Shown one piece after another: positions 1 to 64,000 of a DNA stretch of 64,000 bases. The position numbers were made by a program, and so were the translations under genes. The notes beneath the pieces were generated by a model that was given only the letters and a program-made list of their open reading frames with translations, was not told the DNA's origin and made no database searches. How positions within the stretch are numbered: the first letter of the stretch is position 1; each line of letters begins with the position of its first letter. Source of the stretch: Sulfuricella sp. (lineage in GTDB: Bacteria > Pseudomonadota > Gammaproteobacteria > Burkholderiales > Sulfuricellaceae); contig JAQTNE010000006.1 in NCBI GenBank assembly GCA_028713975.1, forward strand, positions 98,614 to 162,613, in the 5' to 3' direction.

Positions 1-2
1 AA

Positions 3-776
3 ATTTTCAGACCCAATACGCCAACTGAGGCTTCAATCCGCAGCCAGCAGAGCAATGAGTCCAGTGGTGGTGCCGGCCAGCCGGCAAGCGGCGTGCCTGG
101 CGCGCTGTCCAATCAGCCGCCCGGCGCCGCCAGTGCGCCTCTCACGGCGCCTGCTGCCACGGCGGCAGGCGCTACTCCCGCGCAGCCTGCCGGTGGTGGA
201 GGCGGGCGCAAGGAATCGACGGTCAACTATGAGCTGGATAAGACCATCAAGCATGTCAAGTCGCCGGTGGGGGGCGTCAAGCGCCTCTCGGTGGCGGTGG
301 TGGTGAATTACAAGAAAGTTGTGGGCAAGGATGGAAAAGTTAATTTCAAGCCGATGTCCGCCGCCGAAATGGCGCAGATCAGCAATCTCGTCAAGGAGTC
401 CATGGGTTACCGTCAGGATCGGGGCGATACGCTCAACGTGGTAAATGCCTCGTTCAGCGCTGTGGCTGAGGAAATTCCGGCAACACCGATCTGGAAGGAT
501 CCGGCGACGATCTCGCTGGCCAGGGAGATTGCCAAGAACCTGTTAATTGCCGGCATCGTGTTTTTCCTGGTATTCAAGGTGCTGCGCCCCTTGTTTAAGG
601 AGCTCGCAACTCCGCCGCTGCTGCCTGAGGCCGAGCAGTTAGAGCACCTGGCGATGCCAGTGGATGCCATGAAGGCAGACTATGAAGATCGCCTGAGGGT
701 GGCCAAGGTAATGGCGCGCGAGGAGCCAAAGGTGGTGGCGAGTGTAGTCAAGGACTGGATTGGCAGCAATGAGTGA
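3..776 (+). CDS. fliF: Flagellar M-ring protein FliF, C-terminal part (5' end outside window)
   Basis: Frame is open from the window start; FliF-like C-terminal region with TM segment and acidic tail; directly followed by fliG. Confidence 0.93.
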   Translation: MFRPNTPTEASIRSQQSNESSGGAGQPASGVPGALSNQPPGAASAPLTAPAATAAGATPAQPAGGGGGRKESTVNYELDKTIKHVKSPVGGVKRLSVAVVVNYKKVVGKDGKVNFKPMSAAEMAQISNLVKESMGYRQDRGDTLNVVNASFSAVAEEIPATPIWKDPATISLAREIAKNLLIAGIVFFLVFKVLRPLFKELATPPLLPEAEQLEHLAMPVDAMKADYEDRLRVAKVMAREEPKVVASVVKDWIGSNE

Positions 777-1764
777 CGACGGAGTAACGAAGAGCGCCAT
801 TTTGCTGATGACCTTGGGTGAGGAAGAAGCGGCTGAAGTTTTCAAATATCTCGGCCCGAAGGAGGTGCAGAAGCTGGGGGCTGCCATGGCGAAACTTGGC
901 AACGTCAAGCGCGACATGTTGGAATCGGTGATGTATGATTTTCTCGCCTTGGCGGGCGAGAGAACCAACCTGGGCGGGGGTTCCGATGAGTACATCCGCA
1001 GCGTGTTGAACAAGGCGCTGGGCGAGGAGAAAGCGGCCGGTATGATCGACCGCATCCTGCATGGCGGCGACACCAGCGGCATCGAGGGGCTGAAGTGGAT
1101 GGACGGCAGCGCCGTGGCGGAGCTGATCAAGAATGAGCACCCCCAGATTATCGCTACCATTCTGGTTCATCTCGACCGTGATCAGGCGAGCGAGGTGTTG
1201 TCCTTCTTTACCGAGCGTCTGCGTAACGATGTGGTGTTGCGTATTGCCACCCTGGAAGGGATTCAGCCTTCTGCGCTGAAAGAGTTGAACGATGTGCTGA
1301 GCAAGCTCCTGTCGGGTGCCAGTAATCTAAAGAAAAGCGCGATGGGCGGCGTCAGGGCGGCGGCTGAAATCCTGAACTATGTCGGCACCGCCAACGAAAC
1401 TGCGATTATCGCCAGCGTACGCGATTACGACCCTGAGCTGGCGCAACAAATCCAGGACGAGATGTTCGTCTTCGAAAACCTGCTGGATGTGGAAGACCGG
1501 TCTATCCAACTGCTGTTGCGCGAGGTGCAGTCGGAGTCACTGATCATTGCACTCAAGGGCACGAGCGAGGAACTGCGCGAAAAAATCTTCAAGAACATGT
1601 CGCAACGGGCCGCCGAAATGTTGCGCGACGACCTGGAAGCCAAAGGGCCGGTGCGTGTCAGCGAAGTCGAGGCGGAACAGAAGGAAATCCTCAAGGTCGT
1701 GCGCAAACTGGCCGACGAAGGCCAGATTGTGATAAGCGGCAAGGGAGAGGAAAGCTTTGTCTAA
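769..1764 (+). CDS. fliG: Flagellar motor switch protein FliG
   Basis: MSDDGVTKSAILLMTLGEEEAAEVFKYLGPKEVQKLG; NEHPQIIA motif; start chosen at the second Met of the track ORF. Confidence 0.97.
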   Translation: MSDDGVTKSAILLMTLGEEEAAEVFKYLGPKEVQKLGAAMAKLGNVKRDMLESVMYDFLALAGERTNLGGGSDEYIRSVLNKALGEEKAAGMIDRILHGGDTSGIEGLKWMDGSAVAELIKNEHPQIIATILVHLDRDQASEVLSFFTERLRNDVVLRIATLEGIQPSALKELNDVLSKLLSGASNLKKSAMGGVRAAAEILNYVGTANETAIIASVRDYDPELAQQIQDEMFVFENLLDVEDRSIQLLLREVQSESLIIALKGTSEELREKIFKNMSQRAAEMLRDDLEAKGPVRVSEVEAEQKEILKVVRKLADEGQIVISGKGEESFV

Positions 1765-2383
1765 TTTTATTCCCAAGGAGCGGTTGAGCGCCTACCAGCG
1801 CTGGGAACTGAATTCACTGGACGAGTCGGAGCCGGAGCCGGTTGGGTTACCGCCGGAGCCGACGGTGCCGTTGCCAACGGCGGAAGAAGTCGAGAACATT
1901 CAGCGGCAGGCCCATCAGGAAGGGTATGCCGCAGGTTATCAAGAAGGCAAGGAGAGGGTCGATTCCGAGCTGGCGCGACTGATGCAGTTGGCATCGACGC
2001 TGGAAGGCGCACTGAGCCGGTTTGACGAAGATCTGATGCAGAGCCTGCTTACGTTGTCCCTGGATGTGGCCAAGCAGATGATACGGGAGGCTTTGCGGGT
2101 GCGGCCAGAGCTGGCCTTGCCGGCGGTTCGCGAGGCGGTCAACAGCCTGCCCCAAGCCAGCCAGCATCCGCACATCAAATTGCATCCGGATGACGCGGCT
2201 TTGGTGCGATCGTTGATGGCAGACGAACTAAGCCACTTCCAATGGAAATTGATTGAAGATAGCCGCATCGAGCGAGGCGGGTGCCGGGTCGAAACGGCGA
2301 ATAGCGAGGTCGATGCCACTATGGGAAATCGCTGGGAAAGAGTGCTTGCCGCTTTGGGACGTGAAGGCGCCTGGCTTGAATAA
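1757..2383 (+). CDS. fliH: Flagellar assembly protein FliH
   Basis: FliH-like sequence, position between fliG and fliI, overlaps fliG end by 8 bp. Confidence 0.92.
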   Translation: MSNFIPKERLSAYQRWELNSLDESEPEPVGLPPEPTVPLPTAEEVENIQRQAHQEGYAAGYQEGKERVDSELARLMQLASTLEGALSRFDEDLMQSLLTLSLDVAKQMIREALRVRPELALPAVREAVNSLPQASQHPHIKLHPDDAALVRSLMADELSHFQWKLIEDSRIERGGCRVETANSEVDATMGNRWERVLAALGREGAWLE

Positions 2384-2437
2384 AAGCTTTGTGCCGCCTT
2401 GTGTTGCTGTGGTCAATGATTTGCCGGCTTCTGGATC

Positions 2438-3838
2438 GTGATGCCCTCCTCTGATCGTTGGAATGGCTTTCTGCGAGAATGCGGCGAAGCGGTTGCCGCT
2501 GCCGCCCCCTGGATCGTGACTGGTCGTTTGACACGGGTTGCCGGCTTGGTGATGGAAGCGGTGGGCCTGAGGCTTGCGGTGGGCGCCAGTTGCACCGTCC
2601 ATCTGCCCGACGGCCATGATGTTGACGCCGAGGTGGTTGGCTTTTCCGGCGAGAAGCTGTTTCTCATGCCATCTACCGATGTATACGGATTGGTGCCGGG
2701 TGCCAGGGTGACGCCGGCGGATACGCTGACGCAGCGCACTCCCGGGCAGGGAGGAAGGCTTCCCCGCCGACGGCGTTCCGAAGCCGGGGTGCGCCAGGTA
2801 CAGGTGGGCAGCGAATTGCTGGGGCGCATTCTCGACGGTGCCGGTCGCCCGCTCGACCGGCTCGGGTTGCCACACCTGGAACACCAGGTGCCGCTCAATA
2901 GCCGTTCTTGCAATCCTCTTGGCCGTGCGCCAATCCGTGATGTTCTGGATGTCGGCGTGCGCGCCATTAATGCGTTGCTGACCGTTGGCCGCGGGCAGCG
3001 CATGGGATTGTTCGCCGGTAGCGGCGTCGGCAAGAGCATCCTGCTCGGTATGATGGCGCGTTTCACCAGCGCCGATGTGATTGTGGTCGGGCTGATCGGC
3101 GAACGCGGACGTGAAGTCAAGGAGTTCATTGAAAACATACTGGGGCCGGCAGGGCTGGCGCGCTCCGTGGTGGTCGCCGCGCCGGCTGACACCCCGCCGT
3201 TGCTGCGACTTCATGGCGCGGCCTATGCCACGGCGATCGCCGAATATTTTCGCGACCAGGGCAAACATGTGCTGCTGATCATGGATTCGCTCACGCGCTA
3301 TGCCATGGCACAACGTGAAATTGCGCTGGCCATCGGCGAGCCGCCGGCAACCAAAGGTTATCCACCATCGGTGTTTGCCAAGTTGCCGCAACTGGTTGAG
3401 CGTGCCGGTAACGGCCAGGTTGGCGGAGGATCCATTACGGCGTTTTATACCGTGCTGGTGGAGGGGGATGACCAGCAGGATCCGATCGCGGACAGCGCCC
3501 GCGCCATTCTGGATGGCCACATTGTGTTGTCGCGCGGTCTCGCCGATCAAGGTCATTATCCCGCCATCGATATTGAAGCCTCGGTCAGCCGGGCGATTAC
3601 CGAATTGCTTGAGCCGCAAGACCTGGTTCGGGTGCGCCGGTTCAAGCAGCTTTACTCCCGCTTTCAGCGCAGCCGGGATCTGATCAGTGTTGGTGCTTAC
3701 GTGAAAGGCAGCGATTCGCTGCTGGATGAGGCGATAGCACTATACCCGCAGATGGAGGCTTTTCTGCAACAGGATATGCACCAGAGCCAGAGTTATGGCG
3801 AAAGCCGCGACTATCTGTCCGCATTGTTCAATGCGTAA
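2438..3838 (+). CDS. fliI: Flagellum-specific ATPase FliI
   Basis: Walker [44 protein letters not shown]. Confidence 0.97.
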
Positions 3839-3857
3839 GCGCGGAACCTGAAACGAA

Positions 3858-4319
3858 ATGCCCCGGCGATTTCCGCTTCAACCCCTTCTCGATCTTGCCC
3901 AGAATCATACCGATGCCGCAGCGCGGAATTTGCATCTGCTCAAGGTGGCATGGCAGGGGGCGGAGGAAAAGCTCCGGCAATTGACCGCTTACCGGGAAGA
4001 TTATCGGGCACGCCTATTGCAAGCAACAAAAATGGGAATGCAGGTGAATTCGCTCAAGGATTTCCAATCGTTTCTCGGCAAGCTCGAAATCGCCATCCGC
4101 CAGCAGGCGGAAGAGGTGGGGCACTGCAAAAAACGTTGGGAAGACGGGCGGCACGAGTGGCAGGAAAAACAGCGTAAGCTCAAAGCTTTTGATACCCTGT
4201 CGTTGCGCCATCAGAACAGCGAACGGAAGCGCGAGGACAAGCTTGAACAGCGTGAACAGGACGAGCTTTCCGGCAAAAAATTTGAGCAGGGGGAGCCAAA
4301 GGATACTCCCCACTCCTGA
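3858..4319 (+). CDS. fliJ: Flagellar export protein FliJ
   Basis: Coiled-coil small protein following fliI. Confidence 0.88.
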   Translation: MPRRFPLQPLLDLAQNHTDAAARNLHLLKVAWQGAEEKLRQLTAYREDYRARLLQATKMGMQVNSLKDFQSFLGKLEIAIRQQAEEVGHCKKRWEDGRHEWQEKQRKLKAFDTLSLRHQNSERKREDKLEQREQDELSGKKFEQGEPKDTPHS

Positions 4320-4322
4320 AAG

Positions 4323-4337
4323 TGGCATGCGTTTTGC
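4323..4337 (+). promoter_or_regulatory. Putative sigma-54 promoter upstream of fliK
   Basis: TGGCATGCGTTTTGC: GG-N10-GC architecture, 39 bp before the fliK ATG. Confidence 0.55.
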
Positions 4338-4376
4338 TTTGTTAATCCTGAAAAACGAATTTTGAAAGGATGACCG

Positions 4377-5705
4377 ATGCCACAATTACCCGTTTCTCCC
4401 GTTGTATCCCAGCCGTCTGGTGCCGGCGTCGGCCAGTCATCTGCTTCTTCTGCCTCGGGCTCGGACGGCGGAACCGGATTGGATGGCGCGCAAGGGCAAA
4501 ATTTTGGTGAGGTTCTTACCAAACAGATGAAAGAGGCATCCAAGGCCACTGCCAGCGAAGGTGGTGAGACTGCCGGGAAGCCCGACGCATCGGCGGTTTT
4601 CCCTGTTGATTTCTCCATGCTGATCGCTTCGTCACCCGCACCGGTGGCCGCTATCCAGGCAGAAGGGTCTGATGCCGTGATAGCAGATGAGACGACGGTT
4701 ACACCGACCGTGATAGCAGCCGAGACGGCGATTATGCCGGTTGTGACGACGGACGAGACGGCTGTCACATTAGCCAAGGCGGCAGTTATGCCGACCGCAG
4801 TACCGGCTGAATCCGGCCTGAATAAATCATTGGCACGTTCTTCACGAACTGTGGAGGATGGCGGCGACGAGCCGGCAGAAGAGTCAAGTGCGCCTGCGGC
4901 TCTTCCTGTCGATCTTTCAGTGCTGGCCACCCCATCGTTTGTTCCTGTGATTCCCACACGGATAGAGTCTGATGTTAAGAAGGCGCCGGTCGAGGCGACT
5001 TCGGACAAGATATTAACGCAGTACTCACGCACCGATGAAATTGGCCAGGCGGCAAAAATTGCCGGTGACGGCAAGGATTTGCCGGCGGCAATGCCTCCAG
5101 AGAAAGCGTTTTCCGCCAAGCTGGCGGCGATGGTGGATACTTCAGTTGACAAGGTAAGTACACAGCCACAATTAGCGGATTCGCCCACTTTTGCCCAAAT
5201 ATCAGCGACTGGGAGTGGCGCTGTCGAGCCGCTTCGACAGATGGAGCAGCAATCGTCAACGCTATCAGTCGCGCCCAGGGTCGGTTCTGCGGAGTGGGGC
5301 GGTGCAGTTGGCGAGAAAGTTTTGTGGATGGCGAACCAGAGCCACCAGGTGGCTGAATTGCATCTCAATCCACCCAACCTCGGGCCGCTCGAGGTGCGTC
5401 TGACGATTAACAATGACCAGGCTAGCGCCATGTTTGTTTCCAGTCATGCTGCCGTGCGTGAGTCAATCGAGGCGGCATTGCCGCGCTTGCGCGAAATGCT
5501 GGCTGATAATGGCATCACGCTGGGCAATACTACGGTTGGCTCGGAATCGTTCAGTCAACAACAGCAGGCGTTCGACCAGCAGCGGCGCGATGGTGGAGAA
5601 GGGGCGCGCGTCGATAAGGGGATGGAGGGCATCCTGGCCAGAATTTCAGGAGCGGGCCGGTCGACGGGTCTGGCACATGATGGCATGGTTGACATCTTTG
5701 CTTGA
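4377..5705 (+). CDS. fliK: Flagellar hook-length control protein FliK
   Basis: Low-complexity N-terminal region and conserved C-terminal Flg_hook motif (VAELHLNPPNLGPLEVRLTI). Confidence 0.95.
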   Translation: MPQLPVSPVVSQPSGAGVGQSSASSASGSDGGTGLDGAQGQNFGEVLTKQMKEASKATASEGGETAGKPDASAVFPVDFSMLIASSPAPVAAIQAEGSDAVIADETTVTPTVIAAETAIMPVVTTDETAVTLAKAAVMPTAVPAESGLNKSLARSSRTVEDGGDEPAEESSAPAALPVDLSVLATPSFVPVIPTRIESDVKKAPVEATSDKILTQYSRTDEIGQAAKIAGDGKDLPAAMPPEKAFSAKLAAMVDTSVDKVSTQPQLADSPTFAQISATGSGAVEPLRQMEQQSSTLSVAPRVGSAEWGGAVGEKVLWMANQSHQVAELHLNPPNLGPLEVRLTINNDQASAMFVSSHAAVRESIEAALPRLREMLADNGITLGNTTVGSESFSQQQQAFDQQRRDGGEGARVDKGMEGILARISGAGRSTGLAHDGMVDIFA

Positions 5706-5935
5706 TCATTACGCAACTGCGCAGTTAAGAATATGCCGCCTTGGATAGCAGTTTAAGCCTTGCCGGAGGCTGTTAAATCGTTTCAATATGCATTTTTCTT
5801 AACATTAAATAAAATTGAGTTGATATTATAAAAAACATAAATTACCATCTGAAACTAGTTGTTTTTAATATTATTTAACCGCAAACAATAAAAAATATTG
5901 GAGTCGGCAGTTGAAGCGGCGGCAAGGGGACGGGA

Positions 5936-6427
5936 ATGGCTCAGGACAAGGCGAAAAAAGAAGAGGCAGAAGAGGATGCAGCGCCCATAAAGAAAAAGGG
6001 AGGGGTGTTTCTGATCCTTGCAATCCTGCTGGTGCTGGGCGGATTGGGAGGCGGTGCGGCATGGTATTTTTCCCAGTCCGGTGCAAAGCCAGAAGAAAAA
6101 GCGAAGCCCCCCATTTTCGTGACGCTCGAAACATTCACCGTTAATTTGCAAGGGGACGGCGGCAGCGGCGGTGGTGAGCGATATCTGCAGGTCGGGATAG
6201 ACTTGAAAGTGGCTGATCCAGCCGTGGTTGACTTGGTAAAGTTGCATATGCCGGAAATCCGTAATGGCATATTGTTGCTGCTTTCGAGTAAAAGTGCCGA
6301 GCAGGTAACCGGTCTTGAGGGCAAGCAGAAGCTGATTGCCGAGATTCAGGGTCAGGTCGCCAAGCCGCTTGCGGCTGCGGGTAAGGGTGTGATAGGTGTT
6401 TATTTCACATCCTTTGTCATTCAGTAA
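5936..6427 (+). CDS. fliL: Flagellar basal body-associated protein FliL
   Basis: Single TM segment and FliL domain; order fliK-fliL-fliM. Confidence 0.93.
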   Translation: MAQDKAKKEEAEEDAAPIKKKGGVFLILAILLVLGGLGGGAAWYFSQSGAKPEEKAKPPIFVTLETFTVNLQGDGGSGGGERYLQVGIDLKVADPAVVDLVKLHMPEIRNGILLLLSSKSAEQVTGLEGKQKLIAEIQGQVAKPLAAAGKGVIGVYFTSFVIQ

Positions 6428-6465
6428 TTATGTGTTTCAACTGTAGCAATATTTAAAGGACGAGC

Positions 6466-7467
6466 GTGTCAGACGACATCCTGTCACAAGACGAAGTTGA
6501 TGCCTTACTCAAGGGTGTAACCGGTGAGGTGGATGAGACCACCGCTACGGAGGAGACGGGTGGCGCCCGTCCCTACAACCTGGCTAAGCAGGAGCGCATC
6601 GTCCGGGGTCGTATGCCGACCCTGGAGATTATTAACGAGCGTTTCGCCCGCCTGTTCCGCATCGGCTTGTTCAACTTCATGCGCCGTACTGCGGAAATCT
6701 CCGTGAGTCCGGTGCGTGTTCTCAAGTACAGCGAATTTGTCCGTAATCTGGTGGTGCCGACCAATCTGAACATGGTGCACGTCAAGCCGCTACGCGGTAC
6801 CTCGTTGTTTATTTTTGATCCGAACCTGCTGTTTCTGGTGGTGGATAACCTGTTTGGCGGCGACGGACGTTTCCACATGCGGGTGGAGGGTCGGGACTTC
6901 ACCCCGACTGAACAGCGCATCATTCAGCGTTTGCTGGAGGTGGTCTTCGAAGAATACAAAAAAGCCTGGGACTCGGTTTTTAAGGTTGAATTCGAGTACA
7001 TCCGCTCGGAGATGAACACTCAGTTCGCCAATATTGCCACACCCAGCGAAGTGGTCGTGGTAACCACGTTCAACATCGAGTTGGGGTCGGGTGGGGGCGA
7101 TTTTCACATCTGCATGCCCTATGCTATGATCGAACCGATTCGCGATATGCTCTACAGCAGCATGCAGGGCGAGCGCATGGAGGTGGACGAGCGCTGGGCC
7201 AAGTTGCTGACCAAGCAGATGCAGTCGGCTGAGGTGCACCTGATTGCGAACCTGGGCGAGACAGCAATTAACTTGGGACAAATTCTGAACATGAAAGCGG
7301 GAGACGTGATTTCCCTGGATATTCCTGAAGCAATCATCGCTGCAGTGGACGGTGTGCCAGTGCTGGAATGCAACTATGGCGTCCTTAATGGCCAGTATGC
7401 GCTCAAAGTGAACAAGATTATTTCTGGCGCAGAAGACGAAATCCTCCACGGAGACAAAAATGGCTGA
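6466..7467 (+). CDS. fliM: Flagellar motor switch protein FliM
   Basis: DDILSQDEVDALLKGV N-terminus, SPOA C-terminus. Confidence 0.97.
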   Translation: MSDDILSQDEVDALLKGVTGEVDETTATEETGGARPYNLAKQERIVRGRMPTLEIINERFARLFRIGLFNFMRRTAEISVSPVRVLKYSEFVRNLVVPTNLNMVHVKPLRGTSLFIFDPNLLFLVVDNLFGGDGRFHMRVEGRDFTPTEQRIIQRLLEVVFEEYKKAWDSVFKVEFEYIRSEMNTQFANIATPSEVVVVTTFNIELGSGGGDFHICMPYAMIEPIRDMLYSSMQGERMEVDERWAKLLTKQMQSAEVHLIANLGETAINLGQILNMKAGDVISLDIPEAIIAAVDGVPVLECNYGVLNGQYALKVNKIISGAEDEILHGDKNG

Positions 7468-7969
7468 CGAAACACCGGATGGCGTGGATGATTGGGCGGC
7501 GGCGATGGCCGAGCAGACTTCTGCGGACGCGCCGGACGCGAGCGCGCCGGGCGCTTCCTCTGCCGGGGATGATTGGGGTGCGGCTCTAGCCGAGCAGACA
7601 TCTACCGAATCGCAAAATGCGGCGTCAATTTTTGGCGGCAGTACCCCGTCTGCCGCGAAGGCGCAGTTCGACCAGTTTTCCCCGTCTGGCGTGGCAGCCG
7701 GAGCGCCCAACAATATTGACATGATTCTGGACATTCCGGTCAACCTCACGGTTGAACTGGGGCGCACCAAGCTGGCCATCCGCAGCCTGTTGCAACTGGC
7801 GCAGGGGTCGGTGGTGGAGCTGGACGGTCTGGCAGGAGAGCCGATGGATGTGCTGGTTAACGGTTGCCTGATAGCCCAGGGCGAAGTCGTGGTGGTGAAC
7901 GACAAATTTGGTATCCGCCTGACTGATATTATTTCCCCCTCCGAACGCATACGCAGACTACATAAATGA
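7460..7969 (+). CDS. fliN: Flagellar motor switch protein FliN
   Basis: ILDIPVNLTVELGRTKLAIRSLLQLAQGSVVELDGLAGEP. Confidence 0.97.
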   Translation: MADETPDGVDDWAAAMAEQTSADAPDASAPGASSAGDDWGAALAEQTSTESQNAASIFGGSTPSAAKAQFDQFSPSGVAAGAPNNIDMILDIPVNLTVELGRTKLAIRSLLQLAQGSVVELDGLAGEPMDVLVNGCLIAQGEVVVVNDKFGIRLTDIISPSERIRRLHK

Positions 7970-8436
7970 ACCTGATGAAAGAGGTGACAGGGCGGCTCCC
8001 CATCGGGTTTTTTCTTCTTTTTTCTTTCCCCGTACTCGCTGCACAGCCTGCTGCGACAACTCTTGCCGTTTCCACGAGCCCTGCTACAGGCATGTTTGGC
8101 GGGTTGCAGGTTTTATTCAGCCTGGGACTTGTGTTGGCCGTGATAGTGGGCGCGGCATGGCTATTGCGGCGATTATCCCCGGGGCAGATGGGTGCCGGAG
8201 GCGTGGTCAGGGTGATCGGTGGTGTTGCATTGGGCCCCAAGGAGCGACTGGTACTGGTGGAGATCGGCGAAACATGGCTGGTGCTGGGGGTGGCGCCGGG
8301 GCAGGTGAATACCTTGCATACCCTGACTAAACCGGAGGGCGGCGTGCGCGCTACGGAAGCGGCATCGCCCGGTGTGGAACACGGCTTTTCTGTCTGGCTC
8401 AAAAAAGCGATGCAGGGGCGCAAAAGTGAGCAATAA
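7966..8436 (+). CDS. fliO: Flagellar biosynthetic protein FliO
   Basis: Signal/TM region and [18 protein letters not shown]-type FliO motif; overlaps fliN end. Confidence 0.9.
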
Positions 8437-8437
8437 A

Positions 8438-9208
8438 ATGAGGTTGTTTTTGCTTGGGTATAAGCCGCTGTTTGTTGTCGCGCTATTGTCGATTGGTGTG
8501 GTAGCCCCGCTGGCAGCCATGGCGGCCGACCCTGGCCTGACCGCTTTTACCAGTGTGCCGGCACCGGGCGGTGGACAGACCTACACTCTCAGTATTCAGG
8601 CGCTGCTGATGATGACAGCGCTGACATTCCTGCCGGCGATGTTGTTGATGATGACGTCGTTTACCCGCATCGTTATCGTGCTGTCGCTGTTGCGCCAGGC
8701 GATTGGTACGATGCAGGCGCCCCCCAACCAGATACTGGTCGGCCTTTCCCTGTTTCTGACTTTTTTCGTGATGGCGCCGGTTTTCGATAAAATTTACGCT
8801 GATGCGTACAAGCCATACTCGGAGCAGAAAATTGATGCCACTGTGGCGCTGGAAAGAGGAACGGCTCCCCTGAAAGCTTTCATGTTGCGGCAGACGCGTC
8901 AGGATGATCTGGCTCTGTTCGTCAAGCTTTCCAACAGCGCCCCCCTGCCCGGCCCGGAAGCGGTACCGATGAAAATTCTGGTCCCGGCCTATGTGATCAG
9001 TGAACTCAAGACCGCGTTCCAGATCGGTTTCGTGGTGTTTATCCCGTTCCTGATCATCGACATGGTGGTGGCCAGCGTGCTGATGTCCATGGGTATGATG
9101 ATGCTGTCGCCAGTGGTGATTTCTCTGCCATTCAAGCTGATGTTATTCGTTCTGGTTGATGGCTGGAATCTGCTGGTTGGCTCTCTGGTGCAGAGTTTTT
9201 ACACATGA
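8438..9208 (+). CDS. fliP: Flagellar biosynthetic protein FliP
   Basis: [36 protein letters not shown]; start set at the ATG after the fliO stop. Confidence 0.97.
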
Positions 9209-9474
9209 CTCCCGAAGGTTTTATCACCATCGTTCAGCAGGCGCTGGAGATTACTTTGCTGGTGTCAGCGCCGTTGCTCCTTGCGGCGCTTGCCATCGGT
9301 TTGCTGGTGAGTGTTTTTCAGGCGGCTACCCAGATCAATGAAATGACCCTGTCGTTCATCCCCAAGCTGCTTGTGATATTCCTCGTGCTGGGCGTCGCTG
9401 GACCCTGGATGTTGACTCTGTTGATGGATTATACCCGCCGCCTGTTTCTCAGTATCCCCGGCCTGGCGAGTTAG
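9205..9474 (+). CDS. fliQ: Flagellar biosynthetic protein FliQ
   Basis: 89 aa, two [24 protein letters not shown]. Confidence 0.97.
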
Positions 9475-9491
9475 TTCAGGGTTGTTCTGCG

Positions 9492-10286
9492 ATGATCAGC
9501 ATCACCTCCGCCCAATTGGAAATATGGCTGGGGGCCTTTATCTGGCCTTTTGCGCGCATTCTCGCCCTGGTTGGCAGCGCGCCGGTCCTCGGCAACCCGA
9601 GCCTCCCCATCCGAGTGAAAGTGGGATTGTCCTTTGTTATTACGCTGGTGCTGACGCCCGTACTCGGCACCATGCCGGTGGTGGAGCCGGGTTCCGCGAT
9701 TGGGCTCCTCATCCTGGCACAACAAGTCGTGATCGGCGTGGCAATCGGATTCGCCATGACCATCGTTTTTACCGCAGTGGAATTGGCTGGTAATATCGCG
9801 GGTATGCAGATGGGTCTGGGTTTTGCCACTTTCTTTGATCCGCAAAACGCCGCACAGTCTCCTGTGGTGGCACAGTTCCTCGGCTTGTCCGCCACTCTGG
9901 TATTTCTTGCGTTGAACGGTCATTTGCTGATGATTGAAATACTGGCACAAAGCTTTAAGGTGTTGCCGGTGATGGCCCAGCCGTTTTCCGCGGTCGGCTG
10001 GCGGGTTCTGGCGGGCTGGGGCGGTGAAATGTTCCTTGCCGGAGTGCTGCTTGCCATGCCGGTCATGGCGGCCCTGCTGACCATCAACATCGCGCTGGGC
10101 ATCATGACTCGCGCTGCACCACAGCTTAATATCTTCTCGGTCGGATTCCCGATTACGCTGGCAGTCGGTTTTGCCGTACTTGCCCTCGCCCTTCCTTATT
10201 TCACCCCGGTGTTCGACCGGCTGATCCATGACGGGGGGCAGATGATGCTGCTGGTTTTGCGCCAGGCAAACCCTGTTGTCCCATAA
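9492..10286 (+). CDS. fliR: Flagellar biosynthetic protein FliR
   Basis: Polytopic FliR family sequence following fliQ. Confidence 0.96.
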   Translation: MISITSAQLEIWLGAFIWPFARILALVGSAPVLGNPSLPIRVKVGLSFVITLVLTPVLGTMPVVEPGSAIGLLILAQQVVIGVAIGFAMTIVFTAVELAGNIAGMQMGLGFATFFDPQNAAQSPVVAQFLGLSATLVFLALNGHLLMIEILAQSFKVLPVMAQPFSAVGWRVLAGWGGEMFLAGVLLAMPVMAALLTINIALGIMTRAAPQLNIFSVGFPITLAVGFAVLALALPYFTPVFDRLIHDGGQMMLLVLRQANPVVP

Positions 10287-10491
10287 TGGTTCCAGTCAAC
10301 GTATTCGTTGCCCTCGCGTTATTTTAAATAGGTGACGTAGCCAAAGCCGGAAATTGCACGGTGCAGTAGATTTACGCGGCCAAGGATTGACCAGATTATT
10401 TTTTTGCCGTGCCCTTCACTTTGCTGGAAAACACCCGATATAGTTATTACAGGCACTTTGAAACAAGTTGGCGTGAAACTGGAGGTGGATC

Positions 10492-10722
10492 ATGATGGTG
10501 ACAATGGATATGTGTTCGGCCAAAGTGGATGATGACAGCTATTCTCCCGAGGTGATGTGCGCTGGCTGGAACCCTGAAATCGCGATGATGCAGGGCAGGG
10601 CAGCGGAGCTCGCAACACAGTTGATCTGTCACCAGTCCAGGCATGTTGACGGCATGCTGCCGGATGTGGCCGCCGTGGATGCCGAAGCCTTTCTGGAGCG
10701 GATGTACGCGTTTCAGAGATAG
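10492..10722 (+). CDS. Small hypothetical protein (76 aa)
   Basis: Plausible RBS (aactggaggtgg), followed by a terminator-like hairpin; no family recognised. Confidence 0.6.
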   Translation: MMVTMDMCSAKVDDDSYSPEVMCAGWNPEIAMMQGRAAELATQLICHQSRHVDGMLPDVAAVDAEAFLERMYAFQR

Positions 10723-10751
10723 CTAGCGGCAGGAGATTTTCCATGCAAACG

Positions 10752-10785
10752 GCGAGAATTGCGCAAGCGGTTCTCGCCTTTATTA
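10752..10785 (+). terminator. Intrinsic terminator-like hairpin before the ribonucleotide reductase gene
   Basis: ggcgagaa-N12-ttctcgcc followed by tttatta. Confidence 0.65.
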
Positions 10786-10801
10786 TTTCAGGAAGCTCCC
10801 G

Positions 10802-12625
10802 ATGAGCGAAGCGCCCTCCATCTCCAGCATTTCATTTCGCATCTGGGATGTCCGCTACCGCTACCGCGAGGCGAGCAAGGTTATCGACCTGACCATCGAA
10901 GACACCTGGCGCCGTGTTTCCCATGCGCTTGCCAGTGTGGAGCTGCAGGATCGGGAAATCTGGGAGCGGCGTTTTTACCAGGTTCTGGATGGGTTCCATT
11001 TTCTGCCGGGTGGCCGCATCCTCGCCGGGGCAGGCACTTCCCATCGGGTTACGCTGTTTAATTGTTTCGTCATGGGTGCGGTTGAAGATTCGCTCGACGG
11101 TATTTTCGAGGCGCTGAAGGAGGGTGCCCTGACCATGCAGCAAGGCGGGGGCGTGGGCTACGATTTTTCCACCTTGCGCCCGAGCGGTGAACCGGCGCAC
11201 GGCGTCGGCACCACTGCTTCCGGCCCGGTTTCTTTCATGCATATCTGGGACAGCATGTGCGCCACCATACTATCCACCGGCGCACGCCGCGGTGCGATGA
11301 TGGCGACCCTACGCTGCGACCACCCGGATATCGAAGCTTTTATCGAGATCAAGCGTAACCCCGGTGCGCTGCGGCATTTCAATCTGTCGGTGCTGGTGAC
11401 TGATGATTTCATGCGTGCGGTGCGGGAGGACGCCGGCTGGCCCTTGGTGTTTCCCTTGGCCGAGAACGAAACGGCAGCCGGGGAGGTGGTCGAGCGGCTG
11501 TGGTCGGGCGGCTCTATGCCACGCCGCTGCAAGGTGCTGCGTCGCGTCGGTGCACGGGTGCTGTGGGGCCAGATCATGCGGGCAGCCTACGATTTCGCCG
11601 AGCCCGGCGTGATTTTCATCGATCGAGTCAATCGCATGAATAACCTTTGGTATTGCGAACAGATCAGCGCTACCAACCCTTGCGGCGAAATTCCCTTGCC
11701 GCACTACGGTGCCTGCAATCTGGGGGCAATCAACCTGACGCAGTTTGTCAGCGCCCCCTTCTCCGCAGGTGCGGCTCTTGACCTGGAAGGGATCGCCGCG
11801 ACGGCGGCTACCGCGGTGCGCCTGCTCGATAATGTTTACAATCTTTCCCGTTTTCCGCTGCAAAAGCAGGCGGAGACAGCGCGCGCATCGCGGCGGATCG
11901 GCCTTGGCCTGACCGGGCTGGCCGATGCCTTGGTGATGCTCGGCGTTCGCTATGGCAGCGCGGAATCGCTCGAACTGGGTGGAGCCGTGATGCGGACGAT
12001 CTGCCACAGCGCGTACCGGGCATCCATTGATCTGGCGCGAGAAAGGGGCGCATTCCCGGCATTTCTGGCCGAACCGTACCTGGCCGGTGAGTTCGTTCGG
12101 GGGCTGCCAGACGATATCGTGCAGGGAATCAAACGCTATGGAATTCGCAATAGCCACCTGACCGTCATCGCTCCGACCGGAACCGTCAGCTTGTTGGCAA
12201 ATAATGTTTCCAGCGGGCTTGAGCCGATCTTCGATTTGGCATACACGAGACGAATTCGTGAGCTTGATGGCGGCTTCAGCGAGACGAAAGTGAGCGATTA
12301 TGCCTTCCGCCAGTTCCGCTTGCAGCAAGGTGAGGATGCGCCGTTGCCTGCCGCTTTCGTTTGTGCCGGCGAAGTTGCGCCTGAAGCGCATCTCCGGATG
12401 CAAGCTGCGCTTCAGGTACATGTCGATAATTCCATTTCGAAAACCATCAACGTTCCGGATGAATTCGGCTTCGACGCATTTCGTGTGATTTATGAAAAAG
12501 CTTATGATATGGATTTGAAGGGCTGCACGGTTTTTCGTCCCAATTCGGTTACCGGCCAGGTGCTGCTTTCCGATAGAGGCATGACCGAAAGGCAGTGCTG
12601 CTCAATCGAGCGCGAAGCGGACTGA
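10802..12625 (+). CDS. nrdJ: Adenosylcobalamin-dependent (class II) ribonucleoside-diphosphate reductase
   Basis: [44 protein letters not shown]-terminal CCSIEREAD. Confidence 0.9.
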
Positions 12626-12680
12626 GCATTTCGCACGGTACGATATTCGGGTAAACTACAATTTTTTGTGGAAAATCTTC

Positions 12681-13559
12681 ATGCTTAAAGGCAGTCTGGT
12701 TGCGATCGTTACCCCGATGCACGATGATGGCAGTCTGGATCTGGCGCGTTTGCGTGCTCTGATCGATTTCCATGTGGCAGAGGGAACCGACGGTATCGTT
12801 GTCGTCGGAACCACCGGCGAATCCCCGACAGTAAATTTTGATGAGCATTGCCTGCTGATTCGCACTGTGGTGGATCACGTAGCTGGCCGTATTCCGGTGA
12901 TCGCCGGAACCGGCGCCAACTCCACCAGCGAAGCAATCGAATTGACGGCCTGTGCCAAGGCGGCCGGCGCAAACTACAGTTTATCTGTCACGCCGTACTA
13001 CAATAAACCCACCCAGGAAGGGCTTTATCGCCATTTCAAGGCCATTGCCGAGGCAGTGGATATTCCGCAGATTCTTTACAACGTACCCGGTCGCACTGCC
13101 TGTGATCTGGTTAACGACACCGTGCTGCGACTGGCGCAAATACCGAACATCACCGGCATCAAGGACGCGACCGGCAATATCGAGCGTGGCAGTGATCTGT
13201 TGCTGCGCGTCCCACAGGACTTCGCCGTGTATAGCGGCGACGATGGCAGTTGTTTGGCATTGATGCTGCTGGGTGGTCATGGCGTGGTTTCGGTGACCAG
13301 CAATGTGGCTCCCCGGTTGATGCATGAAATGTGCGAGGCGGCGTTCAGGGGCGATCTGGCCGCAGCAAGGACGATTAACAACAAATTGCTGGGTTTGCAT
13401 CAAAAGCTGTTTGTCGAAGCCAATCCGATTCCGGTCAAATGGGCTGTGGCGCAGATGGGGCTGGTCGGCGAGGGTATTCGCCTGCCGCTAACCCCGCTCT
13501 CCGCGGTTCATCACGATGTATTAAGACAAGCTATGCGCCAGGCCAGCGCGCTGCAATAA
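12681..13559 (+). CDS. dapA: 4-hydroxy-tetrahydrodipicolinate synthase
   Basis: [33 protein letters not shown]; start at the internal Met MLKGS. Confidence 0.97.
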
Positions 13560-13565
13560 ATTAAG

Positions 13566-14720
13566 GTGCGTATGAATAACAGGTTTCTGGCTTCGGCCAT
13601 GGTGATAATGGTGCTTGCGCTAATAGCGGGCTGCGGTTCGACTTCTCTGCTCGAAGGCAAGAAAATTGACTACAAATCGGCGGGCAAACTGCCGCCGCTG
13701 GAAATCCCTCCCGACCTGACGTCGCCGGCAGCAGATAATCGTTTCGCGGTTCCCGACGCCAGCCCGCAGGGTAGCGCCACGTTCTCGGTATATAACAAGG
13801 AAAGGGCCGGTCAGCCCCAGACTGCAACAGCAGCATCCAACCTGCTGCCCGCCCAAGACAAGGTCAGGGTCGAGCGTGCGGGTACGCAGCGCTGGCTGGT
13901 GGTGAACGCCACTCCGGAGCAGATCTGGCCGGTGGTGAAAGAATTCTGGCAGGAAAACGGCTTTCTCATCAAGGTGGAAGTACCGGAATCCGGTGTGATG
14001 GAAACCGACTGGGCTGAAAACCGCGCCAAGATTCCGCAGGACGCGATCCGCAGTGTGTTGAGCAAGGTAATCGACGGACTTTATTCCACCGCCGAACGTG
14101 ACAAGTTCCGCACCCGGCTTGAACGTGGCGCGGAGCAAGGCACTACCGAAATCTACATTAGCCACCGCGGCATGTATGAAGTGCTGGAAGGTGGAGACGG
14201 CGGCAATCGAACCATCTGGCAGCCGCGCCCCGCCGATCCGGAACTGGAAGCCGACATGTTGCGCCGGTTGATGGTACGCTTTGGCGTAGAGGAAGTGCGT
14301 TCCAAATCCCTGATGACGGCGGACAGCAAGCGCGAGCGTGCCAAGGTTACGCACACTCGGGAAGGGACGGGAAAACTTGAGCTGACCGATACCTTCGATC
14401 GTGCCTGGCGCCGCGTCGGGCTGGCTCTTGATCGAGTCGGGTTTACCGTGGTTGACCGCGACCGTTCCAAGGGGCTTTATTTTGTTCGCTACGTCGATCC
14501 CGATATAGACGCCGCCAAGGACGAAAAAGGCTTTCTTTCCAAGCTGGCTTTCTGGAAGAGTAATGGAAAAAACAAGGACAACAATCCAGAGCAATATCGC
14601 ATCCAGGTGGTGACGGAGAGCGGTGGCAGCGAAGTCAATATCCTGAACAAGGACGGCACAACCGAGAAGTCTGATACCGCCGCCAGGATACTCAATCTGT
14701 TGTTCGAACAGTTGAAGTGA
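13566..14720 (+). CDS. bamC: Outer membrane assembly lipoprotein BamC
   Basis: Lipobox LIAGCGS; KLPPLEIPPDLT; two BamC-like repeats. Confidence 0.92.
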   Translation: MRMNNRFLASAMVIMVLALIAGCGSTSLLEGKKIDYKSAGKLPPLEIPPDLTSPAADNRFAVPDASPQGSATFSVYNKERAGQPQTATAASNLLPAQDKVRVERAGTQRWLVVNATPEQIWPVVKEFWQENGFLIKVEVPESGVMETDWAENRAKIPQDAIRSVLSKVIDGLYSTAERDKFRTRLERGAEQGTTEIYISHRGMYEVLEGGDGGNRTIWQPRPADPELEADMLRRLMVRFGVEEVRSKSLMTADSKRERAKVTHTREGTGKLELTDTFDRAWRRVGLALDRVGFTVVDRDRSKGLYFVRYVDPDIDAAKDEKGFLSKLAFWKSNGKNKDNNPEQYRIQVVTESGGSEVNILNKDGTTEKSDTAARILNLLFEQLK

Positions 14721-14729
14721 TCTGCTGTA

Positions 14730-15494
14730 ATGCGTTTCGCTTCCCTGGGCAGCGGTAGCCGGGGCAACGCGCTGGTGGTCGAGGTCAGGCAAACCCGCCT
14801 GCTCCTCGACTGTGGTTTCAGCACCCGAGAAATGGTTGCCCGGCTGTCCCGCCTTGAATTACGCCCGGAGGATTTTGCCGGCATCCTCGTTACGCATGAA
14901 CATGCCGACCATATCGGTGGAGTGGACAGGTTTGCGCGCAAGTATGCGCTACCGGTATGGTTGACTCACGGCACTCTCACCAATTACACCCAAACCCAGG
15001 CTTTGCCAGATATTCGTCTGATTGATGGGCATAGTGCATTTCAAGTCGGCGAGATCGAAGTGCAGCCATTCCATGTCCCCCATGACGCCAGGGAGCCGGT
15101 GCAATATGTATTCAGCAACGGCCACCGGCGATTGGGGGTGCTGACAGATACCGGCAATTCCACGCCACATATCGAGTCTGTCCTGAGCGGTTGCGATGCC
15201 TTGGTGCTGGAGTGCAATCATGATCCCGACATGCTGCGCGACGGGCCTTACCCCCAGGCATTAAAACAACGGGTTGCCGGTCGCCTGGGTCATTTGGACA
15301 ACAGTGCGGCAGCCCGGCTTCTGGCGAGCCTGGATAATAGTAGATTGCAGCATTTGATCGCGGCACACCTGAGCGAAAAAAACAACACTCCAGAGCTGGC
15401 GCGAACTGCGCTGAGCGGTATTTTAAATTGTGAGCCGGGATGGATTGGAGTGGCCGGTCAGTCCGGTGGCTTCGGCTGGCGCCAGATCGCTTGA
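14730..15494 (+). CDS. MBL-fold metallohydrolase (YycJ/WalJ-like)
   Basis: LGSGSRGNALVV, LVTHEHADHIGG. Confidence 0.92.
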   Translation: MRFASLGSGSRGNALVVEVRQTRLLLDCGFSTREMVARLSRLELRPEDFAGILVTHEHADHIGGVDRFARKYALPVWLTHGTLTNYTQTQALPDIRLIDGHSAFQVGEIEVQPFHVPHDAREPVQYVFSNGHRRLGVLTDTGNSTPHIESVLSGCDALVLECNHDPDMLRDGPYPQALKQRVAGRLGHLDNSAAARLLASLDNSRLQHLIAAHLSEKNNTPELARTALSGILNCEPGWIGVAGQSGGFGWRQIA

Positions 15495-15508
15495 TGAAAT
15501 TAAGGAAT

Positions 15509-15540
15509 AAAAAAAGCCGGCGCAATGCGCCGGCTTTTTT
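15509..15540. terminator. Bidirectional intrinsic terminator
   Basis: aaaaaagccggcgcaatgcgccggctttttt: 9-bp perfect stem flanked by A/T tracts, between convergent genes. Confidence 0.92.
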
Positions 15541-15557
15541 CTTGCCGAAAGCTAGAA

Positions 15558-15791
15558 TTACTTGGCAGGTGCAGCGTCAGCTGGTTTTGCAGCGTCAGCA
15601 GCAGGAGCGGCAGCGTCAGCAGCAGGAGCGGCGGCAGGAGCAGCAGCGTCAGCAGCAGGAGCGGCAGGAGCAGCAGCAGGAGCTTCAACCTTAGGTGCTT
15701 CAGCAGGAGCAGGGGCAGGAGCTTCTTCTTTTTTGCCGCAAGCGGACAAGGACAGAGCCAGCAAAGCGGCGAGCAGGACGGAGTTTTTCAT
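15558..15791 (-). CDS. Small Ala/Pro-rich lipoprotein with tandem AADAAAPA repeats
   Basis: LSLSACGKKEE lipobox and low-complexity APA/ADA repeats. Confidence 0.8.
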   Translation of the reverse strand: MKNSVLLAALLALSLSACGKKEEAPAPAPAEAPKVEAPAAAPAAPAADAAAPAAAPAADAAAPAADAAKPADAAPAK

Positions 15792-16209
15792 TTATTGTTC
15801 CCTTATTGACTAATGTTTTAAAGACTTGACTATTGATACCATTGATGCAAATCGGCTTTCACATCAACGATGTCCAACCGACTCTATGATTCTAACAGAT
15901 TTTTTAAAAAATTCTAGTGTCGAATGGTTAATAATTTTTAGGGTGGGCGCTTGCCGATTCGACGCTTGTTCGAGACTACCGTGCCGATCATGTATGAGAT
16001 TGTTCAAAAACAACGGCGCTACTGGGTGAACTCGATCAGCGTGTTAACCTCCTTTCCATGCGCCGCAGTGTTGTTCGACTGACTGTGCGGCAATACGGGT
16101 TTTCTGTCTCCAGCATCCGGCAATGATATGTTGTTCAACTTTACTCGCTTCTGATGCGGCTCCTCACAACCGTGAAGAAATCGTTTAAAATGCGGTCATA
16201 CGGAAAAAG

Positions 16210-16326
16210 GTGAGAATTGTGCGTTCCCCGTTTGTCATAGACCGGCATGGGATTCTCAGGTATGCGCTATATGGAGTTAACCCCCGTGGCCATGTCGCCG
16301 AAGTAATCAATTTAATTAAAATGATG
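16210..16326 (+). pseudogene. Relic C-terminal fragment of an AhpC/TSA-type peroxiredoxin
   Basis: Frame reads VRIVRSPFVIDRHGILRYALYGVNPRGHVAEVINLIKMM, a peroxiredoxin-like C-terminus with no N-terminal part found upstream. Confidence 0.5.
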
Positions 16327-16336
16327 GAGCAATGTT

Positions 16337-16819
16337 ATGCAGGTTTCGAAAAATTCGGTAGTGACCCTCAACTTTGAGTTAAGCGATAGCTCCGGCAAGG
16401 TTCTGGAAAAAAGCGAGCAGCCTATCAGCTACCTGCATGGCGGCTATGACGGGATATTTCCATTGGTTGAGGAAGCGCTGGAAGGCGCTGCCGAGGGGAG
16501 TTCCATTGAGGTAACGCTGGATCCGGACAATGCTTTTGGTGAGTATGAAGACGATCTGGTCAAGGTCGAGCCGCGTGATGCATTTCCGATGGAAGACATC
16601 GAAGTCGGTATGCAGTTTCAGGCCGGTGCCGAGGGTTCGGATGAAGATATCGTCTTCACATTGACGGAAATTAATGCGGATTCCGTAGTCATAGACGGAA
16701 ACCATCCGCTGGCCGGACAGACCTTGTTATTCAAGTGCACCGTTGAAGGTATTCGCCCTGCCAGCGCCGAGGAAATCACTCATGGGCACGTGCATGGCGC
16801 CCATGGGCATCATCACTGA
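16337..16819 (+). CDS. slyD: FKBP-type peptidyl-prolyl isomerase, SlyD-like with His-rich tail
   Basis: [27 protein letters not shown]-like motif, C-terminal [12 protein letters not shown]. Confidence 0.9.
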
Positions 16820-19398
16820 TCCAGTAGTTTCCTTAGTCGATATACCAGTTCCAGCGCGGCTTTCGGGGTGAGCTCATCCGGCTCGATGCCGCGCAACGTC
16901 TCTTCCAACGCTGAAGGCGGTGCCGCCTGTGGCGCTTCGGCAAACAAATCACCCTGAATTCCATTGCTGACGGCTTGCTGTTCCAGTTGTAGCAGGTGCC
17001 TTTTGGCTGCCTGGATGACTGGCGCAGGAATGCCAGCCAGCGCCGCCACCTGCAAACCGTAACTCTGGTTCGCCGGGCCGTCCTGCACGCTATGCAGGAA
17101 CACGATGTGATCGCGATGTTCCAGCGCATCGAGGTGGACATTGGCAATCTGCCGGTATTCCTGCGTCAATCGGGTCAACTCGAAATAATGGGTGGCAAAC
17201 AAGGTGTGGCAGCGCGTTTTTTCTATCAGTTGGCGAGCAATCGCCCAAGCCAGGGCGAGACCGTCGAAAGTCGAGGTGCCGCGCCCGATTTCGTCCAGCA
17301 GCACCAGGCTGTGTTCGGTGGCGTTGTGCAAGATATCCGCCGCTTCGGTCATTTCCACCATGAAGGTGGATCGGCCGCCAGCCAAGTCGTCGGATGCGCC
17401 AATGCGAGTGAATATCTGATCTATTGGGCCGATCCGCGCACTGTTTGCTGGCACGAAACTGCCGCAATGGGCGAGCAGTACGATCAATGCGGTCTGGCGC
17501 ATGTAGGTGGATTTGCCGCCCATGTTTGGGCCGGTGATCAATAGCATCTGGCGGGTGCGCGAGAGCTGCGTATCGTTGGCGATGAAGTTTGCTGCGCCTT
17601 TGTTCGTTTCAAGCTGGGCTTCGACCACCGGATGGCGTCCACCGCTGATCTCAATCACGGCATCATCGGTGAACTCCGGTGCGACCCAGCCCAGTATTTC
17701 GGCGCGCTCGGCAAAGGCCGACAGGACATCAAGCTCAGCCACTGCCGCAGCAATTTCCTGCAACGCTGGAATATGCAGTACCAGATTGTCCAGAAGCCCC
17801 TCGTAAAGCATTTTTTCGCGCGCCAGTGCCCGTTCCGAGGCTGATAGGGCCTTGTCCTCGAAGGCTTTCAATTCCGGCGTGATAAAGCGTTCCGCATTTT
17901 TCAGGGTTTGGCGGCGGCGGTAATCATCCGGCACTGTATCGGACTGACTGCGTGTCACTTCGATATAGAAACCGTGCACCCGGTTGTATTCGACTTTCAG
18001 ATTGGCGATGCCGCTGCGCTCGCGTTCGCGGGTTTCTAGTGCCAGAAGAAATTCGCCGCAATTGCTCTGGATTGCGCGCAGTTCGTCGAGTTCGGCATCA
18101 TAGCCGGAGGCGATCACGCCGCCTTCACGCAAGACTGAAGCGGGCTCCGGCTGAATCGCGCGCGCCAGTTCGGTGACTAGCTCATCCGGCGAAAGCAACC
18201 GGCTGGCCAGTTGCGTCAGGCGAGGGCTGTCGAGTTGCGCCGTTTCCTGCGCAATCTGTGGCAAGGCCAGCAAGCTGTCGCGCAGGCCGGACAGGTCTCT
18301 GGGGCGAGCGGTACGCAGTGCGATACGCGTCGTGATGCGTTCGATATCGGCAAGTTGTTTCAACCCCTGATGAATCGGCGGATAGGCAGGGAAACCGGAT
18401 TCGCCGATCAGCACGGCGACGGCATTGAGCCGAGCGCGGACTTCGGCACGGTCGCGCAATGGATGGTGCAGCCAGTGGCGCATCAACCGGCTGCCCATGC
18501 CGCCAGCGGTGGTGTCGAGCAGTGAAAATAGCGTTGGAGCCGATTCGCCGCGCAGTGTTTCTGAAATTTCCAGGTTGCGCCGGGCTGCGGCGTCGAGCAA
18601 AACATAGCCGCTCTCGCGCTCGACATGCAGGCCGCGGATATGCGGCAGCGCCCCGCACTGGGTGCTTCTGGCATATTCCAGCAGGGCGCCGGCGGCCTCT
18701 ATGGCGCAACGCAGATCGCTGCAACCGAAGCCTTGCAGGTCGAACGTGGCGAACTGCCGACACAATCCCTGCTGCGCCGAATCATAATCAAACTGCCACG
18801 CTGGCAAGGCTCTGCGCGCGCATTTTAGATTGTCCAGAGCGGCATGGGCGAAGCCTTCCGGCAGCAGGATTTCCGCCGGCTTGAGTCGCTCCAGCGTCGC
18901 ACCAAGTTGCCCGGACAAGATTTCCATGACGCTGAAGCGTCCGCTGGCAAGGTTGAGCCAGGCCAATCCCAGCATCTTGTCGTGCGCTGTCAGTGCAAGC
19001 AGCAGATTGTCCTGTTTTTCGTCGAGCAGCGCGGCATCGGTTAGTGTGCCAGGGGTGATGATGCGCACTACCTTGCGCTCTACCGGCCCTTTTGAGGTAG
19101 CGGGGTCACCGACCTGCTCACAGATCGCCACTCCCACGCCGAGCTTGACCAGCTTGGCGAGGTACTGCTCAATCGCATGGTAAGGCACGCCCGCCATCTT
19201 GATCGGCTGCCCTGCCGTAGCGCCACGGGTGGTCAGCGTGATGCCCAGCAGTTGAGCCGCTTTCTCCGCGTCACCGAAGAAAAGCTCATAGAAATCCCCC
19301 ATGCGGTAGAGCAGCAACATGTCCGGATGCTCCGCCTTGATGCGCAGGTATTGCTGCATCATCGGCGTGTGCCGGGACAATTCCTCCTGGGCGTTCAT
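16813..19398 (-). CDS. mutS: DNA mismatch repair protein MutS
   Basis: [16 protein letters not shown], Walker [29 protein letters not shown]; start at MNAQEEL (the track ORF is over-extended upstream). Confidence 0.97.
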
Positions 19399-19406
19399 GG
19401 AGCAGA

Positions 19407-20201
19407 TTATTTGGTTTTGGCGGCTAGATGAGGAGCAATGGTCTGGAGCAGTTGGCCAAAGACTTTCGGGTTGCCGGCGACGATGTTGCCGCTTTCCATG
19501 TAACCCGCGTCTCCCTGAAAATCGCCCACCAGCCCGCCTGCTTCTTGCACCAGCAGCACGCCGGCGGCAATGTCCCAGGTGTTCAGGCCGAATTCCCAGA
19601 AGCCATCGAGGCGGCCCGCAGCGGTGTAGGCGAGATCCAGCGCGGCTGAGCCGGGGCGGCGTATACCGGCGGTTTTTTGTACCATCTCGCGGAATATGGC
19701 CATATAGGCGTCGAGATGAGTGAAATCGCGGAACGGGAAGCCGGTGCCGATCAGTGCATCTTTCAGATATTCGCAACGGCTGACACGAAGGCGGCGGTCG
19801 TTGAGGAAGGCTCCGGCACCGCGCGTGGCAGTGAACAGGTCGTTGCGGCTGGGGTCGTAAACCACGGCATGGGTCAGCACCCCCTTGTGCCGCATGGCGA
19901 TGGAAACGGAATATTGCGGAAAACCGTGGAGAAAGTTGGTGGTGCCGTCGAGCGGATCGATGATCCACTCGAACTCGGAGTCGCCCTGTGCGCCGCTTTC
20001 TTCTGCTAAAATCGCGTGCTTCGGGTAGGCTTCCAGCAGAATTTCCTTGATGGCGTCTTCCGCCTTTTGATCTACTTCGCTGACAAAATCATTGAAGCTT
20101 TTGTGCTTGACCGTGAGCGAGTCCAGGTTTTGGGAGGCGCGGTTGATGATCTGGCCGGCACGGCGCGCGGCCTTGACCGCGGTGTTGAGCATGGGATGCA
20201 T
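19407..20201 (-). CDS. suhB: Inositol monophosphatase family protein
   Basis: EESG and [17 protein letters not shown] motifs. Confidence 0.95.
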
Positions 20202-20270
20202 GGATTATCCTGGAAAGTTTAATGAACAAAACGCTGAAGCGTATCCCGCCATTTTAATGGGAAACCCCGG

Positions 20271-21005
20271 ATGAAGAAACAAAATGTACTGAATAAGATC
20301 CGCATCGTGCTCAGCCACACCAGCCATCCGGGTAATATCGGCGCGGCAGCGCGGGCAATGAAGACGATGGGGCTGGAGCGCCTTTATCTGGTCAATCCCA
20401 AGTCCTTTCCCGATCCCACGGCAGATTCGCGCGCTGCGGGCGCGGTCGATGTGCTGCAAAATGCGCAGGTATGCACAACGCTGGATGAGGCATTGGCGGG
20501 CACTGTCCTTGCCGTGGCAGTGACCGCCCGGCGGCGCGATCTTTCCCATGAAATGTTGCCGGCCCGCGAGGCGTCATGCCGCATGCTGGAACTTGCCGCA
20601 CAGGGTGAAGTGGCGCTGTTGTTCGGCACCGAGATGTCCGGGCTTTCCAATGCCGAGCTGGATCGGTGCCAGTTGCTTGCCACTATTCCTGCCAATCCCG
20701 AATTTTCCTCGCTGAACCTCGGTTCCGCCGTACAGTTGCTGGCCTATGAGCTGCGCATGGCCTTTCTCGGCGAGGTTGAAATGCCGGGAGCAAAGACGTT
20801 CGAGGCAGCCAGCTTCGAAGACGTCGAGCGGTTCTATCAGCATCTGGAACAGGTGATTGTCGATACCACTTTTCTCGATCCGGCCAATCCCGGGCGCTTG
20901 ATGCAGAGAGTGAGGCGGTTGTTTGCAAGAGCACGGATGGAGAAAGAAGAAGTTAGTATCCTGCGCGGAATTTTGACTTCCGTGGATAAATTTACCAGGA
21001 AGTGA
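20271..21005 (+). CDS. trmJ: tRNA (cytidine/uridine-2'-O-)-methyltransferase TrmJ
   Basis: SPOUT motifs SHTSHPGNIGAAARAMKTMGL, LLFGTEMSGLSNAEL. Confidence 0.93.
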   Translation: MKKQNVLNKIRIVLSHTSHPGNIGAAARAMKTMGLERLYLVNPKSFPDPTADSRAAGAVDVLQNAQVCTTLDEALAGTVLAVAVTARRRDLSHEMLPAREASCRMLELAAQGEVALLFGTEMSGLSNAELDRCQLLATIPANPEFSSLNLGSAVQLLAYELRMAFLGEVEMPGAKTFEAASFEDVERFYQHLEQVIVDTTFLDPANPGRLMQRVRRLFARARMEKEEVSILRGILTSVDKFTRK

Positions 21006-21013
21006 AAAAACCT

Positions 21014-21038
21014 ATAGTTGACTAAAGGGCTCTGGAAT
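21014..21038 (+). promoter_or_regulatory. Putative IscR type-1-like site upstream of cysE
   Basis: ATAGTTGACTAAAGGGCTCTGGAAT; first 13 nt identical to the site upstream of iscR. Confidence 0.5.
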
Positions 21039-21074
21039 ATAATGGGGCCGATTTTAGTATTTTGGAATCTGCTG

Positions 21075-21827
21075 ATGTTCGATCGTCTACGTGAAGATAT
21101 CTCTGTCGTGTTTGAGCGGGATCCGGCTGCGCGCTCTGCCTGGGAAGTGCTGACCACCTATCCGGGTCTGCACGCTTTGCTGGTTCATCGTCTGGCTCAA
21201 CGCTTGTGGCGCTGGAACCTGAAGTGGCTGGCGCGTTTTGTTTCCCACTTGGGGCGTGGGTTGACGGGCATCGAGATTCATCCGGGGGCAAAGATCGGGC
21301 GGCGGGTGTTTATCGACCATGGCATGGGCGTGGTGATTGGCGAGACTGCCGAGGTTGGCGATGATTCAACGCTTTACCATGGCGTTACGCTGGGTGGCAC
21401 CTCCTGGAACAAGGGCAAGCGCCATCCGACATTGGGCAAGGGCGTGGTGGTCGGCGCTGGTGCCAAGATTCTTGGGCCAATATTTCTTGGCGATGGTGCC
21501 AAGGTCGGCTCTAACGCGGTGGTGGTGAAGGACGTCCCGCCAGGCGCTACCGCGATCGGCATTCCGGCGCGAATTATCGACCCGACGCAGGCTGATTTGC
21601 GCGAAAGCAAGGCGCAGAAAATGGGCTTTTCTGCCTATGCCATCAGCGCTGACATGAACGACCCGGTAGTCAAGGCGATCCATGGCTTGCTCGACCACAC
21701 CGTGATGATGGATCGGCGGATTGAGACAATTCTGGCGCAATTGAAAAAGATGGGCATAGAAGTGGAGCAATCGACCCAAACGCAGGACCAGTTCGACGCA
21801 AATTATCTTAATAAAATAGTTGACTAA
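21075..21827 (+). CDS. cysE: Serine O-acetyltransferase
   Basis: [19 protein letters not shown]; hexapeptide repeats [29 protein letters not shown]. Confidence 0.96.
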
Positions 21828-21840
21828 AAAGATAAGGTAT
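21816..21840 (+). promoter_or_regulatory. Putative IscR type-1 site / iscR promoter region
   Basis: ATAGTTGACTAAAAAGATAAGGTAT resembles the 25-bp type-1 IscR motif ATAssyyGACTrwwwyAGTCrrssTAT; 40 bp upstream of iscR. Confidence 0.6.
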
Positions 21841-21879
21841 TATAGAGTTGCAGCATAACTTCTTGAGAAGGAAATAATC

Positions 21880-22368
21880 ATGCGATTGACAACCAAGGGG
21901 CGTTTTGCGGTAACTGCCATGCTCGATCTGGCCATGCGCCGGGGCGGTGGGCCGGTGACGCTGGCCGGGATTAGCGAGCGGCAAAAAATCTCCTTGTCTT
22001 ACCTTGAACAGCTTTTTGGCAAGTTGCGGCGTCATGCGCTGGTGAAAAGTGTGCGCGGCCCGGGCGGCGGCTATTATTTGGCAAAAAGCTTCGATGAAAT
22101 CGCGATTTCAGACATCATCAAAGCGGTGGACGAGCCGATGGATGCCACCCAGTGCGGTGGGCTCGGTAATTGCCACGACGAACACGAGTGCATGACCCAC
22201 GAATTGTGGGTCAATCTCAATGCGAAGATTTGTGAATATCTGTCCTCGATCAAATTGTCGCACCTGGTGGCGCAACAGCGTGGCGTTGGCGTGGTTCAGA
22301 TGAATGATGGCAAGATGGTGGTAAAACGGCGCAGCGGAACCAAGACGGATGTCGCCAGTATACTTTGA
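21880..22368 (+). CDS. iscR: Rrf2-family Fe-S cluster regulator IscR
   Basis: MRLTTKGRFAVTAMLDLA; cysteines in CGGLGNCHDEHECMTH. Confidence 0.96.
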   Translation: MRLTTKGRFAVTAMLDLAMRRGGGPVTLAGISERQKISLSYLEQLFGKLRRHALVKSVRGPGGGYYLAKSFDEIAISDIIKAVDEPMDATQCGGLGNCHDEHECMTHELWVNLNAKICEYLSSIKLSHLVAQQRGVGVVQMNDGKMVVKRRSGTKTDVASIL

Positions 22369-23494
22369 CCATAATGCCACCACGCCGCTGGACGAAAGTG
22401 TACTGCAAGCGATGTTGCCGTTTTTTCGGGAGCATTACGGCAATGCTTCCAGCCGCCACGAATTCGGACGAGCCGCACGCCAAGCAGTAGATGATGCACG
22501 CGAGCAAGTGGCGGATGCCGTTGGTGCGCACCCCTCGCAGGTTTATTTTGTTAGCGGTGGTACCGAAGCCAATAACTTGTTGATAAAGGGAGTGGCAGCC
22601 CGGCTCAAGCCTTCACAGGTTGCCGTCAGTGCGGTGGAGCATCCCAGCGTAACCGTGCCCGTGCAGGAATTGCGCGAGCATGGCTGGAAAGTGAGAAGGC
22701 TGGCAGTTGATCATGCAGGCCGGATCGACATGGACGAGGCGAAAAGCGCGCTGCGCGAGCCGACCGGGCTGATGTCGGTGATGCTGGCGAATAATGAGAC
22801 CGGCGTGATTCAGGATGTTGCTTCGCTGGCGGAATTGGCTCGCAGTGCCGGTGCCTTGGTTCATACCGATGCAGTTCAGGCACTGGGCAAAATGCCGGTG
22901 AATTTTGCGACTTTGAATGTGCATGCGATGACACTTTCCGCGCACAAGATTTATGGGCCAAAAGGAATGGGCGCCCTGATTCTGGACAAGCGCCTCGATA
23001 TCAAGCCGCAGATCACTGGCGGCGGGCATGAGAAAGGGCTACGCGCCGGTACCGAGAATGTCCCGGCAATAGTCGGTTTTGGTGCGGCCTGTATGTTGGC
23101 GTCAGATCGCCTGGCTCAAAGCTCGTTTAATCTGGAACAGATGCGCGGGCGGATGAATCAGGGGTTGCGAACGATGGGTGCAATACTGTTCGGCGACGGC
23201 GCAGAGCGTCTGCCCAACACCAGTTATTTTGCCCTCCCCGGCATCGAAGGAGAAACCCTGGTGATGGCGCTGGATCGGGCCGGATATGCCGTGGCGAGTG
23301 GTTCTGCCTGCTCCAGTGGCGGTGCCGACCCGAGTCCGGTGCTGCTGTCCATGGGGGTGGAACGTGAACTGGCGCGGTGCGCCGTGCGCGTCAGCCTGGG
23401 CCGGGGCAATGAAATGAGCCAGATTGAGCGGTTCTTGCAGGCGTTGCAGGATGAGATTTTCAGGTTGAAAAAGCTGGCTGCGATTGCTGTTTGA
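22349..23494 (+). CDS. Cysteine desulfurase (second copy, NifS/IscS-like)
   Basis: PLP lysine loop [11 protein letters not shown] and catalytic-Cys loop [16 protein letters not shown]. Confidence 0.94.
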
Positions 23495-23537
23495 GCCGAT
23501 GCAGCCAACAGGAACTAGAAAAGTGGAGAAACGAGCA

Positions 23538-24749
23538 ATGATTAAGACCCCGATTTATCTGGATTATTCCGCCACTACCCCGGTTGACCCGAGGGTGGCG
23601 GAAGTAATGATTCCTTACCTGACTGAAAAATTCGGCAACCCGGCGAGTCGTTCCCACGAATTCGGCTGGGAAGCGGAAAAAGCCGTGGAGCAGGCGCGTG
23701 AGCAAGTTGCCGCGCTGGTCAACGCCGACCCTAAGGAAATCATCTGGACATCCGGTGCGACCGAATCGAACAATCTCGCCATCAAGGGTGCTGCGCATTT
23801 TTACAAGGCCAAGGGCAAGCATCTGGTCACGATGATGACCGAGCACAAAGCGGTGATCGACACCATGCGCCACCTCGAGAGCGAGGGTTACGAAGTGACC
23901 TACCTGAAACCGGAGCCGAGCGGTCTGGTGGATATCGAGAAATTCAAGGCCGCTTTGCGCCCCGATACCATTCTGGCCTCGGTGATGCTGGTCAACAACG
24001 AAATCGGCGTGATCCAGGACATCGCTGCGCTGGGCGAGATTTGCCGTGCCCAGGGAATCATTTTTCACGTCGATGCGGCTCAAGCCACTGGCAAGGTGGC
24101 GATAGACCTGGCCAAGCTCAAGGTGGATTTGATGTCTTTTTCCGCCCACAAGACTTACGGCCCCAAGGGAATCGGTGCGCTGTACGTGCAACGCAAGCCG
24201 CGCGTGCGCCTGGAAGCGCAAATGCACGGTGGCGGCCATGAACGCGGATTGCGTTCCGGCACCCTGGCAACGCACCAGATCGCCGGTATGGGAGAAGCCT
24301 TTCGCATCGCCCGCGAAGAAATGGCTGCCGAGAATGAGCGCGTCCGGTCTCTGCGCGACAGGTTATACAAGGGGTTGTCGCAAATTGAGGAAGTTCACGT
24401 CAACGGCGACATGGAACAACGCGTACCGCATAACCTCAATATCAGCTTTAATTTTGTCGAGGGTGAATCGCTGATCATGGCGATTCGCGACCTTGCGGTT
24501 TCCAGCGGCTCCGCCTGCACTTCTGCCAGTCTTGAGCCTTCTTACGTGCTGCGCGCACTGGGGCGTAGCGATGAACTGGCGCACAGTTCGATTCGTTTTA
24601 CGATTGGCCGTTTTACCACTGAGGAAGAAATCGATTACGCTATCGAGCTGCTCAAGAACAAGATCGGGCGCCTGCGCGAAATGTCGCCACTGTGGGACAT
24701 GTTCAAGGAAGGCGTCGATCTGAGCACCGTGAAGTGGGCGTCACATTAA
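23538..24749 (+). CDS. iscS: Cysteine desulfurase IscS
   Basis: [45 protein letters not shown]-terminal [21 protein letters not shown]. Confidence 0.97.
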
Positions 24750-24751
24750 TT

Positions 24752-24767
24752 TAGGGACTAGTCCCTA
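24752..24767. repeat. 16-bp perfect palindrome between iscS and iscU
   Basis: TAGGGACTAGTCCCTA. Confidence 0.8.
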
Positions 24768-24794
24768 GCCTCTGTTTCGACGAAGGAGAAAATC

Positions 24795-25217
24795 ATGTCT
24801 TACAGCACCAAGGTATTGGATCACTACGAAAACCCCCGCAATGTCGGCACCTTTGGCAAGGAAGACGAAGGCGTTGCTACCGGCATGGTCGGGGCACCCG
24901 CTTGCGGCGACGTGATGAAGTTGCAGATCAAGGTGAACAAGGACGGCGTGATCGAAGATGCCAAGTTCAAGACCTACGGCTGTGGCTCGGCGATTGCGTC
25001 GAGTTCGCTGGTGACCGAGTGGGTCAAGGGCAAGACGCTGGATGAGGCGCTGACCATCAAGAACACCCAGATCGCCGAAGAACTGGCGTTGCCACCGGTG
25101 AAGATTCACTGCTCGGTGCTGGCAGAAGACGCGATCAAGGCTGCCGTGGCTGATTACAAAGCCAGGCACGGCGAGATGCAAGGCGAGATGGTGGAAACTG
25201 CTGCCTGTAAAGGTTAA
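24795..25217 (+). CDS. iscU: Fe-S scaffold IscU
   Basis: LDHYENPRNVGTF, GAPACGDVMKLQIKV, PPVKIHCSVLAEDAIKAA. Confidence 0.98.
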   Translation: MSYSTKVLDHYENPRNVGTFGKEDEGVATGMVGAPACGDVMKLQIKVNKDGVIEDAKFKTYGCGSAIASSSLVTEWVKGKTLDEALTIKNTQIAEELALPPVKIHCSVLAEDAIKAAVADYKARHGEMQGEMVETAACKG

Positions 25218-25247
25218 TGCCGTTCCGGCACAACAAGGAGATAGAAA

Positions 25248-25571
25248 ATGGCTGTTACCCTGACTGAAAAAGCCGCCAACCACGTCAAGAGCTATATCGA
25301 AAAGCGTGGCAAGGGCGTTGGATTGCGTTTGGGCGTACGCACCAGCGGTTGTTCCGGCATGGCTTATACGCTGGAATTCGCTGACGAGTTTAACGAGAGC
25401 GATAGCCAGTTCGAGAGCCACGGTGTCAAAGTGCTGGTGGACCCGAAAAGCCTCGCCTACCTCGAAGGTACCGAGCTGGATTATGTGCGCGAAGGCTTGA
25501 GCGAAGGTTTCAAATTCAACAACCCCAACGTCAAGAGCGCATGCGGCTGTGGCGAGAGTTTCGGCGTCTAG
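25248..25571 (+). CDS. iscA: Iron-sulfur assembly protein IscA
   Basis: [26 protein letters not shown]. Confidence 0.98.
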
Positions 25572-25580
25572 ACAAGCGTG

Positions 25581-26114
25581 ATGAATTTTGATTTCAGCAA
25601 GAATCATTTCGAGCTGTTGGGCATAACACCAGCCTATCAGATTGATTTGATCCGGCTGGAACAGACCTACCGCGACATTCAGAGCCAGGTGCATCCCGAT
25701 AAATTTGCGCACTTGAACGATGCCGAGCGCCGCCTTTCCATGCAATGGTCAACACAGGCCAACGAGGCTTATCAGACCTTGCGGCATCCGCTCAATCGAG
25801 CGCGTTACCTGCTTCACCTGAATGGCTTCGAGCTTCACGAGGAAACCAATACGGCGATGTCGCCCGCTTTCCTGATGCAGCAAATGGAATGGCGCGAGGC
25901 AATTGGCGAAGCGCGAGCTGCCAAGGATACCTCCGAACTTGAACATTTGAGCAGCAAGCTGCGGGCTGATGTGCAGGCGCAGCAGCAACAGCTGGCTGGC
26001 CTGCTGGATAGCGATAAAGATTTTGAAAAGGCGGCGCAAGTGGTGCGCGAGCTTAAATTCATGGAAAAATTGCGCGAAGAAATCAACTATGCGCTGGAAG
26101 CATTGGAAGCATAA
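25581..26114 (+). CDS. hscB: Co-chaperone HscB
   Basis: [20 protein letters not shown]-domain HPD. Confidence 0.96.
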
Positions 26115-27982
26115 TGGCTTTGTTGCAGATCGCAGAACCCGGCATGAGCGCCGCCCCTCACCAGCACCGATTGGCGGTGGGTATTGACCTGGGTACGACT
26201 AATTCATTGGTGGCGACGGTCAGGAGCGGCATGAGTGTCGTGCTGCATGACGAAACCGGGCGCGCGCTGCTGCCTTCGGTGGTGCGTTACCATGCCGATG
26301 GCAGCACCGATGTCGGCTATTCCGCACAGGCGATGCAAAGCAGTGACCCCCACAACACTATCGTTTCAGCAAAGCGTTTCATGGGTAGAGGGCTGCACGA
26401 CTTGAACGATGTCGGCAGCATGCCTTACCAGTTTGTTGATGCGCCGGGCATGGTGCAGCTGAAAACCGTCGCCGGTGTAAAAAGCCCGGTTGAGGCGTCC
26501 GCTGAAATTCTCAAAGTTTTGCGTGATCGTGCCGAGAGCGCGCTGGGTGGTGAATTGGTTGGTGCCGTCATCACCGTGCCGGCGTATTTCGATGATGCCC
26601 AGCGCCAAGCCACCAAGGATGCCGCGCGACTGGCCGGCCTCAATGTGCTGCGGCTGCTGAACGAACCAACTGCGGCGGCGGTCGCCTATGGCCTCGACAA
26701 CGCGGCGGAAGGCGTTTACGCCGTCTACGATTTGGGGGGCGGCACTTTCGATATCTCGATCTTGCGGTTATCCAAGGGGGTTTTCGAGGTATTGGCCACC
26801 AATGGCGATTCTGCCCTGGGTGGGGATGATTTCGACCACCGTGTTTACTGTTGGATTCTCGAACAGGCCAAACTGTCCGCCATGAAGCCGCAGGATGCGC
26901 GTCTGCTGCTGACCCGCGCGCGTGAGGCCAAAGAAGACCTGACCCTGCGCCCCGAAGTGCGGATTAATGCTGTACTCGGCACCGGCGAGATCGTTGATCT
27001 CACACTGACTTCCGAAATTTTCACCCATATTACCGCCAGCCTTGTCAGCAAAACCCTGGTGCCGACCAAGAAAGCGTTGCGTGACGCCAATCTGGAACCC
27101 GAGGACGTAAAGGGCGTGGTGATGGTGGGCGGAGCGACCCGTATGCCGCAGATTCAGCATGCTGTCGGACAATTCTTCCGCCAGGAGCCGCTGAACAATC
27201 TCGACCCGGATCGGGTCGTTGCACTGGGTGCGGCAATCCAGGCCAATGTTCTGGCCGGAAATCGTTCCGATGACGACTGGCTGTTGCTTGATGTGATTCC
27301 GCTTTCGTTGGGGCTGGAAACCATGGGCGGCTTGGTGGAGAAAGTTATCCCGCGCAATTCCACCATTCCCGTGGCGCGCGCGCAGGAATTTACCACCTAC
27401 AAGGATGGCCAGACCGCGATGAGCATTCACGTGGTGCAGGGCGAACGCGAACTGGTGAGCGATTGCCGTTCGCTGGCTAAATTCGAACTGCGCGGCATTC
27501 CGCCGATGGTGGCGGGCGGCGCGCGCATCCGCGTGACTTTCCAGGTGGATGCCGATGGCCTGCTCAGTGTTTCGGCACGTGAGAAAAGCAATGGCGTGGA
27601 AGCTTCAATCGTAGTGAAGCCGTCTTACGGACTTGGCGACGAAGAAATTACCCAAATGCTGCGTACTTCGCAGGAGAACGCCAAGGCCGATATGGCTGCG
27701 CGCGCCCTGCGCGAGCAGCAGGTTGAGGCCGGGCGTCTGATCGAGGCGATCGAGGCCGCACTGAGCGAGAATGGCGATAGCCTGCTAAACGCCGCGGAAC
27801 GGGCAGAGATTGATGAAGGCATGGCTGCGCTGCGCCTCGCGATGAAAGACCCAAACCATCAGCTCATCAAGGCGCAGATCGAAAAACTCAACCAGATCAG
27901 CGAGGTATTCGCTGCGCGCCGCATGGATCAGGGTGTGAAAAAGGCAATGACGGGCCACAAACTTGAAGAATGGGAAGCATAG
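26114..27982 (+). CDS. hscA: Fe-S protein assembly chaperone HscA
   Basis: [29 protein letters not shown]. Confidence 0.97.
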
Positions 27983-27984
27983 GT

Positions 27985-28323
27985 ATGCCGAAGATTATCG
28001 TATTGCCGAATGAGTATCTTTGTCCTGACGGGGCAATGATCGATGCCACGCCGGGCATATCCATTTGTGATGCCTTGCTTGAGAACGGTATTGAAATCGA
28101 ACACGCCTGCGAAAAATCCTGTGCCTGCACCACTTGTCACGTTGTGGTGCGCGAAGGGCTGGAGTCGCTCGACCCCGCCGATGAGCTGGAAGAGGATATG
28201 CTGGACAAGGCGTGGGGGCTGGAACCGGCCTCGCGCCTTTCCTGCCAGGCGATCGTCAGGGATCAGGATTTGGTGGTTGAAATCCCGAAATACACCATTA
28301 ATCTGGCCAGCGAACATCACTGA
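27985..28323 (+). CDS. fdx: ISC system 2Fe-2S ferredoxin
   Basis: EHACEKSCACTTCHV; RLSCQAIV. Confidence 0.97.
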   Translation: MPKIIVLPNEYLCPDGAMIDATPGISICDALLENGIEIEHACEKSCACTTCHVVVREGLESLDPADELEEDMLDKAWGLEPASRLSCQAIVRDQDLVVEIPKYTINLASEHH

Positions 28324-28341
28324 TACCAACTGGGGCGCACG

Positions 28342-28536
28342 ATGAAATGGACTGATACGCTCGATATTGCCATCGAGCTTTATGAGAAATTTCCCGAAGT
28401 CGATCCGCGTTATGTTCGCTTCACCGACTTGCATCGCTGGATTACGGAATTGTCATGTTTCAGCGATGACCCGGAAAAGTCCAGCGAGAAAATCCTCGAG
28501 GCAATCCAGATGGCCTGGATAGACGAGACAGAATAG
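28342..28536 (+). CDS. iscX: Fe-S assembly protein IscX
   Basis: MKWTDTLDIAIELYEKFPEVDPRYVRFTDLHRWI. Confidence 0.96.
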   Translation: MKWTDTLDIAIELYEKFPEVDPRYVRFTDLHRWITELSCFSDDPEKSSEKILEAIQMAWIDETE

Positions 28537-28672
28537 CCCTCCGTACCCCGAGATTTCAGCGCCTTGTTGCGAAATCGCGCCCTCCCGATCCGCTACTATA
28601 TCTGGTGGAATTGATGTAAACTTGCCCCCAAAATAGGCTACCTGCGCTGCGCTATGGTCGAGGGGGAAATAA

Positions 28673-29812
28673 GTGGCTGAAGACAGCGATTTAGAAAAAA
28701 CAGAACCAGCGTCATCACGACGAATAGAACAGGCTCGCGAAAAAGGGCAGGTTGCCCGTTCCCGCGAGCTTGCGACGTTCACCGTGCTGATGGCCGCGGG
28801 TGTTGGTCTGATGGTGATGGGCCCGCAACTGATGGACAGCCTGATCGGACTGATGCGCGCCGGACTGGTGCTGGGTCGGGCGGATGCGTTCGACCCCCTG
28901 TTGATGCTGGCCCGCTTGCACCAGCAGTCATTGAGCATGCTGATCGTTTTCCTACCTTTTATCCTGTTGATGGTCGTAGCCGCGCTCTTCGCGCCGTTAG
29001 CGCTGAGCGGCTGGCTGTTCAGCTTTCAGGCGCTGCAGCCTGATTTCGGCCGTATTAACCCGATCAAAGGGATAGGTCGCCTCTTTTCTGTAAATAGCCT
29101 GGTCGAACTGGCCAAGGCCCTGGCAAAATCAGCGGTGATCGGCGGCGTCGCCTATTGGGTGATCATGCATCACAAGGAAGCAATGTTTTCTTTGGTGAGC
29201 GAACCGCTCAACCAGAGTATCGCCCATTTGGGTAACCTGCTTGGTACCGCCTTTCTTTCCATCACCGGCTCGATGATCCTGATCGTGGCGGTTGATGTCC
29301 CTTTCCAACTGTGGCAGCACGCCAGCAAACTGAAGATGACGAAAGAGGAAGTGCGCCAGGAATACAAGGAAATGGAAGGCTCGCCCGAGGTCAAGGCGCA
29401 GATCCGCCGGATGCAGCGCGAGATGGCCCGTCGCCGCATGATGGCTGAAGTACCCAAGGCTGATGTAATTGTGACCAACCCGACTCATTATGCGGTGGCA
29501 TTGCGCTATCAGGACAGGTCCATGGGGGCGCCGATCGTTATTGCCAAGGGGTCGGCACTTTTGGCGGCACGCATCAGAGAGCTGGGCGAGGAACATCATG
29601 TTCCGATTTTGGAAGCGCCACCCTTGGCTCGCGCACTTTACAGCCATGCCGAATTGGGCGAGGAAATCCCGTCGGCATTGTATACGGCGGTGGCCGAGGT
29701 ACTCGCCTATGTCTATCAACTGCGCAGCTATGAAGCGGGCCAAGGCACGGCGCCGCTGCCGCCGAAGAATCTGCCGGTGCCGCCTGACCTTGACCCGGGT
29801 GAGGTTGCATGA
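28673..29812 (+). CDS. flhB: Flagellar biosynthesis protein FlhB
   Basis: NPTH autocleavage motif (VTNPTHYAVALRY). Confidence 0.97.
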   Translation: MAEDSDLEKTEPASSRRIEQAREKGQVARSRELATFTVLMAAGVGLMVMGPQLMDSLIGLMRAGLVLGRADAFDPLLMLARLHQQSLSMLIVFLPFILLMVVAALFAPLALSGWLFSFQALQPDFGRINPIKGIGRLFSVNSLVELAKALAKSAVIGGVAYWVIMHHKEAMFSLVSEPLNQSIAHLGNLLGTAFLSITGSMILIVAVDVPFQLWQHASKLKMTKEEVRQEYKEMEGSPEVKAQIRRMQREMARRRMMAEVPKADVIVTNPTHYAVALRYQDRSMGAPIVIAKGSALLAARIRELGEEHHVPILEAPPLARALYSHAELGEEIPSALYTAVAEVLAYVYQLRSYEAGQGTAPLPPKNLPVPPDLDPGEVA

Positions 29813-31890
29813 ACGCCATGCTTGAAGGGGTAAGATTGCCGGGCGGCCTGAGCCTGACCAAGCTGGCCGGGCCGGTTCTGATCATCATGATTCTGGGCAT
29901 GATGATCCTGCCGCTGCCGCCGATCCTGCTCGACTTGCTGTTCACCTTTAATATCGCGCTGGCAATGATTGTGCTGCTGGTCAGCCTGTACACCACCAAG
30001 CCGCTCGAGTTCGCGGTATTTCCCACTGTGCTGCTGGTGACCACGTTGTTACGTCTGTCGCTTAACGTGGCATCGGCCCGGATTGTTCTACTCGAGGGGC
30101 ATACCGGAGCCGACGCGGCAGGCAAGGTGATCGAAGCGTTCGGTCATTTTCTGGTTGGCGGCAACTACGCTGTTGGCATCATTCTGTTCATCATTCTGGT
30201 GATTATCAATTTCGTGGTAATTACCAAGGGCGCCGGACGGATCGCCGAAGTCAGCGCGCGCTTTACCTTGGACGCGATGCCCGGCAAGCAGATGGCAATC
30301 GACGCCGACCTCAATGCCGGCCTGATCGGCGAAGATGAAGCCAGGACACGCCGCGCCACCATTTCCCAGGAAGCGGATTTCTTCGGTTCGATGGACGGTG
30401 CCAGCAAGTTCGTGCGCGGTGATGCCGTCGCCGGTATTTTGATCATGCTGATCATGATTATCGGCGGATTGGCGGTGGGCGTGTTGCAGCACAACCTGGA
30501 CTTCGCCACGGCTGCCAATAATTACACCTTGCTGACCATCGGTGATGGCCTGGTGGCGCAGATTCCGGCACTCGTGATTTCAACTGCGGCGGGTATTGTG
30601 GTCAGCCGTGTGTCCACCGACGAAGATTTGAGTCAGCAATTGCTCGGCCAGTTGTTCAGCCAGCCGCTGGTGCTTTACATCACTTCCGGGATTCTGGGTG
30701 TTATTGGCCTGATCCCGAATATGCCGCATTTCTCTTTCCTGACCTTGGCCACCATGCTTGCCGGGGCCGCATATTATGTTGAGCAGCGGGCGCAACAGCC
30801 CAAGGAGCTGGAGGTCGAGGCCCCCGTCCAAGCGCCGACCGAAGCCGCCGAGGTAAGTTGGGATGATGTGATGCCGGTGGATATTCTGGGGCTGGAGGTT
30901 GGTTATCGCCTTATTTCACTGGTTGACAGAAACCAGGATGGCGAGTTGTTGCGGCGCATCCGTGGCATCCGCAAGAAATTCGCCCACGAAACCGGGTTTG
31001 TGGCGTCGTCAGTGCATATCCGCGACAACCTCGAGCTCAAGCCCAACGGTTATCGTATTGCCTTGAAGGGTGTCGAGATGGGGCATGGTGAGGCTTATAC
31101 CGGCATGTATCTGGCGATTAACCCTGGTCGGGTGCTGGGCGCCTTGGCGGGCACGGCCACCCGCGATCCTGCCTTCGGTTTGCCTGCCGTCTGGATCGAA
31201 GCGGGTCTGCGCGAACAGGCGCAATCCCTGGGCTATACCGTAGTGGACGCCAGCACGGTAATCGCCACTCATCTGTCCAACATCATCCAGTCCCATAGCG
31301 CAGAATTACTGGGGCGCGAAGAGGTGCAGCAGTTGCTGGATCATCTGGCGAAGGAATCGCCCAAGCTGGTCGAGGATCTGGTGCCGAAGCAGATGTCGCT
31401 TTCCACCTTGCATCGGGTGCTTCAGAGCCTGTTGGAAGAAGGCGTGCATATTCGCGATATGCGCACCATTATTGAAATCCTTGCCGAGCATGGCGCACGT
31501 ACCCAAAATATTGACGAACTGGCGTCCCTGGTTCGAGTCGGGCTGGGGCGTGCTATTATCCAGCAAATTTATCCGGGCACGAACGAGCTGCAAGTCATTT
31601 CACTGGATCCCGGCTTGGAAGGCCTGCTGATGCAGGCGGCGCAAACGTCGGGCGGCGAAGGTGCCGGACTGGAACCCGGCTTGGCAGAAAATCTGCTGAC
31701 GCAGGCACAGTCCGTGGCGCAGAGCCAGGAGCAACTTGGCCTGCCTGCCGTGCTTCTGGTGCCTGCACCGTTGCGCGGCCTGATGTCGCGCTTTTTGCGG
31801 CGTGCGGTGCCTCAGCTCAAGGTGATTTCCCATGCCGAGGTGCCGGATTCAAAAACCATTAAAGTGACCGCCGTATTGGGGGGTAGATGA
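29809..31890 (+). CDS. flhA: Flagellar biosynthesis protein FlhA
   Basis: FHIPEP family; GDAVAGILIMLIMIIGGLAVGVLQH. Confidence 0.98.
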   Translation: MNAMLEGVRLPGGLSLTKLAGPVLIIMILGMMILPLPPILLDLLFTFNIALAMIVLLVSLYTTKPLEFAVFPTVLLVTTLLRLSLNVASARIVLLEGHTGADAAGKVIEAFGHFLVGGNYAVGIILFIILVIINFVVITKGAGRIAEVSARFTLDAMPGKQMAIDADLNAGLIGEDEARTRRATISQEADFFGSMDGASKFVRGDAVAGILIMLIMIIGGLAVGVLQHNLDFATAANNYTLLTIGDGLVAQIPALVISTAAGIVVSRVSTDEDLSQQLLGQLFSQPLVLYITSGILGVIGLIPNMPHFSFLTLATMLAGAAYYVEQRAQQPKELEVEAPVQAPTEAAEVSWDDVMPVDILGLEVGYRLISLVDRNQDGELLRRIRGIRKKFAHETGFVASSVHIRDNLELKPNGYRIALKGVEMGHGEAYTGMYLAINPGRVLGALAGTATRDPAFGLPAVWIEAGLREQAQSLGYTVVDASTVIATHLSNIIQSHSAELLGREEVQQLLDHLAKESPKLVEDLVPKQMSLSTLHRVLQSLLEEGVHIRDMRTIIEILAEHGARTQNIDELASLVRVGLGRAIIQQIYPGTNELQVISLDPGLEGLLMQAAQTSGGEGAGLEPGLAENLLTQAQSVAQSQEQLGLPAVLLVPAPLRGLMSRFLRRAVPQLKVISHAEVPDSKTIKVTAVLGGR

Positions 31891-33191
31891 ACGTCCGGAA
31901 ATTTTATGCCAGCACTACACGCGAGGCTTTGCGCCAGGTCAGGGATGCGCTGGGCGCCGACGCCATTATCCTGGCCAACCGCCAGGTAGCGGACGGTATC
32001 GAGATCATGGCGGTAGCGGATATGGATGTAGCTTCCCTTGCCGGTGCAGCTGAGAGACCATCGCCGGCCAAGCCGCGTCCGGCACCTGCCGAATTTTCTT
32101 CCTACTCCGGATCGTCGTCTGCCGCTACCTCCCCTCCTGTTTCGCGCGCACAAATTGCCGAGGTGCAGGAGAAAAGTAAATCTGTTCCAGTGGAGAATGA
32201 AGTATCGCTGGAACCGATAACACAGGATATTGTCCGTGAAATAAAATTTCTGCGCGGCATGCTGGAAGGCCAGCTATCCGGCTTCGCCTGGAGCGACCTG
32301 CAGCGGAAAGAGCCGTCCAAGATCGAAGCTATGCGCCACCTGCTGAGCGTAGGGCTAAGCCCTTTGCTTTCCCGCCAGATGCTGGAAAAAATGCCGTCCG
32401 GCTACAACCTGGAAAAGAGCTTGCGCTGGCTGAGGGCGGCCCTGATGCATAATCTCCATGTGGCGAAGGAAAACGATGACATCGTTGATCGCGGTGGTGT
32501 TTATGCGCTGGTTGGCCCGACCGGAGTCGGCAAGACCACCACTGTGGCCAAGCTGGCGGCGCGCTGCGCTCTGAAGCATGGTCCGTCCAGCATGGCCCTG
32601 ATCACTACGGACACCTACCGGATCGGCGCCCATGAGCAGCTGCGTATTTATGGCAGGATACTTGGCGTACCGGTTTACGTGATCAAGGACGAGGCCGATT
32701 TGCAGCTTACCTTGTCCGATCTGCAGAGCAAGCACCTGATCCTGATTGATACGGTCGGCATGAGCCAGCGCGATCGCCGTCTTTCTGAACAGGTGGCGCT
32801 GCTGTCTGGCGGTGGATGCACCATCAAACGCCTGCTCCTGCTTTCCGCTAATGGACAGGGCAGCACGCTCGACGATGTTGTCCGCTCCTACCAGACGGAT
32901 GACATGGATGGCTGCATCCTGACCAAGATAGACGAGGCGATCAGCATCGGCCCGGTGCTGGATGTGGTGATTCGCCACAAATTAAAGCTCCATTATGTTG
33001 CCAATGGCCAGCGCGTGCCGGAGGATCTGCATCTTCCCAATCCGGTTTATCTGGTGGACAGGGTTTTGAAATCTGCGCTGGAAGCTTCGCCCTTCATTCT
33101 GCAGGAAACCGAATACCCGTTGGCGATGGCTGCGGTGGAGTCAGCCGGTTTCGCGGGAACCAAACGCGACGCGGGCGCTCTCCGTGGCTGA
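31887..33191 (+). CDS. flhF: Flagellar SRP-like GTPase FlhF
   Basis: VGPTGVGKTTTVAKLAAR, DTYRIGAHEQL, LIDTVGMSQRD. Confidence 0.97.
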   Translation: MNVRKFYASTTREALRQVRDALGADAIILANRQVADGIEIMAVADMDVASLAGAAERPSPAKPRPAPAEFSSYSGSSSAATSPPVSRAQIAEVQEKSKSVPVENEVSLEPITQDIVREIKFLRGMLEGQLSGFAWSDLQRKEPSKIEAMRHLLSVGLSPLLSRQMLEKMPSGYNLEKSLRWLRAALMHNLHVAKENDDIVDRGGVYALVGPTGVGKTTTVAKLAARCALKHGPSSMALITTDTYRIGAHEQLRIYGRILGVPVYVIKDEADLQLTLSDLQSKHLILIDTVGMSQRDRRLSEQVALLSGGGCTIKRLLLLSANGQGSTLDDVVRSYQTDDMDGCILTKIDEAISIGPVLDVVIRHKLKLHYVANGQRVPEDLHLPNPVYLVDRVLKSALEASPFILQETEYPLAMAAVESAGFAGTKRDAGALRG

Positions 33192-34068
33192 TGTCATGCA
33201 GGATCAGGCTGAAGGCCTGCGCCGCCTGCTGGCGCGTGATTCAGTGAGGGTGGTGACGCTGACCAGCGGTAGAACCAGTGCGGGCAAATCCAATATTGTG
33301 GTCAACCTGGCTACGGCACTGGCCAAGCGCGGTCGGCAGGTGCTGGTACTGGATGAACAGCAGGGTGCAGGCGGCACGGAAACCTTGCTCGGCCTTACGG
33401 CGCACTATGACCTGATGCATGTGATCCGGCGCGAAAAGACACTGGAAGAGGTGATTGTGCAAGGCCCGGAAGGCGTCGGTATCGTTTCCGCCGGCAAGGG
33501 GCTACAGGTACTTGGGGAATTGGGGCAGGAAGATCAGGACTGGCTGGTGCAGTCGTTCCGTCAAATATCAAAAACCGTGGATGTGGTGTTGGTAGATGCC
33601 GTTGCCGGGGTCGCCAGCAATGTTTTGCCGTTGTCTTTGGCTTCCCAGGAAATCGTGATCGTGGTGTCGGAACACCCGTCTTCGATCACCGATGGTTACG
33701 CCTTGATCAAGGTGCTCAACCAGCGCTTCGCTATCCATCGTTTTCATATTCTGGCGAGCAAGGTAAAGAGCGGAGCCGAAGCGCGAGCATTATACGATAA
33801 CATGGCCAAGGTGGCCGTGCGCTTCCTTGACGTATCCCTCGACTTCATGGGCTACGTGCCGTTTGACGATAAATTGAAGCAAGCTGGCCGGATCGGTCGC
33901 CCGGTGGTGGATGCATTTCCTGCGGCGGCATCAGCCAAGGCGCTCAGAAATCTGGCGGAAACTGTGGAACAATGGCCGCAACCGTCGGGCGAGGATGGAC
34001 GTCTGGAAGCGTTCATGCAGCGCCTGATTCAGACCAGCCGTATTGCGGTGGAAGAGTCTCGCTTATAG
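33184..34068 (+). CDS. flhG: MinD/ParA-like ATPase FlhG (FleN)
   Basis: Position after flhF; TSGRTSAGKSNIVVNLATALAKRGRQVLVLDEQQ deviant Walker A. Confidence 0.92.
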   Translation: MADVMQDQAEGLRRLLARDSVRVVTLTSGRTSAGKSNIVVNLATALAKRGRQVLVLDEQQGAGGTETLLGLTAHYDLMHVIRREKTLEEVIVQGPEGVGIVSAGKGLQVLGELGQEDQDWLVQSFRQISKTVDVVLVDAVAGVASNVLPLSLASQEIVIVVSEHPSSITDGYALIKVLNQRFAIHRFHILASKVKSGAEARALYDNMAKVAVRFLDVSLDFMGYVPFDDKLKQAGRIGRPVVDAFPAAASAKALRNLAETVEQWPQPSGEDGRLEAFMQRLIQTSRIAVEESRL

Positions 34069-34077
34069 AATCGTGTC

Positions 34078-34788
34078 ATGTACTCCAAAACCGGATTAGA
34101 GAAAAATCAGCAAGTTGCCCAATATGCCCCGCTGGTCAAACGCATTGCCTACCATCTGATGGCGCGGCTGCCTGCCAGCGTGCAGGTTGACGACCTGATC
34201 CAGGTTGGCATGATCGGCCTGCTTGATGCCATGACTAATTACAACGATGAGCAGGGTGCGCAGTTCGAGACTTATGCGGTGCAGCGCATCCGCGGTGCGA
34301 TGCTGGACGAATTGCGCCAAAGCGACTGGTTGCCGCGCTCGGCGCGAAAGACCTTGCGCCAGATCGAAGCCGCCATGAATGCCTTGGAGCAGCGCGTGTG
34401 CCGCGCCCCAACCGAACGTGAAGTGGCTGACGAGCTGCGGGTGAGTCTGGAGGATTACCAGCAGATGCTGCTGGATGCGCGCGGTTGTCAGTTGCTGCAC
34501 TATGAGGACTTTCAGAACGGTGAGGATGGCGATTTTTTCGAGCGCCACTGTGCTGACGATTCCGCTGAGCCGTTTGCCAGGCTGCAGGATGAGCGGTTCA
34601 GGGCGAAACTGATTGAGGCGATCAGTGTATTGCCCGAGCGCGAAAAGTTGATGATGGCGATGTATTATGAGGAAGAAATGAATCTGCGCGAAATCGGTGA
34701 GGTTCTGGGCGTCAGCGAATCGCGCGTGTGCCAAGTGCACAGCCAGGCCATGGCGCGTTTGCGCAGCAAGATGAAGGAGTGGATTTGA
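34078..34788 (+). CDS. fliA: RNA polymerase sigma-28 factor FliA
   Basis: Sigma70 regions 2/4; QVDDLIQVGMIGLLDAMTNYN; LREIGEVLGVSESRVCQVHSQAMARL. Confidence 0.97.
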   Translation: MYSKTGLEKNQQVAQYAPLVKRIAYHLMARLPASVQVDDLIQVGMIGLLDAMTNYNDEQGAQFETYAVQRIRGAMLDELRQSDWLPRSARKTLRQIEAAMNALEQRVCRAPTEREVADELRVSLEDYQQMLLDARGCQLLHYEDFQNGEDGDFFERHCADDSAEPFARLQDERFRAKLIEAISVLPEREKLMMAMYYEEEMNLREIGEVLGVSESRVCQVHSQAMARLRSKMKEWI

Positions 34789-35564
34789 AAGGGAAAAGTA
34801 CGAAGCAGGCGAAGCGCACCAGCTTCGATTTTGTCAGTCTGGTCGGTATAGCGCTGGCCTTTACTGCGATCCTCGGCGGCCAGGTTCTGGAAGGGGGGCA
34901 TGTCGGCTCTTTACTTCAGATCACGGCATTTATCATCGTGTTTGGCGGTACGATCGGTGCCATCATGCTGCAGTGTCCTCCCAGAACATTTTTCCATGGG
35001 CTGAAACTGGCAAAATGGGTTTTCTTTCCTCCCAGTCTTGATCAGGATGCACTGATTAAACAGGTGGTTGCATGGAACGGCGTGGCACGCAAGGGCGGAC
35101 TGCTGGCGCTGGAGCCGCAACTGGAAGAGCAGAAAGATCCTTTTACTCACAAGGGCCTGCAAATGTTGGTGGACGGCGCAGAGCCGGAGAAAATCCGTGA
35201 GGCGCTCGATGTCGAAATCGCAACCTATGAGAAGCATCATCTGGATGCATCGAAGGTCTGGATGGGAGCGGGCGGCTACGCTCCCACCGTCGGCATTATT
35301 GGCGCGGTGCTTGGCCTGATCCATGTGATGGAGAACCTGAGCGATCCATCCAAACTGGGGGCCGGTATCGCCGTGGCATTTGTCGCAACCGTTTATGGCG
35401 TGGGATCGGCTAACCTTTTTTTCCTGCCGATAGCCAATAAACTCAAGGCTATTATCGAACAGGAAGTGGTGATGCGCGAGATGTTGATCGAGGGGCTGGT
35501 GTCTATCGCCAATGGCGAGAACCCCCGTGCGATCGAAACGAAATTGCAAGGTTATATCATTTAG
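34785..35564 (+). CDS. Flagellar motor stator protein, MotA/MotC-like
   Basis: MotA/ExbB domain with GIIGAVLGLIHVMENLSDPSKLGAGIAVAFVATVYGVGSAN; probable TTG start overlapping the fliA stop. Confidence 0.93.
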   Translation: MKGKSTKQAKRTSFDFVSLVGIALAFTAILGGQVLEGGHVGSLLQITAFIIVFGGTIGAIMLQCPPRTFFHGLKLAKWVFFPPSLDQDALIKQVVAWNGVARKGGLLALEPQLEEQKDPFTHKGLQMLVDGAEPEKIREALDVEIATYEKHHLDASKVWMGAGGYAPTVGIIGAVLGLIHVMENLSDPSKLGAGIAVAFVATVYGVGSANLFFLPIANKLKAIIEQEVVMREMLIEGLVSIANGENPRAIETKLQGYII

Positions 35565-35585
35565 GTTGTCTGGGCGGGATGACGA

Positions 35586-36458
35586 ATGGCGCGCAAGCAC
35601 AAACACGAAGAACACGAAAATCTGGAGCGCTGGCTAGTCTCTTACGCAGATTTCATTACCTTGCTCTTCGCCTTTTTTGTTGTAATGTATTCAATTTCCC
35701 AAGTGAATACGGCGAAATACAAGGTGTTGAGCAGTTCTCTGGTTAGCGCTTTCAAGAATTCGCCATCCGTTAATGCGCAAGTTGCGCCGACGATGCGGGT
35801 CGATGCAACGTCCAAGTCTGCGGGCCAGACGAAGACTGCGCCAGCGACCGCTGCGCAGGTTATTGAACTGAAACAAATCATGGAGATGCGCCGGAGGCAG
35901 CAGCAAGCGGAAAAACTGAAGGCAGTCGCCAAATCCATGCTCAAGGCAATGGCCGCCTTGATAAAGGAAGGGCTGGTCAGTGTAACCCATAGCGAACGTG
36001 GCGTCGCAATCGAGATCAATGCCAGCGCATTATTTGCCTCTGGTCAGGCGGTTCTCGAGCCAGGGGCGGTTAAAACGCTGTATGCGGTGGGGCAGGAACT
36101 GGCCCGGATACCGAACATGATCCAGGTAGAAGGGTTTACCGACAATACGCCGATCAACACCCCTGTTTTTCCGTCCAACTGGGAACTGTCGACTGCCCGC
36201 GCCAGTAGTGTGGTACGGCTTCTTGCCGAAAACGGGGCGGCGCCGGAGCGTTTTGTTGCCGTGGGCTACGGGGAATTTCGCCCGAGCGATACCAACAGTA
36301 CACCGGAAGGACGCTCGCGAAACCGGCATGTCACGATCACGATTTTAGCGGAGCAGGAGGCGGATACCAATGCGCCGGCCGCCGGCCAAACACCCAAGAC
36401 CGCAACGGAAACACCCAAGGCTGCGACAGCAGAGACTCCTGCCATCAAGAAGCCTTGA
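35586..36458 (+). CDS. Flagellar motor protein MotB/MotD-like (OmpA domain)
   Basis: RWLVSYADFITLLFAFFVVMYSISQVN; OmpA-like VEGFTDNTPI...SRNRHVTI. Confidence 0.94.
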   Translation: MARKHKHEEHENLERWLVSYADFITLLFAFFVVMYSISQVNTAKYKVLSSSLVSAFKNSPSVNAQVAPTMRVDATSKSAGQTKTAPATAAQVIELKQIMEMRRRQQQAEKLKAVAKSMLKAMAALIKEGLVSVTHSERGVAIEINASALFASGQAVLEPGAVKTLYAVGQELARIPNMIQVEGFTDNTPINTPVFPSNWELSTARASSVVRLLAENGAAPERFVAVGYGEFRPSDTNSTPEGRSRNRHVTITILAEQEADTNAPAAGQTPKTATETPKAATAETPAIKKP

Positions 36459-36468
36459 GGGCTTTTTA
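36450..36468 (+). terminator. Weak intrinsic terminator overlapping the motB/motD stop codon
   Basis: aagcc-ttgag-ggcttttta. Confidence 0.5.
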
Positions 36469-36500
36469 GCAGCTAAGTTTCGTGAAAGGTGGGGGACGTT

Positions 36501-36989
36501 CTAGACCTTGCCGAGCGGGCGTCCCATGTCTGGCGCATGGGTTTGCCCATCTGGACCGTACAGCGCGCTCTTGTTGGCCGCTGCCTGAAGGACGGTTAGT
36601 GCCTGCTGGTTATTTTTGAGTTTTGTTTCGATCATGACGCCATTGATCTGATTGAGCTGCTGGGCAGTTTCCGCGCACTCCAGCAGTTTCCGCCAGATTT
36701 CGGCGATTTGTGGGTTGTCGTGCTGGCGTAGCCATTTTCCCATACCCCCCTGTTCCGGAGCGCAGCCTTGTGTGCTGAGGAAGCGGTTACGGGACATGGC
36801 GTATTGCGACAGCAGGACTGCTTTTTCGGATTTTAGCTGAGCCAGTTCGACCAGAAAATCAACATTGCCCTGAATCAGAGCTTCCTGCTCAGTTTGCAAC
36901 ACCTGAATGAAATCCAGAAATACACGTAATTCAGCATCAAGGCTCTTGGCGAAGTCGTCTGGAGAGGTGATCGCCGGCTTGATTGTCAA
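36501..36989 (-). CDS. flgN: Flagellar chaperone FlgN
   Basis: FlgN-like helical protein adjacent to flgM. Confidence 0.85.
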   Translation of the reverse strand: MTIKPAITSPDDFAKSLDAELRVFLDFIQVLQTEQEALIQGNVDFLVELAQLKSEKAVLLSQYAMSRNRFLSTQGCAPEQGGMGKWLRQHDNPQIAEIWRKLLECAETAQQLNQINGVMIETKLKNNQQALTVLQAAANKSALYGPDGQTHAPDMGRPLGKV

Positions 36990-36991
36990 CG

Positions 36992-37306
36992 TCAGCCTTT
37001 CTGATTTTTAACCAGGTCTTTAACCGAGGCAAGCAGGCTATCTGCAATGGCTTCCGGGTTGATTTTGAATCGACCTTCACTGATTGCCAGCTTGATCGAC
37101 TCAACGCGTGCGCTGTCTATTACCGGCGTGTTTTCCATGGCCTGGAGCTGCGATGAAAGCGAAGTGATCTGAACCTTGTCCTGTGCCACCGGTTGTTTTG
37201 CTGGCGACGCAACAGTGGCCGTGCCGGCTCCTGGCTTCGAACCGCGCGTTGCAGTTTCTTTTACGCCCGTATTGGTCGGCGATTTTACTGAGGTATCGAT
37301 CTTCAA
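36992..37306 (-). CDS. flgM: Anti-sigma-28 factor FlgM
   Basis: KVQITSLSSQLQAMENTPVIDSARVESIKLAISEGRFKINPEAIADSLL. Confidence 0.95.
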   Translation of the reverse strand: MKIDTSVKSPTNTGVKETATRGSKPGAGTATVASPAKQPVAQDKVQITSLSSQLQAMENTPVIDSARVESIKLAISEGRFKINPEAIADSLLASVKDLVKNQKG

Positions 37307-37397
37307 GGTAAATTCCTTTGGGTTACGGATCGTTTCTCGATGGTGTTATTGCTGACGCATCGGTGATCCATTGGCAATTATCCGGTTTATGGTAAGG

Positions 37398-37424
37398 ATA
37401 ACGGCACGAACCGATGGAACTTTA
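37398..37424 (-). promoter_or_regulatory. Putative sigma-28 (FliA) promoter driving flgM-flgN
   Basis: Minus strand TAAAGTTC-N11-GCCGTTAT versus consensus TAAAGTTT-N11-GCCGATAA. Confidence 0.75.
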
Positions 37425-37452
37425 GTGGAGAATATATGTTTTATCAAGATAA

Positions 37453-37914
37453 TTAGTTTGATGCTGCAATCCAGCGTTGGGCGGCGGTTTCGTCACTTTC
37501 GCGCGCATCAACCCAGTGTGCGCCTTCCGCAGTTTGTTCTTTTTTCCAGAAGGGCGCACGGGTTTTCAGGTAGTCCATGATGAATTCGCAGGCGGCGAAG
37601 GCTTCATGGCGGTGAGCGCTGCTTGTTACAACCAGCACGATCTGGTCGGTGGGCCTGAGCGGGCCAATGCGGTGGATCACCAGCGCATTGATGAGGTTCC
37701 AGCGCCGTTTTGCTTCTTCCACAATTTCGATCAATGCCTTTTCGGTCATGCCAGGATAGTGCTCCAGAACCATTTCCGTCACTGCCGTATCCTTATTCAG
37801 GTCGCGTACCAGGCCGACGAAGCTGGCGATCGCGCCGATCCCGGTGTTGCCCTGGCGCAGCTTCAGAATTTCCGCGCCAATATCGAAATCTTCGGTTTGC
37901 ACATGTACCGTCAT
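37453..37914 (-). CDS. moaE: Molybdopterin synthase catalytic subunit MoaE
   Basis: GAIASFVGLVRD, LEHYPGMTEKAL, APFWKKE. Confidence 0.96.
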   Translation of the reverse strand: MTVHVQTEDFDIGAEILKLRQGNTGIGAIASFVGLVRDLNKDTAVTEMVLEHYPGMTEKALIEIVEEAKRRWNLINALVIHRIGPLRPTDQIVLVVTSSAHRHEAFAACEFIMDYLKTRAPFWKKEQTAEGAHWVDARESDETAAQRWIAASN

Positions 37915-37915
37915 G

Positions 37916-38170
37916 CTAGCCTCCTGTTACAGGGGGAAAGAAAGCGACTTCATCTTTGTCCCGCACGGGGGTATCCAAATCGGCCATATCCTGATTGACG
38001 GCTGCGCGTACCGGTTTGCCGGGAGCAAGCTCTTCCTGCCAGATGCTGCCGCGCTGCCGCAGCCATTCGGTCAGTGAGCCGACATCGGTGACGTCGGCAG
38101 GGAGTTCCGCCTGTTCCGAAGCCAGGCCAAAAGATTCGCGCAGGCGGGCAAAATAGAGCAGGGTAATCAT
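37916..38170 (-). CDS. moaD: Molybdopterin synthase sulfur carrier subunit MoaD
   Basis: LYFARLRESFG; C-terminal FFPPVTGG. Confidence 0.95.
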   Translation of the reverse strand: MITLLYFARLRESFGLASEQAELPADVTDVGSLTEWLRQRGSIWQEELAPGKPVRAAVNQDMADLDTPVRDKDEVAFFPPVTGG

Positions 38171-38185
38171 GCTGGTTTCTCTCTT

Positions 38186-39421
38186 TTAGTTGAGCATTCC
38201 GGAGAAAGGGAGGAATTTAACGACCTCACCGCGCCGGATTGGGGTGTTTTCGGCAATTTCAACCAAACCATCCGCCCAAGTGGTGGAGGTCAGCACGCCG
38301 GAACCTTGGTTAGGGTAAAGCTGGGCGCTAACTACGCCATCGTCCGCCATGTGCAAACGGGCGCGCAGAAATTCGCGGCGCTTGTCGGGTTTCGGCCAGT
38401 CGAAATCCGCTTTCAGCGAGAAAATCTGCGGGGCGGTGGATGCCACGCCCTGGCTACGCAAGATGAATGGCCGCACAAACAGACAGAAAGTGACAAAGGC
38501 TGAAACCGGGTTACCCGGCAGGCCGATAAACGGCACTTTATCCACTGTGCCAAAGGCCAGCGGTTTGCCCGGCTTGATCGCGATTTTCCACAGATCAAGC
38601 ACTCCTGCCGATTCCACTGCGGCCTTGACATGGTCTTCCTCACCTACGGAAACGCCGCCGCTGGTGATGATCAGGTCTGCCCCGGCTGCGGCTTCCTTGA
38701 GCACCTTCACGGTGGCAGCAAAGTCGTCCGGCACGATGCCAAGGTCAACGATGTCACAGCCCAGCGCCTGGAGCAGGCCGACCAGCACGAAGCGGTTGGA
38801 ATTGTAGATATGGCCGGGTTTGAGCGGTTCCCCCGGCATCACGATTTCATTGCCGGTAAAGAAGGTGGCAACTTTCAGTTTATGGTAAACCGGCAGGGCG
38901 GCGATACCGACCGACGCGGCCAGCCCCATTTCCTGCGGGCGCAGCCGAATGCCGGCAGGAAGAACCTCGGCTCCGACACTAATATCCTCGCCGGCCCGGC
39001 GGATGTTTTCGCCCATTCTGGGCGGCTTGTTGATTGTTACCATGTCGCCCTCGGCGCTGCAATTTTCCTGCATCACCACCGCATCGCAGCCTGCCGGCAC
39101 CGGTGCCCCGGTGAAAATCCGGGCTGCGCTGCCGGTCTCCAGCGGCTGCCCGACGGTGCCAGCCGGAATGCGTTGCGCCACCCGCAGCCGGGTTGCGCCG
39201 TTCGCAACAAGGTCGGCGAGCCGCACGGCATAGCCGTCCATGGCGCTGTTATCCAGCGGCGGAACATTTATCGCCGAGGCCTGGCGTTCGGCCAGTACCC
39301 GCCCCAGTGCGTCCGCCGTGGCGATCCGCTCGATTTTGTGTGCCGGCTGCGTTCGCGCCAGCAGAAAGGATAACGCCTCGTCGGCGCTGATCATGTTCGA
39401 TTTTTTATCCATGTGATCCAA
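38186..39421 (-). CDS. moeA: Molybdopterin molybdenumtransferase MoeA
   Basis: LDNSAMDGYAV, IFTGAPVPAGCDAVVMQE, TSGGVSVGEEDHVK. Confidence 0.96.
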   Translation of the reverse strand: MDHMDKKSNMISADEALSFLLARTQPAHKIERIATADALGRVLAERQASAINVPPLDNSAMDGYAVRLADLVANGATRLRVAQRIPAGTVGQPLETGSAARIFTGAPVPAGCDAVVMQENCSAEGDMVTINKPPRMGENIRRAGEDISVGAEVLPAGIRLRPQEMGLAASVGIAALPVYHKLKVATFFTGNEIVMPGEPLKPGHIYNSNRFVLVGLLQALGCDIVDLGIVPDDFAATVKVLKEAAAGADLIITSGGVSVGEEDHVKAAVESAGVLDLWKIAIKPGKPLAFGTVDKVPFIGLPGNPVSAFVTFCLFVRPFILRSQGVASTAPQIFSLKADFDWPKPDKRREFLRARLHMADDGVVSAQLYPNQGSGVLTSTTWADGLVEIAENTPIRRGEVVKFLPFSGMLN

Positions 39422-39908
39422 GACCTGTTTGTTGCAAGATTAATTCGATAATTTTTGCTGTTTGATCCAGCCGGAGTTGTGGCAATCGAGCTTCCACCGG
39501 AACATCACTGGCGATGGCGACAATATTCGGGTCGCCGGGAAAAAGCAAAGGTTTCCCGAGGGCAGTGCGATGGATTTCCAGCTTTGGGATGGTTTCGTTC
39601 TTGAAGCTTTCAACCAGCACCAGATCGCACGGTGCCAGCCGTCCGATCTGCTCATTCAAGCTTGGTTCTGGCTGGTTGCGCAGTTCGTGAACCAGTGCCC
39701 AGCGAAATTGCGAGGTAACCATCACTTCGCTACAGCCCGCTATGCGGTGGCGGTGTGAATCCTTGCCCGGCTGGTCGATGGCAAAGTCGTGATGGGTATG
39801 CTTGATCAGAGATACCGTTAACCCCTGCGCGACGAGCAGCGGGATCAACTGTTCGATCAAGGTGGTTTTGCCGCTGCCCGAGAAGCCCGCAAAGCCGAAA
39901 ATCTTCAT
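39405..39908 (-). CDS. mobB: Molybdopterin-guanine dinucleotide biosynthesis protein MobB
   Basis: GFAGFSGSGKTTLIEQLIPLL. Confidence 0.94.
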   Translation of the reverse strand: MKIFGFAGFSGSGKTTLIEQLIPLLVAQGLTVSLIKHTHHDFAIDQPGKDSHRHRIAGCSEVMVTSQFRWALVHELRNQPEPSLNEQIGRLAPCDLVLVESFKNETIPKLEIHRTALGKPLLFPGDPNIVAIASDVPVEARLPQLRLDQTAKIIELILQQTGLGSHG

Positions 39909-40351
39909 TATTTATTCCGCATCAGGCGTTGCTTCTCGCGCTGCCAGTCTCTATCCTTCTCTGCATCGCGCTTGTCGTGCTGCTTTTTGCCCTTGGCCAG
40001 GCCGATTTCCAGTTTGATGCGACCGCGGACGAAATGCATGTCCAGCGGCACCAGCGTAAAACCGGCGCGCTCCACCTTGCCGATCAGTTTGCTGATTTCC
40101 TCGGCATGCAGCAGCAATTTTCGGGTGCGTACCGGGTCGGGAATGACGTGGGTGGATGCGGTCTGTAGCGGGCTGATGTGGCAGCCGAGCAGAAACAGTT
40201 CTCCGCCGCGGATGATGATGTAGGCTTCCTTGAGCTGGGTGCGCCCCGCACGAATGGCCTTGACCTCCCAGCCATCAAGGACGATGCCAGCTTCATACTT
40301 TTCCTCGATGAAGTAGTCGTGAAAAGCCTTTTTGTTTTGCGCGATGCTCAT
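39908..40351 (-). CDS. smpB: SsrA-binding protein SmpB
   Basis: [40 protein letters not shown]. Confidence 0.97.
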
Positions 40352-40411
40352 CGGCAGGTGAGTTTCCCTTGGAAATCGTGTATTTTAACAGTTTTTGATG
40401 GCAGCAGACTG

Positions 40412-40849
40412 ATGGCGGTAGTGGAAAAGTCCGTGCTGGTTTTTTATTCGGCACGGCAAATGTTTGCGCTGGTGGACCGGGTCGAGGATTATCCGGTTTT
40501 TCTGCCTTGGTGCGACGGGACGGAAGTGCAGCGGATCAGCGACGATGTACTCGAAGCGACGGTGCATATCGACTATCTTCACGTCAGGCAGAGCTTCTCT
40601 ACCGAAAATACCCGGCAGGAGCCGAACCTGATCGAAATGAAGTTTCGTCACGGGCCGTTCAGCCACCTTGAAGGCAGTTGGCGTTTCATTGAGTTGGATG
40701 AAACGGCCTGTAAAATCGAATTCAGGCTGCATTATGAATTTTCAACCAAACTGCTGGACAAGCTGGTCAGCCCGGTTTTTGGGCATATCGCCAACAGTTT
40801 TGTCGAAGCGTTCGTTCAACGCGCGACAGTGATATATGGTGAGCCATGA
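40412..40849 (+). CDS. ratA: RatA-like SRPBCC (START/coenzyme Q-binding) protein
   Basis: VEKSVLVFYSARQMFALVDRVEDYPVFLPWCDG; next to rnfH and smpB. Confidence 0.93.
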   Translation: MAVVEKSVLVFYSARQMFALVDRVEDYPVFLPWCDGTEVQRISDDVLEATVHIDYLHVRQSFSTENTRQEPNLIEMKFRHGPFSHLEGSWRFIELDETACKIEFRLHYEFSTKLLDKLVSPVFGHIANSFVEAFVQRATVIYGEP

Positions 40850-41169
40850 GCGAAGAAATTTTGGTGGAAGTGGTGTATGCCCTGCCGCAAAAGCAGGAAA
40901 CACTGTCCTTGAAGGTAAGGATCGGTACGTTATTGTCGGAGGTGGTCGAGCGATCCGGCATCCTGCGGGATTTTCCGGAAATTGATCTGGCCACTGCCAA
41001 GGTGGGGATTTTTTCGAAACAGGCCGGGCTCGATACCGTGCTGCGCGATAAAGACCGGGTCGAGATCTATCGCCCGTTGATTGCCGACCCTAAAGAAATC
41101 CGTAAAAAGCGTGCGGCTGAGGGCAAAGGCGGGAAGAAAGAAGCCGGCGAGGTCGAAGTCTTGGCCTGA
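40846..41169 (+). CDS. rnfH: RnfH family ubiquitin-like protein
   Basis: Beta-grasp RnfH sequence ending IYRPLIADPKEIRKKRA. Confidence 0.93.
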   Translation: MSEEILVEVVYALPQKQETLSLKVRIGTLLSEVVERSGILRDFPEIDLATAKVGIFSKQAGLDTVLRDKDRVEIYRPLIADPKEIRKKRAAEGKGGKKEAGEVEVLA

Positions 41170-41646
41170 TTATTTGCACCAGGAATCCACCGCCTGTTTT
41201 GCCTCACTGATAGCCTGGGGGCGGTCGCTGTCTTCCATGTAGACGCGTTCGCCTTTTTCATTGAATCTGGAAATGCGCTGGCCTTCCTGCAAGGCTTGTA
41301 GCTGACGTTGTGCCTGTTCGCAATTCGCTTTCGCGCGCCTGGCTTCTCCCTGATCCTTTGCCTCCTTGGCGGCGGCTTCCTCTGCCTTGACCTGGCGCTT
41401 GCGGAATTCCAGGTCTTTTTCTGCCATGCTCCGGCTCTCGCTGTCGGATGTGGCTTTGGGCAAGACCGGACTGGTCTTGATGTCCAGGGATTTTTGCGAC
41501 TTGACGGCGGCTGGTGGCGGCTGATCCGAATAATGAACCTTGCCATCGGCATCCACCCACTTGGTAACCCCGGCATACGCAGTGGCCGCCAGTGTCAGTA
41601 GCGAAAAGGCGAGCAGTGGCAGCCGCATGGTGTTCACCCGTGTCAT
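41170..41646 (-). CDS. DUF4124-type secreted protein
   Basis: Signal peptide then VTKWVDADGKVHYSDQPPP. Confidence 0.85.
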   Translation of the reverse strand: MTRVNTMRLPLLAFSLLTLAATAYAGVTKWVDADGKVHYSDQPPPAAVKSQKSLDIKTSPVLPKATSDSESRSMAEKDLEFRKRQVKAEEAAAKEAKDQGEARRAKANCEQAQRQLQALQEGQRISRFNEKGERVYMEDSDRPQAISEAKQAVDSWCK

Positions 41647-41975
41647 TTGGCCGGCGGATAGCTTAACTGGGCCAGCCCCAGCCGTGCCTGTTCGCTTGCT
41701 GCTTTCGCATGTTTCAGGACGGCTGCGCTGTCGGCCTTGGTGGCGGCTTCCTTCGCTTTTTTCAGGGAGTTTTCTGCGGTGGTCCACAGTGCTTTTTTGG
41801 TTCTTGCTTCTTTGATGTCTGCTTCGGCTTTGGCGAGAGCTTGCCGGGCTTCCTCTGACAGCGCCGGTTTCGCCGCTTCCGAGGTCACGGCTTCGGGTTT
41901 TACCGCGCCGCTCCCTTGGCATCCGCCGAGCAACAGGCTGCACAGGATGGCAAGCGGGATAAATTTATTGTACAT
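41643..41975 (-). CDS. Small lipoprotein of unknown function
   Basis: Lipobox LLLGGCQG; helical Ala/Lys-rich body. Confidence 0.7.
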   Translation of the reverse strand: MYNKFIPLAILCSLLLGGCQGSGAVKPEAVTSEAAKPALSEEARQALAKAEADIKEARTKKALWTTAENSLKKAKEAATKADSAAVLKHAKAASEQARLGLAQLSYPPAK

Positions 41976-42009
41976 GTGTGTCTCCTTAACTGGTTCTTGA
42001 ATTTGGTTA

Positions 42010-42130
42010 AACCCAGATTGTCCATTAGAAGCGCCGTGGTTTGATTTTTTTATAAATACCTAATTTTCGCCATTAGAAAACCACTTGGAATCGAGTGTTT
42101 TGACCTTAATATATATGGACAATCTGGGTT
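42010..42130. mobile_element. MITE-like element with 16-bp perfect terminal inverted repeats
   Basis: AACCCAGATTGTCCAT (42010-42025) and ATGGACAATCTGGGTT (42115-42130); noncoding, AT-rich interior. Confidence 0.6.
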
Positions 42131-42256
42131 AAACATAGCGATTCACAATGTAACCGTCAATGGTGCAAATGTACTTTCTGAACGAGGCGGGCAAACCCAG
42201 TTTACCGGGGATGCCCTAAGCTTGTATAATAATGCTTTGGTAACAAGGATAAAAAC

Positions 42257-43717
42257 ATGCGTGTTTTGCAGAAAGCACTGACCTTCGATGATGTTTTGCT
42301 GGTCCCTGCGCATTCCAATATTTTGCCCCGTGACGTGAGTCTGGCCACGAGGCTTACCCGAGAAATTTCCCTTAATATCCCCCTGATTTCTGCGGCGATG
42401 GATACCGTCACCGAGGCTCGCCTGGCGATTGCCCTGGCGCAAGAAGGCGGCATCGGCATCGTTCACAAGAACATGACCGCTGCCGCGCAGGCGGCGCAAG
42501 TGGCACGAGTTAAGCGCTTTGAGAGCGGTGTGGTAAAAGACCCGATTACCATTTCACCGGAAATGATTGTCCGGGACGTACTGGCGCTGACCCGGCTGCA
42601 CAAGATTTCCGGCCTGCCGGTGGTGGATGGCGGGCGAGTGGTGGGCATCATTACCAACCGCGATCTGCGCTTCGAAACAAAACTCGACCAGCCGATCAAA
42701 AATATCATGACCCAGCGCGACAAGCTGATCGTGGTCAAGGAAGGCGCCAGCCGCGAAGAGGCCATGGCGCTGATGCATCAATACCGTCTGGAGCGGGTGC
42801 TGGTGGTCAACAACGATTTCGAGTTGCGCGGCCTGATCACCGTCAAGGACATCCAGAAATCCACCGAACATCCGCTGGCATGCAAGGATAACCAGGGCCG
42901 GCTGAGAGTCGGCGCTGCGGTGGGCGTGGGCGAAGGTACCGAGGAGCGTGTCACCCTGCTGGCTGAAGCCGGTGTGGATGTGATCGTGGTGGATACCGCG
43001 CATGGACATTCACAAGGCGTGTTGAGCCGGGTGAAATGGGTAAAGGAAACCTTCCCGCAGGTTCAGGTGATCGGCGGCAATATAGCCACCGCGGCGGCAG
43101 GACTGGCCCTGGCCGAGCATGGCGCGGATGCGGTCAAGGTCGGCATCGGCCCAGGTTCCATCTGCACTACCCGGATCGTGGCCGGCGTCGGCGTGCCGCA
43201 AATTACGGCCATCGCCAATGTGGTGCAGGCGCTCAAGGGCAGCGGCGTACCGGTGATCGCCGATGGCGGGATACGTTATTCCGGCGATGTTGCCAAAGCG
43301 CTGGCCGCAGGTGCTGATTGCGTGATGCTGGGTGGCATGTTCGCCGGCACCGAAGAAGCGCCAGGCGAAATCGAACTGTTTCAGGGGCGTTCCTATAAGT
43401 CCTACCGCGGCATGGGGTCGCTCGGCGCCATGCAGCAGGGCTCGAAAGACCGTTACTTTCAGGAAGCCGAAGCCAACGTCGAGAAACTGGTGCCGGAAGG
43501 CATCGAAGGTCGTGTGCCCTACAAGGGCAGCGTACTGTCGGTGATTCACCAGTTGATCGGCGGGGTACGTTCAAGTATGGGCTATCTGGGTTGCTCGACC
43601 ATTGCCGAGGTACACGCCAAGGCCGAGTTCGTCGAGATCAGCTCGGCCGGCATCCGCGAGTCCCACGTTCATGACGTGCAGATCACCAAGGAAGCGCCGA
43701 ATTATCACGTTGAATAA
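42257..43717 (+). CDS. guaB: IMP dehydrogenase
   Basis: [42 protein letters not shown]. Confidence 0.98.
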
Positions 43718-43730
43718 GCAGTAATAATCA

Positions 43731-43762
43731 GGGGGGTGCAGCGAGCTGCACCCCCCTTTTTT
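43731..43762 (+). terminator. Intrinsic terminator after guaB
   Basis: ggggggtgcagc-ga-gctgcaccccccttttttc: 12-bp perfect stem and T-tract. Confidence 0.95.
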
Positions 43763-43782
43763 CATTTTAGTGCGGTGACATC

Positions 43783-46332
<2,550 letters not shown>

Positions 46333-46346
46333 GAGGCATAATCCGC

Positions 46347-47354
46347 ATGAGCACTCCCACTACTAAAATCCTTCTTGCCGGCGATATCGGCGGCACCAAG
46401 ACGCTACTACGATTATCCGAAGATGGCCGCGTGATTGCCGAGCGACGCTTCGAGAGCGCCGCTTATTCCGGCCTGGAGCCGATCATCGTCGATTTTCTGC
46501 GGGATTGCCCGGCACAGGTGGTTGCCAGCGCCTGCTTCGGCGTAGCGGGGCCGGTGGATGGCGAATCGGCAAACATCACCAACCTGCCATGGCGGATTAA
46601 TGCCGCTGCGATTCGGGCGCAATTCGGCATTCCCACGGTGCGGTTGATCAACGACTTCCAGGCGGTGGCCTATGGCATTGAAGCGCTAGGGCGGGATGAT
46701 TTGCTTACCTTGCAAGCGGGCATGCCGCTGCAACATGGCGTGCGAGCGGTGATTGGCGCCGGTACCGGCCTTGGCGAAGGCTTCATGATTTGGCGCGATG
46801 GCGGTTACGAAGCGATGCCGTCCGAAGGTAGCCATGCCGACTTCGCGCCGGTCGATGCGCGGCAAGCCGAATTGCGGCATTATCTGGCCGCACGTTTTGG
46901 TCATGTTTCCTACGAGCGTCTGGTGTCCGGCCCTGGGCTGGAAAATATTTTCAGTTTTTTGTGTGACATCGAAGGTGGCACGGCCTCAGTGGAATTGCAG
47001 GCGGCGATGCGGGAAGGCGACCCGGCGGCAGCGATTTCACGCTTCGCGCTGGGCGAAAAAGACCCTCTCGCGGCTGAGGCGCTTGATTTGTTTGTCCGCA
47101 TTTATGGCGCAGAGGCAGGTAATCTGGCGTTAAAAGTATTGGCGCGTGGCGGGGTTTACGTGGCGGGGGGGGTCGCACCGCAGATTGTCGAGAAGTTAAA
47201 GGACGGCAGTTTTCTTCAGGCATTTTCCGCCAAAGGGCGTTATGCAGAACTGCTGTCGAGTATTCCGGTTTATGTGGTGCTTAACCCCGATGTCGGGCTG
47301 CTGGGTGCGGAGTGGGTGGCAGGGCGGTTGTCGGTTTCAGCCACCGGTCAATGA
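46347..47354 (+). CDS. glk: Glucokinase
   Basis: LLAGDIGGTKTLLRL; GAGTGLGEGFMI; PSEGSHADFAP. Confidence 0.95.
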   Translation: MSTPTTKILLAGDIGGTKTLLRLSEDGRVIAERRFESAAYSGLEPIIVDFLRDCPAQVVASACFGVAGPVDGESANITNLPWRINAAAIRAQFGIPTVRLINDFQAVAYGIEALGRDDLLTLQAGMPLQHGVRAVIGAGTGLGEGFMIWRDGGYEAMPSEGSHADFAPVDARQAELRHYLAARFGHVSYERLVSGPGLENIFSFLCDIEGGTASVELQAAMREGDPAAAISRFALGEKDPLAAEALDLFVRIYGAEAGNLALKVLARGGVYVAGGVAPQIVEKLKDGSFLQAFSAKGRYAELLSSIPVYVVLNPDVGLLGAEWVAGRLSVSATGQ

Positions 47355-48323
47355 CATGAAGCGGATGACCTGCTCGGGGTTCTCGTTGAATTCGTGGCGA
47401 TGAGGCTTGAGTTCGATGGCGGCACGGATTGCCTCTTCCAGTTCGGCGTCCGACGCACCAGCACGAAGCAAGGGACGTAATTCCAGGCTTTCATTCTGAC
47501 CCAGGCACATGAACAGCGTACCATCGACCGACAGGCGCACACGGTTGCAGGTATCGCAGAAATGTTGCGACATCGGGGTGATGAAACCGACGGTAAACGC
47601 GCCGTCGGTCGATCTCAGGTAACGCGCAGGGCCACCGCCGGCCATGACGCCGTCGATCAGCCCGAAGCGTTGTTGCAGGCGCTCCTTGACGGGTTGCAAG
47701 TCGAGGTATTGCGCGTTTCTGCCGGTGTCGCCCATCGGCATCGCCTCGATCATGCGCAGGGTGAAATCGTGCTGGATGCAGAATTCCACCATATCGTCGA
47801 TTTCGTCGTCGTTGACGCCGGCCATCACCACCATGTTGATCTTGATCGGAGCAAAACCGGCTTCTTTCGCCGCCATCAGGCCGGCCAGCACTTGGTCGAG
47901 GCAGTCGCGCCGCACGATCTGGCTGAAGCGTTCCGGTCGCAGGGAATCCAGGCTGATGTTGAGGCGCGAGATACCCGCCTGCTTGAGTTCGGCGGCATGT
48001 CTGGCAAGTTGGGTGGCGTTGGTGCTGAGCGACAGATCTTTGATGCCTTCCAATGTGCTTAATTGGTGTGCCAGTTGCGGCAGGCCACGGCGCAGCAGCG
48101 GTTCGCCGCCGGTCATTCGCACCTTGCTGACGCCCATCCGGGCAAAGGCGCCGACGACGCGTGAAATTTCATCGAAGTTGAGCCATTGCCCCGGCTCCTC
48201 AAACTCGTTGAACCCCTCCGGGATGCAGTAGGTGCAGCGCAGATCGCAGCGGTCGGTGACAGACAGGCGGAGATACTCAACGCGTCTACCAAAGCGATCC
48301 TGCAAGATGGGTTCGATGCTCAT
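47337..48323 (-). CDS. moaA: GTP 3',8-cyclase MoaA
   Basis: Radical SAM CDLRCTYC, MTGGEPLLRRGL, FCDTCNRVRLS. Confidence 0.97.
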   Translation of the reverse strand: MSIEPILQDRFGRRVEYLRLSVTDRCDLRCTYCIPEGFNEFEEPGQWLNFDEISRVVGAFARMGVSKVRMTGGEPLLRRGLPQLAHQLSTLEGIKDLSLSTNATQLARHAAELKQAGISRLNISLDSLRPERFSQIVRRDCLDQVLAGLMAAKEAGFAPIKINMVVMAGVNDDEIDDMVEFCIQHDFTLRMIEAMPMGDTGRNAQYLDLQPVKERLQQRFGLIDGVMAGGGPARYLRSTDGAFTVGFITPMSQHFCDTCNRVRLSVDGTLFMCLGQNESLELRPLLRAGASDAELEEAIRAAIELKPHRHEFNENPEQVIRFMSLTGG

Positions 48324-48448
48324 ATCAGTTTTCTGGGATTACAAAATGGGCTTATCGCGTTATGCTCATCCATTCCGGGCTGCGGCGCAATAGGTGGTTG
48401 GTAGTAGTCCCTTGGAACTATCTCTGGATATGGATGAAATCGTTAAAC

Positions 48449-49099
48449 ATGGATTCAACAAATAACCCTTGCTTCTCAGATAATTGCCGAAAATGTGCAA
48501 GGTTGGCGGCGTTCCTCGATCAAGTCCGGTGTAGCCACCCCGATTATTACGCCAGGCCGGTGCCGCCATTTGGGGTCAATGATCCGCGCTTGCTGATCGT
48601 TGGTCTGGCGCCGGGCATGCATGGCGCCAACCGCACCGGCAGGCCATTTACCGGAGACTTTGCCGGTATCCTGTTGTACCGCACACTGCACAAATATGGT
48701 TTTTCCAGTGCGCCGGAATCGGTGAGCGCGACAGACGGGTTGAAATTGATTGGATGCCGCATTACCAACGCGGTCAAGTGCTTGCCGCCGCAAAACAAGC
48801 CGGAGCCGGCTGAAATCCGGCAGTGCAATGCTTATTTGGCCTGTGAAATCGCCGGCCTTGATAAAAAAGCCGTAATTCTGGCGCTGGGTACGGTGGCGCA
48901 TCAGGCGGTGCTGCGCGCACTCGAGCTCAAGCTCAAGGATTTCCCGTTCAGCCATGGGGCCGTGCATGCGCTTCCCGGCGGGGCAAGCCTGTACGACAGC
49001 TATCATTGCAGCCGCTATAATACCCAGACCAAACGTCTGACCGCTGAAATGTTCGAATCCGTGTTTGCTGAAATTCGCAATAACCTGCCAGGGAGTTAA
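48449..49099 (+). CDS. Uracil-DNA glycosylase, family 5 (UdgB)-like
   Basis: IVGLAPGMHGANRTGRPFTGDFAG; C-terminal GGASLYDSYHCSRYNTQT. Confidence 0.88.
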   Translation: MDSTNNPCFSDNCRKCARLAAFLDQVRCSHPDYYARPVPPFGVNDPRLLIVGLAPGMHGANRTGRPFTGDFAGILLYRTLHKYGFSSAPESVSATDGLKLIGCRITNAVKCLPPQNKPEPAEIRQCNAYLACEIAGLDKKAVILALGTVAHQAVLRALELKLKDFPFSHGAVHALPGGASLYDSYHCSRYNTQTKRLTAEMFESVFAEIRNNLPGS

Positions 49100-49100
49100 T

Positions 49101-49286
49101 ATGCCTTACGTCAATATCCGCGTCGCCGGCACGCTCACGCGCGAGCAAAAACAAAAAATCGCCGAAGAGGTCACCGATACCCTCGAGCGCATCGCCAACA
49201 AACCGAAATCCTATACCACCATCGCCTTTGACGAGACGCCGTATGAAAACTGGGCGATTGCGGGCGAATTGCTGGACGCTAGTTGA
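49101..49286 (+). CDS. 4-oxalocrotonate tautomerase family protein
   Basis: MPYVNIRVAGTLTREQKQKIAEEVTDTL. Confidence 0.9.
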   Translation: MPYVNIRVAGTLTREQKQKIAEEVTDTLERIANKPKSYTTIAFDETPYENWAIAGELLDAS

Positions 49287-49346
49287 GTCCGGGGAAGCCA
49301 TTTAGCCGAGCCGGTCGCGCTGTTTCCCCAGCACTGAAAACAAGCC

Positions 49347-51143
49347 GTGGACATTAAAGAATTCCTTGCCGGTTTGCCCCATCTTCCGGGGGTGTACCGT
49401 ATGCACAATGCGGGCGATGAGGTGATTTACGTCGGCAAGGCGCGCGACCTCAAAAAACGGGTTTCCTCCTATTTCCAAAAAACGACGCTGGCGCCGCGCA
49501 CCGGCCTGATGGTGTCGCAAATCGCCCGGATCGAGACCACTGTCACGCGCACCGAAGCCGAAGCGCTGCTGCTGGAAAACAACCTGATAAAAGCGCTGGC
49601 GCCGCGTTACAACGTCTTGTTCCGCGACGATAAATCTTATCCTTACATCATGCTCTCCGGCCATCAATTCCCGCGCTTGGGGTTGTTTCGTGGCACGCCC
49701 GACAAGAAAAACCAGTATTTCGGGCCGTTCCCCAATGCCGGCGCGGTTCGGGAAAGCATCCAGTTGCTCCAGAAAGTGTTCCGGCTGCGCACCTGCGAGA
49801 ATAGTGTTTTCAGCAACCGTACCCGGCCATGTTTGCTGTACCAGATCAAACGCTGCACCGGGCCTTGCGTTGGGCTGATTGGCGAGGACGCTTACCGTAA
49901 CGACGTGAAAGAGGCCGCCCAGTTTCTTGAGGGCAAGGAACAGCAGGTGCTGGAACGGCTGGAAGCGGCGATGCAACTGGCGGCGGATGAGTTGCGCTAT
50001 GAGGAAGCGAAAGTGTTCCGTGACCAGATCATGGCGTTGCGCACGATTCAGGAGCGGCAGTTCGTCAGCGGCGAGAGCGGGCTGGATGCGGATGTGGTCG
50101 CCTGCGTCGAGGAGGACGGCGTTGTTTGCGTCAACCTGGTGATGATCCGGGGTGGGCGGCATTTGGGCGATAAAAGTTTTTTCCCGAAAAATGCTGAGGA
50201 GTGCGACGCAGCAACCGCGCTGGAAGCGTTCCTGGCGCAGCATTACATTGGCCGTTCGGTGCCGCCCCTGATCATTGTCAGCGAAAAACCTGGTGATGAC
50301 ATGATGGAGGCGCTTCTGGCCGAGCAGTCAAAGCACAAAGTTGTGATCAGCGCTAACCCAATCGGCGAGCGCCGCATGTGGCTGAAGATGGCGACGGAAA
50401 ATGCAAAAATCGCCATCTCCCAGCGCCTGAGCCAGCAATCCACTCAGGAAGCGCGTCTGCTGGCGCTGCTCCAGGCACTCGATTTGCCGGAGGGGACGCG
50501 GCGTATCGAGTGTTTCGATATTAGCCACACCATGGGTGAAGCGACGGTGGCTTCGTGCGTGGTGTACGACAATTTTTCCATGCAGAAGGGCGAATACCGG
50601 CGCTACAACATAACCGGCATTACACCCGGAGACGATTACGCCGCCATGCGCGATGCACTGACGCGCCGCTATCGCAAAATAGCGGCAGGCGAAGGCAGTG
50701 TGCCTGATCTGGTATTGATCGACGGCGGCAAGGGGCAGTTGACGGTGGCCGAAGAAGTGATGGCCGAGGTGGGTTTGAACGAAGTCGGCCTGATCGGCGT
50801 AGCTAAAGGAGCGGCACGCATCGCGGGCGAGGAGCAACTGATTTTTCCGGGACGCGAAAAGGCGTTACAATTAGCCAAGGATCATATCGGACTGCACTTG
50901 ATCCAGCAAATTCGCGATGAAGCCCACCGATTTGCCATTACCGGACACCGGGCGCGACGCGGCAAGGCGCGTTTGCATTCATCGCTGGAGGACATCGGCG
51001 GCGTGGGCGCGAAGCGGCGACAAAAGCTGTTGGCACGTTTTGGTGGCTTTCGCGGTGTGCAAGAGGCCAGTGTGGACGAACTGGCCAAAGTTGAAGGCAT
51101 TAGCCAGACATTGGCGGAAAAAATTTATCAGGAACTGCATTAA
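49347..51143 (+). CDS. uvrC: Excinuclease ABC subunit UvrC
   Basis: [43 protein letters not shown]; HhH C-terminus. Confidence 0.98.
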
Positions 51144-51145
51144 GT

Positions 51146-51718
51146 ATGCCGTTGAACATTCCCAATTTATTAACATGGCTGCGAATCCTGTTGATCCCGG
51201 TGTTTGCCGCTGTATTTTATCTGCCAGCGGAATGGCTGCATCCGCAGTGGGTCAATATCACCGCAACCCTGGTTTTTGCCGTGGCGGCAGTGACCGACTG
51301 GCTTGATGGCTACCTGGCTCGTGTTCTGAACCAGACCTCCGCCTTCGGCGCCTTTCTCGACCCGGTGGCAGACAAGTTGATGGTGGCGGCGGCGCTAATT
51401 CTGCTGGTGTGGAAAGGAAGGGTCGATGCGCCAATTGCGCTGATCATCGTTGGCCGGGAAATCGCCATTTCCGCATTGCGCGAATGGATGGCCGGAGTCG
51501 GTCAAGGCAAGAGCGTGGCGGTGTCGTTTATCGGCAAGCTCAAAACCACCGCGCAAATGGTAGCGATCCTGTTGCTGCTGTATCACGACCCGATATTGCA
51601 GCTTTTCGACACCCATTTATGGGGAACCTGGTTGATTTATATTGCTGCGATTTTGACTTTGTGGTCAATGGTTTATTATGTCAAGAAGGCCATGCCGCAG
51701 GCGATTGAGAAAGAATAA
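51146..51718 (+). CDS. pgsA: CDP-diacylglycerol-glycerol-3-phosphate 3-phosphatidyltransferase
   Basis: NIPNLLTWLRILLIPVFA; DWLDGYLARVLNQTSAFGAFLDPVADK. Confidence 0.97.
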   Translation: MPLNIPNLLTWLRILLIPVFAAVFYLPAEWLHPQWVNITATLVFAVAAVTDWLDGYLARVLNQTSAFGAFLDPVADKLMVAAALILLVWKGRVDAPIALIIVGREIAISALREWMAGVGQGKSVAVSFIGKLKTTAQMVAILLLLYHDPILQLFDTHLWGTWLIYIAAILTLWSMVYYVKKAMPQAIEKE

Positions 51719-51773
51719 GCGGTATTTCGTCTTGACATGGCTTCCAGAATCATTAAAATGGCGGCTCTTAATT

Positions 51774-51849
51774 GCGGGAATAGCTCAGTTGGTAGAGCAC
51801 AACCTTGCCAAGGTTGGGGTCGAGAGTTCGAGTCTCTTTTCCCGCTCCA
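51774..51849 (+). tRNA. tRNA-Gly(GCC)
   Basis: 76-nt cloverleaf, acceptor gcgggaa/ttcccgc, anticodon loop ttGCCaa, encoded CCA. Confidence 0.97.
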
Positions 51850-51924
51850 GATTCCAAGGGGAAAGCATGTGCTTTCCCCTTTTAGTTGAATTCGGCACAT
51901 GAATGTGCGCGTCTTGTTCCCAAT

Positions 51925-51998
51925 GGCGGGGTAGCAAAGTGGTTATGCAGCGGCCTGCAAAGCCGTCTACGCCGGTTCGATTCCGACCCCCGCCTCCA
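51925..51998 (+). tRNA. tRNA-Cys(GCA)
   Basis: 74-nt cloverleaf, acceptor ggcgggg/ccccgcc, anticodon GCA, encoded CCA. Confidence 0.96.
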
Positions 51999-52036
51999 TA
52001 AATCCCAATGCGGCAGTCCGTAGGTTCAAACTCCCG

Positions 52037-52125
52037 GCCCGGATGGTGAAATAGGTAGACACAAGGGACTTAAAATCCCTCGCTGCTAACGCGGCGTGCC
52101 GGTTCGATTCCGGCTCCGGGCACCA
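52037..52125 (+). tRNA. tRNA-Leu(TAA)
   Basis: 89-nt class II tRNA, acceptor gcccgga/tccgggc, anticodon TAA, long variable arm, CCA. Confidence 0.96.
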
Positions 52126-52294
52126 GTTTTCAGCCGATTTTCTGTCTCGTTTTTGTTTCGCAATTCCAATATGGACATCCTGTTTCTTCGTTGGATTTAT
52201 TCTTTAAGCGGGGCTTCAGATCGGCTTTCTGCTCCCGGTTCGCCCTTCTAAACTCTGCAAGCCGATGTTTATTCTGGCGACGCGAAGACTTCCT

Positions 52295-53671
52295 TCACCT
52301 TCCCCACGTTGCCGCCATGACGAGTACCGCGAGCGCCATCACAGCCGTAGCAAGCCAGCCGAGAATTTGGAGCCGGCGCGAGACTACGAATTGCCCCATG
52401 ATATCCGGCCTTGATGCCATCAGCATCATCACTGCCATGATAGGCACGGCAATGACGCCATTGATGACGGCGCTCCAGAACAGCGCCTTGATCGGGTCGA
52501 TGGGCGTAAAGTTAAGCGCCACGCCCAACAGGGTCGCGATGGTCAGGATCAGGTAAAAGCCCCGCGCCTGCAGGAGCTTGCGACCAAGCCCGATTCGCCA
52601 TTCGAAAGCTTCCGCCACGGCATACGCGGCGGAAGCGCCGAGAATCGGTACGGCGAGCAGCCCCGTACCAATGATACCTGCGGTGAACAGCGCGAACGCG
52701 AATTCTCCGGCCAAGGGGCGCAGCGCCTCTGCCGCTTGGGATGAGGTCTGGATGTCGGTGATGCCATGCAGGTGCAGCGTCACCGCTGCCGTCAGTATGA
52801 TGAAAAAAGAAACGAGATTGGAAAACCCCATGCCGATGTAGGTATCGAGCTTGATGCGCTGCAGGTGGACAGTGGCTTGTTCCGGCGCATTTCTCAGCGG
52901 TTCATCGCCTTTTGTCGCGCGTTGCTCCTCCACTTCCTGAGATGCCTGCCAGAAGAAGAGATATGGGCTGATGGTAGTGCCTAACACAGCCACCACCGCG
53001 ACCACGTAATCCGTTTTGAACGATATCGATGGCATGATGGTCTGGTAGAACACTTCGCCCCACGGCACTTTGACGACGAACACGGTGGCCACATAAGCAA
53101 AGAGCGCCAGGGTCAGCGCTTTCAGAATGGGCGCGTAGCGTGGAAAAGGAATGAAGATTTGCAGCAACAGCGATGTCGCGGCAAAAGCTATCGCATACAG
53201 GTGTGCCGGGCCGCCGATGAGCAGTTTCAGCGCTGCCCCCATCGCGCCGATATCGGCGGCGATGTTGATCGTGTTGGCAATCAGCAACAGTATGACAAGT
53301 CCATGTAGAAGTACGGGCGAATAATGCTGACGGATATTGGCGGCGAGACCGTCGCCTGTGACCCGACCGATGCGCGCACTTACGATCTGGATGCCAACCA
53401 TGAGCGGAAACGTGAAGAACGCCGTCCACAGCATCCCATATCCGAATGCGGCGCCAACTTGGGAATAGGTAGCGATGCCGCTCGGATCATCGTCGGCCGC
53501 TCCGGTTATGAGGCCGGGCCCCATTTTTCTCCAGGGCGACTGGTTTTTCAGGAGGGCGATTCTATACTTATCGATTTTCGTGATGTTCCCCCGGCAGGAT
53601 GTGGATGAAACCGCACATGGTATAGGAGGTGAATAGTCCCAGGAGCGATAAAGTGACGAGGATAACGGCAA
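52295..53671 (-). CDS. Nramp family divalent metal transporter (true start may be nearer 53.5 kb)
   Basis: MGPGLITGAADDDPSGIATYSQVGAAFGYGMLW; about 11 TM segments. Confidence 0.92.
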   Translation of the reverse strand: MPLSSSLYRSWDYSPPIPCAVSSTSCRGNITKIDKYRIALLKNQSPWRKMGPGLITGAADDDPSGIATYSQVGAAFGYGMLWTAFFTFPLMVGIQIVSARIGRVTGDGLAANIRQHYSPVLLHGLVILLLIANTINIAADIGAMGAALKLLIGGPAHLYAIAFAATSLLLQIFIPFPRYAPILKALTLALFAYVATVFVVKVPWGEVFYQTIMPSISFKTDYVVAVVAVLGTTISPYLFFWQASQEVEEQRATKGDEPLRNAPEQATVHLQRIKLDTYIGMGFSNLVSFFIILTAAVTLHLHGITDIQTSSQAAEALRPLAGEFAFALFTAGIIGTGLLAVPILGASAAYAVAEAFEWRIGLGRKLLQARGFYLILTIATLLGVALNFTPIDPIKALFWSAVINGVIAVPIMAVMMLMASRPDIMGQFVVSRRLQILGWLATAVMALAVLVMAATWGR

Positions 53672-53684
53672 TGGTGTAAAGCAT
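53568..53684 (-). CDS. Lmo0937-like small membrane protein (38 aa)
   Basis: MLYTIAVILVTLSLLGLFTSYTMCGFIHILPGEHHENR; embedded in a longer spurious ORF of the track. Confidence 0.6.
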   Translation of the reverse strand: MLYTIAVILVTLSLLGLFTSYTMCGFIHILPGEHHENR

Positions 53685-53894
53685 GATTGCTTTCTTTCCG
53701 TATGGCGGAGTTAAACATTCAACTCCGCACGTTGCCGCAATAATGCAATTTTGCCACAAAGACGCTCTGTGTGTTTTCATACATATCACCCCACTAAGCA
53801 CATCTCCCCGGCCTAGTTCTGATTTAGCGTTGTGGCGGTTGACACGGTAATCGGGGCGTCGTACCGTGGCGGGCTTATTTCCCGGAAAACGCTT

Positions 53895-54113
53895 ATGCAA
53901 ACTTTGGATTTTCAGCTTAAAGGCGAATACATCGAACTCTGCAACCTGCTCAAGGCTGTCGGCGTAGCGGAAAGCGGCGGGCGCGGCAAGATATTGGTTG
54001 CGGAAGGTAAGGTCAGGGTCGATGGCCAGCCAGAGAGCCGCAAAACGGCCAAAATTCGAGCCGGGCAGGTGGTCGAGTGCCTCGGGGTGCAAATTGCTGT
54101 GGCAGGGCTGTAG
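53895..54113 (+). CDS. S4-domain RNA-binding protein (YbcJ-like)
   Basis: FIELCNLLK-type S4: GGRGKILVAEGKVRVDGQPESRKTAKIRAGQVVE. Confidence 0.88.
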   Translation: MQTLDFQLKGEYIELCNLLKAVGVAESGGRGKILVAEGKVRVDGQPESRKTAKIRAGQVVECLGVQIAVAGL

Positions 54114-54132
54114 CCAGGGTTACGCTTCGATC

Positions 54133-54468
54133 ATGCCGAATCCGTTTTCAGCACGCTGGACTGCCAAGGGCAATAATCTGTGCCTTGGCCAGTGGGAAAT
54201 CCATTATCTCGACCGTCCGTTTGAGCTTGATGCCGGGCGGCGCGACAAGGATATGGGAACCTTCGGCATATTCAGTTACATCTACCCGGATGAAGAAGAT
54301 TTTGCAGAAGGCTTGCCGGAGGACGAATGGATTATTGAAAGCGCCGGATGGTTGGCCGAGCTGTTTGCCGCGAATGGGATTCTCGCCGATGACGCGCACA
54401 TGCGCTGGTTCTATCAGGCGATAAACCCACATGACTGGCGTTGCGGTAGTTGTGGAGGATGCCTCTGA
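54133..54468 (+). CDS. Conserved-looking hypothetical with C-terminal CxxCxxC motif
   Basis: MPNPFSARWTAKGNNLCLGQWEIHYLDRPFEL ... DWRCGSCGGCL; in line with the S4 gene. Confidence 0.7.
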   Translation: MPNPFSARWTAKGNNLCLGQWEIHYLDRPFELDAGRRDKDMGTFGIFSYIYPDEEDFAEGLPEDEWIIESAGWLAELFAANGILADDAHMRWFYQAINPHDWRCGSCGGCL

Positions 54469-54508
54469 TACGCCGGTTCTTGCCAGCCCTTGCGGTTACC
54501 TTCGGTTC

Positions 54509-55405
54509 CTAGGCTGCATGCCCCCTGGCTACAGCCCTTTCCAGGGTATCGGAGGCGTGATCGAATACGTGAAAAGCGGCATCCAGGGCTCTGGTGGCGG
54601 CACTGAAATAATGTTCGGCATCAATCGCCGGCCGGTCGACATTGATCAGTTTTTCGTCCAGCAAGGTGAGGAATTCATGGATGGACTGGTTGGCCACCTC
54701 CCACGCCTGGGCAATCGATGCGATCTTTTCATGGGCGGCGCCGGCATTGACCAGGTCGGCGCTTACCCACCCCATGGTTTCGCTGATTTGCTCTTCCAGG
54801 AAACGCAGCTTGATTCGGGCGACGCTGGAACAACGGCCTTGTGCCGCCACGCCGGCGCCTAATCCTCGTGCCTGCCCCAGCCCTTCGGCGACGGATGGAA
54901 TGTCGCTCCACAGGGCGTTTACCAGAGCGGCATCGGCGGAACACGTGCTGACAATCTGGCTACGCTCGGCCACATCCCCCAGCGAATAAAGAACCGCGCG
55001 GATAAGCTCGCTGTGGCGGCGGAAACTGTCTCCCAACGACAGTGTCAGCACTTCGTTATGCAATGCCTGCCAGACGTTCCGGATGCTGTCCCAGCGCTGT
55101 GCCGTCAATAGGCCTTTGTTGCGCAGGACATCCAGTCTGGACATGTCGTTCTCTATTTCAGCCTGTTTTTTCTCAAGCCGGGGTTTGAACGAACTGTCTC
55201 CACTCAGGAAGGCATTCACCATGCCCCGGTGCTGCTGCAAATCGAGCAGCAACCGCATGACCAGGCGGTTGACACGGATACCCTCCAGCCGGAGCGACAG
55301 GCACTTCTTCCGCTCTTTCCCGTTAAGGTAAGAAGCGAGGCCGATGGTTGCGGCGGCCAGAGCCAGAAAAATCATCCATTCCAGGTTGCCCATTAAATAT
55401 TGCAT
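54509..55405 (-). CDS. Membrane-anchored helical sensor-like protein (NIT-like)
   Basis: N-terminal TM then an all-helical soluble region with LLLDLQQHRGMVNAFLSGD; starts 8 bp after the MCP stop. Confidence 0.65.
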   Translation of the reverse strand: MQYLMGNLEWMIFLALAAATIGLASYLNGKERKKCLSLRLEGIRVNRLVMRLLLDLQQHRGMVNAFLSGDSSFKPRLEKKQAEIENDMSRLDVLRNKGLLTAQRWDSIRNVWQALHNEVLTLSLGDSFRRHSELIRAVLYSLGDVAERSQIVSTCSADAALVNALWSDIPSVAEGLGQARGLGAGVAAQGRCSSVARIKLRFLEEQISETMGWVSADLVNAGAAHEKIASIAQAWEVANQSIHEFLTLLDEKLINVDRPAIDAEHYFSAATRALDAAFHVFDHASDTLERAVARGHAA

Positions 55406-55412
55406 CCTCTCA

Positions 55413-56618
55413 TCACCCCCGGAAGTTAGCCAGAGAAGTCCGCATTCCGCCTGCCAGATAGGCGAGGTGCGCGGCCATTTCCGCAGATTCGGCGGCGGCG
55501 TGGCTGTTGACCTGCGCGCTGTCGGCGATTTGCTCGACGTGCCGTGCAATTTCGGCGCTGTTCGAACTTTGCTGCTGGGTGGCGGAGGCAATCTGGTGTA
55601 CCCGGTCCAAGGCGGCTGTTGCCTGCGTGTCGATTTCCGATAGCACTTCCGTGGCGCCGTTGGCGTGTGTCACGCTTTTTTGCGCTTTGCTGCCCGCCGC
55701 GGCCATGTGTACAACCGCTTGCTGAATCTCGGTCTGGATCGCGGCGACAGTGCCGGTAATTTCATCGGCAGAGGTGCGGGCCCGCTGTGCCAGTTTTCTT
55801 ACCTCGTCCGCCACCACGGCGAACCCGCGCCCCGATTCGCCGGCGCGCGCCGCTTCGATGGCGGCGTTCAGCGCGAGTAGATTGGTCTGGTCGGAAATAT
55901 CCCTGATCAGCCCGGTGGCCTGATTGACCTCGGTCGAGCGTTGCGCCAGGTGATCCATCAGTTGGGAAACTTCGTCCACGGCTTGGGCAAGGGACTGAAT
56001 TTCGCCGGAAGAGTTCGAGATTGCGCGCCGGCCTTCTGTGGCCAGTTCGCTGACCTTGTGCGAGGTTTGCTCTGCTTCTTTGCTCTGGGATGCCACCTCG
56101 GTAATGCTGACCGTCATCTGTTCCACCGCCGCCGCAGTGTGGGATGCCGAATCGCCCTGCTGGATTGCGGCATCGGCCACCATGCCGGCGCTTTTGCTCA
56201 GTTCTACCGTTGCGTGGGCCACTTCGGAAGAGGCGGCGCGGATTTCCGCAACAATGCGCCCGACCTCTCGTGCCGTATCGTTGAATTTCCTGGCTAACTG
56301 CCCCCCTTCGGGAGTGGCCGCCGGAATCATGCGGGCACCGAAGTCGCCCTTTTCAAGGCGGGTATTGGCCTCTTGCAACTCGCGGAGCAAGCAGGCCAGC
56401 ATAGAGAACAGTGAGGCCAGCAGATACCAGGACAAAAGCGTCAGGCCGCCGAATATTAAAGCCATCGCGGTCGTTATTGCCTTGCTGGTGGTGACGCTGA
56501 AGAGAAGGGCGCCGAATGATGACGATGCCAGACCTGCCGCCAGGGTGATTTTCCAGCCAAGGGGAAGGCGGCTCAGCCAGGCGGTCGCAGGTAGCGCCCC
56601 GCAATGCACTCGATTCAA
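55413..56618 (-). CDS. Methyl-accepting chemotaxis protein
   Basis: Two TM hairpin, HAMP-like region, signalling hairpin [37 protein letters not shown]. Confidence 0.95.
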
Positions 56619-56746
56619 AATGGAACTTCCTTCATCATGAAAATGCAGTTGATAAAAACAAGCCTTCTAAATGAATGTTGTCCAGCATCATGACATGGAT
56701 GGAAAAGCCAGTAAAGGAGAGGGTGAATCACGTCGCCAGGCGTGAT

Positions 56747-57127
56747 TCAGGCCGGATGAGGCGCCATCTTTCCTGCTGCGCTGCCGGCAGCATGCCGCTC
56801 AATAAAACTGTCGAGAAAGCGGCGCAAAAATCCCTCTGTCTGAACGCTGTGAAAGCGGTCGATTCCCTGCCCGTGGCTGTAGGCGATGACTGTCGGGAAG
56901 CCTTTCGCCTGGTGCCGCCCGGCGATTCTCATGTTTTCGTCAGCATCGACATTGGCCAGCACAAATTTCCCGTTATATTCCTTGACCAGTTTTTCCAGCA
57001 TCGGTGTCAGCACCCGGCACGGGCTGCACCATTCGGCGCTGATGTCCAGCAGCACCGGAACATCGTGTGAACGGGCAACCACCAACTCTTCGAAGTTGGC
57101 TTCTTCTACATCGTATGAGAGATCCAT
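56747..57127 (-). CDS. Thioredoxin family protein (WCSPC active site)
   Basis: PVLLDISAEWCSPCRVLTPMLEKLVKEYNGKFVLANVDADEN. Confidence 0.92.
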   Translation of the reverse strand: MDLSYDVEEANFEELVVARSHDVPVLLDISAEWCSPCRVLTPMLEKLVKEYNGKFVLANVDADENMRIAGRHQAKGFPTVIAYSHGQGIDRFHSVQTEGFLRRFLDSFIERHAAGSAAGKMAPHPA

Positions 57128-57230
57128 CGTATTGAACAATTCGTGAAGTTTGAAAAATGAGCGGTATTTTAAATAGACCGCACGTTTGTTGCCACTACCT
57201 ATGCCCCGGCATCGAACCCGGAGCCGCTCG

Positions 57231-57863
57231 CTATCTGTTGTTTTGAGGCCCCGTCCTGGCAGGCAAAGTCCGCGGGGCATTTTCCTTCATCAATTTGCTG
57301 ATCCGGTCGGCGATCTCCGCAGGCGGGGTGGCATAGGCGAATTTGGCCAGAAAATTCCCATCCGGCCCCAGCAGGTACATGCCCGCCGAATGATCCACCG
57401 AATAATTGTTCTTCTCCGCGCCGGGTTCCCAGTGCTTCTCGTAGCGCACCTTGAAGTGGTCGGCCACGCGGCGCACCAGTTCTGAGGAGCCGGAGAGGCC
57501 GATGATGCGCGGGTTGAAGAACGCGGTGTAGTTGCGCAATACCTCGGGCGTATCCCGTTCCGGATCCACCGTTACGAAAATGGGTTGCAGCAAATCGGCC
57601 TGCTTGCCGAGTTTTTTCATGACTAGCGACATTTCCGCCAGAGTGGTCGGGCAGATATCCGGGCAGAAGGTGTAACCGAAAGCGATGATTTGAAAGCGCC
57701 CCGGAAAATCCTGATCGGTAACTGCTTGTCCGCGGGTATTCATCAACAGGTAACGGGAGACAATTCCGGATTCCGCTTGTTCTTCCCCGCCGGGCGCGTC
57801 TGCCCGGGCGGGAGCCGCACAGATCAGGGCGGCGGAAAGGACTATAATGTACAGTCTTTTCAT
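57231..57863 (-). CDS. SCO1/SenC/PrrC family copper chaperone
   Basis: FGYTFCPDICPTTLAEMSLVMKKLG, VTVDPERDTPEVLRNY. Confidence 0.95.
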   Translation of the reverse strand: MKRLYIIVLSAALICAAPARADAPGGEEQAESGIVSRYLLMNTRGQAVTDQDFPGRFQIIAFGYTFCPDICPTTLAEMSLVMKKLGKQADLLQPIFVTVDPERDTPEVLRNYTAFFNPRIIGLSGSSELVRRVADHFKVRYEKHWEPGAEKNNYSVDHSAGMYLLGPDGNFLAKFAYATPPAEIADRISKLMKENAPRTLPARTGPQNNR

Positions 57864-57869
57864 CGGGTC

Positions 57870-58217
57870 TTACTTCGGTGCAGTAGCCGGGAGGGCGGCC
57901 TGCAGGCGCCGGGTTGTTTCATCCACCTGGCCGTTGAGAGTGGGCCCGTCCGGGCAGGCGGTTTGCTCCTGCCGGGATTGGGCGAGGAAGGACTCGTTGG
58001 TGGCTTCCTCGAAAGCGGCTCCATATTGCCGTGCCTTGGGCGCATGCTGGATCATTGTCGTCTTGATGCGGGCAGAGGTGTCCGCGTAGCCGCAGGCAAG
58101 AGCCTGGCCGTTGAGGCGGCCTAAATCGCGAACCTCCGCCAGGCCGGCACCAGTGGCGGCAGCGTGGATGGCGGGCGCAAAACTCAGAAAACACAGCAGT
58201 AGGGCAAAACGCTTCAT
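57870..58217 (-). CDS. Hypothetical secreted protein
   Basis: Signal peptide MKRFALLLCFLSFAPAIHAA; adjacent to SCO1. Confidence 0.7.
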   Translation of the reverse strand: MKRFALLLCFLSFAPAIHAAATGAGLAEVRDLGRLNGQALACGYADTSARIKTTMIQHAPKARQYGAAFEEATNESFLAQSRQEQTACPDGPTLNGQVDETTRRLQAALPATAPK

Positions 58218-58396
58218 TCGTTTTCTCCATTGAATATCGCGGGTGTAGCGATGAAGAATTATAACAGTCTTGGTGGAGTGAGAAAGCCTAATCTTTACAA
58301 GCCGTAGCATCGCGTGCCTGATTCACGAAGCGCCTGTCACGCTTGCTAAAGTTCCGCTACAGTCTACATTTAGAGAGTAAACGAAACAGCGTTTTA

Positions 58397-58966
58397 ATGA
58401 GGATGTGCATGATTCCCTTTCCACGCGCCTTGCTTCTGGGTTTTTTGGCGGTCGGGCTGTTGGGCTGCGTCGGCCCCAGCCCGCGCTACCAGACCGCTTA
58501 CCGTTACGAGCCGCCCACGGACGCGGCGGCTGGCGCTTGCCTGGAAAAATGCGAGCACAAGCTGGAGGATTGCCAGCAGCGCTGCAAGGCGGATTATCAG
58601 GCTTGCCTGAAGCTCATCGAACCGCAGGTGGAAGGGCGTTATGCCGAAGCTCTAAAGCGCTACGGAACCGAACTGGACCGTTATCGCTGGGAGCTGGATC
58701 GTTACCAGCTATATATGTCCATGAGCTGGGGGTGGTCTCCCTGGTATGGCCACGGCTATTACCGCCCTTGGCCGGAGCCGTACTATTACCCACCGCCTGC
58801 GCCGCCCGCCAAGCCCAGTAAAGACCAGGAGTTCAGCCGGCTGCGGCAGGAAAAATGCGATGTGGATTGCGGCTGCCAGGCCATCTATGATGCCGGTTTC
58901 CTGTCCTGTGGCGGCAAGAAAATTCCGGAAGTGAAGTGCATCGCGAACTGTCCACCGGCCAAATAG
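58397..58966 (+). CDS. Cysteine-rich lipoprotein with CX3C repeats
   Basis: Lipobox GLLGCVG; CLEKCEHKLEDCQQRCKADYQAC; Pro/Tyr-rich linker. Confidence 0.75.
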   Translation: MRMCMIPFPRALLLGFLAVGLLGCVGPSPRYQTAYRYEPPTDAAAGACLEKCEHKLEDCQQRCKADYQACLKLIEPQVEGRYAEALKRYGTELDRYRWELDRYQLYMSMSWGWSPWYGHGYYRPWPEPYYYPPPAPPAKPSKDQEFSRLRQEKCDVDCGCQAIYDAGFLSCGGKKIPEVKCIANCPPAK

Positions 58967-58978
58967 AAACACTTATTT

Positions 58979-59809
58979 CTATTGCGCGGTGGGTGGTGTA
59001 AAGAACCGCAGGTTCATTTCCTCAAGTCCCAGCGTTTCCAGCACTTCATTCAATCGTTCAGCCGGACGTTTGCGCGGCAGGTCTTTATAGCTGGCGATGA
59101 TCAGCTCGTTTTTCATCGAATGCTCCCAACCCACCAGTTCGGTCACGCTGACCTTATAGCCATGCGCCTCGAGTTGAAGGCAACGCAGCACATTGGTGGC
59201 CTGGCTGCCGAATTCGCGGGTATGCAGCGGATGCCGCCACAATTCGACCAAGGCGCCATTGGCCAGCGCTTTTCCCTTGTTCTTGTTCAGCACGGTTGCC
59301 ACTTCGGCTTGGCAGCAGGGCACCAGCACGATGAATTTCGCCTGCTTCTTCAGGGCGAAGCGGATCGCGTCGTCGGTGGCGGTGTTGCAGGCGTGGAGCG
59401 CGGTCACGATGTCGATTTTTTCGGGCAGGAGGCCGGATTCGATCGACTCCGCCACCGACAGGTTGAGGAACGACATGCCGGGAAATTCCAGCTTCTTTGC
59501 CAGTTCCTGCGATTTCGTGACCAGTTCGTCCCGTGTTTCGATGCTGAAGATATGGGATTGGTCGTTCAGCGTCTTGAAAAACAGATCGTAAAGAATGAAC
59601 CCCAGATAAGATTTTCCCGCGCCGTGGTCGACCAGTTGGATATTCGGGTGGTCTTGCAGAATCTCTTTCAGCAGCGGCTCGATGAACTGGTAAAGGTGAA
59701 AAATCTGCTTGAGCTTGCGCCGGCTGTCCTGGTTCATCTTGCCGTCGCGGGTCAGGATGTGCAGCTCTTTCAGCAGTTCAATCGATTGGCCGGGTCTTAT
59801 TTCGTGCAT
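58979..59809 (-). CDS. SAM-dependent methyltransferase-like protein
   Basis: LVDHGAGKSYLGFILYD; VTALHACNTATDDAIRFAL; LVPCCQAEV. Confidence 0.88.
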   Translation of the reverse strand: MHEIRPGQSIELLKELHILTRDGKMNQDSRRKLKQIFHLYQFIEPLLKEILQDHPNIQLVDHGAGKSYLGFILYDLFFKTLNDQSHIFSIETRDELVTKSQELAKKLEFPGMSFLNLSVAESIESGLLPEKIDIVTALHACNTATDDAIRFALKKQAKFIVLVPCCQAEVATVLNKNKGKALANGALVELWRHPLHTREFGSQATNVLRCLQLEAHGYKVSVTELVGWEHSMKNELIIASYKDLPRKRPAERLNEVLETLGLEEMNLRFFTPPTAQ

Positions 59810-59852
59810 GTGATTCCTTGGGTTTCGTTTTCTGAGGGCTTGAGGCAGCCGC

Positions 59853-60593
59853 TTACTCCAGCACTGGCCGCGCGTTCACCGGTTGCACTGGCCGGTTGTT
59901 GGGGTGGTGCATGGTGTGAGAGAAAGCTTCAACCTGCTCCTTGCCAATGCGGACAGGGTGCTTCATCACCAGCCACATTACGCCCTCACTGCATGGTGGC
60001 GTGGTGAGTGAGCCGTTGAAGCGGAAATAGTCGCGGTTTTTCGGCAGCAATTCGGCGGCCAGGAACTTGGCGTTTAAAGCCACCTTGTCGTCGGCGTTGG
60101 CCGGCATCTGGCTCCATAGCTTGGCGATAGCGAGGTTATTTTTGCCTTCCGTGTACATCACCGCTACCACCGCCAGGTTGCCGTCCTTGTCGGCGTGAAC
60201 CAGGTGCGCTTCCATGGGGAAGGCTTTGCCGTTAAGCCGATTCTCGCTGGGAGCGTGAAAATGTACCTGCTTCAGCAGGAACTCATGCCCGCTCACGGAG
60301 ATGCTGTTGCCCGGTGCGAAATTGGCCTGCACGGTGTGGCCGTTGTTGAAGATTTCCGTCGCGGCCGTGATATAGGCGAACTTGATCGCCGGCAACCTGG
60401 CATCAATCATGCCGCTCAGGTCGATTGGCGACTGGTTTTTGCCGCTACCGCACTGGCTGTATTCGGGGGTGAGCTTGCCCCAGTTGTCCGGCCCTTCGTC
60501 ACCCGAGTAAGTCCAATGTGGCGTTTCCCCTGCGCAGGCCAGGGAGCTAGCAACCAGCGCCAGCGAGAGAGACAACTTGAACGTGATTTTCAT
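59853..60593 (-). CDS. Alpha-class carbonic anhydrase (periplasmic)
   Basis: HWTYSGDEGPDNWGKL; QVHFHAPSENRLNG; GSLTTPPCSEGVMWLVM. Confidence 0.96.
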   Translation of the reverse strand: MKITFKLSLSLALVASSLACAGETPHWTYSGDEGPDNWGKLTPEYSQCGSGKNQSPIDLSGMIDARLPAIKFAYITAATEIFNNGHTVQANFAPGNSISVSGHEFLLKQVHFHAPSENRLNGKAFPMEAHLVHADKDGNLAVVAVMYTEGKNNLAIAKLWSQMPANADDKVALNAKFLAAELLPKNRDYFRFNGSLTTPPCSEGVMWLVMKHPVRIGKEQVEAFSHTMHHPNNRPVQPVNARPVLE

Positions 60594-60616
60594 TATTCTT
60601 GCTCCTTAATGTTAAT

Positions 60617-60637
60617 GTAGGGTGCGTCACACGCACC
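60617..60637 (+). repeat. REP-like hairpin with 5' GTAG
   Basis: GTAG-GGTGCGT-CAC-ACGCACC. Confidence 0.65.
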
Positions 60638-60785
60638 AAGCCAACCTGCAAGGTTTAGATACTTGGCCGGTGGTTAACGGTTACCAAGGCGGGATTCTCA
60701 CCCGCTCGATTGTGCGCCTTTGCCAAGCCGCAACCAAGACGCTTAATTGTGTTTGCCAAGATGATTTTTCATTACATCGGAATTC

Positions 60786-61439
60786 TCATTCGGCGCAATA
60801 ACGATTGCGCCCTACGCGGGCTTGCTCCTCAATGATAGGCAAATCCTCGCGGCGACGGTCGAGTCCCTCCAGCACCTTGAGTGCCGCGTAGGCATCGTTT
60901 GCCGCGTAGAGCAATTGCTGCCGCGTGAGTTGATGCTGTGACCAGTTGGAGGTGGTGACTTTACGCGACTTGGAAAACCGCTGATTAAACACCAAGCCCA
61001 CCGCCGCCCGAACGCCCATGTGCTTCTGGTAACCGTCCATGCCGAACACCGTATTGAGATCCACCACACCGCCCAGTTTGATGCCCAGTTTCGCGAAGAT
61101 ATGCCCGCGATCCGATTTAAGGTCGAAGCCGACTTTGATGACCTGTTCCGATTGCAGCAATTCAATCAGAAACGGATGGCCCTCAGTTTGATGCAGTTGA
61201 AACAAGTAGGCCTTGTCGAGCAAGGCAAACTGCACCAGGTGCGGCCCTTCGCTAACATCGCCCATGACAAACGTCGGCTTTGATTCGGTATCGAACCCAA
61301 CGACGCCGGTAGCCTTGATCTCGTCAGCGGCGGAAGCGAATTCCTCCCTGCTTGCCGGAACATGGATGCGCTCCAGCGTGAGGCCAACAAACGGTTCCAG
61401 TAGGGCGATCTGGGCCTTGGTCGGGGCGGGTTTTTTCAT
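60786..61439 (-). CDS. 3'-5' exonuclease domain (RNase D/WRN-like) protein
   Basis: VVGFDTESKPTF; VKVGFDLKSD; YAANDAYAALKVLEGL. Confidence 0.9.
   Translation of the reverse strand: MKKPAPTKAQIALLEPFVGLTLERIHVPASREEFASAADEIKATGVVGFDTESKPTFVMGDVSEGPHLVQFALLDKAYLFQLHQTEGHPFLIELLQSEQVIKVGFDLKSDRGHIFAKLGIKLGGVVDLNTVFGMDGYQKHMGVRAAVGLVFNQRFSKSRKVTTSNWSQHQLTRQQLLYAANDAYAALKVLEGLDRRREDLPIIEEQARVGRNRYCAE
60792..60815 (-). repeat. Inverted REP-like hairpin with 5' GTAG, inside the exonuclease 3' end
   Basis: Minus strand GTAG-GGCGCAAT-CGTT-ATTGCGCC; encodes ...VGRNRYCAE*. Confidence 0.7.
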
Positions 61440-61445
61440 TTAATT

Positions 61446-61455
61446 GGGGGGGGGG
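61446..61455. repeat. G10 homopolymer upstream of the exonuclease start
   Basis: Ten consecutive G in taattggggggggggtatta. Confidence 0.9.
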
Positions 61456-61529
61456 TATTAACGTTGTGCTTGATTGCAAGACCCACTCCGAGTCTCTCAA
61501 GGAGGTAATTGTGACCTGCCCCTGATTTT

Positions 61530-61567
61530 TTAAAAAGTATTAGATATTTGCCGCAAATATCTAATAC
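61530..61567 (-). terminator. Intrinsic terminator overlapping the 3' end of the SIR2-STAND gene
   Basis: Minus strand GTATTAGATATTTG-CGG-CAAATATCTAATAC followed by TTTTTAAAAAATC; perfect 14-bp stem. Confidence 0.8.
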
Positions 61568-63854
61568 GATTCTGGCCAAACTGTTGCTCTGCTTGATTAA
61601 GTAGAGCGGCAACATGCTGGGCGATTTTTTCTGGAAATTTCCTTTGACAAATAGTCTTATGATTTCGAATAGAGTTGCCAAGCCCTCGAACAGCAACATC
61701 GAATGGGTGTATTTCCATTCTGCGACGATTGCTTGATGCAGCAATCGCGCGGTCAACGACATCCAATGCCTCGTATGTGTAATGCTCGACATCAGAATAA
61801 TTCGTGGATTTTTCGGCGGCGCAAAAGAGGACTTTCGCATATGTTGTCAATGTATGAGGGTGCTCCTCAATGCCTACGGCATGCTGAGCCCATATTTTTG
61901 CTTGTTCAATATTGGTGTCAAGTGACATTAGTGCTCGCTGCTCCCAGTAGCGACTGTTCCACGCATTTTCTGGTTGAGCTTTTTCGAAGAATTCCTCCGC
62001 CCTAGATGGCAACATCTGACGTACGCAACGATCATAATTCATTAGCCGTGCAGCCAATCCGGATTCCGGTGTTCCACGCATTATGGTTTTTCTATTTACA
62101 TAAGGTGAAAGTGCGCGCTCCAAACCTAGCAAATGCTCAAACCGTTCATCCTCATTCAATTTCTGTATCACATGTTCCGAAACAATTCGATGACGGGTAA
62201 CCAAATACTCGGTGGAGGCATAACGAACAATTCCTTTTAGATCGTTGTGTAGCGTCTTAAAAAAAAGTGCTGTTGAAATATTTGATGCTCTTGTTACTAC
62301 GGCTACTTTAACCGGCTCCCCAACGCTATGAGCAAAGGCGACGCAACAATATATTTTTTTTGCATCAGCATTAAGTTTTTCATATTCAGAACGGATAACA
62401 GTATTAAATTGCCCTATTGCCCCACCAGCCTCGACAATAGCTGAAATTAACTGCTTTGCAGCCATCCGTTGTGCAAGTTCGGCGTCACCCAAACCTGCAT
62501 TTGCCCCCAGCCGTCCTAAACGTCGCAATTCACCGGCCAAAGTGAGTGACTCTGGCTGTGTTAAAGCCTGTAAATCAACGCGAGTAACCTGTGCATCACT
62601 ACAAACTGATTCAAAGTAATCTAAACGCGATCTCCGTAAAGCTCCCAATAAGATGCAACGTTTTCCTTTCGCTTTCAAACCATCAATAAGCTGTGCTATT
62701 TGTGGCGCATGCTCATCTAAATTGTCAACTAGTAATATGGGCGTGTCTGACATTGAACTTAGTACATTTGTTGCAGCATCTTCGACCAGTCTCTCGTTGG
62801 CAGAATAGTGAAAAACTGTATATTTTAGGCGCGCTAGCTCCAAACCAACCCGTAGAAGTGCGGTACTTTTTCCTTCCCCCGCAGCAGAGTTGATTTCCCA
62901 TATTTCGGGAGCATTAGAGCTTGTATTTGAGATATATTCTTGAATATCTTTAATTAAGAGTCGTTCAGTGGTTCGAATTACATCCTCATTATTCTTGATG
63001 GAATACCATGTTGGTTCTGTACCATTTAGCAAGTGAAGCGGCTCAAGAGGAGTTGGTAGCGTATCTTCTTCTATGTATGTCCATTGCCTAAAGAATACCC
63101 TTGTGGTTTTGTCGTCAAGAATGGTTGTGAGTTTTCGACGCAAATTATCGCCATCCAATAGTAAATCAATTGGCCCTTTTCGATCAGTAACAAGGCCATC
63201 CAAATAGGCCAAGAATGTTTCTGATTCTGCCTCAATAGGAATAAGACCAAAACGATTGCATAGCGCAATCACTACAGCGTCGACGACCTTGGTTACAAAT
63301 AATGATGGAGCTATCTGCCGTGTTTCAGGCGTCAGTCCTTTTCGAGTAGCCAAGCATGCTTCTAAGTCTGGTTCATCTAAAGTACAGCCGATAATTATGA
63401 AAGGTTTCGAAATAAGTTCATCAGATAACACAGGAAACCACGTATACCCACCAGAACTAGTATCACCATATTCTTCTGAAGAAAAAACAAATCCGTGATC
63501 GCGTTTTTTAACGGAACCATGCAGGTGAATTATCGGTAATTCATCGGGGTCTTCCGGGGTTTGGAAGGGATCGCGAAAGGTTAAGAAATTTGGGTTTTGG
63601 AATTTTGGGGTTTTTAAATAACAATCGTTGAGTACGTCATCAATATTAAAGGTGTAAATTGACGACCATACAAAATGAGAAATTAGGCGCGTTCTGACTG
63701 CTGCCTCACAACCAGAAAATCTCTCAAATAAGAAATCGGATAGTTTTTCTTTGGGTTCAACTGCACCTGCTAGTTGCGTTAGCCTATAGTTGTTTGGAAG
63801 GCTAAATTTATTTGAAATCTCATTTGCAAGCTGATTCCCAATAGGTAATTGCAT
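61530..63854 (-). CDS. SIR2-like / STAND-type P-loop NTPase / TPR-like protein (candidate Avs-like antiphage defence gene), probably 5'-truncated
   Basis: SIR2 motifs TFNIDDVLND and IIHLHGS; Walker A-like EINSAAGEGKSTALLRVG; Walker B PILLVDNLDE; helical repeat C-terminus; AT-rich versus neighbours. Confidence 0.8.
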   Translation of the reverse strand: MQLPIGNQLANEISNKFSLPNNYRLTQLAGAVEPKEKLSDFLFERFSGCEAAVRTRLISHFVWSSIYTFNIDDVLNDCYLKTPKFQNPNFLTFRDPFQTPEDPDELPIIHLHGSVKKRDHGFVFSSEEYGDTSSGGYTWFPVLSDELISKPFIIIGCTLDEPDLEACLATRKGLTPETRQIAPSLFVTKVVDAVVIALCNRFGLIPIEAESETFLAYLDGLVTDRKGPIDLLLDGDNLRRKLTTILDDKTTRVFFRQWTYIEEDTLPTPLEPLHLLNGTEPTWYSIKNNEDVIRTTERLLIKDIQEYISNTSSNAPEIWEINSAAGEGKSTALLRVGLELARLKYTVFHYSANERLVEDAATNVLSSMSDTPILLVDNLDEHAPQIAQLIDGLKAKGKRCILLGALRRSRLDYFESVCSDAQVTRVDLQALTQPESLTLAGELRRLGRLGANAGLGDAELAQRMAAKQLISAIVEAGGAIGQFNTVIRSEYEKLNADAKKIYCCVAFAHSVGEPVKVAVVTRASNISTALFFKTLHNDLKGIVRYASTEYLVTRHRIVSEHVIQKLNEDERFEHLLGLERALSPYVNRKTIMRGTPESGLAARLMNYDRCVRQMLPSRAEEFFEKAQPENAWNSRYWEQRALMSLDTNIEQAKIWAQHAVGIEEHPHTLTTYAKVLFCAAEKSTNYSDVEHYTYEALDVVDRAIAASSNRRRMEIHPFDVAVRGLGNSIRNHKTICQRKFPEKIAQHVAALLNQAEQQFGQNRIRYLRQISNTF

Positions 63855-63871
63855 CCCTTTCCCGTTTTTAC

Positions 63872-64000
63872 TGACTGAGCTTCCCCCGAAAAATAGTCTT
63901 CCAAGAGTGACGTAAAATATGACTCACATTGGAAAGGAAGACGATGAAAATCCCGAAGCAGGAATACACCGCCGAGTTTAAGGAACTGGCGGTCAAGCGA
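63872..64000 (+). mobile_element. Left end of an IS3-family-like insertion sequence with the start of orfA (ATG 63944)
   Basis: Candidate terminal sequence tgactgagcttcccccgaaaaatagtc; RBS ggaaaggaag; ORF MKIPKQEYTAEFKELAVKR... typical of an IS3 OrfA/HTH N-terminus. Confidence 0.75.

Follow-up and report, generated by a model that had tools for sequence, protein, structure and literature searches.

A gene close to the end of a 64,000-nucleotide stretch of DNA from Sulfuricella sp. (hereafter the window) raises the question of whether it encodes a working antiphage protein and, if so, to which of the known systems it belongs. The initial annotation described its 774-aa open reading frame as an intact, horizontally acquired, NAD-depleting defence protein of the Avs5 or DSR type that lies next to an IS. 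We find that the locus very probably is an Avs5-type SIR2-STAND antiphage gene that has been inactivated by transposition. The parts of the gene that are present in the window, and the hairpin at its end, are as follows.

61530..63854, minus strand: 3' part of the IS-interrupted SIR2-STAND (Avs5-like) gene, 774 codons, defined by the ORF call, its translation and homology to the L003 protein described below
63339..63662, minus strand: remainder of the SIR2_2 domain, residues 65-172 (Pfam PF13289, 1e-11), with TFNIDD (N70, D72) and HLHG (H112)
62622..63029, minus strand: nSTAND_NTPase5 P-loop domain, residues 276-411 (Pfam PF25199, 2e-21, 76.8 bits); alignment columns place Walker A AAGEGKST, Walker B ILLVDN and a conserved Arg407 within it
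61530..62621, minus strand: C-terminal all-helical region, the presumed sensor, from the AlphaFold2 model of the L003 protein and the EfAvs5 profile match
61537..61567, minus strand: intrinsic-terminator-like hairpin that overlaps the last codons, with a perfect stem of 14 bp and TTTTT after it

Both the SIR2_2 and the nSTAND_NTPase5 scores of the window protein exceed the Pfam curated cut-offs. The SIR2 and P-loop motifs named in the initial annotation are confirmed where it had placed them, and an alignment of relatives shows conserved columns at TFNIDD, HLHG and Walker A AAGEGKST. The 774-codon frame thus contains the Walker A, Walker B and conserved Arg of a STAND module, as expected of Avs5 in the broad sense. 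The TPR-like repeats fared less well, for the C-terminus is helical in the L003 model but a profile scan found no match to TPR families in either the window protein or the L003 protein, such matches being confined to longer relatives of 1046-1055 aa. The 31-bp self-complementary hairpin has a fold z of -3.5. The AT-rich composition is real, as the gene has a GC content of 42% against 57% for the rest of the window, and same-sized stretches sampled elsewhere in the window range from 0.53 to 0.60, none being below 52%.

Although the frame comprises 774 codons on the minus strand as first described, it does not represent a whole gene. Homologues begin about 32 residues earlier and the missing segment is supplied by another contig of the same genome, which is why we rejected the 774-aa ORF as a complete gene. 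Specifically, the first ~30 codons (MIPNNHLDDVKNNIRAGRYSLLLGAGFSVV, including GAGFS) are found at the start of contig C11, while the open frame of the 3' part runs on past the ATG at 63854, an internal methionine, up to the junction with an IS. The end of the window is also the end of its contig (C6) and falls inside this IS3-type element.

63873..63875, minus strand: 3-bp target-site duplication, GTC on the gene strand, whose second copy adjoins the right end of the IS on C11
63876..64000, plus strand: left end of an IS3-type element (TGAGCTTCCCCCG...) and the start of its transposase orfA (ATG 63944), running off contig C6

The boundary of the element was set by identity with other copies that begin exactly at 63876. 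The last 125 bp of the window are identical to C20:3-127 (100%) and are 87% identical to C13:45555-45679. On C11 the MIPNNHLDDVKNNIRAGRYSLLLGAGFSVV segment abuts TGAGCTTCCCTCTG, the right-hand terminus of an IS of this kind, and a profile built from relatives independently matches both gene halves in this genome, one on C6 and the other at C11:130-216. At the junctions, the 5' half on C11 ends in ...GGTTTTTCTGTAGTC next to TGAGCTTCCC and the 3' half starts with GGAAGCTCA next to GTCAGTAAAAACGGG, so that the flanks across the insertion read ...TCTGTAGTC, the IS and GTCAGTAAAAACGGG, with GTC duplicated. A 3-bp target duplication is typical of IS3-family insertions. GTC is absent from the flanks of the other IS ends on C11 and C20, which are GGA and CAC; a pairing of C20 with the other C11 end as a second insertion looked doubtful, the flanks failing to match (CAC versus GGA). 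The pairing of the two gene halves crosses a contig break and is inferred, no read or contig spanning the IS. The element is inserted in the 5'-terminal part of the gene, with the GAGFS motif on one side and the SKNGKG segment on the other. The IS therefore lies within the gene rather than beside it, and this copy has no single uninterrupted frame that carries all of the motifs, with TFNID and HG in the window ORF and GAGFS solely in the C11 fragment and in intact relatives.

The interrupted protein can be reconstructed by comparison with its nearest relative, a 77% identical protein on contig L003 (JAHFRC010000003.1) of a Nitrosomonadales MAG. The L003 protein starts upstream of the window ORF with MMIPSTYLDDVKSNVHAGRYSLLLGAGFSAESKNGKGVKLPIG and continues uninterrupted over the IS site (...LLGAGFSAESKNGKG...); it is N-terminally complete and is cut by a contig end at residue 754, whereas the relatives L009, L010 and L040 are complete. 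Differences between the 3' half in the window and L003 number 358 at third codon positions versus 123 and 80 at the other two, an excess which indicates that the protein was under selection and functional until recently. Every full-length relative scanned has the order SIR2_2, nSTAND_NTPase5 and a further C-terminal region, and those that were aligned keep the N-terminus as well as the catalytic Asn, Asp and His columns, with a sub-branch (L010, L011, L040 and L041) in which NG replaces HG. Relatives are also located on plasmids. Among viral contigs, a single-sequence search for close relatives gave no match, and a search with the family alignment recovered 16 loci. One of these (L023, IMGVR_UViG_2887072968_000002) is an 808-aa SIR2-nSTAND5 homologue of 29% identity in a predicted prophage, where its neighbours, named by reading their translations, are portal-, protease/capsid- and small-terminase-like genes. 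Another relative, of 1046 aa (L005:316-3456), has the order SIR2, nSTAND5, TPR and cold-shock OB-fold, which is the core order of SAMD9 without AlbA and with a canonical Walker A.

Because the IS has parted the GAGxS segment from the remaining SIR2 sequence, this copy has probably lost its activity. Of the SIR2 Rossmann fold, the translatable remainder is missing the first strand and the phosphate-binding loop, and the window copy is therefore most likely an inactive remnant; the claim of an intact NAD-depleting protein is not supported. The assembly is a draft of 25 contigs and 89% completeness, so individuals with and without the insertion could coexist, and the gene might be intact in much of the population, the IS being a minority or reversible state at which the assembler happened to break. 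Contig C6 does end at the IS, and the 774-codon remainder is fully open, its freedom from stops and frameshifts indicating that the insertion was recent. However, each half was assembled on its own contig together with an attached IS end, which means that reads of the IS-bearing form predominated there, and we regard widespread intactness as unlikely. There is little likelihood, by our estimate, that the truncated 774-aa protein is instead expressed from an IS-borne promoter and retains some role, such as that of a NADase-dead sensor or decoy. The STAND and C-terminal regions are intact, with an in-frame ATG at 63854 and a terminator-like hairpin of their own, but the conserved GAGxS segment is gone, aligned full-length relatives all retain the N-terminus, and both the promoter and the expression would be hypothetical.

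Other alternatives concern what the gene encoded before it was broken. A STAND regulator without a defence role, its SIR2 domain degenerate, would fit the regulatory roles of other STAND-repeat proteins and the presence of 8bob, a maltose-system regulator, among the fold matches. Retention of the catalytic Asn, Asp and His columns, the occurrence of relatives on plasmids and in a predicted prophage, and the variability of the chromosomal site, where restriction, HEPN and TA-type genes are found, make such a regulator improbable. A sirtuin defence protein of the DSR2 or ThsA type is the least probable reading that we weighed. ThsA does give the best raw PADLOC matches (3.5e-7 for the window protein and 6e-11 for L003), but these span only the SIR2 domain, and the best matches by full-length profile and by fold are to Avs5.

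The unbroken protein may be supposed to act as its better studied counterparts do, for which sensing by C-terminal repeats, nucleotide-dependent STAND activation, oligomerization and NAD+ hydrolysis by SIR2 have been described (PMC12931631, together with the EfAvs5 and AVAST5 filament entries). The C-terminal helical repeats would sense a phage component, upon which the ATP-loaded STAND module would drive oligomerization, into filaments in the case of EfAvs5, and the SIR2 domain would then hydrolyze NAD+ and thereby halt phage production. By this analogy, members of the HG/nSTAND5 branch to which the window gene belongs may likewise hydrolyze NAD, form filaments and protect against phage.

The chromosomal surroundings support the view that this is a horizontally acquired accessory defence gene. 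On C11, upstream of the 5' fragment, there is a toxin-antitoxin pair, HigB-like toxin and HTH antitoxin, and farther upstream ettA. The neighbour on the other side is in the window.

60786..61439, minus strand: next gene downstream, a DNA_pol_A_exo1 3'-5' exonuclease (RNase D-like), by profile match

No homologue of this exonuclease was found in 11 other genomes of the genus, and we therefore used ettA synteny to compare sites rather than an exact empty site. In loci of the same genus (L082-L090), the region downstream of ettA contains GmrSD_N (NsnA-like) in two genomes and elsewhere Mrr-type restriction, NYN-OST with HEPN, HEPN, HDOD or nothing similar. It is possible that this variable spot is a defence hotspot. 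Downstream of ettA, its 3' end recurs as additional partial copies at L003:6871-6915, L003:7649-7874 and L082:3670-3804, and a second ettA 3' end is present in genome G371. The L003 copy of 226 bp is immediately upstream of the SIR2-STAND gene and is 89% identical to ettA of the window's genus versus 84% to L003's own ettA, which suggests from sequence similarity that the cassette was transferred between relatives together with an ettA end. Additionally, similar short motifs flank the cassette, GGGGCAGGTCAC just after the gene (window 61511-61522, minus strand) and GACCTGACCCC on C11 immediately ahead of the 5' fragment. No integrase was noticed at the ettA-side cassette.

A second locus in this genome has the same IS. 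At C20:1-3000 (L020), an identical left end adjoins an open frame that matches JetC from about residue 560 on, its C-terminal half, with JetD next; the other, N-terminal half was not located. With jetC cut short at this IS end, Wadjet is apparently a second defence system to have been broken by the same IS. A broader proposal, which we hold tentatively and consider somewhat more apt to fail than to stand, is that the HG-type branch (the window gene, L003, L009 and the prophage L023) forms a separate Avs5-like SIR2-nSTAND5 clade of Nitrosomonadales and related proteobacteria, with a phage trigger of its own and movement between species via the ettA 3' end, and that one IS has switched off both SIR2-STAND and the Wadjet jetC here.

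What seemed to be a complete candidate defence gene is thus reinterpreted as split by an IS, with its missing piece located. For functional work, the N-terminally complete L003 protein and the wider SIR2-nSTAND5 family provide better test material, while the ettA-side spot, taken with the same IS in Wadjet, offers a small and checkable case of defence-gene turnover in one lineage.

Among known systems, the closest counterpart is EfAvs5 (PDB 9jap), a clade-3 Avs5 (PMC12931631). A profile of the relatives has 9jap as its best PDB match (E=1.7e-35) over SIR2, STAND and the C-terminus, and hhalign against three EfAvs5-type plasmid proteins gives 99.9% over 678 columns (E=2.7e-32). The L003 AlphaFold2 model (pLDDT 82.6, pTM 0.78), in which the C-terminal third is all-helical, likewise has 'Helical structure of EfAvs5(SIR2-STAND)' as its best Foldseek match (9jap, 5.6e-23), then the AVAST5 filament 9nc9 and human SAMD9 (PDB 9zjs, 5e-15, TMq 0.44). 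TM-scores between the model and EfAvs5 are low (0.31), perhaps because the domains are arranged differently in the model and in the filament form. The Avs5 half of the original assignment is thus borne out by full-length profile homology and fold, while the DSR half is disfavoured. Three motifs, TxNxD, Walker A and GAGxS (the last a contact of NAD+ in sirtuins that PaAvs5 also has), are required for PaAvs5 or contact NAD+ or ATP in it (PMC12931631); the unbroken family keeps all three. Differences from EfAvs5 include an identity of about 16%, the IS in the window copy, and HG in the window protein where EfAvs5 homologues have NG, a replacement seen in about half of Avs5 proteins (PMC12931631). 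The STAND module also differs. Avs5 is reported to have nSTAND3 (PMC12931631), whereas the window protein is clearly nSTAND_NTPase5 (77 bits) with nSTAND3 unlisted, and EfAvs5 homologues match both models weakly, at similar scores that are below the nSTAND5 cut-off.

The Avs5 models of NCBIfam (NF041814) and PADLOC (PDB 9nah/9nc9 filament) share the SIR2 domain and overall fold with the window family, without a sequence match beyond SIR2. Scores of 25.4 bits for the window protein and 35.8 bits for L003 are far under the curated whole-protein cut-off of 1000 bits, and over 369 genomes of the class no protein scored above it with the NCBIfam model. These models give no score even to an EfAvs5-type protein that matches 9jap at 98% identity in the compared stretch, and therefore describe one branch only. 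PaAvs5-1, by its published description (PMC12931631), resembles the window family in domain order and motifs, and shares NG with L010, L011, L040 and L041 and its Walker A, GPAGSGKT, with L010, but is reported as nSTAND3.

The likeness to DSR2 and ThsA is restricted to the SIR2 NADase domain, which is as far as the sequence matches reach. DSR2 fuses SIR2 to a long helical region, and ThsA carries SLOG C-terminal to its SIR2, a sensor of a different kind; neither is known to have a STAND NTPase. The window protein has an nSTAND NTPase and, like L003, no PADLOC Dsr2 match, this model matching only longer relatives over their SIR2 part; matches to Thoeris ThsA end at the SIR2 domain, and no SLOG domain was found in the window protein. 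SAMD9 and SAMD9L combine a SIR2-like domain, a STAND-like P-loop and helical repeats in a similar manner, but that family is defined by a P-loop with GGT/S and an AlbA domain (PMC5445408), while Walker A here is a canonical GKS and no AlbA match was found in the window protein or in the relatives scanned. As judged from profile homology and the predicted fold, the unbroken protein belongs to the Avs5-type SIR2-STAND proteins, broadly defined, and to a branch with a clear nSTAND5 module. The system is of a known kind, to which the window gene adds a member.

Follow-up and report, generated by a model that had tools for sequence, protein, structure and literature searches.

The end of the window (the stretch of 64,000 nucleotides of Sulfuricella sp. 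DNA that was analysed) raises the question of whether an insertion sequence (IS) has cut off the head of a SIR2 gene, and what has become of the two parts.

The two parts of a split SIR2-STAND gene

Contig JAQTNE010000006.1 (C6) terminates at the last base of the window (162613 of 162613), 125 bp inside an IS3-family element. On the minus strand, an open reading frame (ORF) of 774 aa (61530-63854), starting with MQLPIGNQLANEI, is identified by ORF and profile matches as the downstream fragment of the split gene. It encodes a SIR2 domain that lacks its first strand and the GAGxS loop (SIR2_2, PF13289; residues 65-172, 63339-63662, minus strand), followed by an nSTAND_NTPase5 domain with a Walker-A-like AAGEGKST (PF25199; residues 276-411, 62622-63029, minus strand, 76.8 bits) and about 350 more C-terminal residues, and the frame shows no other disruption. 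This domain order matches a STAND immune protein that has SIR2 as its effector. Two motifs read from the translation, TFNIDD and HLHG, are retained in this fragment and are assigned by homology to the catalytic Asn (T-x-N-x-D) and His (HG) positions of sirtuin-like NADases.

Upstream of the first usable ATG, the frame (minus strand) continues through an in-frame remnant of the gene, SKNGKG (63855-63872), a V (GTC, 63873-63875) and the outward reading of the IS end, VIFYVTLGRLFFGGSS (63876-63923), until a TGA within the IS closes it (63924-63926). The initial annotation had read KNGKG directly before the MQLPIG start and no ATG, GTG or TTG before a TGA at about 63926; our frame reading agrees on both points, as no such codon occurs between this TGA and the M at 63854.

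The left end of the IS covers 63876-64000 on the plus strand, with the inverted repeat (IRL) TGAGCTTCCCCCGAAAAATAGTCTTCCAAG and the first 19 codons of orfA (63944-64000, plus strand; MKIPKQEYTAEFKELAVKR), which are identical to the matching stretch of orfA in L042, a full-length relative. It was recognised by its identity to another contig of the same genome and to relatives: the 125 bases are 100% identical to C20:3-127, and are matched in many related genomes with 74-91% identity across most of their length. Because this identity to C20 ends where the adjoining flanks become unrelated, the left terminus is placed at TGAGCTTCCCCC (TGAGCTTCC), at 63876. The IS3-like orfA had been correctly noted upstream of the gene; the element does not end at the earlier TGAC. 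The right end of the same IS was found on contig C11 of this genome (C11:1-126), with the terminus TGAGCTTCCCTCTGTTTTTAGTCTTCCAAC as partner of the left end. The first 10 bases of both ends are identical and are followed by a common block, so that the two inverted repeats have TGAGCTTCCC and AGTCTTCCAA in common.

In four related full-length elements (L042, L017, L018 and L024) the two ends lie 1285-1291 bp apart, within the 1.2-1.5 kb of the IS3 family, this length being taken from the relatives and not from the copy in this genome. The orfB of L042, beside an orfA of 101 aa, scores 366.7 bits to NF033516 (cut-off 160) and is a DDE orfB of the IS3 type, while in the window orfA is represented by its first 19 codons only. 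In orfA plus orfB, TGA..TCA termini, a length of about 1285 bp in relatives and a 3-bp duplication, the element resembles other IS3-family ISs, and nothing notable sets it apart. A third relative, 87% identical, lies at about 878-1625 of locus L003 (G000:C13:44055-47179); it is a decayed copy with an orfB truncated after about 130 aa and a right end that was not recognised.

The missing head of the gene was located with the help of an uninterrupted homologue (77% identical) in a Nitrosomonadales MAG (JAHFRC010000003.1, L004), which begins with MIPSTYLDDVKSNVHAGRYSLLLGAGFSAESKNGKGVKLPIG rather than MQLPIG and carries GAGFS. Searched against the Sulfuricella genome, its first 50 residues matched, besides the known piece on C6, C11:130-216 on the minus strand (76% identity, E = 6.7e-10), at the start of that contig and after the IS right end. 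Read in the direction of the gene, C11 gives MIPNNHLDDVKNNIRAGRYSLLLGAGFSVV, beginning at an ATG, and ends with ...GTAGTC directly at the IS, and C6 resumes with GTCAGTAAAAACGGG on the far side. The GTC (in gene sense) is present on both flanks (63873-63875 and C11:127-129), a 3-bp target duplication within the 3-4 bp of IS3-family elements. When the contig ends that border the IS are paired in any other way, at most one base is common to both. By this criterion, a simple insertion was ruled out for C6 and the far end of C11, and likewise for C20 and each of the two C11 ends. Joined with a single GTC, the flanks of C11 and C6 yield an uninterrupted open frame of 810 codons, which is collinear with the homologue, gap-free across the N-terminus and identical at 580 of 753 residues. 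Since the joined frame is collinear with an intact, GAGFS-bearing homologue, the cut lies two codons past GAGxS, just behind the glycine motif as had been proposed; the motif belongs to the whole gene and is found on the C11 stub only (GAGFS), being absent from the 774-aa fragment. The dN/dS of 0.07 over the whole alignment of the joined gene with the homologue reflects how the two lineages diverged, presumably almost entirely before the IS inserted, and is no indicator of present function.

A proposed transposition and its alternatives

The split, the duplication and the reading frames are directly demonstrated by the sequence. We posit, with a probability of about 95%, that transposition of an IS3-family element split an 810-codon SIR2-STAND gene after GAGFS into a stub and a headless remainder. 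According to this model, the element (about 1.29 kb in related copies) would have entered the gene two codons past the GAGFS codons and duplicated GTC. The 5' half would have become a stub of 30 codons, with the native ATG and GAGFS, that runs directly into the TGA opening the IS terminus, while the 3' half would be startable only at the internal ATG (63854), giving a protein of 774 aa from which the first Rossmann strand and the NAD-binding GAGxS loop are missing. Against the earlier estimate of 20-30 lost codons, 30 codons lie beyond the IS, and 36 N-terminal residues are gone if translation starts at 63854. GAGXS is reported to contact NAD in sirtuins and to be conserved across the SIR2 domains of Avs5, ThsA, DSR1/2 and Ago-associated (short-Ago) proteins (PMC12931631). 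A SIR2 domain devoid of strand 1 and the glycine loop would probably fail to bind NAD, and the 774-aa protein should therefore be unable to hydrolyse it. By homology, NADase activity and phage defence would both have been lost.

The initial annotation had also considered that the gene might be revived from a promoter or start in the IS. Expressed from signals of the element, the fragment could yield either a chimera started within the IS (VIFYVTLGRLFFGGSS-VSKNGKG...) or, if begun at the ATG at 63854, a STAND protein that lacks its effector. In line with this, the frame at the IS end is open outward for 16 codons, reading LFFGGSSVSKNGKG where the homologue has LLLGAGFSAESKNGKG, and leads into the otherwise undisrupted 774-aa frame. 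However, a promoter scan of 63700-64000 returned no sigma-70-like site, and the predicted Shine-Dalgarno pairing at the ATG at 63854 is weak (-4.3; random median, -3.7), that of the native start being no better (-2.9). With neither a canonical in-frame start nor a promoter-like site at the IS end, revival is therefore quite improbable. A special form of it, in which LFFGGSS, encoded by the IRL, and VSKNGKG act as a substitute glycine loop after a non-canonical start or a frameshift in the IS, yielding a partly working SIR2 domain, appears far-fetched: compared with the native loop, the putative one is short by two residues, and FFGGSS simply results from reading the inverted repeat of the IS in one of its three frames. 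In our view, the likeness of LFFGGSS-VSKNGKG to LLLGAGFSAESKNGKG and to the sirtuin glycine loop is due to chance.

No contig spans both junctions because the interior of the IS is unassembled, and we infer the order C6-IS-C11 from the target duplication, the exact restoration of the frame and the ABC-F gene that lies upstream of the SIR2-STAND gene both here and in the genome of the homologue. An assembly artefact, with the junctions of C6 and C11 stemming from different strains or IS copies and the gene intact in the organism, could draw on the contigs breaking within the IS, on the IS left end that C20 also has and on the IS right end at the other end of C11. Against this, the two broken ends hold complementary pieces of the gene, agree in the 3-bp duplication and continue each other's frame exactly, and the assembly yielded no N-terminus in uninterrupted form, so that we regard an artefact as very improbable. 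The assembly may nevertheless be composite, with an intact allele coexisting in the population. That the gene natively begins at MQLPIG, where the ORF in the contig starts, and never was longer is practically out of the question, as L004 and the more distant homologues L006-L009 all have a GAGxS/GSGxS segment upstream and the matching segment on C11 already refutes it.

The neighbourhood of the gene and a second copy of the element

The stretch directly downstream of the ABC-F (ettA-like) gene varies between genomes of the genus (L028, L004, L049-L061). On C11 (L028, G000:C11) it holds HigBA at 220-1000, by appearance a cassette of the toxin-antitoxin type, and in L004 a DUF4160/DUF2442-like pair (by eye; 3740-4890), likewise resembling a small toxin-antitoxin-type cassette. 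The SIR2-STAND gene is located downstream of ABC-F in two genomes, and the site is a possible hotspot for such genes. In L004, a duplicate of the ABC-F 3' end (215 bp, 84% identical; 4656-4870) directly precedes the intact SIR2-STAND gene, an arrangement that would fit entry of the cassette through recombination at this end of ABC-F.

Contig C20 (L038, 1-3092), which carries the second left end of the IS, belongs to a truncated Wadjet operon: behind the IS end, it contains jetC from model position ~520 (to ~1111 of 1112) and then an intact-looking jetD. JetA (PF11855), JetB (PF13835) and the 5' half of jetC were not found in the assembly, which is 89% complete. At its other end, C11 shows an IS right end beside unrelated sequence, whose flank (GGA) differs from the C20 flank (CAC). 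No other flank of an IS right end remains, and this one has no partner target duplication, the state that a deletion bordered by the IS would leave. These data fit either an IS-bordered deletion of the start of the Wadjet operon or a contig missing from the incomplete assembly. Together with the split SIR2-STAND gene, they suggest that two defence systems may have disappeared from this lineage where one type of IS is now located.

The intact protein among known defence systems

The intact gene most likely encoded a SIR2-STAND NADase defence protein that is Avs5-like but not Avs5, and by analogy with Avs5 its function was probably phage-triggered NAD depletion. Avs5 (AVAST type 5; PDB 9nah, NF041814) likewise combines an N-terminal SIR2 domain (PF13289) with GAGxS, a central STAND NTPase and a further C-terminal part, and the SIR2 region matches its structure 9nah with E = 1.3e-9. 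Avs5 is, however, described with nSTAND3, whereas the only NTPase match of this protein is nSTAND_NTPase5 (PF25199), and in comparison with Avs5 the HG motif is kept. An assignment to Avs5 itself was rejected: the curated model scored 35.8 bits, over the SIR2 region only, against a cut-off of 1000, the PADLOC Avs5 models scored 17.5-27.8 bits, and nSTAND3 was not detected. The SIR2 fold is also that of ThsA of the Thoeris system (6lhx/8bto), the match covering the SIR2 domain only, and the GAGLS of 6lhx lines up with GAGFS in the intact homologue, a motif also present on the C11 side. ThsA, unlike this protein, is not known to have a STAND NTPase. The predicted structure of the intact homologue (from a two-row alignment) had a mean pLDDT of 39.5, too low for use. 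Homologues were present in 7 of 200 sampled related genomes, a sparse distribution as expected for a patchy defence gene; no relatives were found in viral contigs, and plasmids gave a single match (21%, Vibrio).

The locus thus illustrates how a patchily distributed SIR2-STAND gene was lost through one transposition, with the insertion resolved to the codons beside the NAD-binding motif. It also carries a warning for automated annotation, where the 774-aa ORF could pass as an intact SIR2 protein. IS insertions have been described in cas genes and, for IS1 and IS10, in defence gene clusters of 12 further kinds (Sheng et al., 2023; PMC10359306). As in those cases, a defence gene is interrupted, and presumably put out of action, by an IS flanked by a short target duplication; here, by contrast, the element is of the IS3 family, the target is a SIR2-nSTAND5 gene, and the case comes from a draft genome. 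Since inactivation of defence genes by ISs is already documented (PMC10359306), we regard this case as a well-resolved new instance rather than a new kind, and as a clear but ordinary example of an insertion switching off a gene that probably protects against phages.
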